64,000 nt of DNA, taken from assembly GCA_013306675.1 (NCBI GenBank), contig JABLUY010000064.1, forward strand, positions 62,001-126,000, in the 5' to 3' direction. Below the pieces are notes generated by a model. That model saw only the letters and a program-made list of their open reading frames with translations. It had not been told where the DNA came from and ran no database searches. The position numbers and the translations under genes were made by a program. Position 1 is the first letter of the stretch; each line of letters starts with the position of its first letter. The DNA is from Thraustochytrium sp. TN22 (Eukaryota; Sar; Bigyra; Thraustochytrida; Thraustochytriidae). Of the stretch, positions 1 through 64,000 are shown piece by piece.

Positions 1-936
1 GTGAGCGAGCGAGTTCCAGGCCTCCTGCTGCCTGCTGCCGGCCGCTGCCTGCCTGCCCGCCCGCCTGCCTGCCTGCCTGCCCGCCGCCGCCGCCGCGCCA
101 AGCCGCGCAGCCGCCGCCGCCCGAGCCCAAGCCGCCGCGCGCCGCCCGCGGCTGCCGCGCGCGAGACTGCCGCCGCGCCGACGCCAGGCCGGGCGGCCGT
201 CATCGACTCCCTGCACCCGGCCGCCGCCGCCGGCCCGCGCCGCGGAGAGGAGAGGCGCCGGAGCCCAACCGCCGCGGCTGGGTTTCGCCGAGGCGCCGCC
301 AAGCCGCCGAGATACCCCGCGTTCGCGGAACGATCCGCGGTGGCGGGCCGCGGCGGGCGCAACCCGGTCCCTGGGGCGGCAGCTACTTACAGTTAGGCCT
401 GAGTTACTGACAGTGAGCTGTGCCTGACGAGTGACTCGGACAGCTGACTGACACTGACAGTGAGATCAGCTTGCGAGGCGCGTACCTTGGAGCTGGCGCC
501 TCTCAGGCCTCTCTGAGGTTCTTTGCCACCCACCAGCGTTGATGCAGAGCCCATCTTTTTTTGCCTCTGTGACGGCGATTTGCAGGGAGCGCACGCGGCC
601 TGACCGCTGAGATCAGCTCTGGCTAACGTTAGTACTTGGAGCTGGGGAAAGTCCATGTTCTGCAGCAGGCGCTTCTCCTGGCAACGCTGATGCCGAGCTT
701 CTTCCTCAGGCTTTATCTTTTTGGCGGTGATGGCGATCACCTTGGCGGAGCGCAACTCGGCGAAGCGCTTCTTTGAGTCTAAGAGCGCCGCGCTCGGAGC
801 CTGCCGGCCAGCGGAGCGCGGCGGCGCGCGCGCGCGGAGCAGAGCGAGGCGGAGCAGAGCAGAGCGCAGCGCAGCGGAGCGCGGCGCGGCGCGGCGAGGC
901 GCGGCGGGAGGCGGGAGGCGGCGCGCGGCGCGCGGC
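1..936. other. GC-rich noncoding leader region
   Basis: No credible gene is visible. Bases 40-90 hold GCCT/GCCC tetranucleotide runs. Bases 395-470 are a patch rich in ACTGACAGT-like words. Bases 840-905 are GCGGCGCGGCGAGGC-type pentamer runs directly ahead of the first gene. The open frames here translate to Arg/Ala/Pro low complexity, as expected from base composition alone. Confidence 0.6.
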
Positions 937-1851
937 ATGGGCGGCATGGCCGCGCACGGCGGCGGCGGGCTGACGCAGAGGGTCGAGGAGGAGGACGAGC
1001 AGGTGGAGGAGGAGGCGGTGGTCGTCGTGGCGATGAGGGCCGCGCGCATCGAGAAGGAGGGCAGCGAGAGGGCGCTGAGGAGGCTGGTGAGGCGGCGCGT
1101 GGCGAAAGAGGGAGAGGGGGAGGAGCGGGGGCAGGAGCAGGAGGACGGGAGCAAGGCGCTGCTCCAGGCCAAGTGCGTGGCGGCAGGCGAGGTGCGCGTG
1201 GCGAGCTACGAGCGCTTGCGCGAGCTGGCGGACCGAATGCTGGGCGACCGTGAGGCGCTGGCGGCGGGAGGCTTCGAGCGCGTGGCGGCGGTGCGCAACG
1301 CCAGGGGGTGGGACGTGGTGGTGTGCCGGCGGCGGCGTCAGGGCCGCAGGCGCCAGCGGCCGGCGCCGTTCAAGCTGCTCAAGGTCTCCTTGGAGGAGGA
1401 CGGAGGCTTGCGCGCGCTGCGCGGGTGCGACTTGAACTGGTCGAGGCGCGTGCTCTGGCTGCTGGACCTGCGCATCGGGCTCAAGACGGCAAACGCGTAC
1501 ATCTCGACCCTGGGCGGCGGCTTCTTCCTGTGCCGTCAGTTGGACCAGGCCGAGCAGATGGCGCTGCGCCAGCTTCGCGTCGCGCACTGGCTGGGCGACC
1601 CTGTGCTTGCTGCGCAGTGCCGCATTCACCTTGCCTACAACATCATGCAGCGCGGTCGCCTGAGCCTGGCGCGGTGGTGGATCCTGCGCGAGTGGCGCAT
1701 TGCGCACGCCTTGGGCCACGACCTGCTGCGGTCCATGCTCAAGTCCGCCTGGCACTACCGCCGCCAGCTTTTGCGCCACCGCAGCACGCTCTCGCAGCGA
1801 GCACATAGCCGCGTCCATGATGCTTTTGCGCGCCAGCGATTTGTTCATTAG
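937..1851 (+). CDS. Conserved-looking protein of unknown function (304 aa)
   Basis: I do not recognise the family with certainty. The ATG at 937 is chosen because the frame upstream is pure Arg/Ala low complexity; a second ATG lies three codons later. Residues about 1-60 are acidic and low complexity. The remainder looks like a real helical domain, with the phrase NAYISTLGGGFFLCR followed by two helices rich in Leu, Ala and Arg (LGDPVLAAQCRIHLAYN), which resembles a TPR-like helical hairpin. The C-terminal 60 residues are strongly basic. The normal amino-acid balance in the second half, against the skewed composition of the other frames, supports coding. The gene is convergent with the next one and only about 120 bp separate the two stops. 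Confidence 0.65.
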   Translation: MGGMAAHGGGGLTQRVEEEDEQVEEEAVVVVAMRAARIEKEGSERALRRLVRRRVAKEGEGEERGQEQEDGSKALLQAKCVAAGEVRVASYERLRELADRMLGDREALAAGGFERVAAVRNARGWDVVVCRRRRQGRRRQRPAPFKLLKVSLEEDGGLRALRGCDLNWSRRVLWLLDLRIGLKTANAYISTLGGGFFLCRQLDQAEQMALRQLRVAHWLGDPVLAAQCRIHLAYNIMQRGRLSLARWWILREWRIAHALGHDLLRSMLKSAWHYRRQLLRHRSTLSQRAHSRVHDAFARQRFVH

Positions 1852-1897
1852 CTAGCAAGCTAGCCAGCTAGCTAGCTAGCCAGCGAAGCTAGCTCTT
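1846..1897. repeat. GCTA/TAGC tetranucleotide cluster between convergent genes
   Basis: The sequence after the stop codon is built from repeated GCTAGC and AGCTAGC words. It is self-complementary and carries TAG stops in all frames. Similar clusters recur at 17906, 23393, 53490 and 57000 in this window. Confidence 0.8.
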
Positions 1898-1972
1898 CGT
1901 TGAGGGAGCGAAGAAAGAGGAAAAGGAGGGAATAGATTCATCAGCATCATCTTTTGTGTCTTCTTCAAGTCA

Positions 1973-3622
1973 TTACAGCACGTCGTCCAGCATGCGGCTG
2001 GCGAAGCGGAGGGCCGCGGCGCGAAACGCGGGGCGGTCCTTGTGGCGCAGCAGGTCGCGCGCGTGCGCCAGGTTCGGGCTCGTGGTCGGCGCCACGGACG
2101 CGTACGAGTGCAGCCAGGCCTCCAGCTCTCCATCGCCCACCGGGTGCGTGCCATCGCCGGCGCTCGCGGCGCGGCCGCGGGCCGTCAGCGCGCGCGTTCC
2201 GTTGCGCTCCTGCGCGGCTCGGTTGCTCTCCAGCTTGTACTGGAGGTGCATGGAGCGCTCGCGCAACCAGGCCGTGTCGGACCCGGCCTTGGACTCCACG
2301 CAGACGCCGCCAAGTGCCGGCATGCCGAGCCACCGCCCAAAGGCCTCCAGCTTGGTCATGGCGCCGCGCGCGGCGCGAGCCGTGTCCAGGGGCAGCGCCT
2401 TGGCCTCGTGCCGCAGCCGCAGATGCATGCGGAGGTCGTCCATGCGGCTTGCCACGTACGCATGCGCCTGGGGGCCGTCGCCACCCGTCTGCACGTAGCG
2501 TTCCAGCCTCTCCGAGTCCGTCTCCGCCTCGTCATACGCATCAAAGAACGGCTGCTCCACGCCCGAGTCCCACGTTGCGTCCGCGTCTGCCTGCTCGAGC
2601 GTCTGCAAGTTCACGAGCTCCGCGCTGATCTGTTGCGCGCTCTGGCCCAGCACCTTGCGGCTCAGCCAGAGCGCCATCTCCATCGGTGCGTTCTCGCGCG
2701 TCGCCGACGACAGCACGCTCATGTCATCGTTCACGGTCTCGTCGTCCTCGTCGCCACCGTCGTCCTCGTCGTCCTCGTCGTCCTCGTCGCCGTCGCCGCC
2801 GCCGCCGCCGCCGGCGTTGCCACCACCACCTCCGCCAGCGCCACCGTCACCGTCACAGCCCGCCTCCGGAGTGCTGCCGTCTGGCCGCGCAGCCGCGTTC
2901 CGGGACATCTCGCGCGCCGCAGCGCCGCGGCTCACGTCCATCTCGAAGCTGCGCCAAAAGACCGCGCACACGCGGAGCTCGTGGCCAAAGGCCGGCGCAA
3001 CCCCGCCCTTGCGCACGCGCCGCCGCTTCGTCGGGCTCTCCTCCGGCCCGCTCGCGCCGCCCGCCTCGCCAGTCCCCTCAGCCAAACTCCCCTCTTCGTG
3101 AGGGTTCAAACTGCAGTCCTCCTCGGCGCACGCAACCGCGCTTCGCATCATGGCCTCCGCCAGGCGCTGGAACGGCGCAGGCGCTGCATGGCCGTCACGC
3201 CGCGGGTCCCACGAGCGCCTGCACGCGCGCTCCACTCCACGTAGGAGCGCGTCCAGCCCGATGCGGCGCACATCGCCCGAGCACGCCGACCCCGCTTTGC
3301 CCTCCACCCGCGCGTACCCGCGCTCCGGGTACACGCGCTCCACCACGTACACAAGGTCGTCCCCGCCGCTTAGCACCGCCTCCTCGCCCTCCAGCGCGCC
3401 GAGGAACGGCTGGAAGACGGCGCGGCCCTCGACCGTCTCCATCATCTCCTTTGCCGCGGCTCGCGCCGCGGCGGCGCCCTCCATCTCGAACAGGCACCTG
3501 CGCACCCAGCCGGGCCGCATGTTGGCGTCTTCGTCCAGCCGCCACGTCGTGAACCGCCGCGAGTTCGCGTGCTGCGTCGCCACCTCCTGCCGCTGCACGA
3601 GCAGCACGCCGTCGCCCGCCAT
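1973..3622 (-). CDS. Unrecognised protein with acidic/Gly-rich centre (549 aa)
   Basis: No family recognised. The frame is open further upstream to 3916, but that part is Arg/Ala/Glu low complexity. The ATG at 3622 (MAGDGVLLVQRQEVATQ) begins normal protein sequence and is preferred. The N-terminal third (about residues 1-170) looks folded, with phrases such as FTTWRLDEDANMRPGWVRRCLF and VYVVERVYPERGYARVEGKA. Residues about 230-340 are a Gly-, Asp- and Glu-rich spacer encoded by GAC/GAG and GGC repeats. The C-terminal half is helical with many Leu, Arg and Glu residues and no membrane segment. A soluble nuclear or cytosolic protein is likely from the charge pattern; this is inference. The 5' side holds GCCGC pentamer runs at 3738-3770. 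Confidence 0.65.
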   Translation of the reverse strand: MAGDGVLLVQRQEVATQHANSRRFTTWRLDEDANMRPGWVRRCLFEMEGAAAARAAAKEMMETVEGRAVFQPFLGALEGEEAVLSGGDDLVYVVERVYPERGYARVEGKAGSACSGDVRRIGLDALLRGVERACRRSWDPRRDGHAAPAPFQRLAEAMMRSAVACAEEDCSLNPHEEGSLAEGTGEAGGASGPEESPTKRRRVRKGGVAPAFGHELRVCAVFWRSFEMDVSRGAAAREMSRNAAARPDGSTPEAGCDGDGGAGGGGGGNAGGGGGGDGDEDDEDDEDDGGDEDDETVNDDMSVLSSATRENAPMEMALWLSRKVLGQSAQQISAELVNLQTLEQADADATWDSGVEQPFFDAYDEAETDSERLERYVQTGGDGPQAHAYVASRMDDLRMHLRLRHEAKALPLDTARAARGAMTKLEAFGRWLGMPALGGVCVESKAGSDTAWLRERSMHLQYKLESNRAAQERNGTRALTARGRAASAGDGTHPVGDGELEAWLHSYASVAPTTSPNLAHARDLLRHKDRPAFRAAALRFASRMLDDVL

Positions 3623-4351
3623 GGATCTCGAGTTCGAAAAGAAAGGGCTTTGGGACCGCCGCCCTTTCTCTCGCCCTCTCTCTCGCGCGCACGGCGCGTG
3701 CTCTCCCCGTCTCTTGTCCGCGGCCTGGCTGCCGGCCGCGCCGCGCCGCGCCGCGCCGCGCCGCGCCCGCGCGCTCGCGCCGCGCTCCCGGCCCCGCTCC
3801 GCGTTCCGCGGGCTCGAGCCGCCTCGAAGCCTCTCCTTTCCGGGTCTGCCTTCTTCTTCTTCTTCTTGCCAGTCACGTGGTTGGGACGCGGGACCGGAAC
3901 CGGCTGTCCCATTCAAAATTCGGGGTTGCGCAAGGGAACGGCCTGGCTGGCTCTGATCTGATCAGCCGGCTGGCCGTGGCCGGGCCGGCCGCCGCGGGCG
4001 TGGTTGCGGCCTGGCGGGCGGCGCGGGCGGGCGGGCGGGTGCGCCGGGGCGCGGCGCGGCGCGGCGCGGGAAAGGCTCGTGTTCTCCCACTCTGCCTTGC
4101 AGCTCTGGGAACGGTATGCGGCGCGCCGTGCTGCGCCGTGCTCAGGCTGCGCCGGGGCGGGGCGGCCGCGCGCGGCGGCTCGCGGCGGCCGTTGCAAGCG
4201 GGAGGTTCTGCGTAGCGGTGCCTTTCTCAGGCTTGCAGTGGTCACTGCATGAGGTCTCTTCTTGGTCATGAGGTCTGTTCTTTTCTTTTCTTGTTTCATC
4301 AGGTAGTGAGGCCGCGTTGGTCGTGCTGCGGACTGCGGCCTGCTTGCAGGC
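3623..4351. other. Intergenic spacer with GCCGC pentamer runs
   Basis: It lies between the start of the preceding minus-strand gene and the stop of PRP8. Runs of GCCGC/GCGCG pentamers occur at about 3735-3770 and 4050-4075. A short TTC run is at 3848-3862. No gene is supported. Confidence 0.55.
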
Positions 4352-7300
4352 TCAGACAGCGAGCGGGTTCTCAACGTCAGCCAGGGCGGTCTCCTCGTCG
4401 GCCGCAGCGGCGTCGTGCCAGAGCTGGAAGTGACCCGGGCGGTGCTCCATGGCGTAAAAGTCGCGCGGCTGGCCGAGGGCAAGCGTGTAGCTCATGGTGG
4501 ACGCCCAGCGCAGGCCGAGGAAGTTGTAGTTCCAGATGCCGTCGGCGGGGACGAGGAAGGAGCCGAGGAAGCGGTCAGAGAGCAGGAGCTGGGGCGTGGC
4601 GAAGCATGAGGTGGTGTAGCCCTGCGCCATCTCTGCGGAGACGCCCTTGTTGGCCTCCGCCCAGTCGAAGCCGGCGTCCGTGACGCGGAAGGCTGCGAGG
4701 GAGCAGGTGCCGGGCGTGAGGGCGACGGTGACGACAACTGCCTGGTCGCGGTCCCAGTGGTCGCCCATGGACGCGGCGAGCTGGACGTCCTCCGGCGGGA
4801 GGTGCTTGAAGTGGTTGGGCTGTGTATGGATGACGCCGAGCAAGTGCAGGCCGTCCAGGGCCGGGTGGGAGGCGGGCGTGGGCACGGCCGAGGGCAGCTG
4901 CACGGTACGGTGCGAACCGGTCTGCGGCACCATGACGAGCACGCGGACCTCGCGCACCTGGTCGGTGTCGTCGGGCGGCGCGCCAAACATATAGGCGGCG
5001 CACTGGGTGCGGAGATCGGCAACGCGCACGAGCTTGGTGAGGAGGTTGCGCGGGAGCACGTAGGTGAGCCCGTGGTCGTCCGGCTCGTCGCCCTCGGTGA
5101 CGTAGAGGTGCTTGGTGCGCAGGTAGAGGTTGGCGGCGGAGACGGCGCGCTGCTTCCAGTCGTTCTTGGAGCGAAAGGTCTGGTTCTCGTACCCCGAGGT
5201 GGTCTGCACAACGATCTCGTCGCCGTGCTTGTTGACGGTGCGCGTGGTGACGGAGGCCATCTTGGCGGTCTCGCGCGTCTGCTTCTCGATCTCGGCCATC
5301 TGTTGGCGCTGCTCCGAGGGCGGGGCGATCTCCATGCCCAGAATGATGTCCCGCACCTCGGACTGCGTGAGCGAGTTGACGTTGACGTTATTGCGTTTGC
5401 CGTAGTCGTCAAGGATGAGGTCCTTGAGCGCCACCTCGACCTCGAGCCACTGCTCGTCCGTGAGTGTGGGCCACACGTGGTGCGGCTGCGTGGTGACGCT
5501 CCGATCAGGGCGCAAGACGATCTTGGTGCGCTCCTGAGAGACGTGCAGCGCGCGCAGGACGAGGATAAGGCGCGAGAAGGCGGTGTACGATGAGATGTTC
5601 TTGAGCCAGTCGTCGTAGATGTTGAAGAGCACCATCTTGGGCTCGGTCGCGTTCAGAATGAGCTCGCCGAACTTCTCGATCTTGAGGCACTCCTGAAAGG
5701 GCAGCTGCAGCTCGCTGGCGCGAAGCGTGATGTTGGGGAAGTCGAGCATGTGCGTCTCGAGCGCGTCGAGCAAGCCCTTGCGCGTGACGATGATCTGCTT
5801 GGGCTGCTCCTCGACGGGGAGCGAGCGGATGAGCGCCGCCGTCTCCTCGGCCGTCTTCCACTTGGCCAGCTGCGAGCGGCGCTTCTGGCCGGCCCACACG
5901 CTGGTGTGGATGATTTTGAGAAAGAGCTGGCCGGTGCGCGGGTTGAAGATGAAGACCGCGCCGTTGACCGGCTTGGTGGTCATATTGCCCTCGTTGGTGG
6001 TGTGCACCGTCACGCGATACACGTTGGTGTCATCGACGAACCAGATGGTCTGCGCCGAGAAGAGCTCGCCGTAGTTGGTGCTCGACAGGTGCGGCTCGGT
6101 GGGCTCCGAGGAGTACAGCTGCAGGCCCTTGCGGATGCGCTCGCGCAGCACGTAGAGCGCCGGGTTGGCCTTCATGATCTTGGTCATGCCCTGCGCCACG
6201 AGCGGCTTGAGACCGGGGAACCAGTTGCCGAAGCCGGCGTGGATGTTGTAGCACAGATCGATGCCCACCAGCAGGCCCGTGGGCGACGGGTAGAGCGTCA
6301 TGTTGTCCGTCGTGTAGTCCAGATACTTGGCACGCACGTAGCGCTCGATGTCGTGCGAGTCGTAGTCGCCCCAGCGCAGCTGCACGTCGATCCAGAACTT
6401 GTTCGAGGTCACGCCCGCGCCAAAGTCCTCGCGGTGGTCGTTCATGAGCGTGGGCTTGGAGATCTGCCAGCTCTGCGAGCCGAGAAGGAGGAGGTCGGCG
6501 CACGAGACGTTCATCTTGTACGACTTGCGCGGGTGGATGGTTTCCTTCTGCACCGTCTCGATGTCCAGCAGCTCCATCTGCTGGTCCAGAATCTGCGCGA
6601 TATCCGTCACCACGCTCTCGTGGATCTTCTGCCACAGATGGGCGCGGAAGATCTGGATCAGCGAGATCTTCAGCGTCGGGATCTTGCCGTGCATGAAGAT
6701 GCCCGTCAGATCCAGCTGCACCTGGAAGCCCACGTACACCGAGGACCGGTTAATGGTGGGCGACCACCACAGCGTGAAGCGGCGGTTGGGAATCTGGTTC
6801 AAGCCTGTGCGCTGCGCGTTGGTGAGCTTGTTCTTGAGCACCATGGCGTTCTCGAAGCCGGAGGACTTCTCCCAAAAGAGACCCTCCCACGAGGTGAACC
6901 CTGTGCCCTTGAAGAGCGTGTGCTCCAGGATGCCCTCGATGCCGCCCAGCGCCTGGATCACGTCCGTGCGGTAGGCGTTCAGGTTCCACAGCTTGCCGTC
7001 GTGTTTGGTGTGCGTCCAGTAAAAGGTCGAGAAGCGCATCACCTGGAACTGCTCAAAGTAGTTGCGTGCGCGCCAGCCCTTATCGTACGCCAGCGTGTGG
7101 CGATCCTTGCTAAAGAGCGTGTTGATGCGCGGGACGCCGCGCGCCCACGAGTCCTCCAGGTCCTCCAGCGTCAGCCGACGGTTCTGCGCCGTCGCCTCCT
7201 GGCGCTTGAGCGCGTAGTCCGCCCACACGCGCTGAGAGTCCGCGATCTCGCTCTCCCAAGGCACCACGTAGCGGTACAGGTTCGGGATCATGGCGTCCTG

Positions 7301-10300
7301 CTGGTGGCCCATGCCCATGCGAAAGTGGGTCGTCTCCGCGTCCATGGACTGCTTCGCGTACCGCAGGTCGCTCGCCGCGATGAGCACATTGCCCATGCTC
7401 AGCATGCCCAGACCGCCCACCTCCTTGGGCGAGTACATCACCGCCGGCGGGAAGCGCTTCGGGTCCTTGGAGTTCAGGCCCATCTTGATGCGCGTCTGGA
7501 TCTTGTTCTCGCTCTTCACCAGCAGGTCCAGCAGCTCCGGCGTGCAAATCACCGCCTCGCGGTACAGCACCATGAGGCCGATCAGCGCCGAGTTCCACTT
7601 GTTCGCCACCTTGACAAAGGTCGTGCTACCCGAGGACAGCATGATCTGACGCACGCGGTTCTCAAAGGCCTTGACGGCCTCCTCCGTCACGCGAAGGTAC
7701 GCCATGGCCGTGCGCTCCTTGGTGCGCTCCTGCTGGAGCGCCCACACGCCGTCCTTGAGCGAGGACAGCGAGTTGTCCGGCGTGCGGCATTTGGGCAGGA
7801 TGCGCACCTCGAAGCCGCACATGTCGAAGAGCACGTTCGGGTTGTCCTTGGAGTACACGCTCACAAAGGCGGTCTCCCACTCAATGGTGGTCACGGAGCG
7901 CGGCAGTCGGTTCTTGATGCTCCAGAAGGTCGCGCGCCCCAGGTTCACGTCGTGCTTCATGAGGCGCATGCGCGCGTCGCGCGGCCAGCACTTCTTGTTG
8001 TTGTACCCGACCACATTCTCGTTGTTCGGGTCCGGATGGTCCGTCAGGAAGCGCTGGATCAGGTCCCGCGAGTCCTCCTGGTCGAACCGGAAGAACATGA
8101 AGATCTGGTCCACGTACCGTGCGTACATGCGGATCGGGTGGCCCGCCTCGGTCTCCACGTCCTTGAAGCGCAAAAAGTCGTTCGGTGCCTCCGGCGGCCC
8201 GGCCATGTCCGAGGCCCGGCTCAGGCCCAGGATCAGAATGTCCAGCACGAGGCCGTAGTACTGAAAGACGAACGAGGCGAAGCCCAAACCGCGCACCATG
8301 CCATACCCGTTGGTGTGGCTCATGTCCTTGTAGTTGAGCACGATGTTGTTCTTGGCCGTGATGTAGTCGGCGATGTTGTGATCCACGATCAGACGCAGCA
8401 GCCGGTTCAGCAGCGTGAGGTCGACCTTGTCGAAGACGTGGTCCAGCCTCGCCTGCAACATCACGCCGCACTCGCCGCCGTCCGTGGACCACACCTGATC
8501 CAGGTTGTTCATGCCCTCGCACCACTTGTAGACAAGCAGCGGCGCCGGCTCCGAGTCCGCCGGCTTCACCCACGCGGGGAAGAGGTTGCGCTTGTCCGCC
8601 TCGTACCACAGGTACTGATCCAGATAAGCATCCGTCAGCTTCTCCATGCTGTCCACGTGGTACACCGGCTGCAGGTGCGAGAAGTGGTCCTTGAACTCGA
8701 TGTCCACCTCCTTGAAGGCGCGCTGCGTCAGCAGGTGGCGCTTGATGCGCGCCAGCGCCTCGTGCGGGTTGTCATACGCCTGCTCCACGAGCGCCAGCTC
8801 CTCGCGTTCCTTTGAGTTGAGCCGCACGGCGTTGACGTAGCGCTCCTTGAAGCGCTCCAGCGCCAGAATCAGCAGCTTGGTGTCATGCTTGTACGAGAGC
8901 GGCGGAAACGGAATGTGCGAGAACTTGCGCGACTCCAGCCAGTGCACCATGGTGGTGTAGATGGCCACCGCCTCCTCGGCTGACACGTATGGCCCATCCT
9001 TGAGGTAGTTGTGCTGGCGCTCCTGTTCCGCCTTGAGCCAGAGTCGCGTCATGCGGCCGAGGTTCTTGAGCACCACCGTCTTCTCCAGCGTCGCGCCGCG
9101 CCGGATGCGCTCGCGGTTGTAGTGCGTCACGTTTGCCCACCAGTCTGCCTTGGCCTTGACGTACCGCAGAATCATGCTCTCGATCGGCTGCGGCATCCCA
9201 GGCACCTTCCAGCTCACGTTCGCCTTGTAGCACCGCCACGCCTCCGACAGGTGCGCGAGGATCTGTTTCGCCTTGTTCCCCGCCATGCCCTCCGGCATCA
9301 TGTCCAAAATGTCGTGGATCACCGCCGCGCGCAGCTGCAAGTCGTAGTGCGACTCCACGCGCTGCTTCGTCACCGTCATGGCGATGCCCTTGCTGTGCCG
9401 GCCCTCCGTGTTGCGCCCCAGCAGGTTGCCCAGCCAGCCCTCCAGGAGGGGGATGATGCCGCGCAGAAAGTGCAGCCACACCTGCCAGTTCGGGGCCCAC
9501 ACACCCACACCCGGCCCACGCTGCACCGGCCCCGTGTTGAACCGGTAGTAAATCACGTGCTTGTACATCTTCGCCTTGCGCAGGCTGTGCATCGCACGGT
9601 ACTTGTGCCGGTACACGCCCGTCAGCGCGCCCACGTGAGCGAAGATGTACTGCAAGCCGTCCGCCAGCTGGAAGGCGTCCACGCTGCCCAGCCGGTACTG
9701 CACCACGCTGTCCACCACAATCTTGATCAGGCGAAGCAGCTCGCGCAGCAGGTGGAAGGCATTGCCGAAGCGCGACCGCTTGCGCTCCTTGGTCGTCAGC
9801 GTCTTGGTCGGCTTCAAGTTGAAGTTGTAGTCCAGGTGCAGGTATTCCAGATTCTTTTTGTGGATGAGCAGGCTCAGCATGTTGTGCCCCTGCCGTACCA
9901 CCTGAAGACCGGCCTCGACCCAGTCGATTTCCGTGCACTGGAAAAACTTGGTGCCCTTGAGGCTGCGCAGCAGATCGCGCCGCGGCGCACGAGGCGCGCG
10001 CTCCGCCGCACGCTCCTTGCGCCTACCCAGCACCCGCGTCAGGTGCAGTTTCAGAAGTTTCTGGTAGCTCACCTTGACCTTGGACGGGTACCCGCGCGGC
10101 GCGTGCTCCATGTACCAGTGATCCACTAGTTTCACGTCCACGCACCGCCGCGTGTTCCCGGACCGCTTGTTGAAGGGCGCTGGCGCCCAGTATAGCTCCA
10201 GTCCGTTGTGCGTCGACTCCGTGTACAAGGGCAACTCTCCCAAGAGCGCCTCCGCGCTGCCCTCCGGCAGTACAAAGGCCTCCTCCTCGCTTTCCTCTTC

Positions 10301-11486
10301 CCCATTGTCTGCCTCCTCGATCAGACGAGAGCGCAGGTCGCCCTCTGAGGCGTCCACGCTTGACGTGGCGCTGCCGTTGGCGGTGGTCCTGGCCTGCGCC
10401 CGGCTGCGAAACGAGGAGATTGGGTGCACGCTCGGGTCGAAGTAGAACGGAGGCAGGTCTGGGTCCTCGGCTCGCACGAGCGCCAGCGCCGGATGGTGAT
10501 ACGGCGCGTGAACGATCTTGCGCGGACGCGAGTTGTACACGTGGGGGAAGGCCACCTTGTACTCGGTGCGAATCTGCCGCCGCACGATGATCTTGTTGAT
10601 GTCGTTGAACTCGTTCCAGTCCTCGTCCTGGTCCTCCGGGTCCTGGGAGAGCGGCTCGAACTTGGGGCCGCCCGGGATGGCCTGGTTCAGCGACTTGGCT
10701 GTCAGCAGCGCCTCCTCCGTGAAGAGGTACCGCCGGTTCTCGTCCTGGCTCTCCGGCAGCAGCTGCGCGGCGAGCCGCTGCAGGTTCGCCATGGTGTCCA
10801 CCGGCAGCCGCCACTTCTTGTAGGTATCCCCGTTGACAAACTTGGTGCCCAGCAGCGGCTTGTGGTCATACAGCCAATCTGCCACGGCCGCGTCATCCTC
10901 TGGGTCCAGGTCCAGCTCGATGGCCTCCAGCGGCTCAACCTCCATCACGTTCTCCATGTAGTCCATCGGGGGCTCCTCGTCGTCAAAAGGCGGGAACCGC
11001 ATGCGCTTGAAGTGCCGCCGGTCACGCTTCTCGCGCCGCATCATGATCCACATGGTACCCCACTGCGCCAGGTACACGGGCTCGATCACGCGCGGCGTCT
11101 CGTTCACGAAGGTGATGGCGCCCGTGATATGGTACAGCACCTGCACATTGCGAACCTGCTCCCACGGCATCGGCAGGTTCTCCAACAGCTTGTACAGCGC
11201 GTGCGGCACGTACTTGAGGGCACCAAGGTACACGCTGCGGTCCGTGCGATATTTGCCGGACGTCATGTCGCCGTGATCGCGCACGATCTTGCGCAGGTGC
11301 TCCGGCGGAAGCAGCTCCTTGTCCGCCTCCGCATGGCCCGCGCGTTGTTTCGCCCCATGGCGCCTTCCCTGCACCTTGCGCCACGCCGCCGAGAGCTCCT
11401 CGGGCGACACGCTGCTCTGCGGCTGCAGCTGCTGCTCCTGTGGCGGCGCAGCTGGCGCGCGTGGCGGCTTTGGCCTCAGACCCGGG

Positions 11487-11534
<48 letters not shown>

Positions 11535-11557
11535 GTGCCGCCCGCGCCTGCCACCAT
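4352..11557 (-). CDS. PRPF8: Pre-mRNA-processing-splicing factor 8 (PRP8), U5 snRNP core
   Basis: PRP8 scaffolds the spliceosome catalytic centre, contacts U5/U6 snRNA and both splice sites, and regulates the helicase Brr2. The 2401-residue frame matches the family almost end to end (human 2335). The core begins near residue 83 ([20 protein letters not shown]), with the PRO8NT/PROCN blocks, the RT-like domain, the thumb and endonuclease-like linker, the RNase H-like domain (about 1825-2055, including [20 protein letters not shown]) and the C-terminal MPN/Jab1 domain (about 2165-2400, including [14 protein letters not shown]). Three regions differ from animals: an N-terminal 16-residue proline run made by a GGC repeat, an acidic Ser-rich insert of about 40 residues near 390-430, and an Ala/Glu-rich C-terminal tail after the conserved HRPGHF. 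No intron is needed across 7.2 kb. The ATG at 11557 is the first Met of the frame. Confidence 0.99.
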
Positions 11558-11949
11558 CCCTCCCGCCGCGCGCGCGCGAGCGAGCGTCGCAGGCGCCCAG
11601 GTCCACCGAGCTCGCCTGCCACGGCAGCGCCTGCCAGTGCCTGCCGTTCAAACGCTGCCGCCGCCGTCTACTCCTGCTTGGACTTCGTCTGCACGAGCTT
11701 GAGCCCGGCCGCTCGGCCTGGTTGGCCAAGCTAGCGGGCGTGTCCTCCGCCGTGGCCCCGCCCCGCCCCGCGCCGCGCCGCGCCGCGCCGCGCCGCGACT
11801 CGCCCGCGCGCCGTGCGGGCGCGCTGCAGGTTTGAATTTGAATGAATCCAAGAGAGGCTGCGTCGCGACGTGCGAAGCCAAACAAGAAAGCAGGCAAGCA
11901 GAGCAAAGGCGCGGCGCGGCGCGGGCGAGGTTGCTTGCTCGCGAGCGCA
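11558..11949. promoter_or_regulatory. Divergent promoter region shared by PRP8 and BUB3
   Basis: These 392 bp separate two divergently transcribed start codons, so the region must hold both 5' leaders and probably both promoters. It contains a run of GCCGC pentamers at about 11763-11797, a short AT-rich patch (TTTGAATTTGAATGAATCC, 11831-11849) and more GCGCG pentamers at 11910-11928. No TATA box is evident. The promoter assignment is inferred from gene arrangement. Confidence 0.55.
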
Positions 11950-12936
11950 ATGGAGCCCGACGGGCGGTCGCGCGCGCTAGCGCAGGCGTGGCCCGAGGGC
12001 GTGGCGAGCGTGCGGTTCGCGCCGCGCGAGAATCGCGTGCTGGCGGCGAGCTGGGACGGCAGCGTGCGGCTCGTGGACGCCGACCTGGACCGCCTCGTGG
12101 GCCGCTACCACCACGCGGCAGCCGTGCTAGGCGCCTGCTTCAGCGCGCCGGACGGCAGGGCGGCCGTTAGCGGCGGCCTCGACCGCAGCGTGCTGCTGCA
12201 CGAGTTTGAGACCGAGAAGCGGGATGCGCTCGGCTCGCACGACGGGCCCGTGCGCTGCTTGGCGCCGCTCCACGAGGTCGGCCTGGTTGCCTCCGGTAGC
12301 TGGGACCGCACGGTTCGCGCGTGGGACCCGCGCCAGCAGCGCGCCGCCGCCGTGCTTGCGCAGCCGCACAAAGTCTTCGCCATGGACGCGCATGGGGCGC
12401 GCCTGCTCGTGGCGCACGCCGGCCGCACCGTGCACCTCCTCGACCTGCGCAAGCCGGACGCCCCGCTGCAGCAGGAGTGCGCGGGGCTTGGCTTTCAAAC
12501 GCGCTGCATTCGCTTCCTCCCGGACGGCAATGGCTTCGCGCTTGGCTGCACGGCCGGCCGCGTCGTTGTTGACTACTTGGACGCCTCTGGTGGCGACACG
12601 TTCAAGTTCAAGTGTCATCGCACGGCCGACGCCATCTTCCCGGTCAACGCAATCGCCCCGCATCCGGAGCACGGTACCTTTGCGACCGGTGGTGGCGACG
12701 GCGAGGTAGCCGTCTGGGACCCGGTCCACCACAAGCGCACGAGCCGCTTCAAGCTCGACGAAACTGTTGCGGACCTAGACTTCAATGCAGAGGGCACGCT
12801 CCTCGCGGTCGCCAAGTCCTACACCTATGAGGCAGGGCCCGATCCGACACGTCAGGCCAACAACAGCGTCATCATCCGCCACGTTCAGGAGGCCGACGTT
12901 CTGCCCAAGGCCAAGAGGCAGAGGACAGCCGAGTAG
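11950..12936 (+). CDS. BUB3: Mitotic checkpoint WD40 protein BUB3
   Basis: BUB3 is a beta-propeller that binds GLEBS motifs of BUB1/BUBR1 at phosphorylated kinetochore MELT repeats in the spindle checkpoint. The protein has 328 residues, the usual family length. WD-type blades are visible from residue 14 (VRFAPRENRVLAASWDGSVR) to the end. Family-diagnostic phrases are FKFKCHR before the last blades, FPVNAIAPHP, FATGGGDGEVAVWDP and the tail SYTYEAGPDP. Rae1 is the nearest alternative but the KCHR and SYTYE signatures favour BUB3. The ATG at 11950 fits the family N-terminus; the 36 in-frame codons upstream are basic low complexity. It is divergent from PRP8 and convergent with the next gene, with only 51 bp between stops, so the 3' UTRs must overlap. 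Confidence 0.95.
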   Translation: MEPDGRSRALAQAWPEGVASVRFAPRENRVLAASWDGSVRLVDADLDRLVGRYHHAAAVLGACFSAPDGRAAVSGGLDRSVLLHEFETEKRDALGSHDGPVRCLAPLHEVGLVASGSWDRTVRAWDPRQQRAAAVLAQPHKVFAMDAHGARLLVAHAGRTVHLLDLRKPDAPLQQECAGLGFQTRCIRFLPDGNGFALGCTAGRVVVDYLDASGGDTFKFKCHRTADAIFPVNAIAPHPEHGTFATGGGDGEVAVWDPVHHKRTSRFKLDETVADLDFNAEGTLLAVAKSYTYEAGPDPTRQANNSVIIRHVQEADVLPKAKRQRTAE

Positions 12937-12987
12937 AATAGAACGTTATTGTGCACTTTTGGTACTGGCTGGAGCAAACCCGAGTCA

Positions 12988-15889
12988 CTACTGCTGGGGC
13001 CAGCCTGTCTGCTCGTCGTAGTACGCGTTCTCGTTCTCGTCGTATGCCTGGTCGCCCTCGTAGCCTTGATAGGCCTGGCCATTGCCGCCGTAAGCGTTGT
13101 AGTCATAATTGTACTCGGTCTGCTGCACCTCGCCGCTCGCCGCTGGGTCCGTCTCCCACACACACTCGCCCGTGGCGGCGTTGTATCTGTAGTTTTGTCC
13201 GGTAGTCTCGTCGTAATACGTCTCCCAGCCTCCTCCGCCGGCGGCGGCATCGCCGCCAAGGCTCGTCGCAGCGGCGCTGCCGGCGAGCTCCGGGGGCATC
13301 TCCCTGTGTTGCAGTCCTCGAATGGCATGAGTAAGTTTCCCCCCCTTTCTTTTCGAAGCTCCCTTTGACCACCGCCACCGCCACTGGCGCCACTGCAGCT
13401 GCGGCTACCCAACGACCTTCGAGGCGCCGCCTGTTAGTAAAGAAAAGATCCTCAACGTACCATGTCGTGACTCCCGTAACCTGATCGTACCAGTACGGGT
13501 AGCCGGACTCCTCGTCGAAAAGCTCAAGCCAATCCGCACCAAGGGAGCCAGCGCTCGGGTCCGCGGACGCCATGGCACTCTGGGCCGGCGCTGCCTCTTC
13601 GGGCGGCGGGCCGCCGTCCTGGAACCAAGTGAACGTGTGCGAGGCCAGGGCGCCCTTGAGATGGATGGCCTCGAAGCAATCGTCGCAGAAGATGTCGTCG
13701 CACTCGTCGCAACGGCGCGTGGCCGCGCAGCCGTCACACTCAATGCACGGGAGCAGGCTCTTCTCGCGCTCGCGCTTGGCCACCACAACCGGGTCCTCAA
13801 TGACGCGGCCGTCCAGCAGCGCCAGCATGCCGTCTCGCTTCGTGTAGCCGTCGGGCGGCGGCGTCGCGAGAATCTCGCCCGAGTACAGGTTGCGGAAGAC
13901 ATAGTCCCCGCTGGCCTCATCAAAGGTCTCTGCCCAGGCGCGGGCCCACCCGCAGAGCTCCTCAAGGTATTCCTTGCGCCGATCGGCGGCCTTTCGGCGC
14001 CCGACCTTGCCGCGAAAGAGGCTCTGGATCTTGGACACTTGCTGGGCGTCATTTTCCTGCGCCGCGCGTCGTGCCTGCATCTTGAGCTGGTACATGAGCC
14101 GCCCGCGGTGGCCACGATAGACCGCCTGCAGACGCAGCGCGGTGCGCTCCTTGAGGGCCATCTCCTCGGCGTACTCCTCGCGTCGTAGCGCCATGCGTCT
14201 GCGCGCGAGGCGTGCCCGGTAGGCGCGTTGCACCATGAGGCACGCGCGTTCCTTGTGGCGGCGAATGCGGAGGCTGGCCACGTCGCGCTGTGCCTTGCGC
14301 TTTCGCTGCAGCGCCTGCATGCGGGCGGCGGCCTGGTCCCGCCGGGCCTGGCGCAGCAGGTGGTAGGCCATTTGGCCCCTTTTGCGGCGCCACGCGGTCT
14401 GCAGCTTGAGAGCCGCGCAGTTCTCCTCCTCGAGGCGCGCACGCCTTGCAGCCACTCGCTTGCGGCCCAGCCGGGCTCGAAAGGCCGTCTGCATTCTACG
14501 CGCGGCGTTGTGCAGAATGCGCTTCTCGCGCAAGACGTCCACCTTGCGCGTGGCTTGCCTGCCCCGAAAGATGCTCTGCAGTTTGGCGGCTGCCAAGTTC
14601 TGCTCGCGCAGCTCCGCCTGCTGCTGAAAGTGAGCAAAGCGCCGGCGCCCCTTGGCGCCGCGCCAGCACCGCTGGATGCGAAGGCTCGCCTTGGACATGG
14701 CCACAAACTCCTCGTTGTTACGCTCGAAGTCGAAGACGGCAACCCACGTGCGCATGCCGGCCGCCAGCCGCGCGCGCTGCATGCGGCCCAAAATGTGCGT
14801 CAGCCGGCCGGCCGCCTGCATCATCTGGTACGCAACGTGCTTGTGCTCCAGGCGGGCCCAGCGGCAGTGTACCTGCCACCGCGCAATCGCTTCCTTGGCG
14901 CGCGCCCGGTCGCGGCTCTCGAAGACAGCACGCAGCTTGGCGGCGCCCCATCGTTGTACATACGCTTTGGAGTGGGCGTGCTGCACCGCCGCTGGGTACT
15001 CGCGGTGCACGGCCGCCATCTCGCCCTGAACCACAGCCGTCAGCGACTGGACGCTTGCGATGGAGCTGCGAAGCTCCTCGCGAAGCGCCGAGGCGCGCCG
15101 CGCTGGCGCCGCGCCTGCGTCTGTCTGTGCGCGTGGTCTCGCACGCTTGCGCGCTCGGGCCTTCTGACGCGAAGGCCTCTTTGACGAAGCCTTGATGGCG
15201 TCCGAGACGAGGCCCGTCTGTGGCGGAGGTGGGCTGGCTGGCGTCTCACCCTTGATAAGCGCGTCGAAGTACTGGACCTCGTCCTCGTTCAGCCCCAGCT
15301 TGACCTGCGCGTGTGCGCGCGCCTCAAACTCGGCGCGCATTCGCTCCTTCTCGTCGTCAGTCGGCTCGCGTGGCAGCGGATTGGCGATCGGCGTCGCCCG
15401 AGCTACCGGCGGCAGCTGGAATACGGGCAGCACGTGCTGGCCCTCCCGTAGCCCGGCTTCCAACGCGTGCTCGCCGGAGGTTGTCAGCGCCGGCAGCAAA
15501 TTCTGCGCCGCGGCCGCGGCCGCGCGCGCCTCCTGAATCTGGTTGGACTCCAGGCCAGGGATTCCGCGCAGTCCCTCTGCGCCAGCCAGCGCCTCCAGCA
15601 CGTGCAGGTCGGTAGAGTTCGCCAGCTTCGCCCTCAGCCGCGCGCGGGTCGCCTCGAGCTGCTCGCGCACCGCGCGCTCCTCCTCGACGAGCTCATGGAT
15701 CTGGTCCACGTCGCCCCTGTACTTGGCGCCCGGCCGCCGTCGTCGCGACGCTCCTGCCGCCGTGCTGCGTCGCGCGCCCGGCCCCCGCCTGGCGCGCGTC
15801 TGCCGCCGGGCGTCGCCATGGGCGAGCTCCGGAAGTGCCGCAGCTGTGCGCGCGCCACCCTCACTCACGCTCGTGCCAAACACGAACAT
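12988..15889 (-). CDS. IQ-motif / B-box-like zinc / WW-domain protein, two exons (914 aa)
   Basis: The coding model is 15889-13461 joined to 13303-12988. The intron donor (GTACGT) and acceptor (ACACAG) restore a WW domain that would otherwise break, giving GVTTW joined to EMPPE, the expected W-x-x-P ending. In order: a charged N-terminus, a helical region, at least six IQ-like calmodulin-binding repeats (IQRCWRGAKGRRRF, LQSIFRGRQATRK, MQTAFRARLGRKR, LQTAWRRKRGQ and others), a WW-like segment (WAETFDEASGDYVFRN), a B-box-like zinc site (CIECDGCAATRRCDECDDIFCDDCF with a later His), and two clear WW domains (FDEESGYPYWYDQVTG and WETYYDETTGQNYRYN). The tail is Tyr/Gly/Asn-rich. Calmodulin binding plus proline-ligand WW domains suggest a cytoskeletal or ciliary scaffold; that role is inferred. 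The ATG at 15889 precedes normal sequence, while codons upstream read through a CAGG repeat. Confidence 0.85.
13304..13460 (-). other. Spliceosomal intron of the IQ/WW gene (157 bp)
   Basis: Read on the minus strand it begins GTACGTTGAG and ends GCAACACAG. Removing it joins ACATG to GGAGATG, keeps frame and completes the second WW domain. The intron contains in-frame sequence of poor composition and a CTTACTCAT branch-like word near the 3' end. Confidence 0.85.
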
Positions 15890-15971
15890 GCCCGCGCGCG
15901 TGCCGCCCCGCGCACGGCGATCGACGATGGTGGTTGTCGTCGAAGCGCGCGTCCATGCGCGCGCGCAGCAC

Positions 15972-16000
15972 GCAGGCAGGCAGGCAGGCAGGCAGGCAGC
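15972..16000. repeat. CAGG tetranucleotide run
   Basis: About seven GCAG/CAGG units lie roughly 85 bp upstream of the ATG of the minus-strand IQ/WW gene, probably in its 5' leader. Confidence 0.9.
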
Positions 16001-16060
16001 AAGCACCTGTGCATGCCCATGTCCGTTGATAGATATCGTACATCGCTGTACGATGGGCCA

Positions 16061-16368
16061 GGTCATTCTGCTCCTTCAAATGTTGACTGTTCGCGTCATT
16101 TTCAGGGCGGTGCCAGGGCAGTGGCCGGAAGCCGGACGAAGGAGCCTTTCCCGCGATGAAAATCACGATGTTGCCCTGCGCTTGCGACATTGGCAACAGG
16201 AGAGAACATCTCATGGCTTCAGGTCATTCTGCTCCTTCAATGTTGACTGTATTTTCAGGGCGGTGCCAGGGCAGCGGCCGGAAGCCGGACGAAGGAGCCT
16301 TCCCGCGATGAAAATCACGATGTTGCCCTGCGCTTGCGACAATGGCAACAGGAGAGAAAATCTCCTGG
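16061..16368. repeat. Two-copy direct tandem repeat (about 150 bp each)
   Basis: Copy one begins GGTCATTCTGCTCC at 16061 and copy two begins with the same bases at 16222. Both run through GTGCCAGGGCAG, CCGGAAGCCGGACGAAGG, ATGAAAATCACGATGTTGC and GGCAACAGGAGAGAA. They differ by a handful of substitutions and a short deletion in copy two. Neither encodes a plausible protein. The near identity implies a recent local duplication. Confidence 0.95.
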
Positions 16369-16752
16369 CTATACAGCTCAGGCTGTGTTGGGCGGCTGTA
16401 CTCTTACGACACGCCACGGCGGGGCCAGTCTGAAATCTGCTCGCGAGAAGGCAAAGACATCCTATCCACTTCACCGTGCACTGCAAGCACTGGAGTGGCG
16501 GACCTCAACGAGTGGCAAAGCCGTCCCGCCGTCCCTTTTCCCCGCAGGGGCAATGTCGGACTGGAGCGCGGAGCTTGATTTGCCTTGAGGTGCGCGCTGC
16601 AGAGGTTGTACAGGCAACGTCTACGAGCTTCTGCGCGCGGTGCGCGCCGCGCAGCAGACCTGCAACCGGAGCAGCGAGAGAGAAAGAGAGAGAGCAGTGG
16701 CAGAAGCAGGAGCCGCAGGAGTAGCGGCAGAGGCGCCACGCCACACGCAGCC

Positions 16753-17682
16753 ATGAGCAGCAGCAAGGCGGGTCCGAAGCGCGGCATGGGCCTCAGCGGG
16801 CAGACCAAGTCGATCCATGCGAACCTGGACAGCGCGACCTATCGCGTTGAGAGTGAGACGCACACGATCCAGGCGCGCACGCCGGAGGCCAAGAAGCTGC
16901 TGGAAGATGGCTACATCATCCTCAAGGACGTGGTGAGCAGGGAGGAGGTGGAGGCGATCCGACAAGAGCTGGCGGCGATTGGCGAGAGCGAGGACTTTGG
17001 GCGCAACAACTTCGAGGGCACCAAGACGAAGCGCATCTATTCGCTTCCGGCCAAGACACGGTGCACAGACGTCCTCATCGAACACCCCAAGGTGGTGGAG
17101 CTCTTGGACCAGTTCCTGCTGCCGAACTACCTTCTCACCGCGATGCAGGCCATCAACATCTTCCCGGGCGAGTCCCTGCAGCCGTACCACCAGGACGACG
17201 GCTTCACGAAGTTCGCAAATCCGCACCCGCCCCTGAGCATCGGCACCGTGTGGGCGCTGAGCGAGTTCACCTCGACCAACGGCGCAACGGAGCTGATTCC
17301 CGGGTCGCATCACTGGGCGAAGGAGCCGACGGAGGATCAGATGAAGCTGGCCATCAAGGCGGAAATGACGCCTGGCAGCGTCGTCGTCTTTCTGTCGACG
17401 CTCTGGCACGGCGGCGGCCCGAACGTCTCGGACAACGTGCGCGAGGCGGTCACCTTCCAGTACTGCCAGCCCTGGATGCGGCCGCAGGAGAACGTCCTGC
17501 TGGGCTTCAATCCCAAGGAGCTGGACACGCTCTCGCCACGCATGCGCTCCCTCATCGGCATGAGCATCCATCCGCCCTTTATCGGTCACTTCAACGGCCA
17601 GCATCCAACCAAGTCGCCGTGGGCCACGACCGGGGAGTTCGTGCGCACGTCTGCACCTGCCAAGGACGGCTCGCGCTTGTGA
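16753..17682 (+). CDS. Phytanoyl-CoA dioxygenase (PhyH) family enzyme with SRL tail
   Basis: This is an Fe(II)/2-oxoglutarate oxygenase of 309 residues. The metal site is visible as H146-x-D148 (PYHQDD) and H219 (LWHGGG), with R230 eleven residues later to bind 2-oxoglutarate. Other family phrases are DGYIILKDVVSREEVEAIR near residue 50 and GATELIPGSHHWAKE near 180. The ATG at 16753 follows a purine-rich leader and gives a normal-length protein. The protein ends KDGSRL; SRL is a recognised variant of the PTS1 peroxisomal signal, so peroxisomal location is likely. Phytanoyl-CoA hydroxylase itself is peroxisomal, but the PhyH family also acts on many other substrates, so the substrate is uncertain. 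The stop codon lies inside a 46-bp tandem duplication. Confidence 0.92.
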   Translation: MSSSKAGPKRGMGLSGQTKSIHANLDSATYRVESETHTIQARTPEAKKLLEDGYIILKDVVSREEVEAIRQELAAIGESEDFGRNNFEGTKTKRIYSLPAKTRCTDVLIEHPKVVELLDQFLLPNYLLTAMQAINIFPGESLQPYHQDDGFTKFANPHPPLSIGTVWALSEFTSTNGATELIPGSHHWAKEPTEDQMKLAIKAEMTPGSVVVFLSTLWHGGGPNVSDNVREAVTFQYCQPWMRPQENVLLGFNPKELDTLSPRMRSLIGMSIHPPFIGHFNGQHPTKSPWATTGEFVRTSAPAKDGSRL

Positions 17683-17744
17683 ACCCTCACTGGAACCTGC
17701 ACCTACCAAGGACGGCTCGCGCTTGTAAATCTTCACTGGAAAGT
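17653..17744 (+). repeat. 46-bp tandem duplication across the stop codon of the PhyH gene
   Basis: Copy one (17653-17698) encodes the C-terminal APAKDGSRL and the TGA stop. Copy two (17699-17744) repeats it as APTKDGSRL followed by TAA, in the same relative frame. The copies differ at about six positions. Confidence 0.95.
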
Positions 17745-18179
17745 TGCTGGTCAGGATCAGGTGTCTCCTTTTGGCCCGTGTTTCGTGTGCGTCCCAGCCG
17801 AACTCGTTCATGCACAGCACCTCCACGTCTTTCGAGGTCGCTGATGATGATAGCAGCATCACTCCGAGGCAAGTCGAGCCAGTTCGACCAGTGGATGGCC
17901 GTCTCCTAGCTAGCTAGCTAGCTAGAAGTCGCAGCGGACGGCGCGTCGACCGCGCATCCTGGGTGCTAATAAAATAATTTGGTCCGTGAGCCAATAGACT
18001 TTGCTGCGCTGCGCTCGCGGTCTGGCACTCGTGCCGCCCGTGGTGCGGGCCATTGCCCGGGAAACCGAGGTCCATGCGATCTGCTCTTTGGAGAGCCAAG
18101 ACGCAGACTCACCAGACCCAAAAAGACAATATATTTTGCTTGCATTTTCGCTCGTGCACTGACTCAGCTGCGGTTCCGC
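17745..18179. other. Spacer between convergent PhyH and GST genes
   Basis: It holds a GCTA run at 17906-17926, an AT-rich word (CTAATAAAATAATTTGG, 17965-17984) that could serve 3' end formation, and another AT-rich patch (GACAATATATTTTGC, 18125-18139). No gene is supported. Confidence 0.5.
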
Positions 18180-18863
18180 TCAGAGCTTGTTCTTTGCGAA
18201 AAACTTCTTAAAGTAGCCAAAGATCTGGGAGTGCACCTGGCCGAACTTGGGGAGTTCCTCCATGCGCTTGATCCAGGCCTGCACCGCCGGGTACTCGGTG
18301 AAGTCGAAGATGGCGACGTTGTGCGAGGCGCACTGGCCGACGTCCTCATAGATGGCGATGTCAGCGATGCTGGGGGAGTCGCCCGAGAGGAAGGGCGTCT
18401 TGCTGAACTGCGCCTCGAGGAGGCGCGCGGCGTTGCGCGCCTTGGCGAGGTTGCCCTTCACGGTGGCCTCGTCGAACTTGAGGTCCGTGCGCACGGCGGG
18501 CGCGAAGCACGCAAAGGTGAAGACGCGCGAGTTGTGGTGGTGCCAGTTGAGCCACTGGTTGATGAGCGCGCGGCGCGCCACGTCCTGCGCCGGGTACAGG
18601 TCATCCATCTTGTACTTCTCGGCCAAGTAGCACAGGATCGCGTTGGACTCGGCCAGCACCAGACCGTTCTCCTTGTCCTCGAGCGCCGGCACCGTGCCAA
18701 AGGGGACCTTGTCCAGGAAAGCCTTGCTGCGCGTGCCCAGCGGCTTCTCCTTGTTGCTGCCAGGCATCGTCTGCACCATCTCGTACTTGATGTCCTTCAT
18801 GGCCAGCAGCCACATGACCGCGCGCGCCGGCTGGCTGCCCGCGACGCCGTACAGAGTCAGCAT
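18180..18863 (-). CDS. Glutathione S-transferase (227 aa)
   Basis: This is a cytosolic-type GST that conjugates glutathione to electrophiles. Residues 1-80 form the thioredoxin-fold N-domain: MLTLYGVAGSQPARAVMWLL carries the likely catalytic Ser or Tyr, VPFGTVPALED holds the cis-Pro, and ESNAILCYLAEKY is the glutathione-binding signature. The C-domain is helical (residues 88-215) and contains SGDSPSIADIAIYED, the N-capping box motif. The protein looks theta/delta-like, but the class is not certain. It ends FFAKNKL; NKL is only a weak PTS1-like tripeptide. The ATG at 18863 fits the family N-terminus exactly, and the upstream frame runs through a CAGG repeat. The gene is convergent with the PhyH gene. 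Confidence 0.95.
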   Translation of the reverse strand: MLTLYGVAGSQPARAVMWLLAMKDIKYEMVQTMPGSNKEKPLGTRSKAFLDKVPFGTVPALEDKENGLVLAESNAILCYLAEKYKMDDLYPAQDVARRALINQWLNWHHHNSRVFTFACFAPAVRTDLKFDEATVKGNLAKARNAARLLEAQFSKTPFLSGDSPSIADIAIYEDVGQCASHNVAIFDFTEYPAVQAWIKRMEELPKFGQVHSQIFGYFKKFFAKNKL

Positions 18864-18912
18864 CCTGCTCGCCTGCCCGTCTGCCTTCCTGCTTTCGCGC
18901 GCGCGCTCGCTG

Positions 18913-18913
<1 letters not shown>

Positions 18914-18951
<38 letters not shown>

Positions 18952-18954
18952 CCC
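18914..18954. repeat. CCTG tetranucleotide run upstream of GST
   Basis: About ten GCCT units begin 51 bp upstream of the GST ATG, read as CAGG on the sense strand of that gene. Confidence 0.9.
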
Positions 18955-19690
18955 GCGCGCGACGTCGGCGTCTGCTCGGCCCATCCGGAGCGGCGCCCGA
19001 CCCGGCCGGGATCTTGAAGAAAACGCGGCGGACGGACACAGCGCCCCACGGCGCCACAAAGGTGGTTGCTGCCGAGCGGACTCACGGGCCATGTCGGATA
19101 CCGCGAGGGCGGGTTGAATCTAAGCCGCAGCCGCAGCTGAGCTGGCCGCAGTGCAACGCTGGCCAGGTCGTTGTATGCCAGAGTATCCGGATCCGCGCGT
19201 GCTCGAAAGCCTCTCACTGATGAGTCAGAGGCTCACGACACGACAAGAAGTACATCGGGCTAGTACCTGGCACTGTAGGCCTAGTACCACTCGTGGTACC
19301 GTGGTACCAGCCGCAGTCTGGCAGGGTTCGACCGGGCGAAGGTTGCGCGAAGAGGGCTTCCTCTGCCTCGCCAGTTGCCTGCCGCGAGGTCTGTCGTCTG
19401 GCGGTGCGTGCTGAAGCGTTCGACGAGCATGCTCGTGGCTACTGCATTTGACCGTGTCCTGAGGCGCGACGGTGGGCGGGCTTCAGGTAGGCTCGGCACG
19501 GCGTGGCAGCATGTCGTGCCCTCCCTCACTCACTGACTGTGAGTTACGCGCCCTCCCTCACTGGCTGTGAGTTACTCATGTCCAAATTCACTGTCAAGCT
19601 GAGGTGGGACATCTCCTTTGTTGGCCAAGCGTCGCGCCGCGGCCAGGAGCGCCCCCGCGTGCTAAAAGCACGGCTACGAAGTCAGGGGTA
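18955..19690. other. Gene-free stretch upstream of GST
   Basis: No gene is supported. Notable content is a palindromic cluster of GTACCA/TGGTAC words at 19265-19312 and an imperfect direct repeat (CCCTCCCTCACT...CTGTGAGTTAC) at about 19518-19577. Confidence 0.5.
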
Positions 19691-19698
19691 GGAAGAGG

Positions 19699-19885
19699 AT
19701 GCCATCCATCGCCACGACCGCGACCAGGTGCGCAGCGGATTGCGCCAGCGAGAACAAGTGCGTGGCATTGGCTTGGAACGGCGAGAGCTGCACTCTCTAC
19801 CACGTACCAAAAATCCAGCAAGTTCGTCTCTTCGGGCAACAGCGACCACCCCGTTGGTCTCCAGGGCTGCCCGTGAGTGAGCACG
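19699..19885 (+). pseudogene. Decayed PAN-domain fragment
   Basis: The translation CAADCASENKCVALAWNG then SCTLYHV parallels CAQDCAAKEKKCEAWAWNG and KCKLYKN of the second PAN domain in the intact gene at 21701. Beyond this the match continues in another frame, ending in VGLQGCP just before GTGAGTGAG, as the intact gene ends in AGLQGCPE and GTGAGTGGG. The fragment therefore has at least one frameshift and lacks the rest of the gene. It is best read as a relic of a tandem duplicate. Confidence 0.75.
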
Positions 19886-21700
19886 CTACGCCGAGCGCCA
19901 GTGGACAATAGGTTGCGTGGCAAAAGCTTCGCCCAAGCGACACGCGCGCTCGACTGGTTCATGTCGACCTTGGAAAGTGTCAGAATCATGTGTCGAACTT
20001 GTTGACCTGGTTTTTTTGCCGACACTGGTATGGGCGGGGTGGAGCTTGTCGAGACCGCGCGACGGTCACAAGCAAATTATCTGCATGACACAGCTTGCCA
20101 AGCTATTGACTGCGCTCGTGTTGAAATGGCTTTGCAGTTGTTCGGTGCGTTGGGATTCACGTGTTTGCAGGCGCGACACTTGGCGCGTGTCGGCTCGGGT
20201 CTGCCCTGCTCAGCCCTTCCCCGCTAACAAGGGACGGCGTGCGACAGGGCTCGAAGGCGGAAGATCAACAAGCAAGAGCGATGCCTGGATGCCCGACCCG
20301 TCGGAAGCCTCACATGACGCGCACAGTTCAGGCGACTTCAGGGAGACTCCGGGCAATCAGCAAGAGTCTCATCGAGACCTGGCCTAGCTTGACCACTAAA
20401 TGCTTCGCACGCTGCCGAGAAGGCACCCAATGCCTGATCGCGCAGATCCACAAGCTGCTCCCCGACCCGCTCTGCGCCAACAAGGCGCTCACTATTTTGT
20501 CTCCTGCACAACTGCGTAAGCCTCGCAACCAATAGTCTGGCACCGCGCCGCCCTGCGCCGCACAACAGTCTCGCAAGTCCGCTCGACCTGAGTTTCCAGC
20601 TCTCGGCCCTTTTCACCCTGTTCGTCGCCTGGCCGCCTCGGCCTGCGCGGAGGGAGGGGCTTTGTTGCGTTTCTAAGACCTGTCCATTTTTTGCCAGTTC
20701 ACAGGATCTGTGTTTCATGACTTGTTTCCCGCTCGAGCAGGCCGGCCGGCCGGCCGACCGCCGTTTCTTGCGTCGAGGCTCGACCATTTTTATGGCAATC
20801 GGCGATCGGCCATGCTTCCAAGACTGGAAAAAAGCAGGCAATGGAGCTCCAAGACTTCCGCTTCATTCGCTTGGCTGACGCGTGGCGACACCCTCTTGCG
20901 TTCAGGTCGGGCTTGTTTTGGCTGTTTGCCAACCATTCAACGGGTTTCCCTGCGCGACGTCCTTTCCTTGTTGGAACTTTGCACTTTCTAAAGTACCAGC
21001 GCCTTGGAAATGCGCAGGTCGGTGCACAAAGTGGAGCTGTCCGTTGTGAGTTAACCTGCCCGCCCCAATTCTGTTCCAGCTAGTTCTCTGTGCGGCCAAA
21101 GTTGTGGCTCTGCAATGCGTGCCCGGCTTGGGTTCCCATTTTACCTGCCCTCACGAGCCTTCCCCACAGTCGACAGACTGGGTTGGGAAGTGAGGAAACC
21201 GTTCCTCGCGGAAGAAAGAGCCACAGTTCCTTTCGCGGCTTCAAATACGTGCGTGCATTGGAAACAAGCGATTTGATTCACTAGCTCAGTGGTGCCTATT
21301 CATGACGCATGGTTTTGTGGATGCGCGCGGCGCGGCCCAAGCAGAGAGCGCGTGGCGCACGATCCGTACTACCTACCCACTCGCAAGAAACACAGGGACG
21401 CCACCCAATTTGCGCCGTCCCAGCAACAAGACTTCGCAGGGTTGGGAACCTTGTGGGTAGCAGGGAAAGTACCATGCCGGACGGTATCGTTGAGTTTGGA
21501 GAAGCTTATGGAAGCCTCGCAGTAAGGCTGCTAGTCCACTTTAGGCAATGGTTACGGCCATCTCAGCGACCTTCCAAGGAGGAAGATGGCGTGTGGGGCA
21601 TTGTCGTTGACCTTTGCAACCCGCCGGGCTCAACATCTCAAGCTTTGCGTGTGAAGGCGACAACGAGGTCATCAGAAACGGAATTGGAGAGTGAGCGCTG
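19886..21700. other. Low-density intergenic DNA between PAN relic and PAN gene
   Basis: No frame here has convincing protein character, although GC content is lower than elsewhere and stops are frequent. It may contain further decayed gene sequence. A GGCCGGCCGGCCGAC palindromic run sits at 20740-20760. Confidence 0.5.
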
Positions 21701-22894
21701 ATGAGCACGATGCAGCGCCTGCTCGCTGCAGTCGGCGTCCTGCTGGCCTCGGCATCCGTCGCGGCCGCCGAGTCTGTCACGATCAATGCTCGGTGCGACG
21801 ACTACGTCACTGTCGTTCAGTATGCGCGCGATGGCAGCGTGAAGAAGAGTGTCAATTACACGGAACTTGTGCAAAGCTGGTACGATATCATCAGCTTCGA
21901 AGCTGAAGATCCTGCCGGTGGCGAGCGCTTCGAGGTAATCTGCGCGAATGGTATCGCAAATGACGAATCGTACTACAATTACTACGACTACTACAACTAC
22001 AACGTGAATGCCATGGGCGTTTCGGCCCGGATCGAAGTTTGCGGCGAGACATACGTGACAACAGACGCGACAGTGGAGTGGGATCACAATCCGGAACCCA
22101 TGACATGGGCAGTGAAGCCGTACGCTTCGAGCAACGACCTTGCTTTCTACAACGCCGGGCAAGGCAATTTTGCTTGGGGTAACCACATCGCTGGCGCCCA
22201 GTACGTCTCGAGCGTGGAACACTACGCGGAAGATAGCTTCGTGCTCACGCTCGAATTTACGCTAATGCATCGCCCGCTCTGCACCGACGAGACCTGGTCG
22301 CCTACCTCAGATCCGACTCCGTTGTCTACTCAAGCGACACCCTCGCCTACGCCGCATCTGACCTCATCGTCTACGCAGATCACGCCCTCGCCCACCTTGG
22401 GTACCCTCGTCGAGGAGGATCTCTGCGGTGAGCTCCATTTGCGTCTCTTTGGAGACCAGCTATCCAAGGACACGGGCATCAAGACAGCGCTCCAGTGCGC
22501 GCAGATGTGCGCCGACTTCGCCGGCTGCGTCGCCTGGTCGCACAAACTCAACGTCAATCGAATCAAGGAGAGCACCTGCTTCATCTTTGGTCAGTCGTAC
22601 AAATCCGAGACTGACACAAAGAAGAACTATGTCTACACCTCGGGTAAGCTGGACTGCGCGGAGCAGTCCACGCCCTCGTGCTACCATCAGGGCGCCAAGG
22701 TCAAGGGCAGGAAGAAGATCGAGTCCAACGCCGACACCGTGGAAGCCTGTGCGCAAGATTGCGCGGCGAAGGAGAAAAAGTGCGAGGCTTGGGCTTGGAA
22801 CGGCAAGAAGTGCAAGCTCTACAAGAACTTCAATGATTTCATGCCCACAGGTGAAGCCGAGCACTTCGCCGGCCTCCAGGGCTGCCCAGAGTGA
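21701..22894 (+). CDS. Secreted protein with two PAN/Apple-like domains (397 aa)
   Basis: Residues 1-24 are a signal peptide (MSTMQRLLAAVGVLLASASVAA). Residues about 25-215 form a beta-rich N-domain I do not recognise, with a tyrosine/asparagine-rich loop (YYNYYDYYNYN) near residue 90. Residues about 216-240 are a Ser/Thr/Pro linker likely to be O-glycosylated. Two PAN-like modules follow: about 243-323 (CAQMCADFAGCVAWSHK) and 328-397 (CAQDCAAKEKKCEAWAWNGK), both with the paired-cysteine CxxxC...C.aW pattern. PAN modules bind protein or carbohydrate ligands, so extracellular matrix or cell-surface recognition is likely; this is inference. No membrane anchor is seen. The ATG at 21701 directly precedes the signal peptide. 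Two decayed PAN fragments flank the gene. Confidence 0.88.
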   Translation: MSTMQRLLAAVGVLLASASVAAAESVTINARCDDYVTVVQYARDGSVKKSVNYTELVQSWYDIISFEAEDPAGGERFEVICANGIANDESYYNYYDYYNYNVNAMGVSARIEVCGETYVTTDATVEWDHNPEPMTWAVKPYASSNDLAFYNAGQGNFAWGNHIAGAQYVSSVEHYAEDSFVLTLEFTLMHRPLCTDETWSPTSDPTPLSTQATPSPTPHLTSSSTQITPSPTLGTLVEEDLCGELHLRLFGDQLSKDTGIKTALQCAQMCADFAGCVAWSHKLNVNRIKESTCFIFGQSYKSETDTKKNYVYTSGKLDCAEQSTPSCYHQGAKVKGRKKIESNADTVEACAQDCAAKEKKCEAWAWNGKKCKLYKNFNDFMPTGEAEHFAGLQGCPE

Positions 22895-23204
22895 GTGGGG
22901 AGTTTGCGCACAACGAAGAAAGAAGATTACAACTTGTTTCATCTGGCTGGAGGCGCAGCGACTGTCACTGCTCGACAGATTTGCGGCAGGCTTCAAGTTT
23001 GTCTCGGGTACACGGTCACCTGAGCCAAGACCTCCGAGTCGACACGCGGAGCACCAAATTTGTCGATCTGATACGTGGTTGCAGCAAAAAGGAATTCCGA
23101 GTGGAGGTCCGCAGGGCAGCTGCAAAGAACGAAAGCTCGCGAGAGACTATGGCACGGACGCGGACGGCCGTGCCATTCAAGCCTTAGGTGATTCGCGTTG
23201 ATCA

Positions 23205-23262
23205 GCGTTTCAGACGACTACGACGCCTACCAAGGTCTCCAGGGCTGCTCCTTGCATACGCT
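23205..23262 (+). pseudogene. PAN-domain tail relic downstream of the PAN gene
   Basis: The bases translate to SDDYDAYQGLQGCSL, matching the end of the second PAN domain in the intact gene (FAGLQGCPE). No upstream PAN sequence can be followed in the same frame. The match is short and the call rests on its position next to the intact gene and on the identical CTCCAGGGCTGC string. Confidence 0.5.
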
Positions 23263-23392
23263 CTTCTTGTGATGAATCCTGCAGATCTGCATCGGAGCCA
23301 AGGTTCGCAAGAATCCAAGGTCCGCAAGCGTAGCCAACGTCTGCAAGCGCCGACTGAGATTCGCAAGGTCTCTTTTCACTTTTCACTTACTG

Positions 23393-23415
23393 TTAGCTAG
23401 CTAGCTAGCTAGCAA
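23393..23415. repeat. TAGC tetranucleotide run
   Basis: Five or so TAGC units follow a pyrimidine-rich stretch about 230 bp upstream of the WD40 gene start. Confidence 0.85.
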
Positions 23416-23645
23416 GGACCTTGGCTGGCCTGGCTGCCGCCGTCCGCCGCGGCCAGCAAGCCGCCCTCCGAGTCGTCGGCCCGGGCCGCAGCCAGAGCAG
23501 CAGCCAACAAACTCTCGTGCCTCTGTCTCCGCGCGCGGGCGCCGGCGGGGCGGCGCGGGCCGGCACAGCGCGTAGCCGGCGCGGTTCCGGAGCGGAGCGC
23601 AGCACGCACGAGACGCGAGGCGGGCGGGCGTGCGAGAAGGCGAGG

Positions 23646-24716
23646 ATGGCGCTGGTGGCCTCAGGCCCAACGACGGCCATGACCGTCGCGGCGCCTGAGG
23701 TGCGCGAGCGACAGGAGCAGCAGCGGCGGCGGCCGCTCTGGCAGCACGTTGTGCCGGAGTGCACGCGCAGCCGGCTGGTGGCTGGCAACGGGTTGACCGG
23801 GCTGGCGGTGTCGCTGTGCACAGGCACGGCGAAGGGGCGCGTCCAGGTCTGGGGCGAGGACGACGCGCAGCCCATCGCGGAGCAGAGCATGGGCGCCGGC
23901 GTGACAGCGCTGAGCGTGCTGAATTTACGGCACGACGTGCCGAGCATTTTGGCGGGCGACGCGAGCGGGTCCGTTGAGCTCTTCCGCTTGCTGGATCCGC
24001 AAGCGCAGCAGGAGGGCGAGGAGGAGGTCCTCTCGAGTCGCGGCAGGTTCAAGCTGTACGAGTCGTGCGCAACGGTGGTGCGCGTGAGCCCGTTCCAGGC
24101 GGCGCTGGGCGCAGCGGCCTCTGAGGAGGGCAGGTTGGACCTGCTGCACCTGGACCGCATGCAGGCTGAGCAGGTGGCCTCCCGCGACGCGGCCTGCGTG
24201 AACGACGTGGTGTTCTGGAGTCCGGACTCGCTCGTGGCGGCCGGATCCAACCCCGGCGCGCTTCTACGCGTGTGGGACCGGCGCGCGGCGGCTGAGCCAC
24301 TCAAGGCGTTACCTGGCGCTGAGGGCGCCAACTCGCGGCTCACGTCGCTTGCGGTGCACCCGAGCGTCCCATACCAGCTGGCGTGCGGCGATGCGGGCGG
24401 AGGCATCTCGCTCTGGGACCTGCGCTCGCAGCGGTGTATGGGCCGCTTCGTGCGGCACGAGGACACGGTGACGGGCCTGGTCTTCCACCCGGACCGTCCG
24501 CAGGTGCTGATCTCCTCATCAGACGACGGCCAGGTGCGCGCGCTGAACGCGCAGTTTCCCAGCCAGAGCCCGACTGAGGCGCTCTATTCCTTCGACGGGC
24601 TCGCCTGCATGGACGTGGACGTCTGTGGCGACGAGCTGTCGGGCCCGCTTCTCATGGCCGCAGGTGAGAACGAGACGGTCATGTTGACGCCGCTCTTCGA
24701 GCTGTTGCCCGTATGA
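23646..24716 (+). CDS. WD40 repeat protein, probably nucleoporin Nup43-like (356 aa)
   Basis: The protein is a seven-bladed beta-propeller by repeat count. Clear blades include GRVQVWGEDDAQ, FWSPDSLVAAGSNPGALLRVWDRR, SLAVHPSVPYQLACGDAGGG with ISLWDLRSQ, and LVFHPDRPQVLISSSDDGQVRALN. The order of blades, a penultimate insert, and a tail with a final strand (AGENETVMLTPLFELLPV) resemble Nup43 of the Y-shaped nuclear pore complex, and the length is close (human 380). WD40 proteins are hard to assign by eye, so Nup43 is a tentative name. The ATG at 23646 is preferred over the open upstream frame, which is Arg-rich low complexity. Confidence 0.8.
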   Translation: MALVASGPTTAMTVAAPEVRERQEQQRRRPLWQHVVPECTRSRLVAGNGLTGLAVSLCTGTAKGRVQVWGEDDAQPIAEQSMGAGVTALSVLNLRHDVPSILAGDASGSVELFRLLDPQAQQEGEEEVLSSRGRFKLYESCATVVRVSPFQAALGAAASEEGRLDLLHLDRMQAEQVASRDAACVNDVVFWSPDSLVAAGSNPGALLRVWDRRAAAEPLKALPGAEGANSRLTSLAVHPSVPYQLACGDAGGGISLWDLRSQRCMGRFVRHEDTVTGLVFHPDRPQVLISSSDDGQVRALNAQFPSQSPTEALYSFDGLACMDVDVCGDELSGPLLMAAGENETVMLTPLFELLPV

Positions 24717-24900
24717 TGGATGATCGCCCGTATTGTTGACAGAACCGCAATTCCGAAGCATGAGCTTGTAGGCCAAACTAACTAACTAACAGTAAGGTAG
24801 CTTGCATGATAGGGCACATGGTGTCTCGAGAAAGGAGCACATGCTGCGGTGAACAAGAAACACACAACACACACAGAAGAGACTATGCGCGCAGAGGGCA

Positions 24901-24993
24901 GCGCGCCGAGCCAACTTGAAAAGCAGACGAACAGGACCAGGCCGCGCGCGCCGAGCCAACTTGAAAAGAAGACAAACAGGACCAGGCCGCGCA
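24901..24993. repeat. 45-bp tandem duplication beyond the membrane protein stop
   Basis: Two copies start at 24901 and 24946 (GCGCGCCGAGCCAACTTGAA, then a CAGACGAACAGGACCAGG-like tail). They differ at three to four sites. The repeat lies just past the stop of the minus-strand gene that ends at 25004, so it is probably in its 3' UTR. Confidence 0.95.
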
Positions 24994-25003
24994 CGCCTCA
25001 CAG

Positions 25004-26461
25004 TCAGTCAAAAAGGCGCCAGCGTCCGAGAAAGAAATTCGAGCCTTGCCGCACCGGCGGCTGCCGCTCGGCATTCTCTTCAACAGGCGAAAGCGCCGCG
25101 GCGTCCTCTGCAGGGCCCGCATCGATTGGCACCTCGGTGGTGCGGCCCGTGGCGCGGCCCGTGGCGCGGCCGGTGCTGCGGCCGGTGCTGCGGCCGGTGC
25201 TGCGGCCGGTGCTGCGGCCGCTAGGACGGCCCTCAGGCCCCTCCTCGTCGTCCTCCTCGGTTAACGAGTAGGCTGAAGGCACGAAGGAGATGCTCGCCTT
25301 CTTGCGCGCGGAGCCCTTGAAGCGCTTGCCGACCGCGAGCAAGCGATGATCATCGACGCGGGAGATGTTGACCACAGTGCCACGTGTGAGCTCGGTCTCG
25401 GACAAAGGGCGGCCGCCCTTGGCTCGCGAGATCATGGTGGGCAGGCCATCATGCGGCATGGAGTGCTGCTCTACGAGGAGGGTGCGAACCACCACCCTGG
25501 CGCTGGTTGGAATGGTGATCCAGGAAAGCGGGAGGAGGTAGTCGTAGTAGATCCGCAGTGCGGGCCACGAGGCAAAGACAAAGTAGATGGCGCTCTGCAC
25601 CATGCCGTGCAGCGCCACGTGGTTCTGGACGGACTCCATGCGCTCCTTGGTCTGCTTGACCTCGGACGTGCGCAGGTACTCGTAGGCCTCGTTAAGCTGC
25701 CGGATGAAGGTGGCTTTGAGGTGCAACGCCTGCATGGCGATGATGGCGAGAATGACGGCCGTCCCACCCATGCAGGTAATCCAGGTGCCGACGCGCGCCT
25801 CCTCGGTGTCGGCGCCGAGCGCCACAAAGGCGAGCGCGCCAAGCACCAGGTGGCCCATGGTGAGGCGCATGGGCGAGCAACGGCTCACGGGAATGTTGCC
25901 AAGGGAGTTGGACGAATGCCGGCTCACCAGCAGCGAGATGAGCGCCGGCTGGTACAGGCTGGAGCAAAGGTAGAAGGAGGAACGCCCCAGCCACCAAAAC
26001 AGCGTTGGAGCCACGTCCACGCCCACGTGCATGGACGTGGGCCACACGATAATGATCACGCTCAGGACGATGACGCAAGGCGACGTGACAAAGAAGTAGA
26101 TGCAAAGCGTGAAGAGCGTCGTGTGCTCCGTGAGCTTGCGCTGACGCTTGGATTTGGACGCGTTCACCGTCTGCGCCCGCGCGAAGCGCCGCAGCTGCAT
26201 CCAAAAGGATGGGAAGTAGACCGCCTGCACCACCATGACTAGCGTAAGCAGCACGCCCCAAAGCGCGCGGATCACCGTGCCATTCACCTGGCAGTCCAGG
26301 CCCTCCGCGGACACCCAGTGGCTCGCGCCCGTGAAGCCCTCGTCGCACACGCACGCGCTCAGCGAGGTGCCGTCACCGCTCAGGAGCACGCACTGTCCGT
26401 GGCCTGAGCACTCTGCCTCCACCCACGGTGTCTCGTACAGCCCGGGGCAGTCGGCCGCCAT
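25004..26461 (-). CDS. Multi-pass membrane protein with N-terminal EGF-like module (485 aa)
   Basis: I do not recognise the family. Residues about 18-57 show an EGF-like cysteine pattern (CSGHGQC, CVCDEGFTG). About six membrane segments follow at roughly 63-84, 115-141, 151-179, 202-217, 224-247 and 288-316. Between segments 1 and 2 there is a basic loop (SKSKRQRK). The cytosolic-looking tail has a run of four-residue GRST/GRAT repeats (about 414-440) encoded by a 12-bp DNA repeat. There is no cleavable signal peptide at the chosen ATG, and an in-frame stop lies shortly upstream, so either the EGF part is exported by the first membrane segment or a leader exon is missing. A plasma-membrane receptor-like role is a guess. 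Confidence 0.82.
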   Translation of the reverse strand: MAADCPGLYETPWVEAECSGHGQCVLLSGDGTSLSACVCDEGFTGASHWVSAEGLDCQVNGTVIRALWGVLLTLVMVVQAVYFPSFWMQLRRFARAQTVNASKSKRQRKLTEHTTLFTLCIYFFVTSPCVIVLSVIIIVWPTSMHVGVDVAPTLFWWLGRSSFYLCSSLYQPALISLLVSRHSSNSLGNIPVSRCSPMRLTMGHLVLGALAFVALGADTEEARVGTWITCMGGTAVILAIIAMQALHLKATFIRQLNEAYEYLRTSEVKQTKERMESVQNHVALHGMVQSAIYFVFASWPALRIYYDYLLPLSWITIPTSARVVVRTLLVEQHSMPHDGLPTMISRAKGGRPLSETELTRGTVVNISRVDDHRLLAVGKRFKGSARKKASISFVPSAYSLTEEDDEEGPEGRPSGRSTGRSTGRSTGRSTGRATGRATGRTTEVPIDAGPAEDAAALSPVEENAERQPPVRQGSNFFLGRWRLFD

Positions 26462-27860
26462 CTTGCCACCAACGACGGCCAGGACTGTGCAGTGTAGCTA
26501 TGCCGCTGGCAGCCCGGCGGAGGAGACGACGCGCAGAGTCCAGCGACGACGGAGAGAGCGGAGGCGAGCCACTGCACGCTTCGAGCAGGGGAATACCCTC
26601 AGCTCGCTCCGCCGCGCGCAGACCTCGACGTGTCGCCGCCGCTCGCCCCCACGCGCGTCGTCCGCGTCGTCCGCGCCGCGCCCCGCGCTGTGCCCAGTGC
26701 CGGCCCCGGTCGAAAGTACGGAGGAGAGCTGAGCGAGCGCTCGACGCACGCCGCCGCCGCCGGCACGGGCGCTCGCGAGCGACGCGGACCGGCCGGGCCG
26801 GCCGGCTGGCTGGCAGCGCCCGCTTGCCGCGAGGCCCGCCGCGCGACCCCCCCCTCGCGCGCCGCCGCGCGCGCCGTCGGCCGCGCGCGCCGCCGCGCCG
26901 CGCCTCCGCTGCTCCCGTTCGTTCGAAAGTTGGGCTTTGGGATCGCGACTGGCGCGCGCGAGGCGAGTCCGCCGTGAACCGATCTTCCGGCGCGCGCGCG
27001 CTGGCGAGCGAGCAGGCGGCGCTGCGCTGCGCTGCGCTGCGCTGGCTGCGCTGGCTGCGCTGCGTGCAGGCGCCGGCGCTTCGCCTGGCCGGGCTGGGCT
27101 GGGCTGGGCTGGGCTGGGCTGCTCGTCGCCCGCTTGGCGACGCGAGTCTGCGGCTTGCAGGCCACGCACGTGCCAAGCTGCACGCGCCGCCAGGTTGCTC
27201 GTCTGCTCGCGCCTGCGGCCTGCGCAGCACTGCAGCCAACTGGCCAAGCCAAGCTGCGACTTTGCGCACAGAGTCTGGCCGGGCCGGTCGCTGCCGGTGC
27301 GAGGACGTGCGACTGGGCCTGGTTGCGACTGGCGGCCAGCGGGCGAGCACGCAACTTGACGCAAGCAAGCTTGCTTGCAAGCGAGCAAGCAATGGCAAGC
27401 AAGCAAGCAAGCAAGCAAGCAATGCAGCAGCCAGGCTGCCGCTGCCGCACCGCGCCGGCGGCGGTGCCTGAGCAGGTTGACAACTTGACTTTACGAGCGG
27501 CTTACGAGCCTCCTCACGCCAGTTGTTGCCACCCGTCCGCGGCCGCCAGGGCCCTGGCAGCTGGCTGGTGGCAGGCAACAACCCCGCGGTGTTTGGTTTT
27601 CACTGTTTTGTTTGCCGCCAGCCTGAGGCCGCCAGTGTTTTCATGTCCCCAGGAAAGCTCGAGAATCAAGCGCCAGCGTGAATCCTGGCCATGGCTGGCT
27701 GGCACGTGGGCATTATTGCGGGGAGGCGGATGGCAATGTTCACGCCGCAAGGGCGACTCGGAGGCGAGGGAATGAATCAGGGATCAGAGGCAGATCAAAG
27801 GGTTCTGGGCTACTAGTGGTGCAGGCAGGTCAAGGTCGAGGTCAAGGTCCCGGCACTGCG
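26462..27860. other. Intergenic region between membrane gene start and MYB stop
   Basis: Open frames here are Arg/Ala/Ser low complexity on both strands. Simple sequence includes GCTGG/GGGCT pentamers (27096-27122) and a run of AAGC tetranucleotides (about 27361-27421) preceded by its inverted complement. No gene is supported. Confidence 0.55.
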
Positions 27861-28264
27861 TCAGACCGTGGCGGCGGCGTGGCGCTGCTGCTGCTGCTGC
27901 GACGCGGCGCAGAGTGGCTTGAGGTCAGGGCCTCCCGGGCTGCGCGCCTCGTTGCTGAGCGTGGCGTGGCCGTCGTGGGCGTTGGAAAGAGTGGAGCTGT
28001 TGACGGGCGAGTGCGCGACGAGCGCGGCCTCGAGCGCCTCGAGCGAGAAGTCGAACTCCTGGCCGTTGGCGGCGGATGGCGTCTGCGAAGGCAGCTGAAA
28101 GATGCCGCCAGAGGAGCTGCCGAACTCGTGCTTGGCGGAGCCCAACGCGGGGATGGAGAGGCTATTGGCCTGGCCGGGCTGCAGCTGCTGGCCCTGGCCG
28201 GGCGCAGCGAGGAAAAACCCCTGGCCGTCCTGGGGCTGCTGCGAGCCCATGTGCGGACGCGAGC

Positions 28265-28301
<37 letters not shown>

Positions 28302-30441
28302 ATGGCTCTGGCGCTGCTGCTGGCCCTGCGGCGTGCGCAAGCCCCACCTGCCAAAAAGAGGGGTGTTACGCGTGGACAAAAGCGGTGCCATGGGCGAGTT
28401 AATCTCGAAGCGCGGCGAGAAGAGCTGCGCACCACCCTGCGCCGGCGTGGGCGGCACCATGAAGTTACTGCTGAAGTTGCCGTAGCTGCCGCCGAAGATG
28501 GGCGAGGCCATGATGTTGTGCGACAGGTTCATGCCGGCCATCTTCGGCGAGAGCTGGCCCAGCAGCGAGACAGCCTCAGCGGACGCTGGCGTGAGCTTCG
28601 CCAGCGACCCGAGCTCAAAGTCGTGCAGGCCGCGAACGGAGGACGGAAAGGTCTCTACCTGCAGGTCCGGACGCTTCGTGATGCCATTCTTGCCCTTGGC
28701 GGTGCGACGCTGCTTGGCCGACTTGCCCGCACTGGACTTGGTGCGCTTCGTGCCGGAGCTCTTGGACGCGGACCCACTCTTGCTGCTCTTGCGCGCGCTT
28801 GACGACTTGGGCGGGGTCTTGGCCAGGTCCTCCAGCGACGTGAAGGCCGTCTTTGCGGACCCCGGGCCGGGCGACAGCAGCAGCGGCGGCGGCGGCGGCG
28901 GAGCAACCTCAGACGCCGACTCCTGCTGCTGCTGCTGCCGCTGCCGCTGCTTTTGCTTCTGCTGCTGCTGCTGTCGCGACTGCGAGTAGGTTGACGTTGC
29001 GCCAAGGCTCCCCGCGCTACCGCTACTCGTCCCCCGGAACACGGCAAGCGGGGGCGGCGCCGTGCCCTGCGCCGACCCCTGGCGGTGGCCCCTCAACGTG
29101 GCATCAGCGCCATTTGCGGACCCAAGCGGGTTGAGCGGCACGCGTCCTGGCTTCGCGCTACCTGCGCTGGCGACCAGCGCAGGGCTGGCCGCCGCTTGCT
29201 GCTCAGGAGCACTCGTCGGCCGGTCGTACTGAGCCGCTGGCAGGTCGGCCTCCTTCTGCTCCATCTCAAGGTCGTCCGCAGCGGTACCCGCGTCCGCCGC
29301 CTCGGTTGTGTCATCCTGGGCGGTGCCATCCTCGTCCTTGTCCGCGGACTGACGCGGGATGATCTTGCCATTCTTGGTGATGGTGATATGTTTGAGAAGC
29401 GGGTGCTTGGGCATCTCACCGCCCGTCTCCGCGGCGCGCGCCGCCTGCCGTGCCAGGCGCCGCATCGTCGAGTAGTATCGGTTCTTGATGGCGTTATCCG
29501 TGCGACCATGCACGTACTTGGCGATCTCTGCCCACTGGTTGCCCAGCTTGGCATGGTACTCGAAGATAATGCGGTCTTCCTCCTTGGTCCAGGTACCCTT
29601 CTTCACGTCCGGGTTCAGGTGGTTGTGCCAGCGCTCGCGACACTGCTTGCCGATGCGGCCCGGCAACTCCGCGGCGATCAGGCTCCACGACTTGGCGCCC
29701 AGACGCTGCACGGTGGCATGCAACGTGCGGTCCTCCTCGGCGCTCCAAGGCCGCTTCGACAGTGACTTCTCTTCCTTGCCAATGTGCATGAAGGCGAACT
29801 TTTTCGCATTCGTGCTGTTGTTGTTCTCATTCGGCGACGGAGAGATCAGCGATGCCTGCTGCAGCTGAGCGCGCCCAGGCCCGTGCGGATGCATGTACGG
29901 CAGCCTCGCATGCTCGTAGTAGTGGTGGTGCCCCTTGTGCGCACCGGGGGGCGGCGGCGCAAGCCGCGACGGTGCACCATGGCCGCCCATGGCCGACATC
30001 AGGTTCATGCCGCTGCCGCCCAGGTGGTGATGCGAGTGGTGATGTTGCTGATGTTGCTGGTGCTGGTGCGCCTGGTGGAGCTGGTGCTGGTGATGATGCT
30101 GGTGCTGGTGCTGGTGCTGGTGAATCTGGGGCGACTGCTGGTGATGGCCGTGATGGCCATGGTAGCTATGAAGCGGCGTGTTGCTCAGGCTGCCAGCGTC
30201 CAGGCCCATGTGCTCGGGCGAGTAGATGGACGCCATTGCGAGCTTGGCGGCGGCGTCCTTACTCGGAGTCAGCAGTGGCACCAGGAAGCCACGTGCACCC
30301 AGGCCCACTAGCTTGGGGTGCTGCGAGGACAGGCTCGGGGTTGCTGCGGTACCTGACGACGAAGAAGAGCTACTACTGCTGCTACTGCTGCCGGCAGTCG
30401 CGATGCTAGCGATGCTGACGCCCTGCGCCTGCTGTCTGCTC

Positions 30442-30473
<32 letters not shown>

Positions 30474-30476
30474 GGA

Positions 30477-30509
<33 letters not shown>

Positions 30510-30812
30510 GGTGCTAGTGATGCTGCTTGTACTGGTACTACTGGTGTTGTTGCTTCTATTGCTTCCGCTCTGCGTGATGCTCCCGCTCACGGCAGAGCCG
30601 GCAAGACCAGGTTTGCTGACGGCCGAGGCGGCGGAGCTCGTGCTAATCGAAAGACTCCCGCTGCTCGTACTGCCGGCAGCGGCAGCACCGCTGGTGCTGG
30701 CGCTCGCCATCGTGATGGCCCTGGCTCCGCTTCCCGCTGTCGCCGAGAATGGGCGCGGGGCCGCAGCCTGCGGTGAGAGCACTGGCTTACCGGCGGCCTT
30801 GAGCGTCGTCAT
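27861..30812 (-). CDS. R2R3-type MYB transcription factor (983 aa)
   Basis: Two MYB repeats lie near residues 350-452. R2 reads KRPWSAEEDRTLHATVQ with the Trp triplet spaced about 20 residues, and WHNHLNPDVKKGTW links to R3 (GTWTKEEDRIIFEYH), which ends GRTDNAIKNRYYSTMRR with Tyr in place of the third Trp. This linker and end are typical of c-MYB-type DNA-binding domains. The rest is low complexity: Ser/Thr-, Asn- and His-rich stretches before the repeats, and Gln/Ser-rich ones after, including a pure CAG-encoded Gln run near residue 850. A basic Lys/Ser patch near residues 680-710 may be a nuclear signal. The frame opens at a GTG at 30866; the first ATG is at 30812 and is used here. Target genes cannot be inferred. 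Confidence 0.93.
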
Positions 30813-32674
30813 GCTCGTTGCGATGCCCGCGCGTCCCACCAGCCCGCTCCTGCCACACGCAGGCACGCAGGCAGGCCTTTGCTCGCTCGCGTGCTCGCTC
30901 GCTCGCCCGCTCGCTCGCCCGCCCGCCCGCGCGCGCGCCGCGAGCTTGGCGACCTGGAGCTCGTACTACTGCTGCTGCGGCCTTGCCTCACCTCGACTCG
31001 CCCCACTTGAACTCCACAGGGGCAGTCTGCCTCTGACTGACCCTCCTCCTGCCGGCGCGGTGCTGCGAAATGGCCACCGACAACACGGAGTCGCCACGCA
31101 CTGGGTCTCCGCCGCGCTTCCCGCTGCGCTGTGCTCGACGAGAGCGCGCGGCAAACTGACCCACCTTGGGCTCGGCGCCTCGCCCCGGGGCCAGTCTGCG
31201 AGCCCGCACCGCGCGCGCTTGTTCCAGGCCGCGGTCCCGCGCCGCCGCAGGCCCGCAGGGGCTGGTTGCCCGCCCGCCTGTCACCGCTGCTTGATTGTGA
31301 TTGGATTGCTCGCTCGTTGATTGCTTGCTTACTTGCTTATGGCATGCTCAGCTTGCACGATCGGCGCCCCACGAGCAGGCTGGATGATGGAGAGCGCGGC
31401 TGCCGCTCGAGAGCCCAGGTCACGGTACGCGTCGTGGGAGGGGCGGCCTTGAAACCGTCCTCCGGAGTGGCCCAGCCTGCGTGCGGACGCGCTGCGCTAC
31501 AGGGAAGGAAACACAGACGCGGCAGCCGGCCGGCCGGGCGGCTGGTTGCAGCAGCAGCCTGGCAGCCCAACGCGGCCGATTCTTCCTTTTGGGACGCCAC
31601 ACCGCCCGTGCTCGGCGTCCGAGGCGCAAGCCCAAGCAACGAGTAGAATTCGGGCGAGACTCACGGACGGCCACGGACGCGATGCGATGCGTTCTTGCCT
31701 CGGCACCAGCCTGGTGGCTGGCTATGTGCCTCGTCCCCGCTCGCCAAGGCCTCTCACCGCCAGGCGCTTTGCTTAATTACTTGCAAACCCGGCGCCGCGC
31801 TGGGCTCTTCAAGTTGAGCTTGCCTCTAACTTAATTAGCCAGCTAGCTAGAGGCTTACAGTGACTTGGTAGCTCTAAGCTTCATAGCTCGGGCTTGCGCT
31901 GCTTTCCTAATCACAACCGCACACCCGGCACGCGTGCCACGCTCAGCTCCTGCTCAGATGAGACTCCAGGGGCCTGGGCGCCGTCCCGTAAGACGCTAAG
32001 CAATCTCCCGCCGCGTGCTGGCAGGGAGGCCGCTCGCCTCGCCTCGCCTCGCTTCCCCTCGCTTCGCCTCGCTTCTCAGGCTGTCTCGTTCGCAGACGCG
32101 CAGCCCGCCATGATCACCGCTGCACCGCCGAAGGAGAAGGACATGGACGAGGGCAGGGAGGACTCCAGCCTCGCCCTGCGAGGTGCCGGAGCTACCGCCC
32201 AGCCGAGCTTTGCGTGCCCCGCTCGCCACTGGGGCGCGGCTTATCGGCCGGGACCGACCACCCCTGGGGGACCTCCGACTCCTCCTCGCCTCAAGCCCGC
32301 CAAGGCGCCGTCCGCCAACCCAGCTAGCTATCGACCGAACTTGCCTTTGACCGTTGCACATTGCGCACACCGTGCGGTATCAGAAAATGCAGGGGTACGC
32401 AGAGGTGTGCGTGCGGGTTCGCACCAGACCGCGTACGGAGTCCACTTGGATCGGACGATCGCGCACCTGATGTGCGCCGCAGACGGGGTTCGCAAAAGCT
32501 TCACGCTCCGCGGCGCGCTCGAATGGACGCAAGAGTGTGGTCAATGAAGCAAGCACCAGTCGCAGAGGAGGAGCGTGTGCGGCTTGGGCGCTGCACGCAC
32601 CCGCACGCAAGAAACCGCGGCGGATGAGTGAGTCTTCAAAAACTTGGTTCGTGAGAGCTTGAGACGCCACGGTC
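30813..32674. other. Long divergent region between MYB and LRR genes
   Basis: It contains CTCG/CCCG tetranucleotide runs (30889-30932), CCTCG/CTTCG pentamers (32036-32078) and a GCTA cluster (31835-31850). A frame from an ATG at 32110 to 32547 (about 145 codons) is open but has poor protein character. I do not call it a gene. Confidence 0.5.
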
Positions 32675-35600
32675 ATGCCGCACGAGGCCGGGCTGCCGCC
32701 CTTGCTGGGCGCCGTCGCGGTGGCAAGGTAGGTCGCAGTGAGTCGCATGGGGGATAGAGACGGACACGCCCTCTTACGGCGTTGCATGCGTGCAGGGAAA
32801 GAGCAGCGGCGGCAGCCAAGGGCGCAACGCAGCGGGCTGACCGCACATCGCAGCCCGGGGCGGAGCCGGGGGACGAAGACAGCTACGAGGGCTTTCTCGA
32901 GGATGCCTTTGCGGAGGTCATGGGCGTGCAAGGGCAAGCAACACTCAGTCGGGAGCACGCTGCGATCGTGGAGCGCGCAGAGCGGCGAAGGGCGCAGGCT
33001 GGACCGCGCCGCACACGCCCCAAGCCAGTATCGCGGCGCGAGAGCCTCCCCGCCAAGGAGGAGTGCGCCCCGCACCTCCGAGCCCGTGAGCTGCAGGTTG
33101 AGGAGCAGGTCGGCGCCTGGCTCAGCGGGAAACACACCACAGAGCCCTCGACTGCATGTACGGACTGGGTCGACGATGACATCCAGCCCGCACCGGCGAG
33201 CCCACCGCGCACAGCAGCCAAGACTGGCCGCAGGAGCCCGCGCCGTGCAATTGTGAAGGTTGTGCCGCGGCCTGCGCAAGGCAGTGACAAGACAGCCGCC
33301 GTCTCAAGCGATGGCGATGGCTCTCCGAACCTTGACGACGACGACGACGAGGAGGAGGAGGAGGAGGAGGAGGACAGCCGCCAGACCGCGCGGGAGGAGA
33401 AGTTGCTGGCGCTGGAGAACGCGGCGCCGCGCAAAAGCGTCTTCTTTGAGGTGCTGCAGAGTCCTGAGCTGGAGGCCTGCCCGGACCGCGCCAACCGGCA
33501 CGTCGCCTCACAGCTCATGATGATCCAGCATGCGCGTCAAGCCGGCTTGTACCCGGAACCCGTGGCGGTCTTTCGCTCCGACGACCAGCGGAACTCCCGC
33601 AAGTTGAATCTTTCACATCGCGGATTCGGCGACAGCAAGTTGCTAGCTGCCACCACGGTGGCCCTGCGCGAACTGGACCTCGAGGTGCTGGACCTCTCGA
33701 GCAACCGTCTCTCAGATGCTGGTGCCGCCGCCATCTTTGCGGACCTCGCCAAGGCCGTGATACCGGACGCTACGGCCGCGCCTCCAGATGCTGAGGAGGA
33801 TACTGGCCTTGCAATTGTCCTCTCGCGAAATGCATTGGCCTGTGGTGCCGCGGACGCCTTGGCTCAGGTGCTCCGGACGCCAATTTCCATCTGCGAGCTC
33901 GACCTCTCTCACAACAAGCTAGACTCGCAGGCGGCCGCCGTACTGGCGGACTCCCTGTCAAGTAACGGAGCGCTGCGCAGCCTCGACCTGTCCTACAACC
34001 CGCTTCGTGCGGAAGGGGTCGTGCAGCTCGCGAGCGGCCTGGCGCAGAACTCGGGACTGCGCATTCTCGCGCTGGCTTGGACGCAAATGACGGCCACGGG
34101 CGCACTCGCCATTCTCCAAGCCATCCTCGGAAACTCGCGCCTCGAGTTGCAGGCGCTGGATTTGAGCAGGAACGCTGTCGGCCGCGGCATCACTGGCTCG
34201 CTCGCACAGCTCCCACCTGCCGTGAGCGGGGACGTCCTTGCGACCCTGATCCGACTGTTGGACCCTACGACACGTGGGGGTGGCGGCTCCTTGCCCCAGA
34301 CAACGCAGACCGCACGTGCACGGTCTTCGAGAACACAGCGCGAGCCCCCGCTGCTGACATCGCGGCGCGGAGGCGGCGGAAGTGCGGGCGGTGGCGGCCG
34401 CTCGCTCGTGCACCTGCATCTCGGCCAGAACCTCCTGTCCGCAGCGGCGTGCCAGCGTATTGCAGAGGCGCTGCGGCAGAATCACACTCTGGCGGGGCTT
34501 CATCTGGATGGCAATGCCGCCTATGTGGACGCCATGGGCTTCGTGCACGAGGTACCCGAGGCGGAGCGCACAGCTTACGCAGCCGAGAGGGACGCAAGCG
34601 AGGACACGCGTGACCTCATCCATCAGTCGGCACCACTCCCCATGGAGGCGCGCTACGACATGCTGGCTGGGGCGTGGGATGCGCGCGCGACCTGCTGGAT
34701 CTGCGCGGGCTTTCTACCGAAGCGCTTCGTGCTCTGTGCGGAGAAGGGGAGCACCGTCATGCTCCACACGAACTTCGATGAGCCGCCCTGGGCCGGCTGC
34801 CCCATGACGGAGTGCAAGGCGGCCCGCTCGAGCCCAGCCAGCGAGGACAGCACGGAGGAAGAGTCCAATAATGCCCTTGCGACGCGCATCGGTCGCATCG
34901 TTGGCAGCGCCTTGCGCCTCGGCGAGCATCTTTTCACCACAGCCGAATACATCGTGCATCGTGTCTGCCCGCCCGGGGAGATTGTCTTCTTCTTCACGGT
35001 CGATGGCCAGGTCGTCCTGAGCGATCTGGAGCAGCAGATCTTGTGGTCCAAGGCCGCAGTCTGCAACAAAGTGCCGGTCCCGCCGTTGCCGACTAGCGGA
35101 GTTCACGAAGGCAAACTCATGCTCAATGCCGCGCCTATCGAGGCGCGACACACGCTCTCGCACCGGGCGCTCGGTGCAGACAAGGGACTCATTTCCGCCG
35201 AATCGAGCTTCCGCATGGCGCACTCCCCATCCACCTGGGCCCTGCGCCGCGACACGGATGAGAGCAGCCTTGGCCTTGGAAGCACAAGCGGACTCGCTGA
35301 GGCGCACGGGCGCCAAAACCAGCACCAGCGGCCGGCGGAGGAGCAGCGATTTGATCCGATGCATCTGTACCTGCCAGGCGCGCTCCGAACATTTTGGGCG
35401 CGGTGCCCTCCGCGTGTGTTGGTGCAACAAACTCTCGTTGGAGTGGAAACACCACCATCGATGGCAACGGCCGCGTCGACCTTGAGCACGAAGCGCCAGA
35501 GCGTGGGCGCAGAGACCTGGCTCGGCGATCGCTTGCGCGCGCACTTCATGGCCCAGTTCGGAGTCAACGCGTCCGCAGAGCTTTTCCAGCTGGACTGGGC

Positions 35601-36699
35601 CGCAAGCGAGCTGCCAACAGTGATTGCATCGCGGATGGAGCAGGAGCGGACCCGCGCTCTCCTGGAGGACCACTTCGAGGTGCTGAGCAACGTATTCCTG
35701 TTCTACGCATCGGGCGACTGCGCCACTTTCGAGCCACGCTCCGCGCTGTTGCTCAGTCTGGACGGTCTGTTGCGCATGCACGAGGACCTGACAGCGGCAC
35801 CCGAGGGCGCAGAGCTCTGCGACGAGGCGCAAGTGGAGGCCATGTACCACAGTGCTTTGCGCGAGCAGCACGCACGCTTTGAGCAAGAGTGCAAATCGCG
35901 AGGCATCAAGGTGGCGCGGCAAAAGTCGTTCAGCACGCTCGGGGCCACGACGGTCCTCGAGGAATCGCACGAGGCGTGGGGTGTATCGAGGCCCAAGTTT
36001 CTCGCGGTACTGGTGCGCATGGCACTGGCTAGCTTCGAGGGCCACGAGCCTCGGGAGAGCGTCGCGCTGCAGCTCCTGCTTACGAAGCACGTGCTTCCCC
36101 GCGCCAAGCTTTTCGACCGGCGCGCGTTCTTGGAGGCTCGGCTGGCGGACGACGCAGTGCACGTCATCTTCCGGCGCAACATCCCCACACTCCTGCGCAT
36201 GTACGCAACCAACGCTGGACGCCACCAAGCTGGCTTCGAGATGGCGTGGATGTCCGTCGCGGAGTGGCTGCGTGGACTGGAGCAGGCCGGCGTCATGGCA
36301 AACTCGGCAGCAACAATCGCCTTTCGCGCGAAAACGCGGCGCCAGAGCTCGCCCCGGGCACGAGCGCCGCGGCGCAAAAGTATGTCGAATCCAGTTCTGG
36401 TGGACTTCGACGAAGCACGCGGTGAGCTGGAGAAACAGCTGGCCACGCTCGTGTTCGCCGCATGCATGCCCATCGCCGCACAGGACGAGCCGACGCACAG
36501 TCGATACTACAAGATGGATTTCCCTGCGTACATGTTGGCGATGAGCTCCGTCGTGGCGTTTCCGTGGAAGCCGGCTCAATCAAAGACCACATCATCCAGG
36601 GTAACATTCTCCGTGACCCGCGCCGCAGCGCGCGCCGGAGCACCCTGCACTCCAGCGCGAAGGCTCGTCACTCGACGCAGGACCTCCTTCGCCGCCTGA
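32675..36699 (+). CDS. Large leucine-rich-repeat protein, two exons (about 1318 aa)
   Basis: The model is 32675-32727 joined to 32796-36699. The long frame has no ATG at its upstream end; an ATG at 32675 with a GTAGGT donor and TGCAG acceptor gives a clean in-frame start (MPHEAGLPPLLGAVAVAR then ERAAAAA). Residues about 200-220 are a pure Asp/Glu run. Residues about 290-530 hold RNase-inhibitor-type LRRs (LDLSSNRLSDAGAAAIFADL, LDLSHNKLDSQAAAVLADSL, LHLGQNLLSAAACQRIAEAL), with a Gly/Ser spacer between. The C-terminal 700 residues are largely helical and unrecognised, with a Cys-rich patch (WICAGF... CPMTECKA). No membrane segment is visible. The final 45 residues are Arg/Thr/Ala-rich; another frame there looks more protein-like (see findings). 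The role is unknown; ciliary or signalling scaffolds are common among such proteins. Confidence 0.82.
32728..32795 (+). other. Spliceosomal intron of the LRR gene (68 bp)
   Basis: The donor is GTAGGT and the acceptor GCGTGCAG. Splicing joins AAG to GGAAAG, keeps frame, and supplies an ATG to a frame that otherwise lacks one. The intron length is short but within the range known for protists. Confidence 0.75.
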
Positions 36700-37523
36700 G
36701 CAAGATCCTTTGACCATTCTGATGCCTCCACTCGGGCCGACAGTCAGGAAGGAATTCAATCAGCCACGTTTCAAGCCTCCTCTCTCTCGATTTGATCAGA
36801 CTAAATGCTATGGACCGGCCGGTCGCTCGCCGTGCCCGCTTGCCTCCACGCCTGCCTGTTTGCGTGCGCGGCCTGCCTGCCTGCCTGCCTGCTACCTGCC
36901 ACCTGCCACCTGCCTCCGTTTGCTCGTGCTCAGGCCGCCGCCCCTCGGTGTTCCGGCGGGCCGCCAACGCCCGGACTGCCGCAGTGACCTTCGGGCCGCG
37001 GGCGGAGAGTCAAGCTGCGCGTCGGGCTAACTTGCAGCGGCAAACTGGGCATTTCGGCAGAGGCGGTGTTCTTGCCGCGTCAGTTAGAGCTGCAGCGCGC
37101 GCGGCAGCTGCGCTGACAGGTGGTGGAGCGCAAGCGAGCGGGCAGCGCAGCTAGGCGGCAAGGCGAGGCAGGGCGAGCTGGAGGGGGCGGCAAGGCGCCG
37201 GCAGACCTCCTTGGGCGTCGCTCGCGGTCGCTCGCGGCGACGCGCGACGGCGCGGGCGGCGCGGGCGCAGCGCGTCGCACCGCGGCGCAGTACGCGCTGG
37301 GAGGCTGGGCAGGCTAGGCTGACTGTCTGGTCTGGACGGCGCGCGGCGTGGCATCCGCCGGAGGAGGCCGGCGAAGGCTCGACGCTCCGGGTGGCCTGGA
37401 GGATCTCCTTAGCCAAGGCCAAGGCAGGCGTGCGAGCGAGCGAGCGAGCGAGCGAGTGATCGAGCGCTAGTTCGCGCGTCACCGTGCGGGAAGCCAGCTT
37501 CGACAGCCTGAAGCCGCGCAAGC
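36700..37523. other. Spacer between LRR and KH genes
   Basis: It contains CCTG runs (about 36868-36892), CCACCTG triplicates (36897-36917) and a GCGA tetranucleotide run (37433-37457) just upstream of the KH gene, probably in its 5' leader. No gene is supported. Confidence 0.55.
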
Positions 37524-39155
37524 ATGAACGCGAACGCGAAGCCGTTCGGGCACGAAGCCATGACGCACAACGTGGACACCCACTTTGACGTCCTGGGCGA
37601 GGGAGCTCGGGGCATCGCACAGCAACCCGCTCCGCCGCCGCAGCCGCAGCAGCCGCAGCAGCCGCAGCCGCAGCCGCAACAGCAGCAACGTCCGTCGCAG
37701 CAGCCACAGCAGGAGCCGCTATCCGTGTGGGGCCTCTCGCTTCCGGGCACTGCGGTGCAGTCGGACGAGTTCGAGCAAGCGCTGGACTTTATCATGCGAT
37801 GCAAAGACCAGAACGCCAAGGAGGCGGAGCTTTTCCTCAAGGGTACGCTGCGACTCCTGCGACATCGTATGAATCTGGACGAAGACGACGACGACGACGA
37901 GGCCGGCGCGACCGGGCGCGAGTTTGATGCCTTCATCGGCGACGAGACGGACGACAAGCAGACAACCTTGGTCCTGCTTGTCCCGGGCCAATCGCACATC
38001 ATCGGGCACCTGATCGGCAAGTCCGGCGCAGAGATCACCAAGCTTGAGTCGGCCGCCAATGTGTCGATTCGGGTGGAGAGCAAGAGCAAGATGCCATTGG
38101 GCTCGTCGGACCGGCGCATCTTTATCGTTGGGTCGGTTGCAAACTCGGTGTACACGCAGCAGCGCATCACTCAGCGCATTCACGAGAAACTGCGCGAGGA
38201 GGGTGTGAAGCAAGAGCTTATCAAGATCGTGATTCCGCACGAGGCCGTGCCGCATCTGATCGGCAAGGGCGGCTCGAGCATCAAGCGGCTGCAGGTGCTT
38301 TCGCAGGCGCGCATCCAGGTGGAGCAGGAAACCTCGGTGGTGCCGGGCACGATCGGGCGCACCGTGACGATTCAGGGCACGCAATACGAGCGGTCCATGG
38401 CGCAGTATCTGGTGTCCAGGCAGATGACGGAGAACCGATCAACGCCCAAGGATTGGCAAGGTGGCCTCCCACAGCCGCAGGCGCGGCACATGAGCGGGCC
38501 ATTCACGCTCTCTGCGGGCGGGAGCATGATCTTGGACGACTACATCCCGGGCGTGCCGCCCATCCCGGGCATTGGCGCGCCCTTGGCTGGCAGCAAGCAG
38601 CTCGGCTCCAAGACGGCCTTTTATAACCCGTCCGCGTCTGAGGCGGGCGGTGGCCTTGGCTCTGGGGGGCACGACTCCGACAGCGGGAGCCAGGAGGTGG
38701 ACCCGGACCGCGGCTGGTTCAACGGCAAGCCGGACGACGGGACGCCGCTCGCGTCAATGGACCGCGGAGGGGGGAGTGGCGGCGGGCCTAGTGGAGGTGG
38801 TGGCGTTGGCAGCGGGTCTGGCGGCGGCGGCGGCGGCGGCGGCTTTGCCGAGAACGGAGCTGACATGACCAGCGAAGCGTTCGCGACCTCCACTCAGCAC
38901 TACGAGCGGCTCGTGCCGAATGGCGCTGTGGCACATCTGATTGGCCGCAATGGCGCGGTCATCTCGGATATCCAGAAGAAGTCTGGCACGCGCATCAGCT
39001 TCTCCAAGAACCCTGGGCCTCGCGCCGCCGAGGTCGGCATGGGCATGGGCCACTACCAGAAGGTGACCATTATTGGGACGCCCTATGCAATTCAGCTGGC
39101 GCAGAACCTGATTTCCAAGAAAATCATCGAGCACGTGGGCGAGGACTTTGAATGA
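37524..39155 (+). CDS. Triple KH-domain RNA-binding protein (PCBP/NOVA-like, 543 aa)
   Basis: Three KH domains are recognised by their GxxG loops: KH1 near residue 165 (IIGHLIGKSGAEITKLE), KH2 near 250 (VPHLIGKGGSSIKRLQ) and KH3 near 475 (VAHLIGRNGAVISDIQ). KH domains bind short single-stranded, often C- or U-rich, RNA or DNA. The 2+1 layout with a long linker matches PCBP/hnRNP K and NOVA proteins. The N-terminus has a Gln/Pro-rich segment (about 33-66), and the linker between KH2 and KH3 is Gly-rich with a near-pure Gly run. An acidic Asp run sits ahead of KH1. The ATG at 37524 is the first Met of the frame. It probably regulates mRNA splicing, stability or translation; targets are not predictable. 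Confidence 0.95.
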   Translation: MNANAKPFGHEAMTHNVDTHFDVLGEGARGIAQQPAPPPQPQQPQQPQPQPQQQQRPSQQPQQEPLSVWGLSLPGTAVQSDEFEQALDFIMRCKDQNAKEAELFLKGTLRLLRHRMNLDEDDDDDEAGATGREFDAFIGDETDDKQTTLVLLVPGQSHIIGHLIGKSGAEITKLESAANVSIRVESKSKMPLGSSDRRIFIVGSVANSVYTQQRITQRIHEKLREEGVKQELIKIVIPHEAVPHLIGKGGSSIKRLQVLSQARIQVEQETSVVPGTIGRTVTIQGTQYERSMAQYLVSRQMTENRSTPKDWQGGLPQPQARHMSGPFTLSAGGSMILDDYIPGVPPIPGIGAPLAGSKQLGSKTAFYNPSASEAGGGLGSGGHDSDSGSQEVDPDRGWFNGKPDDGTPLASMDRGGGSGGGPSGGGGVGSGSGGGGGGGGFAENGADMTSEAFATSTQHYERLVPNGAVAHLIGRNGAVISDIQKKSGTRISFSKNPGPRAAEVGMGMGHYQKVTIIGTPYAIQLAQNLISKKIIEHVGEDFE

Positions 39156-39303
39156 CTCTGACATTGGCAAGGCCCCGTGCCTCCTCGACTAGCGTGCTGC
39201 GGCTGGTGTACAAACGTACACGTCAGCTACGGAGAGATGGAGGGAGAAACGGCGACAGGCTTTACGCCAACGTCTTTTCTTCCCTCGGTAGGATTTCGGC
39301 TCC

Positions 39304-39342
<39 letters not shown>

Positions 39343-39657
39343 CCTCCCTTGCCTCCCCTTTCTTCCCCCGAACCTCGGAATTCCCTCACAGTTTACAGGA
39401 CAGGAACGGCCCCCTGCGATGCTGATCGGTACGAAAACATGACTCATCCCATCCTCTCTCGTTTTTGCTTGCTGTTGTTTTGCTCGGGTTGAGGTTGGGT
39501 GGTTGGTCACTGGAAGAAAATGAGGTCACTCCTCGCGTGCTCTGTCTGTTCTGTCTGCCTGTCTGTCTGTCTCAGGCTGTCTGTCTCTCTGCGAGTTTGT
39601 CTGTAGGTGTGTCGATCCGTTCCTGCTTCTCTCTCTCGTTGTTTACACTAAGTTAGC
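39156..39657. other. Spacer between convergent KH and SAS-6-like genes
   Basis: It includes a CT dinucleotide run (39306-39338), pyrimidine-rich sequence up to 39370, and CTGT/CTGC tetranucleotides (39540-39600). These probably lie in the two 3' UTRs. Confidence 0.6.
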
Positions 39658-40479
39658 CTACTTTGCGTGAGTGGTGCCGAGCCCGGCGGGCCGGCGGATC
39701 TGCAACAGCAGCGACGGGTTCTTGAGTTTGACGAGGGCGTTCACGTCGGAAAGGCGGGCTTGCATGAGCGCCAGGCGCGACTTCATGGCGTTGTAGCGGT
39801 AGGCGATGTGCTGGCGGACGGCCTCCTCGGGCGCGCGAGCAAAGTCGCAGGTGAGCAGCTCGACAAACTTGTACTCCATATTCTTGATGAAGTCGAGGCG
39901 CGACGGCCCATCCTCCTGCAGCACGAAGATGGCAAGATGCGTGTTGGGCTCCTTGATACAGCTGTTGAGCATGCGGGTGAGAACACGTGCGTAGTTGTCA
40001 AAGTCGATCATGAGCTTCTGCTGCTCCTGCATGAGGCGGAAGCCAGTCTCGTCGACGGTGTGCGCATAGAGGAAGAAGAGGTCGGCCTCGCTGCTGAGCT
40101 CGATACGCAGCGACTCGGGCTCGTTTTCCGAGCCCAGCACGAGCACCTTGACCTTGATGGCCTCGAGCGTGCCCACATCCTGCGGGCCGTCCTTGGACTC
40201 TTGATAGCGCAGCTCCAAGGGGACCTCGCGGTCGAAGACACACTTCCATCCGCCCTGCACGCTCGGGTCCATCGCCTCGATGGCCGAGAAGTCGAAGTGC
40301 GTCAGTCCGAGGCCAGCATCCTGGTGCGCTGCCGCCGACCCCGGCGCAGCACCTCCTCGGGGGCTGGACGCCGCCGCTGATCGTGCGGACGAGGTCAGCG
40401 CGCCCACGCCGCTGTGTCCGCGCCGTGCCAGCGCTGCGGCGCTGCTCGCCGTGGACCGCGGCGAGAAGGACGACTCCAT
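39658..40479 (-). CDS. SAS-6-like protein (SAS6L type), head domain without long coiled coil
   Basis: SAS-6 builds the centriolar cartwheel; SAS6L is a related shorter protein described in Toxoplasma and other flagellated protists. Residues about 75-215 match the SAS-6 N-terminal (XRCC4-like) head: SLRIELSSEADLFFLYAHT then GFRLMQEQQKLMIDFDNY parallel the family LTDDxDPFFLY and QSLKxQQGLLVDF blocks. F197 in LDFIKN aligns, by eye, with the Phe of NPFKHL that mediates head-to-head contact in SAS-6. After the head only a short helix of about 35 residues remains, where true SAS-6 has a long coiled coil. The first 70 residues are Ser/Ala-rich. The frame opens at a GTG; the first ATG is at 40479, giving 273 residues. 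The stop follows a normal C-terminus, so it does not look truncated. Confidence 0.85.
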   Translation of the reverse strand: MESSFSPRSTASSAAALARRGHSGVGALTSSARSAAASSPRGGAAPGSAAAHQDAGLGLTHFDFSAIEAMDPSVQGGWKCVFDREVPLELRYQESKDGPQDVGTLEAIKVKVLVLGSENEPESLRIELSSEADLFFLYAHTVDETGFRLMQEQQKLMIDFDNYARVLTRMLNSCIKEPNTHLAIFVLQEDGPSRLDFIKNMEYKFVELLTCDFARAPEEAVRQHIAYRYNAMKSRLALMQARLSDVNALVKLKNPSLLLQIRRPAGLGTTHAK

Positions 40480-42170
40480 GGCGGAGCTCGCGGAGTGAAA
40501 AGGCACCTGCCTACAGTCGCCGCGCCGCTACTGGTGCTGCTGGTGCTCTTGGTGCTGCTGCACCTGCTGCTAGTGCTGCTAGTGCTGCTCTCGCCGCTGG
40601 CGCCGCCGCCACCGCGCCGCGTCGTGCGATGTCCTGGTGGCCGCCTCCGGTCTGACCGTGATGATGCAAGGATGACCTCTTGCTGTGTCGGTTACGGCGC
40701 GCACCCCGTCAACGATGTGAGAGTGAACAGCGCACGACCAGGCTGGCTGGCAATGCCTGGAAGCGCCTGTGGCGAAGGTTGTTGAAGGCTTCAAGTTATT
40801 GAAGGGGGGTGTTCCTCGGATGCGTGCTCTCACCCCGGAAGGCTTGTTGGATATCCAGCTGGCTAGCCAGCTGGAGCGAGACACCAACGAGGCGAGCCTC
40901 AGTTTCTTCCGGCAGACTGATCGTACGGCCACTCCAATTTAGGTTACCGCTGTGTGTGTATAGGGTGCACTTGTTTCTGCGTTCACTCGCGCGCACTGCT
41001 GCTGTTCGCCATCGGTGGTTGGACGCCTGGGTTATCGCGCCCATGGTCACTCTGCGTGCTCCGAAATCTCGGCATGCCAACGCATTCTTCGCGAGGAGGT
41101 CCCCCACATACGCTTCCTGGAGCAGGGCAGAGGACGTGTCGTCTCTTGGGCCTTCGATGCGATGCAAGGGGTCTGGAAGAGCCTCGCGAGCTCTGAGTTA
41201 TCGCGAGGTTCGCTTCGCGGCTGGTGTAGATGCCACTTCCGACACGGCAGGCAGACCGCCGCGAGAACTCGACCTGGACTAGTTTCACGCCTGCGCTGCG
41301 TGCGACTGAGCGATCACACTTCTGATAAGTCTGCCGGGCAGACAGACGTGCGCAGCGGGTTTACGGATGGGAAGCAAGATGGTTGATTGCTTTTTGAAAA
41401 CTCTCAGGCTGCTCCGCGACGTCATCATAGCAAGCACTGGCACAATCGACTGGTGAGTGAAGATCGGTCAGGCAAACGCAACGAAGCTACCCCCACCCGC
41501 GCAGGCCGAGGCGGCCGAGCAAGGTGCGGAATGAACCGGTTCTTGTAATGATGCCGAGGGCTGGATGGCCAGGTTAAGCGGGGTGTTGCGAGGCTGCTGA
41601 GGCCATGGTGCGGGCTTGCGATCATTCTAAGCTCAGTGGTCGAGGGCCCACGCAGTACACAACGCATTGTACTATCGTACAGGGTACAAAAGAAGATTGG
41701 GGCTGGATCGGCCGTCCATTGTGGGTCCCGGACCTTGGCACCCCGGGCCTGAGACGTGAAGGGCAGGTGGCCATGCCACGGCACCTTTATGAGATTCTAG
41801 CGGGGACATGAGATCGTACAGGTCGGTGAGGTCTACTCCGTCCCAAGTCTGACTCGGAATGTCGAACGTCACAGGCTGGTCGTGCGTCTAGTCCTCGTTC
41901 GAGTTGTCCACCCATTCGCGGCCGCGAGCCTGTCGCATACCGTCCCTCGTCATCTCTCTTTGGGCAGGTCGACACGCCGTATCATTCGATTTCTGATCAT
42001 TCTCTTCATTCTGGTTCTCATTACAAAGGGCAAGAGGTAAGAGGTGGGCGTGCTTCCTGGCTGCGAGGTTGTCTGCCCGTCATCACAGATGCCACCTTCG
42101 AGCGCGAAGGTGCTGGGCGAGCCCGAAGGGTACGCCGAGGTCCGCGCGGCGTGTCCCACGCACACTCGCA
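40480..42170. other. Gene-free region between SAS-6-like and membrane genes
   Basis: Open frames are short and inconsistent in composition. A perfect 20-bp palindrome sits at 40855-40874. GCTGCTGGTG-type repeats lie at 40526-40590 just upstream of the SAS-6-like gene. The lower GC after 40800 suggests old intergenic or decayed DNA, but nothing is recognisable. Confidence 0.5.
40855..40874. repeat. Perfect 20-bp palindrome
   Basis: CCAGCTGGCTAGCCAGCTGG equals its own reverse complement. It has no flanking gene within 350 bp. It could form a cruciform or bind a dimeric factor, but nothing more can be said. Confidence 0.9.
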
Positions 42171-43856
42171 TCAGGCGGTCTTGGCCGCATCTCGGGTCAT
42201 GTCGGAGGTCTTGCCGGCGTGCGCGCTCTCGTCGACAACCACGTCGTCAGCGACGGCACCCGCGCCTGTCCTGCCACCGAACCCGCCGTTGTGCTTGTCA
42301 TCGGCGTTGCCATCGTCCATGACCTGGACGGCGACAGGCATAGCAGTGGCCATGGCGTTGCGGTTCATGCCAGGCCAGTAGGACGTGGTCCTGTAGCCGG
42401 CACAGCAGGCCACAATGGAACCGAGGATGTAAAAACCGAGGGGGCCCGCCGGCCACCAGAGAAGCGCAACGATCATGACGCCGAGCAACCAGTTGTATAA
42501 CAGGAGGTCCTGGTCGAGGTAGTCGAGCTCGAGGGCAAAGGCAATGAGGAAGAAGGTGCCGGAGACGAAGACCATGATGGTCGAGGTTTGCCAGCGTTTG
42601 AGGAGCTTCTCGTTCCAGAGGGCGCGACTGAGGAAACGCATCGCGAGAAGGTAGACTGCAACGAGAATCTCTGCGAAGACGAACTTGGCGTCGATGAAGG
42701 GAACCCCCCTTGGCTCGTAGAGGCCCATGGATATGATTGTGAAATCGCGGCCGCGATGACCAGAGAAGCCGCGCTGAAAGACGGGTTCGTACATCACCGA
42801 AGCATCGTACACGAAGTCTTGCGCAAGGTCGGCTGTGGTGGACGCAATGAATTGACAGGTCGGTTTGTAGGAGGTCTCCTCCATGGCGATGGAGACGGCG
42901 AGCGTCATGAGAGCTGCCGAGGCGAGCTCCGCGAGCCACCCATAGCAGCTGCGGCGGCCCCAGATGGAGTGAGAGGCGCCGTACTTGCGTCTGCAGCAGC
43001 GCTCGTTGGCGAAGAGACGCTCACAGAGACCTACGTGGCGCCCTGCCGTGTCAATGACGCCGGCGAGCCCAAGAAAGGTCCAGAGCGCCCAGTGGGAGAG
43101 CGAGCGCTGCTGCGAGCCAAAGGCGGAGAAGTGCAGCTCGTCGCTTCCGTCGCTGAAGAATATGCGCAGATCCGCATAGATGCCACCAATGAGGAGCAGC
43201 GCGATGAGTACATAAAAGATGCCCATGAGCGGCGTGGACAGCGAGGCGCCTGCGTTGGGATCTTGGGTATACTTGTAATTCGAGCACCTGGCGCAGCGAA
43301 AGCGGCCTCCCACATTCGAGTAGACGTTTGCCTCCGCGAGCCAGCCCGCACCCTCGTCCACACAGAGCTGCTGCAGGTAGGCACAGTGGGTGCCGGAGGC
43401 AGAGGCAATGGTGTCGTACCATGAGACGGCTTGCAGATACATCGAATCTGTGGAGAATTCGCATTCCGACTCTGCATCGCTGGCGTACCACCGCTCACTG
43501 TATGCGTCGTTCGGGTCCAGGCTCGCGTCCTGCAGGAGCGCTTCGCTATCCGGAGTGTAGGTCGGCCAGTATACGTTCTCCGGACAGCCCTCGGTGGCGT
43601 CGCAGATGTAGCCAACGCCACACGAACTGCACATGTACGGCCCATGCTGCCAGTCCTCTGCGAGGCCACGGAAAAGCGTCCCGCCGCTGGACGGCTGCCC
43701 CCACGTGTGAAAGCTGCCGCTGCACATGGCTCGTGCGGTCGCAACGCTTGTCGCCACGGGGCACGTCGCGTTCGAAAGCGGTCTTGCCTGCGCCGCGCCG
43801 CCCAGGCCTAGAACCAGCGTCGCGGCCGCCGCCAGCGCGAGCGTGCTGGGCGCCAT
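42171..43856 (-). CDS. Cys-rich multi-pass membrane protein, paralogue A (561 aa)
   Basis: No known family recognised. Residues 1-25 are a signal peptide (MAPSTLALAAAATLVLGLGG). Residues about 26-215 are a Cys-rich ectodomain with the phrases GPYMCSSCGVGYICD, GCPENVYWP and FRCARCSNYKY. About six or seven membrane segments follow, from LMGIFYVLIALLLIGGIYAD near residue 230 to the C-terminus. A conserved lumenal block reads TCQFIASTTADL. The tail after the last segment is short, Met/Ala/Asp-rich and hydrophilic. The protein aligns along its whole length with the gene at 44727-46415 (shared signal-peptide end ARPL, SVA.ARA.C.G, STTADL), so the two arose by tandem duplication, with substantial divergence. 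The ATG at 43856 directly precedes the signal peptide. Confidence 0.85.
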   Translation of the reverse strand: MAPSTLALAAAATLVLGLGGAAQARPLSNATCPVATSVATARAMCSGSFHTWGQPSSGGTLFRGLAEDWQHGPYMCSSCGVGYICDATEGCPENVYWPTYTPDSEALLQDASLDPNDAYSERWYASDAESECEFSTDSMYLQAVSWYDTIASASGTHCAYLQQLCVDEGAGWLAEANVYSNVGGRFRCARCSNYKYTQDPNAGASLSTPLMGIFYVLIALLLIGGIYADLRIFFSDGSDELHFSAFGSQQRSLSHWALWTFLGLAGVIDTAGRHVGLCERLFANERCCRRKYGASHSIWGRRSCYGWLAELASAALMTLAVSIAMEETSYKPTCQFIASTTADLAQDFVYDASVMYEPVFQRGFSGHRGRDFTIISMGLYEPRGVPFIDAKFVFAEILVAVYLLAMRFLSRALWNEKLLKRWQTSTIMVFVSGTFFLIAFALELDYLDQDLLLYNWLLGVMIVALLWWPAGPLGFYILGSIVACCAGYRTTSYWPGMNRNAMATAMPVAVQVMDDGNADDKHNGGFGGRTGAGAVADDVVVDESAHAGKTSDMTRDAAKTA

Positions 43857-44726
43857 GCCGCGCCGTGTGCCGTGCCGTGTCGTGCCGTGCCAGGGTCCGA
43901 GGCCTCAAGTCAACAGCACCGTGACAGCGAGCGCGCGGTGAGCGCAAGCTTGCCCGCCCGCCCGCCCGCCCGCTCCGCCCGCCCGCTCGCCAGTCGTGGG
44001 TGGAGCTCTGCGCGTGCGCGCTTCCTCCGCGCGCGCTGGTTTGCGGACTGGCGCGCCTGCCAGTGCCCTGCCAGTGCTGAGGTCCTGCGCACTGCGCAGC
44101 TCCCATTTCCATGCGCAAGCTGGCACGCGCTCGCTCGCTCGGCTACCGCCGGTAGAAGTTAGATAGTAAGAGACTGTAGAGTACAAGGTAGCTTACTACT
44201 ACGAGGCTACCGTCAGCGGGACTTCAACCATGGCAACTTGAGCCTGTTCAAGTTGAGGAGGCACTCGACAGCCAGACTCACCTTGACTGTCACTGGCAGC
44301 CTAAGTGAGGGGAAGCACGGCAACTTGAACCCGTCGCTACCGCTGTCACTGGCAGTGCCGCGGCCGCGGCGCTGGTCGGCCGCTGGTCTTTTGGGCCCGC
44401 CAGGGCCAGGCCGCGGCGCTGCCGCCGGTGGGCTACTCTTAGGAGTACCTGCTTATCGCGAGCTGCAACGCCAAGGCCAGCGGTTCCTGGAATGTGCGGT
44501 CGCTCTGAGCGCTCGCCACTGCGCTGTCCGGCCTGGCGGCCAGAAAGCCACGAGCCAGCACGTTGGGCCCGCCAGGGCCGTCCAGCTGCCGGGGGGAGCG
44601 GTAAGCCAGTTGAACTTGAAGACAATGTGACATGGGCTGACTGTGAGCTGGGCCCGCCAGGGCCGTCCAGCTGCCGCCGGGGGAAGCGGTAAGCCAGTTG
44701 AACTTGAAGACAATGTGACAAAATTA
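43857..44726. other. Spacer between the two membrane paralogues
   Basis: It has GCCGT pentamers next to the paralogue A start (43857-43890), CCCG runs (43952-43990), several CAACTTGA/TTCAAGTTG words (44234-44330) and the tandem duplication listed separately. No gene is supported. Confidence 0.55.
44564..44720. repeat. Two-copy tandem repeat past the stop of paralogue B
   Basis: Copies begin TGGGCCCGCCAGGGCCGTCC at 44564 and 44648 (84-bp period) and end GAAGACAATGTGACA. A partial third copy of the first 18 bases is at about 44392. The second copy ends 7 bp from the stop codon of the minus-strand membrane gene. Confidence 0.95.
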
Positions 44727-46415
44727 CTACAGCTTGGGCTCGGCCTCCGAGTCGGCACCGTACATGACTTGCGCGGTTGGCACTTGCTGCTGCGGTGGCT
44801 GGTACATGGTGTACATGTACTGGCCGGGCTGGCCGGGCACGGCGACCATCTGCACGGGAAACTGCTGGTTGGGCTGCGAGGTAGTAAAGGGCTGGACACG
44901 AAGATGAGGGCGGGCAGACGGGTCGGTTGGCCTGAAGGCAGTGACGGAGGCCACGATGGAGCCAAGCCACCAGGCGATGATGGGAAGGATCGGGTAGCGG
45001 ATGACGCCGATGGTGAAACTGCCAGCAATCCAGGCGGCGACGACGAGCGTGAGGTCGACCTCAGACTCGATCCAGAGGGCGACAGCCATGAATGCGATGG
45101 CGGTGAGACAAACGACGCACCAGGCGGCATCGTCGGTGATGGCGCCGATCCTGCGCAGAGAGCGCAGAAAGAGGCGCATGCCGAGCATGTAGGCGAGCAC
45201 CACGGCCTCTGCGGCAAAGTAGGCGGTGGAGTAGGTGATGTAGATGGGCTGAAAGACGCTGGTGTCGTTCTTGATGGCGTAGGAATAGCCCGGGTACGGG
45301 CTAAAGTCGTTGTCGAAGACAGGCGTGTAGAGCTCAGTGGCCGAGGCGGTCAGGTTGGTGAGATCGGCGGTGGTGGATGAAATGAAGTCGCAAATGGGCT
45401 CCGTGGAACTGTCGCGAAGGATGATGGAGACCGCGAGGGACATGAGGATGAGCGCGCAGAACTCGGCGCAGGAGATGCGGTAGGTGACGCCCTCCTCCTT
45501 GGACCTGCACACCTCGACAAGTTCCTTGGCGCAGTTGTTCTGGCCGCAGCCGAGGGACTCGTAGAGGGTGTTGCGGCAGCCATAGTCGTCCACGTAGCCG
45601 GTCACCTGCAGAATGAAGAGCTGAAACCACTTGCGGACAGACTTGGGACCCCGACCCTTGACAGCCGCTGCCTCCGGGTCGCTCTTGGCGGCCTCGTCGT
45701 CGCTGTCAGACGCTCGATAGTACACGGCGAGGTCAAGCGCGACGCCAAAGGCGAAGATGACGCTGACCACGGCATAAAGGATGAGCATCTGAGTCTCGAG
45801 TAGCCCCTGGTAGTCGTAGTTCATGATGGAAGGCGCCACGATGCCGTAGTTTTCGCACTTGGAGCACTGAAAGAAGCCGCCCTGGAGACCATTGGTATGG
45901 GCCTGGAAGAGCCACCCGAGGTCATACTCGACGCAGATGCGCTGCATAGCTTCGCAGGTGAGCAGGTTGTGCTTGCCGGAAAAGTCATCGCCGATCTCCT
46001 CCAGGTTGGGGCAGAGCTCGTAGAGCGCGCCGGCGACCTCGTCGCTCACGAGCTCGTAGTAGGCATCGTCGGGCTCGGCGTCCCAGAAGTCGTCCGTGAA
46101 GGTGGTGTCGTCCGCATACCAGAGCTTCTCCTCGATGAGGCTGCCACCGGGCCAGAGCACATTGCTGGGGCAGCCTGCCGCGCCGCCGTCGCAAACGTAG
46201 CCGACGCCGCAGTCGCTGCAGTGGTACGGTCCGAAGCGTAGGTCCTCGTCGAGGCCGTCAAAGCGGCCCCAGAGCTGCAAGTCGCCTGTGCACAGCGCGC
46301 GCGCCTCGGCCACGCTGCCAACGATCGGGCAGTCCTCTGTCGCCAGCGGGCGCGCGTGCGCCGTCCCCACCACGGCGAGGAGCGTCGCCACTGCGGCGAA
46401 GGACTCGGATGCCAT
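44727..46415 (-). CDS. Cys-rich multi-pass membrane protein, paralogue B (562 aa)
   Basis: No known family recognised. The frame is open upstream to 46490, but the ATG at 46415 gives a clean signal peptide (MASESFAAVATLLAVVGTAHA) that ends at the same ARPL as paralogue A. The ectodomain (about 22-215) has GPYHCSDCGVGYVCD, GCPSNVLWP and FFQCSKCENYG, with matching cysteine spacing to A. Membrane segments begin near residue 222 (MLILYAVVSVIFAFGVALDL) and number about six or seven; the block PICDFISSTTADLTNL lies between two of them. Unlike A, the C-terminal tail is about 70 residues and Gln/Pro/Met-rich (QPNQQFP, QMVAVPGQPGQYMYTMYQPP), resembling cytosolic Pro-rich tails that bind WW or SH3 domains. 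Receptor, channel or transporter roles are all possible. Confidence 0.86.
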   Translation of the reverse strand: MASESFAAVATLLAVVGTAHARPLATEDCPIVGSVAEARALCTGDLQLWGRFDGLDEDLRFGPYHCSDCGVGYVCDGGAAGCPSNVLWPGGSLIEEKLWYADDTTFTDDFWDAEPDDAYYELVSDEVAGALYELCPNLEEIGDDFSGKHNLLTCEAMQRICVEYDLGWLFQAHTNGLQGGFFQCSKCENYGIVAPSIMNYDYQGLLETQMLILYAVVSVIFAFGVALDLAVYYRASDSDDEAAKSDPEAAAVKGRGPKSVRKWFQLFILQVTGYVDDYGCRNTLYESLGCGQNNCAKELVEVCRSKEEGVTYRISCAEFCALILMSLAVSIILRDSSTEPICDFISSTTADLTNLTASATELYTPVFDNDFSPYPGYSYAIKNDTSVFQPIYITYSTAYFAAEAVVLAYMLGMRLFLRSLRRIGAITDDAAWCVVCLTAIAFMAVALWIESEVDLTLVVAAWIAGSFTIGVIRYPILPIIAWWLGSIVASVTAFRPTDPSARPHLRVQPFTTSQPNQQFPVQMVAVPGQPGQYMYTMYQPPQQQVPTAQVMYGADSEAEPKL

Positions 46416-46918
46416 CCTGTGGAGCTTGAGCTGGGACAATGGGCGGGGGCCGGCCGCGCGCGCGAGTCGAGGGAGCGAACGCGCAGGCACGTAGTACGGT
46501 ACTACGCAAAGGCCGAAGTTGGGGCTCTGCGAAGCTGGCTGGGCTGCCGGCGTCTGCCAGCATTGCCAGCGCCGTGCGGTGCACGTGTGGCGCGGCGCTC
46601 CGAGTCGCGCCAGGGCACTGGCAGGGCGTGCTCACAAGACCCACAAGAGCTGCTGAGCTCCCCGGCTCCCCCGCTCGACCGCAGTGCCAGTGAAGAGAGA
46701 AGTACAAACTGCCGGAAAGTAGGTACTGCCAGTGGTGGGGATACCGTACCGTACCGTGCCAGGCTGCCACTGCCTATGCAATTGCAATGCGGCATGGCAA
46801 TGCGTCATGGCAATGCGGCGCGGCATGCACAGTGGCTCCCGTTGATTGGACGAAAGTCACGGTGTGGACAGCGAAAAACTATGTTGTTCAAGATGGACAC
46901 AGACGGTTGACAGCGGCG
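46416..46918. other. Spacer between paralogue B start and kinase stop
   Basis: It contains GTACC pentamer copies (46742-46757) and a repeated ATGGCAATGCG word (46792-46822). No gene is supported. Confidence 0.55.
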
Positions 46919-48460
46919 TCAAACGAGGCGGCGTAGCTCGGTCAAGACGGCGTCGAAGGAGGGACGGAGTGCGGGCTCGTGGTTCAGGCACTGGTGCATG
47001 ACCTTTTCGAGCGGGCGGTATTCCTGGGGCGCAAAGTAGCTGCGCGGAGGGAATTTCTCCTGGAGAACGAGGTCCTCGATCTGCGCGAGCGTGTAGTGCT
47101 TGTAGAAGGGCTGCTCACGTGCAAGCATCTCGTAGAGCAGGGCGCCAAAGGACCAGACGTCGATGCTACCGTTGTAGAGCTGGCCGCGGAAGACCTCGGG
47201 GCTGCGGTACTGCGGCGATGTGACGCAGGTGCGCGTGCGGCCGACGTCCGGGTCAAGGCGCTTGGCGACCTCGAAGTTGGCGACCTTGGCGACGAGCGTA
47301 TTGCCCGAGGTGTGCATCGCCGGGTCGAGGGAGGTCCAGGCAGCCGCGAGCGGGAAGGGGTCCTGCTGCGCGGGCGTGGCGTCTCCGAGCGAGCTGGCGC
47401 GGAACGGCACGAGCGGGGCCGGCGCGTTGGGCGGCTGCTGAGGGGCGGCGTTGGTGGCGGCGGGGCCGGCGTCTTCTGTCTCGCTCGGGTCGTCGAAGCT
47501 GCCGGGAGGCGGCGCGTCGGCGGAGGAGGTCATGGCGCGAAAGATGTTGCCGAGCGAGCGGCTGAGGCGGAAGTGCTTCCGCATGGCGGAGGTCCAATTG
47601 CCGCTGGAGGGATAGTCGGCGCAGACCATGGCGATGTTGGCAGAGGCGAGATCGCGGTGCACGATGCCGTTCTCATGTAGGAAATGGACGGCTTCGGCAA
47701 TGTCAATGGCGTACTTGCGTACCTCGATGTAGCTGAGGCGGCCGCGGCCGGAGGCGCGGTGCGCGACGAGGTCACCTAGGGAATCGACGCTAAACTCGAA
47801 GATGGCGCGGCGCTCGAGTGAGGAGCCGTGCACGAGGACCTCCTGGTAGCCGTGAAAGCGGCGAATGCAGGGGTGATCTGTGCGCTGGAGGATTTCGAGC
47901 TCGTTGTTGAGCGCGGCATTGTGGTCCGGCAGGCAGGTGGGCGCACGGCAGCGGAGGGCCTTGACGAGCACGATCCCGTGCTCTGCGTTGACGGCGCGGT
48001 ACAGGCGGCGGCCAAAGACGCCGCTCTGACCCAGATTGTCGATGAGCGTCACCTCGGACTTGAGCTGTCGAACGCGCGGTGGCACGCGCACCTCGCCGAT
48101 GTTCTCATTCATGAAGCTGTTGGCAATGGCCAGCCTGCTGGACGAAAGATGCAGCAGGACGCCGGCGGGTTCCACGGCGGCGTCGGGCCCCAGGTCGACG
48201 TCCTCCGCGATGGCGGCGGAGGTGGCGAGCGCCGCGGCGGCGTCGCGCTGCGCCGCGACCGCGCTCGAGGGCTGCGAGCGCTTGCGCGAGCCGCGCCGCG
48301 ACCGCGGTGGGGCGGGCGCGGGCGGCAGCGGCGGGCTGGCCGTGAAGACATCCAGGTGCTTGCAGCCGCCCGTCTCGCGAAACACCTCGCACGAGCAGCT
48401 CGGCCCTTTCCACGAGCGCCTTCGCGCCACGGACGGGCAGAGCAGGCCGGCGCACCACAT
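46919..48460 (-). CDS. Protein-kinase-fold protein with degenerate DFG, probable pseudokinase (513 aa)
   Basis: The kinase domain spans about residues 138-513. Visible are a glycine loop (NLGQSGVFGRRLY), K167 (VLVKALR), a helix C Glu near 187, the HRD loop with D270 (HRDLASANIA), an APE-like SPE, and DVWSFGALLYEMLA. The DFG motif is replaced by NFE (395-397), so the magnesium-binding Asp is Asn. A low-complexity insert of about 115 residues lies between the catalytic loop and this site. The overall look is tyrosine-kinase-like (TKL). The N-terminal 130 residues hold a Cys cluster (CSCEVFRETGGCKHL) and Ala/Arg-rich sequence. The frame opens at TTG; the first ATG is at 48460. Reduced or absent catalysis with a scaffolding role is inferred. 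Confidence 0.85.
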   Translation of the reverse strand: MWCAGLLCPSVARRRSWKGPSCSCEVFRETGGCKHLDVFTASPPLPPAPAPPRSRRGSRKRSQPSSAVAAQRDAAAALATSAAIAEDVDLGPDAAVEPAGVLLHLSSSRLAIANSFMNENIGEVRVPPRVRQLKSEVTLIDNLGQSGVFGRRLYRAVNAEHGIVLVKALRCRAPTCLPDHNAALNNELEILQRTDHPCIRRFHGYQEVLVHGSSLERRAIFEFSVDSLGDLVAHRASGRGRLSYIEVRKYAIDIAEAVHFLHENGIVHRDLASANIAMVCADYPSSGNWTSAMRKHFRLSRSLGNIFRAMTSSADAPPPGSFDDPSETEDAGPAATNAAPQQPPNAPAPLVPFRASSLGDATPAQQDPFPLAAAWTSLDPAMHTSGNTLVAKVANFEVAKRLDPDVGRTRTCVTSPQYRSPEVFRGQLYNGSIDVWSFGALLYEMLAREQPFYKHYTLAQIEDLVLQEKFPPRSYFAPQEYRPLEKVMHQCLNHEPALRPSFDAVLTELRRLV

Positions 48461-49978
48461 GGCCAACGCCGAGAGCGCCGCGAGAGGGGGGGGGCGGGGG
48501 GCGGGGAGAAAGCAAGGAGCGCGAGTCCAGAGCGCCTAGAGCAGCCTGCGATCGCGGCGCGCCACCCGCGGCGCGCGGCGCGCGCGGCGCGCGCAAGGAA
48601 TCACGTCTGTCTGCGCGCAGTGGCTGGCCAGCCAGAGCAGACTCGGAGGCCAGGCGCGCGAGGATGGACGGATCCCGCACCCGAACGCGAGCCGCCCTTC
48701 GCGCTTACACAGGCCAGCCCGGCTCGGCTCGGCGAGGCGAGGCGAGGCCCGGACGGCCCGGCCCCGCCCGGCCGGCGAGCCCCGCTCCGCGCGCGATCCC
48801 CAAAGGCCGCGCCCTTGCCTGCTCGCGGCGCCGCGCTCCTGCTCGCGGGCAGCGCGTGCCTCTCGCGCGCGCGGCCCGCGTGACTCTGTTCATCTCCGAG
48901 TCAGTCAAGTTCTAGTTTCAACTTGAACTTGCCAAGTGAAGTTGTTGTGGCTGCCAGCCTGCCACTGACAGTGGTGACTGTGAGTCAGCCCATTGTCAGT
49001 CTGTCACCGTGACTGCCAATGACAGTGAGGTTCAAATCGGGCCGTCAGTCAGTGGCAGCCATCCCAGGCCCAGCTCCGAGTCTGCAATGCATGCATTTGA
49101 CCGTGTGGTCTTTGGAGCTCGTCAGGACCGGGCGAATGCTGATGTAGGTGCCGAATTCACGGCGGCGAAACATGCTGAGTGTGCGAGTGCGTGTGGTCAC
49201 TTCGGGACGTGACTCACCCTGCTGGTGCTCGCAATGCTGGTGCTGCTGCTGGTGCTGCTGCTGGTGCTGCTGACGCTTCTGTGCCCCACCATCTTGGACT
49301 GACTCCGGGGCAGTTATTGTTGTAGTAGGTGTTGTTGTGGTGGTGGTTGTGGTGGATCTGCATCTGCATCTGTGGCTGTGTGGCTGCGGCTGTACGGCCT
49401 CGTCGGCGAGCCCGTCCTCCTTCTGCGGTGGCGAGCATGAACTTCAGCTCGGCCTTGCCCTTCGTGGGCTCTCTGCGTGCTTGGTATGAGGCCCGCTCCC
49501 CATCCTTGAAGTTGGTAGTGCGGGTTTATTAGTACGAGAAGAAAAGCATCGACGAATGTCTCCGGCGCATGTCCTCGCCGTATCGCAAGAGTCACTCATC
49601 ATAGGACGCTGAGCTGATGTGAGTGAGCTGAGCTGCGCCGCCGCCGCGCCGCCGCCGCCGACGCAAAGATGGGTGGGCAAACACGGTGCCGGTGTGAGCC
49701 TGTGAGGCGAGCCTGTGAGGTGACGGTATGAGTGAACTCACCAGTGAAAAAAAGTTGGAGGCTGCAGTGCGGCGGTCGTCTCTCTCACTGTCTGTGTCAG
49801 GCTGAAGTGCGCTGTTAGCGGCGGCGGCAGGCGGCCTGCCAGTGCTGAGTGCTCAGACCAGCTGGGCCGCATACAGCGGCTCGGCGGACCCGGCGAACAG
49901 CGGCGGCGCGCTGCAGCTGCGGAGGCCGTCGCTGTGGCGGGCCGAGACAGCTTCCGCGTCGAGAGCAACCGCGCGGCT

Positions 49979-50197
49979 CTATTTATATTATAGGACTCGG
50001 CGCGGCTGCCTCTTGGTGAGGCAGAGCTCGTCTGGGGCCGCGCGTGCGAACGCCGCAAGCTCGACTCGCTTGCGCAAATTTCCGTGCAAGTTCTCCAGTC
50101 CAGGGAACCCGCTTGACGCGCGCTCCGAGTCGAGGCCGAGGCTCGGGAGCGGAGAGCGTCCGAGAGCCTTCAAGTTGCGTGCTTTTGCACCTTTTTG
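49979..50197 (+). ncRNA. Possible small RNA gene (TATA-like box, hairpins, T run)
   Basis: A TATA-like word (CTATTTATATTATAGG) stands out in very GC-rich DNA. About 15-20 bp downstream is a perfect hairpin (CTGCCTC-TTGGT-GAGGCAG), then another (CGCAAG...CTTGCG). A TTTTT that could end polymerase III transcription lies at 50193. I could not match the sequence to U1-U6, SRP, RNase P or U3 by eye. This is a weak candidate. Confidence 0.2.
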
Positions 50198-53162
50198 TAG
50201 CCTCGCCTTTGATGAGTGTGCTGGCGCAGTGTCGATGGTGTTCAAGCCGCGATGACACGGCAGCGGAGCGGACTCGGACCCAGAGAGAAAAGTCTTCTCT
50301 GGATGGTGGGTGCGGTGCGTGTGGCCCGCCCACCAGGCTGCCACCGCCCGCCGCCCGGCCACCGCCACCGCCAACGCCGAAGGTCAGCCAGCAGCCCTGC
50401 GCTGATCATTGAGAGTGAGCTCGAGCAAGATGGCCGCTGACTTGGGCGCTCTCGCGGGCAGACGATCACATTGCTTGGCGGCTACCGGCCGCGCCGAGGC
50501 GGCACACCGGACGCGCGCAAATGCAGTGCAGTGCTGGCAGCTCTGCCTCAAGATCTTTCTCCCAAAGTAGGCTGGTGATGAGAAAACCGGCAGTGGCTTC
50601 GCGTCGGGCTCAGGCGATCATTAACGTGTGACATGACATGATGCACGCTTGTCGAGCTTGCGAGCGAACGCAGGCGCACTGTGCGTGCTGGACTCGAGAA
50701 TCATGGCAAGCGAGGAGCCGGGCCCGTCGCGACGGCGGGCGACGCGAGGCGACGCGAGGCGACGCGAGGCGACGCAACGCGTTACGCGGAGAAGTTCGGA
50801 TGCACGGCCAAGAAAGAAAGAGCCAACCCCGATCGCGCCCCGCCTTGCCAGTGACCGCCAACAGACATGCGGCGGTCGAGGATGCTGAAGACAAGTGTTG
50901 AACCCCAAACACGAGCGGTTCGAGCAGCTTTGGGGTCGCGGCAGAGAAAAACTAAAAAAAGGTTCATCGCGGGTTGCGCGCGTATGTCTACAACGAACCA
51001 GCCAGCCAGTGCAGGCATCACGGCCAGCCACCACGGCCAGCGTCCAGCACGGCTCGGACGAGTTGCTCACAGTCAGGCCGTAGATTTTAGGCTCTGGCAC
51101 TTCGCCCCTGCCCAGAACCAGGCTCTTTGAGACGAGCCGGCCGGCGAACGGTGTCGGCAGAGTTGGTGGCGGCGCCGGACCAGTCAAGCCGCCTTGGTCC
51201 GGCGCTCCGGTCCGCCGGGTCCGGGCCCCCGGGGCCGAGGCCAAGCCAAGAAAAAGACGTGTACTTGTGGCAGTGCGGCCCGGGCCAGGGGTGGCGCGTG
51301 CTGATTTTGTCACGGTGGCACGGCGTACGAACAAGCGACGCGGGCAGGCACGAGCGCCGATGGCGAGCGGCCGTGGGCCGTGGCCTGCGACTTTCATTCC
51401 TTCTAAGTTTGGCCAGGCCGCGCCAGGCCAGCTTGACGCGCGGCGCGCGGCGCGCGGCGCGCAACCCGCCTGGCTGCGCGCAACCCCCGCGGGGGCCGCG
51501 GGGGTACTTTGGCGTGGACTCGCCTTGTCGCAGGCACAAGCAGCGCGAAGCTAGGGCTAGCTCGCTCGAGTGCACTTGTGAACGAACATGCACAGTGAGT
51601 CAAATCGGAGAGCTGTCGGCGCAGCTGCACGGACATTGGACCGTCGTAGCGGCGTAGTGCCGTGCCTGTCCACCTGCATTGACAGCAGCGGGGCGCCTGC
51701 AGCTGCAGCAGCCCAGCGCCCGGATAGGATGGATAGCTGCCCCCCCTCGCTGGCCGGCCGGCCAGCCAGCCGCAAGGCCAGCGCCAGGGCAGGTGAGACC
51801 ATCTGCCTGGCTGGCAGCCGCAGGATCGCGCGCAACCCCGTTTCACACCAAGCAAAGCAAAGTCGACCCGGCTGCTTTCGCGGGTCCGCGGGCTGTCGAC
51901 AAAACGCTTCCGTTGCGGAGTGTTTTCGCGCGCGGAAGCAAGGCAGCCTCGGAGCCTAGCTTCTGAAAGGAAGCACGGAGCTTCCACGGAAGTGCGGAAC
52001 TTCCGCACCGCGTGCCGGCCGCTGACCATGGCGTCTCCAGTCCGAACGACAGCACCCGAGTGTGTAGTTCTCGGCAATAGGCCGGCCACGAGAAGTCTTG
52101 CCTTGCTGGAAAACACACGATCTCGGCTTGGAAGCGGCCAAGCAGAGGCATCCACCACTTGCCAGATTGCCATCGGGCCGGATGCCTTGCCATTGTCCCT
52201 CTACTTGTCCCCGTCAACAAAACACAGTAAAATAGCATGAGTACGTGGTATCAAGACCCTAGCTGGACCATCAGTGGCTGGCGCTAGGACCATAACAAAC
52301 CTCCCACGTTCCTAGTTTCTGGCTGAAGGCGCCTGCCTGTTTTGCCTTCACATCAAACTTCGCGCGCGCGGCGCGTGGACCCGCTTGTCTTGGGATGACG
52401 ATGCTTGAATGGATCCCGCCCATCTCTGCAGCTGCCAACTGGTCTTGGAGCGCGCCGCGCGCGCTTCTTCGGCGTTGGCCTACGCGCCATGGCGATGACG
52501 GTCACGGGGCGCCTCGCGGAGCCGCGGCGGTCAGCGCGCGCCACGGGCCGTGTCTGAAAGGCCCGGACCCACGCACTCATTCAAGTTCAGCAGGGCTCCG
52601 CAGTGACGCTGGACCCCTCGAGACCCAGCTAGCTTTTCACGAATCCATCGGAGGGGATCACTCTCGCGCTCTCGCTCTCGCTCGTCGTCGAGAGTCCTGC
52701 TCCGAGAGTCCTGCTCCGAGTCCGGGTCCGAGGCCGGTTCGCCGTCAGAGGCCCGCACGCAGTTTCGCGCAGGGGCTACGCACGCCGCCACATCGTGGTT
52801 ATCACCTCGGGGTCCTGTCCGGGGTGCTGTTGCGTGCACCGGGGGCTTCGCACGCGTGCGCCGCAGGCCTGCACGGCGCTGCACTGCCTGCGTGCCTGCG
52901 TGCCTTGCCTGCGTGCCTGCGTGCCTGCGTGCCCGCCTGCCCGCCGACCTGCCTGCAGGCGCCCGCGCGTCACCGCCGCTTTGCGGGCCGCGCGCGCGCG
53001 CTTGAGTCGGCTGCTCGCCCACTCGGGCTCGCAGCCACTGCTGGCGTCGACGCTGCGGCGCGCGCGCGGCCGATCCCTGCAGTAAAATCCAGGCGCACGC
53101 ACACTACGCTCTCTCCAGCCGCCGCCTCAGTCGCCACGCTGACTGGCTGGCGGCGCAGCGCA

Positions 53163-53272
<110 letters not shown>

Positions 53273-53969
53273 AGCGCCGCGCCCCGGTCCCTTGCGCTTC
53301 GCTTCGCTTCGAGCCCGAGCCGAGGCCGCCTTCGCGGCGACTTGAGTCGGACCCCGGGACTCGATGGAGAAACAGCGGGGCGAGGCTTGCACGGCCACGC
53401 CTGCGAGTGCGAGCTACTAGCTAGCCAGGCCTGCTTCGAGTTCTTCCGCTGTCTTTCCGGTTGCCGCGGCCAGCGAGCAGGCAAGCCATGGCTAGCTTGC
53501 TAGCTAGCTAGCACGCCACGCCGGCCACGCCATGCGAGCGCGCGCCCGCCCGCGCCTTCGCGCCTTCCAGTGCCGCCGCCCGGTAGCCAGCCGGCCAGCC
53601 AGCCAGCCAGCCTAGCCCGCCGAGGCCGCGGCGCCGCGCGCCTGGCCGACTGAGACTCTCGGCACCGAGCGAGCGAGTGCTCCGGCGGCCACTGACACCC
53701 CGGGCAGCCAGGCCAGGCCACTGGCAGTGCAGCGCAGCCTGGGCGCCGCGGTCCCGCTTGGTCGACGCGGCGCGGTGCTGCGCGGTGCAGTGCTGCGCGG
53801 TGCCAGCCTGACCAGGGCCTCCAGCCGGCGGCTGATCAGGGCTTCGGAGTCCGGACCCAGGCGCGGCCGCCGCTGAGCGAGCAGGCAACCAAGCGCGGCG
53901 GCCAGCGGCGCGCACGCGCGCGCCTCGCGAGGCTCGCGGCAAGCTGGCCAAGCGAGCTGCAGCGGCGGC

Positions 53970-54008
<39 letters not shown>

Positions 54009-54187
54009 ATGGTAGTTGAGCCGCCTGGCCGCCGGAAGCGGCGCACGGCAGCTGGGAGTTCGAGTGAAATTTTTTGCCAAGGCCTGCGCGCCTGGGTCCG
54101 GTGGTTTCCACCTCGGCACGGGCACAGCGCCCCGCTGCTGTCCGGGACGCGGAGGCGGAGTCCCCGCTGCGTGCTCGCGCAGCTGAC

Positions 54188-54292
54188 CGAGGGGGGGGCG
54201 GGCTCAGAGGCGCGGAGGGCGCTTCGGCGCGGTTACAAGCTGGTAGGGGGGGGCGTGCGGGGGGCAGTGGGCGAGGAGGGAGGGGGATCCCG
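54188..54292 (+). promoter_or_regulatory. G-rich tracts with quadruplex potential
   Basis: Several runs of five to eight G occur within 105 bp (GAGGGGGGGGCGGG, TAGGGGGGGGCGTGCGGGGGG, AGGGAGGGGG). They lie about 350 bp upstream of the zinc-finger gene. Quadruplex formation is inferred from the pattern only. Confidence 0.5.
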
Positions 54293-54563
54293 CGTTGGCC
54301 CGCAGCGCGCACATGCAACTTCAAGTTCAATGAGGCAGCGGCAATCAGACAACTCCCATTGCTCGACCCGGCTCGTCGCGGCTCGTCGCGGCGCGGCAAA
54401 GCGGCAGCACGCAGGCCTGGGCAGGAACTCAGGCTCAAGCTCAAGGTCGAGCGCGGCGCAGGCCGGCGCAGCAAAGCCGAGTCGCAAGACGCGCCGCCGC
54501 CCGCCGCCGTCGCGCTCTTCTCCTCCTCGAGCTAGTAGCTCTACTCGAGGCTAGCCTCGCTGC

Positions 54564-54593
54564 TCTCGTCTCGTCTCGTCTCGTCTCGTCTCG
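54564..54593 (+). repeat. TCTCG pentanucleotide, six copies
   Basis: This is an exact array of six units ending 39 bp before the start codon of the zinc-finger gene, thus probably in its 5' leader. Confidence 0.95.
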
Positions 54594-54631
54594 GGTGGAC
54601 TAGCACAGGCTCGCAGCAGCGCAGGACCACG

Positions 54632-55546
54632 ATGCTGTCTCCGGCAGCCTCGCCCTCCCTCATGGAGGTGGCCAAGGCGCGCGCGCGGTACGTGCGCAAG
54701 CAGCCGTCCACGTCGGTGGGCTCGGACCCGGCGCTCGCCACCTCGGCGGCGTCCACCTCGTGCAGCGTCGGCAGCGAACCCGCGGCGATGCGCCGGCGGC
54801 CGGTCGCCCACGTGGTGGATGGAAAGCAGCACCATGAGCAGCCAAACGTGGCGCGCGCCCGGGTGTGCTCCGAGGTACGGGACCTCGACCTGGACCTTGA
54901 GCAGGCCGATAGCTGCTGCGGCAGCAGCGTGAGCAGCGGCGCCAGCACCAACATCGCCAGCCCGCACCGCGGCAGCGCCTGCAGCGCCGCCGACCTCCTG
55001 CCGGTCAGGCCGCAGGTCAGCTCGCCTGTCAACCTCAAGGGCCGCAGCGCCCTGGCTTACGCGCTCGCCGCCTCGGGCTCGCCCCCGAGCTGCGCCCGCC
55101 AGCTCAACAGCGACGGCCCGGAGGAGGTCTCGAGGTCGTCGCCGCGCGCCGCCTCCCTCACCTCGCGCTCGCTCGACTTCTCGCTCCACTCCGCGCCCTC
55201 GCGCACGCACTCGTCGCGCTCCTTCGCCTCGGCCGAGGGCGAGGACGCCATGCTCATGCGGCGCCTGCTCGCCGACGAGGACAATGTCGTCGACGTGCAC
55301 TTCAAGCGCTGCGCTCATTGCCGCTGCGTCTTCTCCGGGGCCGAGGATGCTGATGACGGCAGCTCCACGCGCCACCACTTCTGCAGCGGCGAGTGCTACA
55401 TTACCGCCTACGCCATGCTGCGCTCGCGCCGTCAGGCCGAGCGCCAGCGTCGCCTCGAGGAGCGCCAGCGCATGCAGTTCGCCCGGGACGCCTCCACGGC
55501 CGCCATCGCTGTGCGCCGGAGCCCCACCGCCTCGCTGCGACGCTGA
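54632..55546 (+). CDS. FLZ-like zinc-finger protein (304 aa)
   Basis: The C-terminal part carries one Cys4 finger: C227-x2-C230-x20-C251-x3-C255, with the signature HHFCSGECYITAYAML. The FCSxEC phrase and C-x2-C/C-x3-C layout resemble the FLZ (FCS-like) zinc fingers of plants, which bind SnRK1/AMPK-type kinases. The loop between the pairs is longer and acidic here. Membership is therefore tentative, and other FCS-type fingers remain possible. Residues 1-210 are Ser/Ala/Arg-rich and probably disordered. An Arg/Glu-rich helix (RSRRQAERQRRLEERQR) follows the finger. The ATG at 54632 is the first Met of the frame, after a TCTCG repeat leader. No membrane segment is present. Confidence 0.75.
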   Translation: MLSPAASPSLMEVAKARARYVRKQPSTSVGSDPALATSAASTSCSVGSEPAAMRRRPVAHVVDGKQHHEQPNVARARVCSEVRDLDLDLEQADSCCGSSVSSGASTNIASPHRGSACSAADLLPVRPQVSSPVNLKGRSALAYALAASGSPPSCARQLNSDGPEEVSRSSPRAASLTSRSLDFSLHSAPSRTHSSRSFASAEGEDAMLMRRLLADEDNVVDVHFKRCAHCRCVFSGAEDADDGSSTRHHFCSGECYITAYAMLRSRRQAERQRRLEERQRMQFARDASTAAIAVRRSPTASLRR

Positions 55547-57298
55547 AGCCGCCTCCGATGCTCTTTCTGTCACATCATGTCCCGCTCCGTGTACTCTCCC
55601 CCTATTCTTCTTCTTCTTCTTCTTCTTCTTCTTCTTCAAGTCCGAGCCGTGCCTACTGTATGTACTTCATCCCTCTCAGCGGCCTCGGCGACTCCGGCTC
55701 GCTCCTTCGCGAGCATCAGCGAGTCCTGTTCTTTTCCTTTGCACATTCCTCCCTTATCAAGCCCGCACACCCCCGCCAAGCCAAGCGAAAGCACGCAAAC
55801 ACAGACCACAGGCGGCTTCTTCGAAGTTAGTACCTAGGCGCGGGAGGGAGAATGCCCTCCCGCTGCCCCGAAGAGACCGCGTGTGCTTCTCGTTCCATCG
55901 GCCGCCTGATGCTGCTGGGCTGCGCTATGCTATCCTAATTTCACCTCTCCTGATGATCATGTCCCATTTTTTCTCTGTTCTGCTCTTCTATTCTTCATTC
56001 ACTCTGTGCAGTGCAACTCACAGTTTGCTTTGTAATGTCGGCCGCGTTGCCGTCCACCATGGCCAGCCTGTCGCGGCCGTCCAAGGTCGCAATGACCACC
56101 GCTGCCGCGCTGGCCGCTGCGGCTGCCGTCCCGTTACTGGGGGGTAGCTCACAGATTCAAGGGGGGCGTCAGTGACGAGACCCGGCCCGGACCCGCGGCC
56201 CTGCCTCGGCTCAGGCTGGTGGCCGTCCGTCCAGTGTCCACAGCTGGCCCCAGCCTGGCCGGCGCGGCGGCGCTCTCGCTCGCACTGGCCCTCGCACGCT
56301 TGTGCGTCAAGACTTGCCCTCAAGAGACGCAAGAGAACCGCAAAGCGCGAGCCTCAAGGCAGGGCCATGGCGTTCGCGCTCGACGTCGCGTCGACAGCCC
56401 TCGATCGCAGTTCAAGTGTGAAGATCGCAGCGAGCGCGCAGCGCTGTAGCGGCTGCGAACCGCCACCGCCGTGGCCCCACGCGCGTGAGAGACTCTTGAC
56501 AATGAGCGCGTCAAGCCTCGGCCTGCGGAGCTTCGAGCGCTTTCAGCACCTCCGAGTCCTGCTGGCTGATGGCGCGCCGGGCCCCGGGGGGCGGGGGAAA
56601 AGCACCTGCCCAACTTGCCAGAGCCGCAGCCGTGTTTTGCTCACCAGTTAAATAACTAACGTACGGCACTGCAGGCAGGCTGCAGCCACCCTCGATCCGC
56701 CAACCCCCGCCGCCGGCCACCACCAACCAGTTGGCAACCACCCAGTGCGATGATCTCGGAGTGGGTCGGTGGTCGCCGCCCGGCTGGCCCTGTAAAGAGC
56801 CACTGGCATGCTCAGGATGGCTGGCAGTGGCCTGGCTTTTCAGGCTGACAGTGAGTGAACACTCCGTTGGGCTGGGCTGAATGAAGCCCTTACCTGAACG
56901 CAAGGCAACGCGTGAGCAGCCGCAGGCTCGCAGCTGTGGCTGCAAAACTAAGCTTCCGAGTCTGCGCCAGCGCCGACTCACCGAGGCTAGAGCTCGCTCT
57001 AGCTAGAGCTAGCGCCGCTGAGGACCGGCCACGGGCCACGGAGAGGAATCCTTGGAACCTCAGGCACTGCTGGAACTTTTAGGACCGCGCGCAAGACGGG
57101 GTTCTGGCGTTCGCGCTTCTACACACCCTCTTAGAAGAGTTCGTCAGACTGGGGAAGGCGGCGATCACAAACCCGCCAAAGATCGAGTTCGTGGCCGGCG
57201 GCAGGCCGGCGGCTGGGCGCGACGGCGGGGCGGGCCGAGTTGGGTGCCGGCCTGAGGGTGTTCACAGTCCTTGTCGATTCGCATCAGAGCAAGCAAGC
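55547..57298. other. Spacer between zinc-finger and M20 genes
   Basis: It holds a CTT run (55606-55637) in the likely 3' UTR, pyrimidine-rich AT-containing sequence at 55930-56030, and a GCTA/CTAGAG palindromic cluster (56988-57014). A weak small frame is listed separately. No other gene is supported. Confidence 0.5.
56035..56175 (+). CDS. Weak candidate small protein (46 aa)
   Basis: The frame begins ATGTCGGCC and encodes a basic N-terminus (SLSRPSKVAM) followed by an Ala-rich hydrophobic stretch (TTAAALAAAAAVPLLGG). That pattern could be a small membrane or mitochondrial protein, or a first exon. The preceding 60 bp are pyrimidine-rich and less GC-rich than the surroundings. Composition alone could also generate it, so confidence is low. 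Confidence 0.2.
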   Translation: MSAALPSTMASLSRPSKVAMTTAAALAAAAAVPLLGGSSQIQGGRQ

Positions 57299-58858
57299 AT
57301 GCCTCCGAATCCGCCGCCTCAGCAGCAGTCCATGGCGGCGACGGCCGCAGCGTTCGCTGCCGCCGCAGGCGCGGCTTTGGCCGTGACACTCCTGCGGCGC
57401 ACGCGCAAGGGCGGCGCCAAGGCCGCGGCCGGTAGCACGGAGAGCGTGGACGCACAGCTGGCGCAGCTATACCGCGAGACGCCGGATATCCCCGAGGCCG
57501 GCGACTCGCTGGATATCCGCCTGGATGAGAGCCGCTACGTGGATCTGCTGGGCCGTCTCCTGGGCGAGGCGGAGAAGCTCCAGAACTTCCCGCCCGAGTT
57601 CATCCCGCGCGAGGACCTCGTCGTCAAGCACGTCTTGGAGGTGCTGGAGCCGCACAGCACGGCCAAGGGCGGCCCGCTCGAGCTCGAGAAGGTCTCCTTC
57701 ACCGAGGGCCGCAGCAACCTCATCATCCGCTACAACGCCAGCGACAGCGCCGCGCCCACCATCGGGCTCATTGGATCCCACATGGACGTTGTGCCGGCCG
57801 TCAAGGAGAACTGGAAGCGCGACCCCTTCCACCTCACCGTGGAGGGCGACGAGCTCTTCGGTCGCGGCACCACCGACTGTCTTGGCCACGTCGCGCTGCT
57901 CACGCTGTTCTTCGAGGGCCTCGCCAAGCGCCGCCCCTCACTCAGCGCCAACATCGTCGCCGTCTTCATCTGCAGCGAGGAGGCCACCGACAAGCCCGGC
58001 ATTGGCGTCGACGGCCTCGAAGCCAAGGGCTATCTCAAGGCGCTCAAGAACGGCACCTCGCTCTGGATCGACGCCAGCGACTCCGAACCCTGCATCGGCA
58101 CGGCCGGCGCCTTGCAGTGGCACCTCAAAGCCACCGGCAAACGCTTCCACTCCGGCTTTCCCAATCTCGCCGTGAATCCCATCGAGCTCCTCGTCGAGGC
58201 ATCCAAGTACCTCCAGGACCGCTTCTACGAGAAGTACGCGCCGCACCCGGAGGAGGCGCGCTTCGGCTACCTCAACCCGTCCACCATCAAGCCCACGCAG
58301 GTGTCCGTCGCCAAGGGCGGCCTCAACCAGATCCCGCCCACCGCCACCTTTTCCGGCGACATTCGCCTCACGCCCTTTTACTCCTGCACCGAGGTCGTCG
58401 ACACCCTCGAGGCCTGGGTCAAGGAGCTCAACGACACCCGCTTCGCCGCGCTCGCCACACGTGGTCCGGTCTCCAAGTACGAGCTCCCGGATGAGGGCAT
58501 CCTCGGCAAGCTCGAGCTCCAGTGGGCGCACGACACCAGCGAGCCGCTCATGGAGGGCATCGCCTGCGACATCGCCTCGCCCGGCTTCCTCGCCATTTGC
58601 GACTCCATCAAGACTGTGCGCGGCTCCGTCAAGCCCTACTCCATTTGCGGCTCGCTCCCGCTCGTGCGTTCCATGCAGCGCGCCGGCTTCGACCTCCAGA
58701 TTACTGGCTTTGGCCGCTCCGATGCCTATCACGCCGAAAACGAGTACTGCCTTCTCTCCGACATGGTCAACGCATGCAAGATCCTCTCCCTCTACTGCTC
58801 CAAGCTCGATGCCTATTATGCCGGCAAGAAGGAGACCAAGGCCAAAAGCGCCAACTGA
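57299..58858 (+). CDS. M20 metallopeptidase, acetylornithine deacetylase-like (519 aa)
   Basis: The two-zinc site of the M20 family is complete: H161-x-D163 (GSHMDVVP), bridging D193 (GRGTTDCLGH), catalytic E227 and E228 (CSEEATD), and C-terminal H478 (YHAENEY). The lid domain with RFHSGFPNLAVNPIE carries the expected His. The sequence most resembles eukaryotic ArgE/acetylornithine-deacetylase-like proteins of plants and algae, which release ornithine from N-acetylornithine in arginine synthesis. Other amidohydrolase substrates of the M20 family are possible. The N-terminus (about 11-30) is Ala-rich and hydrophobic followed by RRTRKGG, suggesting a signal anchor or an organelle-targeting peptide. 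The ATG at 57299 gives this N-terminus; the frame upstream is Arg/Gly-rich. Confidence 0.92.
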   Translation: MPPNPPPQQQSMAATAAAFAAAAGAALAVTLLRRTRKGGAKAAAGSTESVDAQLAQLYRETPDIPEAGDSLDIRLDESRYVDLLGRLLGEAEKLQNFPPEFIPREDLVVKHVLEVLEPHSTAKGGPLELEKVSFTEGRSNLIIRYNASDSAAPTIGLIGSHMDVVPAVKENWKRDPFHLTVEGDELFGRGTTDCLGHVALLTLFFEGLAKRRPSLSANIVAVFICSEEATDKPGIGVDGLEAKGYLKALKNGTSLWIDASDSEPCIGTAGALQWHLKATGKRFHSGFPNLAVNPIELLVEASKYLQDRFYEKYAPHPEEARFGYLNPSTIKPTQVSVAKGGLNQIPPTATFSGDIRLTPFYSCTEVVDTLEAWVKELNDTRFAALATRGPVSKYELPDEGILGKLELQWAHDTSEPLMEGIACDIASPGFLAICDSIKTVRGSVKPYSICGSLPLVRSMQRAGFDLQITGFGRSDAYHAENEYCLLSDMVNACKILSLYCSKLDAYYAGKKETKAKSAN

Positions 58859-59335
58859 GTGTCCACACAAGCAAGTATATCCCAATCACACCTCTATGCT
58901 TACTCGTATCCGCCTACCACGCGGGGGTCCCTCGGTGACGCCCGGCACAGGGGGCACTAAAGCGTATTAAGAGGGTACTTTACTCCCGATTTGCTCCAAA
59001 AAAGTGGCCTAGAGTCTGGCGAAGTTAGTTCCGCATTCGATCAAAAACGCAGCGATGGGGCCGAGCTTGAAGAGGCCCACTCGAAGCGACCCAAGGCTCC
59101 TGCCCCCTATTCATTTTGGCCGAAGGCGTGGTGGTTAGGATGAGATGAGCTCGGCAGTTCGCCCAGAGCGGCTTTGGGGGGAGCTCGCGCGCGACTTCGT
59201 CGCGGAGCGCGCTGGAGCCGCAGGCGCTGCGGCGCGCGGCTGCAGGCGGCCCTGGCGGGTGCCTTGTGCCTGCTCTCAGCTCGCACGCCCCTGCCGCAGC
59301 GCTTGGACGTGGAGTCGGGCCCGCACTGCGACATC
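58859..59335. other. Spacer upstream of the decayed transposon
   Basis: No gene is supported. The stretch 58960-59100 is less GC-rich than its surroundings and might belong to the transposon flank, but no terminal inverted repeat was found. A TTAA occurs at 58967. Confidence 0.45.
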
Positions 59336-61011
59336 ATGGCATCGGCGAGGCCTAACCACCGCGTGGAGGACGACAGCGACAGCGACAGCGACAGCGAGTT
59401 CGTGCCCCTGGACAAGCGGGACACAGGGGACGAAGACGAAGAAGGAGAGGAGCTTGGCGACGAGGATGCTCGTGCTGAGGCCGCTGCGCAGCAAGACTTC
59501 GAAGACATACTTGCGTTGGTCGACGAACCGACGCGTGGTGCGAGTGCATGTTCGAGGTCGGCCTCATTCAGCACAAGACCGTTCCGGGGCTCGCAGTCTC
59601 GCCGGATGGAGTCGCTCGCGTCCGGCTTCCAGGCGCGGAGTGCGACGCATCGTCAGTACTATGCAGCGTCGAGATCAAGACGCGCGTCGCGCCTGGAGGC
59701 GCGGTAGACGCACGTATCGTGAGCACCCAGATGAACACGTGGGGGACGAGACTTGGTGGAAGGCCATACCTGCCGAGCACCGCGCGCAAGTCTTGCACCA
59801 AGCTGTGGTCCTCCAAATCGATCACGTGCTCTACGTTGCTGCCAGCACGAGTTCGTGTTTGTACGCCTGCCTCGTTGAAGTGCCTCCGGACGCCCGGCTC
59901 GCCATGGAGCGCGCTCTGAAACCGTGGGCGGACAAGCTCACGACATGGGCGCACCAGAGCATCGACAGCGGGTGCGCCGCCCAAGCCACCTGCCATCTTC
60001 GGCGAGGAGGAGGGGGCGGTGCTGAGCTCGCACTTCCGGCTGTGGCGCGCCATGCGCAAGCTTGTCGCTCTGAAGGGGCCCATGCGGCCCGTGCATGTCA
60101 TCAAGTGCTTACCGCAGGAGCTATACAACGTCGCAAAGGGCGGCGTCGACGGAAGCACACAGTACGTGGAGCAGATCACCAACACGCAGTGCATGAATCT
60201 GAGCTGCGACCAGAACATCGCGTTGCGCACGTACAAGCAGCTCGTTGTCAACGCCATCGTGGTCTACCGCTACTTACAGGCTGCGAGGAAGAGCAACCTC
60301 GAAGACAGCGACGGGCTAAAGGCCCTCCGCGACAAGGTGAACCGCTCTGAAGCGCTCAGCACTGTCTCGTTCCGCCTCACTGTCGACATGGTCCGTCACG
60401 TCTACAGGAGCAGGCAGCTCGATACGGCGCAGGTGGAGTTCAACATGCAGCCAAGCATGCCCAAGCCCACTGGGCTCACCAGGGAAGCGGCGAGGGACCT
60501 CGTGACCGCCGGTAAGCGCAAGCGAACCCCCGAGTTGCAGAAGTTCTTCAACCACGGCCAAGCCCGCGACATCCGCCTCGATGCCGCACTGCAACATGAC
60601 TCAGAGGCAGCGGGAAAGGCATCCTTCAACGCCAACAACAAGAGGATTCCCGCCAAGCGGCTCTGCGTCATCTGCGGCAAGCAAACGCACCGTCGTTGCA
60701 CCATCTGCGGTGTGCCTCTGCACGTGTTCATGAGAAAGAATGAACGCACAACCTGCTTTTCCAAGTGGCACACGCGCGTGCGCGTCGAGCCTCACGAAGG
60801 CTTCAAGAAGCGCAAGACAAACGTCAACGGAACACCTTCGCCCATTTGCCTCGATCATGTCGATTCGAGCAGCGCCAGTGCCTCGTCCGGTACCCCTACA
60901 GCGCAGAGCAGGAACGACCACGTAGCCCAAGCCAGCTACACCGACACCCCATCAAGCCATAGTTCAAGATCCTCTCGCAGCAGCCTCAGCACGAGTCCAT
61001 CGTGCCCTTGA
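59336..61011 (+). mobile_element. Decayed DNA transposon: YqaJ-like nuclease segment plus piggyBac-like C-terminus
   Basis: Three coding pieces lie in a row on one strand but not in one frame. First comes an acidic N-terminal segment (DDSDSDSDSEFVPLDKRD) from 59336. Then a region resembling a YqaJ-type exonuclease, with EVGLIQHKTVPGLAVSPDG and VEIKTR (the SPDG and ExK pattern) near 59550-59690, followed in another frame by WWKAIPAEHRAQVLHQAVVLQ near 59755. Last is a long frame to 61011 with KGGVDGSTQYVEQ and YKQLVVNAIVVYRYLQ, and a Cys/His ribbon (RLCVICGKQTHRRC, CTICGVPL, CFSKWH) like the zinc ribbon that ends piggyBac-type transposases. No ATG opens that last frame. The DDE catalytic core was not found. 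The whole reads as a broken element of piggyBac type, possibly carrying a nuclease; the family call is tentative. Confidence 0.5.
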
Positions 61012-61354
61012 TGCAGCCCAAGTTGGCCTCAGCATCCGCACAGGCCAGTCGGAAGTGACCAACACTTTACGCTTCCATACAAACCCAGTAGTTGAAAGTT
61101 CCAAAAATGATTAGAATCATGATAGCAACAGGTCAGTCGAGCGCAAGCAGGAGAGCCGATTTACTAGGGATAATATGGCTATCCTGATTAAACTCCGTCT
61201 AGGGCGATGGGATTGGGATAGGTTTCTATTCTCATTCGCAAAAGGTGATCGCAAGATCATGAAGGCATTGCCGCGACTTACAGTGTGAGGTGCCTCACAA
61301 GCGCCAGGCGTCTTTGTGCTGCGAGCTCGAGAACAACAAGCACCACGACAACGA
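61012..61354. other. Flank downstream of the transposon relic
   Basis: This is lower-GC sequence (about 61080-61270) with no gene. It may be part of the element's noncoding end. Confidence 0.4.
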
Positions 61355-61560
61355 CTGCCGGCCACCATTTTGCTGCGAGGTCGAAACCAAAGCATGGTCG
61401 TTTCTGAGAACATCGCAAGATCTTACATCCACGACACCAACGAGTGCCAGGCGCCATCTTGTTGCAAGGCCGAACACGAAGCATGGAATTCCCTGAGAAC
61501 ATCGAGAGATTTTACATTGATCTTCGAGGTCGTCCGCCTCGCTTTCTTTGAACATCGTAA
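61290..61560. repeat. Diverged short tandem repeat, about 85-bp unit
   Basis: At least two and perhaps three copies share a pattern of TGCCxGGCxxCATxTTGxTGC, GAAxxAxAAGCATGG and CTGAGAACATCG with AGATxTTACAT. The best copies are about 61355-61434 and 61442-61520. They are about 70% alike by eye. Each translates to a CCxxExxAWxxLRTSxD pattern, but no start or continuous frame supports a gene. Confidence 0.7.
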
Positions 61561-61592
61561 GATTTCACAACCGACATCGAAGAGGCTGATGT

Positions 61593-61718
61593 CTCGACAA
61601 TCAGCCACGTCGGCACACCTTGCTACACACCGCCGTGCCCCTCAGGCTCAGAGGCTCGACAATCAGCCACGTCGGCACACCTTGCTACACACCGCCGTGC
61701 CCCTCAGGCTCAGAGGCT
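61593..61718. repeat. 62-bp perfect tandem duplication
   Basis: CTCGACAATCAGCCACGTCG begins copies at 61593 and 61655. The two copies appear identical over the full unit. The repeat lies about 75 bp beyond the stop of the minus-strand LRR gene, probably in its 3' UTR. Confidence 0.97.
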
Positions 61719-61790
61719 CTCTCTCTTTCTCTCTCTCCTGTGCACACATGATAACACACAGCATTTGCACTGCATCAACCACCCACCGCT

Positions 61791-61810
61791 CTACGTCTGT
61801 GTGTTTTGGA

Positions 61811-61853
<43 letters not shown>

Positions 61854-62669
61854 ACGCACCAAAGTGGACTCGCTTTCCGCCAGACCGCAAATGGTCTGGT
61901 CTGGGTGCAAGCCTTGCGAAATTCCCTTGTTGATGCGCTCCTGGCGGCGCTTCATAAAGTCCTCGAAGCCAGGTGTACCACGCAAGACAGCAAGGCTGAT
62001 TGGGTTGCCCTCCAGGTGCACGCGGTTCACGACAGTCCTGGCGAAAAGCTCGCCTGGCACGCAGGCAAGGCGGTTGTTGCGCGCCTTGAAGCAGGCGAGG
62101 CGACTCATCTCGCCGACCGCGACGGGGAGCTCCTCAACCTGGTTGTCGTCAATGTCGAGCTCTTCGAGCATCTGCAGCGCTTCGAAGCCGAAGGACGCCG
62201 AAAAGCCCGTGATGCGGTTATGCGACAGGTTTGCGGCCGTGAGGCTGGGCGGCAACGCGAGGCTCGGGTGGCCCACCATGCCCTCGAAGCAGTTGTACGA
62301 GAGGTCGAGCTGCTTGAGCTTCTCCCGCGGCAACACGGCCGCCACCGTGTGCAGCTTGTTGTGATCCGCCACAAGCGTGCGCAGCTCGCGCAAGTGCACC
62401 ATCTCCATGGGCAGCTCCTGCAGCGCGTTGGCGCTCAGGCGCAGGCTCTGCAGCTTGGCCAGCGACCCGATCTGCGACGTGAGCTCCTCCAGCCCGTTCC
62501 CGCTCAGGTCCAGGCTGCGCAGGCGTTCCCCAAGCAGCCAGACCTGCGCCGGCACCCTCTGCAGCTTGCACTGCGCCAGCACGAGCCGGCCTGTCTTGCC
62601 GCCCTGCTCGATTGCCGCCGCCGGGTCCTGTGCGCGCCGCCGCTCCGGCGCCGACGTCGACGTCCCCAT
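61791..62669 (-). CDS. LRRC57-like leucine-rich-repeat protein, likely N-myristoylated (292 aa)
   Basis: The protein begins MGTSTSAPERRR, which fits the MGxxxS N-myristoylation rule, as LRRC57 does (MGNSAL). Residue 22 onward (AAIEQGGKTGRLVLAQCKLQRVP) matches the LRRC57 N-terminal cap. About seven LRRs follow (LRSLDLSGNGLEEL, LQSLRLSANALQELP, LKQLDLSYNCFEGM, LEELDIDDNQVEELP), then the C-terminal cap FEDFMKRRQERINK. Beyond the usual LRRC57 end is a CAG-encoded Gln run of about 14 residues. The frame is open another 1.2 kb upstream, but through Arg/Ala/Pro repeats, so the ATG at 62669 is chosen. Membrane association through myristate is expected; LRRC57 function is poorly known. Confidence 0.9.
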
Positions 62670-63578
62670 CCCGCCTGCCCGCCTGCCCGCCCGCCCGCCC
62701 GCCCGCCCGCCCGCCCGCCCGCCCGCCTGCCTGCCTGCCGCGCCCCGCCTCGCCCCGCCGCGCCGCCGCGCTGCAGTCAGTTCCTGCTTTGCGCGGCGCT
62801 CCGAGTCGCTCGAGCCTGCAGTGCGGCAAAGCGGCGGAGCGTCGGCACAGCCAGACACTCCGACGGCGATACTGGCTCTGCGCAGTGTCCCGCGCCGGCG
62901 CGCCCTGAGCGGCGGAGCGGCGGCACGGCCGGACACTCCGCAGGCGAGAGTGGTGCTGCGCAGTGCCCCGCGCCGGCGCGCCGTGTGCCTCGCGGCCGGC
63001 CGCGCCCTGCGCGCGGGGTGGCCGAGGGCGTCCCTGTGGCGCGCGTGAGTGGCATCGCAAAGCGACCCGCGTAGACTCGTGTCTACGTCAGGATCGTCCC
63101 ACGGCTTTTGTCTCAAGCGCGAGAACTCGGACCGTCGTCTGGCAGGCCGCCCGCGTGAACTTCTCGTGCCTGCGCGGCGGCCGCGAGGCGCGGCGCGCGG
63201 GCGGCAAACCTGACTCGAGCATCGCTGGCGGCGCGCGGCGGACGAGGCCTCGGGCGCGTCGGGCGTGGTCGCCACCGCGGGCGGGGCGGGGCTCTCTCGC
63301 GGCGAGGACTCGGCTCGGAGGGGCGCATTGCGGCGCGGCGGCGCGAGGAAAAGGTCGGTCATCGCCAACCTTGGTCGTGTCGCGGTTGTCCTGAGGCTCC
63401 TGACGCGCGCGCGGCGGTCGCGGCAGAGCTCGAGCGCGCGCGGCGTGGGAGGACAGGCGGGGCGGGCGGCGAGAGCGAGAAGCGGCGCCCGAGCGGGGAA
63501 GGCAGGCAGGCAGGCAGGCGGGCGAAGAAGAAGCGGCGGCGAGGAAGGAGGAGGAGGAAGGAGAAGAAGACGTGGACG
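62670..63578. other. Divergent region between LRRC57-like and BCKDHA genes
   Basis: It begins with a GCCT/GCCC tetranucleotide run (62673-62740) directly against the LRR start codon and includes a GCAG/CAGG run (63503-63520) ahead of the E1 alpha gene. Two diverged copies of GGCGGAGCGNCGGCAC/CGGACACTCCG words lie at 62830-62965. No gene is supported. Confidence 0.55.
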
Positions 63579-64000
63579 ATGCTCACGATGCGGGCGACCT
63601 TGGCGGCGCGGCTGCGGGTGCGCGGCGCCGGCGCGGCGATGGCGGCCCGCGGGCTGTCCGGCCAGACGCGCAGGTCCGGCGCTGCGGATCAGCTCACGTA
63701 CGAGTTCTGCAGCGACCTGGACCTTGTCAAGCCGGAATCCTTCGAGTCGCGCAAGGCGTTCCAGATCCTGGACGCGAACGGCAAGCTGCGTGAGGGCGCC
63801 AAGGAGCCCGAAGTGAGCGCCGAGCGCTGCGAGAAGCTCTACGAGAACATGGTGCGCCTGCAAGTCATGGACGGCGTGCTGTATGAGGCGCAGCGCCAGG
63901 GCCGCATCTCCTTCTACATGCAGACCAACGGCGAGGAGGCCATCAACATCGGGTCGGCCGCGGCGCTCAAGCCCGAGGACGTCGTCTTTGCGCAGTACCG
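63579..64000 (+). CDS. BCKDHA: Branched-chain 2-oxo-acid dehydrogenase E1 alpha, 5' part
   Basis: The frame runs off the window, so only the first 140 codons are seen. Residues 1-35 are an Arg/Ala-rich mitochondrial targeting sequence (MLTMRATLAARLRVRGAG, RRSG). After residue 60 the match is to the E1 alpha family: FQILDANGKLREGAKEPEVS, LYENMVRLQVMDGVLYEAQR and QGRISFYMQTNGEEAINIGS, then ALKPEDVVFAQY. The RQGRISFYM block distinguishes this from pyruvate dehydrogenase E1 alpha. The enzyme decarboxylates keto acids from Leu, Ile and Val with thiamine diphosphate; its cofactor site would lie beyond the window. Start codon at 63579 is the first Met; a second in-frame Met is three codons later. 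Confidence 0.95.
   Translation, partial: MLTMRATLAARLRVRGAGAAMAARGLSGQTRRSGAADQLTYEFCSDLDLVKPESFESRKAFQILDANGKLREGAKEPEVSAERCEKLYENMVRLQVMDGVLYEAQRQGRISFYMQTNGEEAINIGSAAALKPEDVVFAQY

Follow-up and report, generated by a model that had tools for sequence, protein, structure and literature searches.

The gene at 39658..40479 and its domain layout

The DNA analysed here is a window of 64,000 nucleotides with a G+C content of 65%, in which the minus strand at 39658..40479 carries a coding sequence of 273 amino acids, referred to here as SAS6L, in a single unbroken frame that starts with ATG in the context GCCATGG. Upstream of this ATG the frame continues for several codons more until a stop, with a GTG but no other ATG among them. 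Because G+C in codons 79-273 is 87% at the third position and 33% at the second, the frame reads as a coding gene. The gene is real and intact-looking. Convergent with it is a plus-strand gene for a protein with three KH stretches (37524-39155); the 502 bases from the SAS6L stop to the end of this neighbor contain repeats rich in CT, and each of the three frames is interrupted there by stops. Two other minus-strand frames lie in the window: PRP8, a core spliceosome protein, occupies 4352-11557 with 2401 amino acids in a single unbroken frame, and a 561-residue open frame at 42171-43856 matches none of the Pfam families up to E 1, while several hydrophobic stretches, judged by eye, suggest that its product is a membrane protein.

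The SAS6L product opens with an Ala/Ser/Gly-rich extension of residues 1-58 (40306..40479, minus strand), which has no Pfam match and is probably disordered judging by its composition; the PDB match starts within it, at residue 47. Residues 81-213 (39841..40239, minus strand) form a SAS-6 head domain (Pfam SAS-6_N, PF16531), with a score of 136.5 bits (cut-off 25; E 8.2e-40) that lies well outside what chance would give, and SAS-6_N was the sole family found in Pfam up to E 1, in agreement with the stand-alone SAS-6 head that a first-pass annotation had placed here. Sixty residues follow the head, and their longest proline-free stretch spans 37 (218-254), close to the approximately 35 residues of helix that had been anticipated; the long coiled-coil tail that follows the head in SAS-6 is absent from this frame. 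From the proline-free stretch and a heptad score, residues 214-253 (39721..39840, minus strand) are assigned to a short helix at the C-terminal side whose heptad-like pattern is weak; it runs into KLKNPSLLLQI at residues 251-261 (39697..39729, minus strand), an end in common with Toxoplasma SAS6L (KLKSPSLLLHL). A structure predicted from the single sequence, without an alignment, is of very low confidence (mean pLDDT 38.3, pTM 0.32), so that the strands and the helix at 218-253 that it displays would fit a SAS-6 head without counting as evidence for one.

Assignment to the SAS6L family

The best PDB match of the protein was chain 20 of 9y9z (235.8 bits, E 5.6e-69, residues 47-265), while the second, and the best among centriolar SAS-6 proteins, reached 44.5 bits and is an entry named 'Centriole protein' that we take to be Chlamydomonas SAS-6. 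The 9Y9Z entry is the deposited model of the Toxoplasma conoid fiber, and its chain 20 is 263 residues long, the length given for SAS6L in Table 1 of the accompanying paper (PMC12819142). A four-sequence alignment with 174 shared columns, tail included, was prepared from the window protein, Toxoplasma SAS6L, the SAS-6 encoded elsewhere in the same genome (contig C77, described below) and Chlamydomonas SAS-6. Identical columns numbered 95/174 between the window protein and Toxoplasma SAS6L and 59/174 between the two SAS-6 sequences; the window protein shared 44/174 with Chlamydomonas SAS-6 and 38/174 with the SAS-6 of its own genome, and the corresponding counts for Toxoplasma SAS6L were 39/174 and 34/174. 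In a likelihood test of these four sequences, a grouping with one SAS6L reference rather than a full phylogeny, the pairing of the window protein with Toxoplasma SAS6L was best, and both alternatives were 40 log units worse (AU p 1.1e-5). Identification of the window protein as SAS6L, the type named in the first-pass annotation together with the grouping expected of it, is thus close to certain, SAS6L being a short relative of SAS-6, which builds the core of the centriole. Scans built on the alignment of the window protein with Toxoplasma SAS6L revealed no relatives among 222 stretches of viral contigs, or among 255 stretches of bacterial and archaeal genome contigs, that fit either of two peptide patterns.

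The tails of the window protein and Toxoplasma SAS6L have the stretches RYNAxKSxLALxQARL and KLKxPSLLL in common and, because the latter forms the end of both proteins, the short tail is read as a family trait and not as a truncation. Heptad periodicity was assessed with a simple in-house score that compares a real stretch with shuffled versions of itself. The score of window residues 214-252 was equaled by 50 of 2000 shuffles, and that of a Toxoplasma SAS6L stretch at about the same place, with a different aligned start, by 19 of 2000; in ten 39-residue pieces of the tail of the genome's own SAS-6, the shuffles reaching the real score, out of 500 each, numbered 63, 40, 415, 0, 1, 42, 2, 26, 103 and 418. 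The heptad score alone makes a weak case that the short SAS6L helix might pair, a case strengthened by the conservation of the tail stretches with Toxoplasma SAS6L.

The position of Phe145 in Chlamydomonas SAS-6, presumably a contact residue of the head dimer, is occupied in the four-sequence alignment by Phe in both SAS-6 sequences and by Tyr in both SAS6L sequences. Here the first-pass annotation, which had seen a conserved-looking Phe at the dimer position, was mistaken, as the aligned residue is Tyr203 (codon 39871..39873, minus strand). Tyr203 may fill the same pocket as the Phe of SAS-6 and, being aromatic, may still permit head dimerization.

A second SAS-6 gene and the host genome

Among the candidates scored in the genome (37.9 Mb in 453 contigs), SAS-6_N was placed at two loci, the window gene and C77:37695-38051, and a genome search with the window protein returned the same two, the C77 copy weakly (27.7 bits). 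The C77 frame comprises 677 residues when counted provisionally from a GTG, and has a proline-free run of 341 residues behind the head; it matches Chlamydomonas SAS-6 at 95.1 bits versus 21.5 for Toxoplasma SAS6L. A separate full-length SAS-6, which the first-pass annotation had named as support for its reading, is therefore present, and the co-occurrence with SAS-6 that typifies SAS6L is seen in this genome as two SAS-6_N loci, of which that on C77 is long-tailed. According to the available text of PMC3697468, SAS6L generally occurs alongside SAS-6 in the same genome, with Giardia as the named exception.

The host is probably a marine thraustochytrid, a placement resting mainly on a PUFA-synthase-like pair at C124:26703-41142, in which a 2083-residue frame adjoins a frame of 3044 residues on the opposite strand. 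Together with its neighbors in frame, the 3044-residue frame scored 2539.7 bits against the PfaA model (cut-off 1010.1), which matched in 11 of 14 control genomes but above the cut-off in none of them. Model positions ~1288-1704, which we take to be carrier domains, were matched three times consecutively, and this triple match is read as tandem carrier domains; the part of PfaA matched by the 2083-residue frame is presumably the ketosynthase. In the part of PMC9702510 available, thraustochytrids are described as the main group in which PUFA synthases of eukaryotes, whose subunit A has tandem carrier domains, have been identified. A stramenopile host, which the first-pass annotation had deemed probable, agrees with this C124 match. 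On another contig (C410, ~25857-39995), a 5691-residue open frame has four matches to a PfaA part that we likewise assume to be the ketosynthase, and it may encode a large, modular synthase of polyketides or fatty acids.

Components expected of a motile flagellum were also found, namely IFT57 on C57 (328.6 bits; 3 of 14 controls match, none above the cut-off) and, in two pieces, a radial-spoke protein that matched in 0 of the 14 controls. Taken with the PUFA-synthase genes, they suit a flagellate thraustochytrid. A second, weaker match to the IFT57 family lies in a 970-residue frame at C301:20631-21611 (102.7 bits). The genomes of three DHA-producing thraustochytrids are given as 58-66 Mb in the portion of PMC6050695 at hand, larger than the present 37.9 Mb, a difference that neither proves nor excludes the placement.

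Genes of apical character were sought as well. The conoid protein DCX carries a doublecortin domain; a genome search for this domain gave no match, and since the same search matched in none of the controls it is uninformative. The doublecortin family was likewise not found, up to E 0.5, in the clearest p25-alpha gene, which has a weak match to WW, and the idea of an apicortin, which combines p25-alpha with doublecortin, led nowhere. A 334-residue ORF on C233 (L005:1483-2487) has two p25-alpha stretches; its WW match is weak, at 22.6 bits below the cut-off of 26.9.

Proposed function and comparison with known SAS6L proteins

A plausible mechanism follows the biology of SAS6L elsewhere. The conoid fiber of Toxoplasma bears linear arrays of SAS6L homodimers with SAS-6-like interfaces (PMC12819142), and another study places the protein in the conoid wall and not solely in the top rings (PMC7951837). 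In Trypanosoma brucei it is located near the basal plate, and RNAi left flagellum morphology unchanged, so that its role may be slight; overexpression produced filaments in both Toxoplasma and T. brucei (all as described in the available passages of PMC3697468). By analogy, the heads of the window protein would join face to face, the short helix would pair two molecules, and the head dimers would build short arrays, linear or ring-like, that lack the spokes of a cartwheel. Where a flagellate has no conoid, the simplest reading would have these arrays serve as a small scaffold at the distal flagellar transition zone. That a thraustochytrid SAS6L forms short head-dimer arrays at the flagellar transition zone, cellular location included, is considered probable.

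It is considerably less likely, although the most serious of the alternatives, that this SAS6L, like that of apicomplexans, serves a cortical or apical microtubule structure and not the flagellum. Among solved proteins, its nearest relative belongs to the Toxoplasma conoid fiber; however, no conoid is known from thraustochytrids and, because the sole solved SAS6L found is apicomplexan, closeness to a conoid protein says little about location. SAS6L of Plasmodium berghei was reported not to be in the gamete flagellum (PMC4919640, as far as its available text goes), which favors a cortical or apical site.

The remaining alternatives concern the protein itself. DNA alone would permit splicing across the stop codon into extra 3' exons encoding a long coiled coil, but such a gene structure is very improbable, as the match with Toxoplasma SAS6L extends to residue 265 of 273 and the 502-base gap, with its repeats and three-frame stops, leaves scant space for such exons. 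Recent copying and truncation of the SAS-6 on C77 would explain the head in common, yet the column identities (38 versus 95), the rejection of that grouping in the likelihood test and the tail end in common with Toxoplasma SAS6L make this origin highly implausible. A relationship to the DNA-repair proteins XRCC4, XLF or PAXX, which have a fold similar to that of SAS-6, can be set aside, since no such family matched in Pfam up to E 1, contrary to what the first-pass annotation had named as a possible refutation, and 29 of the 30 distinct PDB sequences up to E 1 were SAS-6 or SAS6L, the other being a ParB-domain nuclease at E 0.98.

The window protein is, accordingly, a well-preserved additional SAS6L and not a new type of protein. 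The literature naming SAS6L is, by titles, mostly apicomplexan. No pairing of 'SAS6-like' with a thraustochytrid was found in the literature, and pairing thraustochytrids with SAS-6 yielded only a study, by its title, of squalene in Chlamydomonas. The passages available mention no stramenopile SAS6L, the word 'stramenopile' occurring there with striated-fiber assemblin or in reference titles, and those of the basalin paper mention SAS6 once and SAS6L not at all (PMC6392502); a stramenopile SAS6L may nevertheless already be among those whose species are listed in Fig. 3A of PMC3697468. SAS6L has been reported from diverse eukaryotes, has been placed before their last common ancestor, and is among the proteins invoked in deriving the apicomplexan conoid from flagellar parts (PMC3697468, in the text available). 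The earlier expectation that an intact copy would inform the origin of the apical or basal-body protein therefore holds only modestly, because the family was already broadly known and dated before the last common ancestor.

What the gene does offer is a well-conserved SAS6L in a flagellate, probably free-living stramenopile, and thus a system for testing which location came first. Stramenopiles are an outgroup to the alveolates. A bolder and distinctly tentative proposal is that, on flagellar transition-zone microtubules, the thraustochytrid SAS6L assembles the same linear array of head dimers as Toxoplasma does on its conoid fibers, the conoid array being a re-used flagellar one. If true, a culturable stramenopile would display the older form of the conoid SAS6L array.

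Comparison with the known systems places the window protein closest to SAS6L of Toxoplasma gondii (gene 301420, 9y9z chain 20), which likewise has a SAS-6 head, the Tyr, a short helix and the KLKxPSLLL end, and from which it differs in that the matched stretch starts at residue 47 versus 9, i.e., 38 more N-terminal residues in the window protein. By the description in the available text of PMC3697468, SAS6L of T. brucei belongs to the same family. Centriolar SAS-6, whether of Chlamydomonas or from C77 of this genome, has the head domain in common with the window protein but differs in its long tail and in having Phe where the window protein has Tyr. Apart from its additional N-terminal extension of ~58 residues, the window protein thus fits the description of SAS6L as a SAS-6 head with little else.
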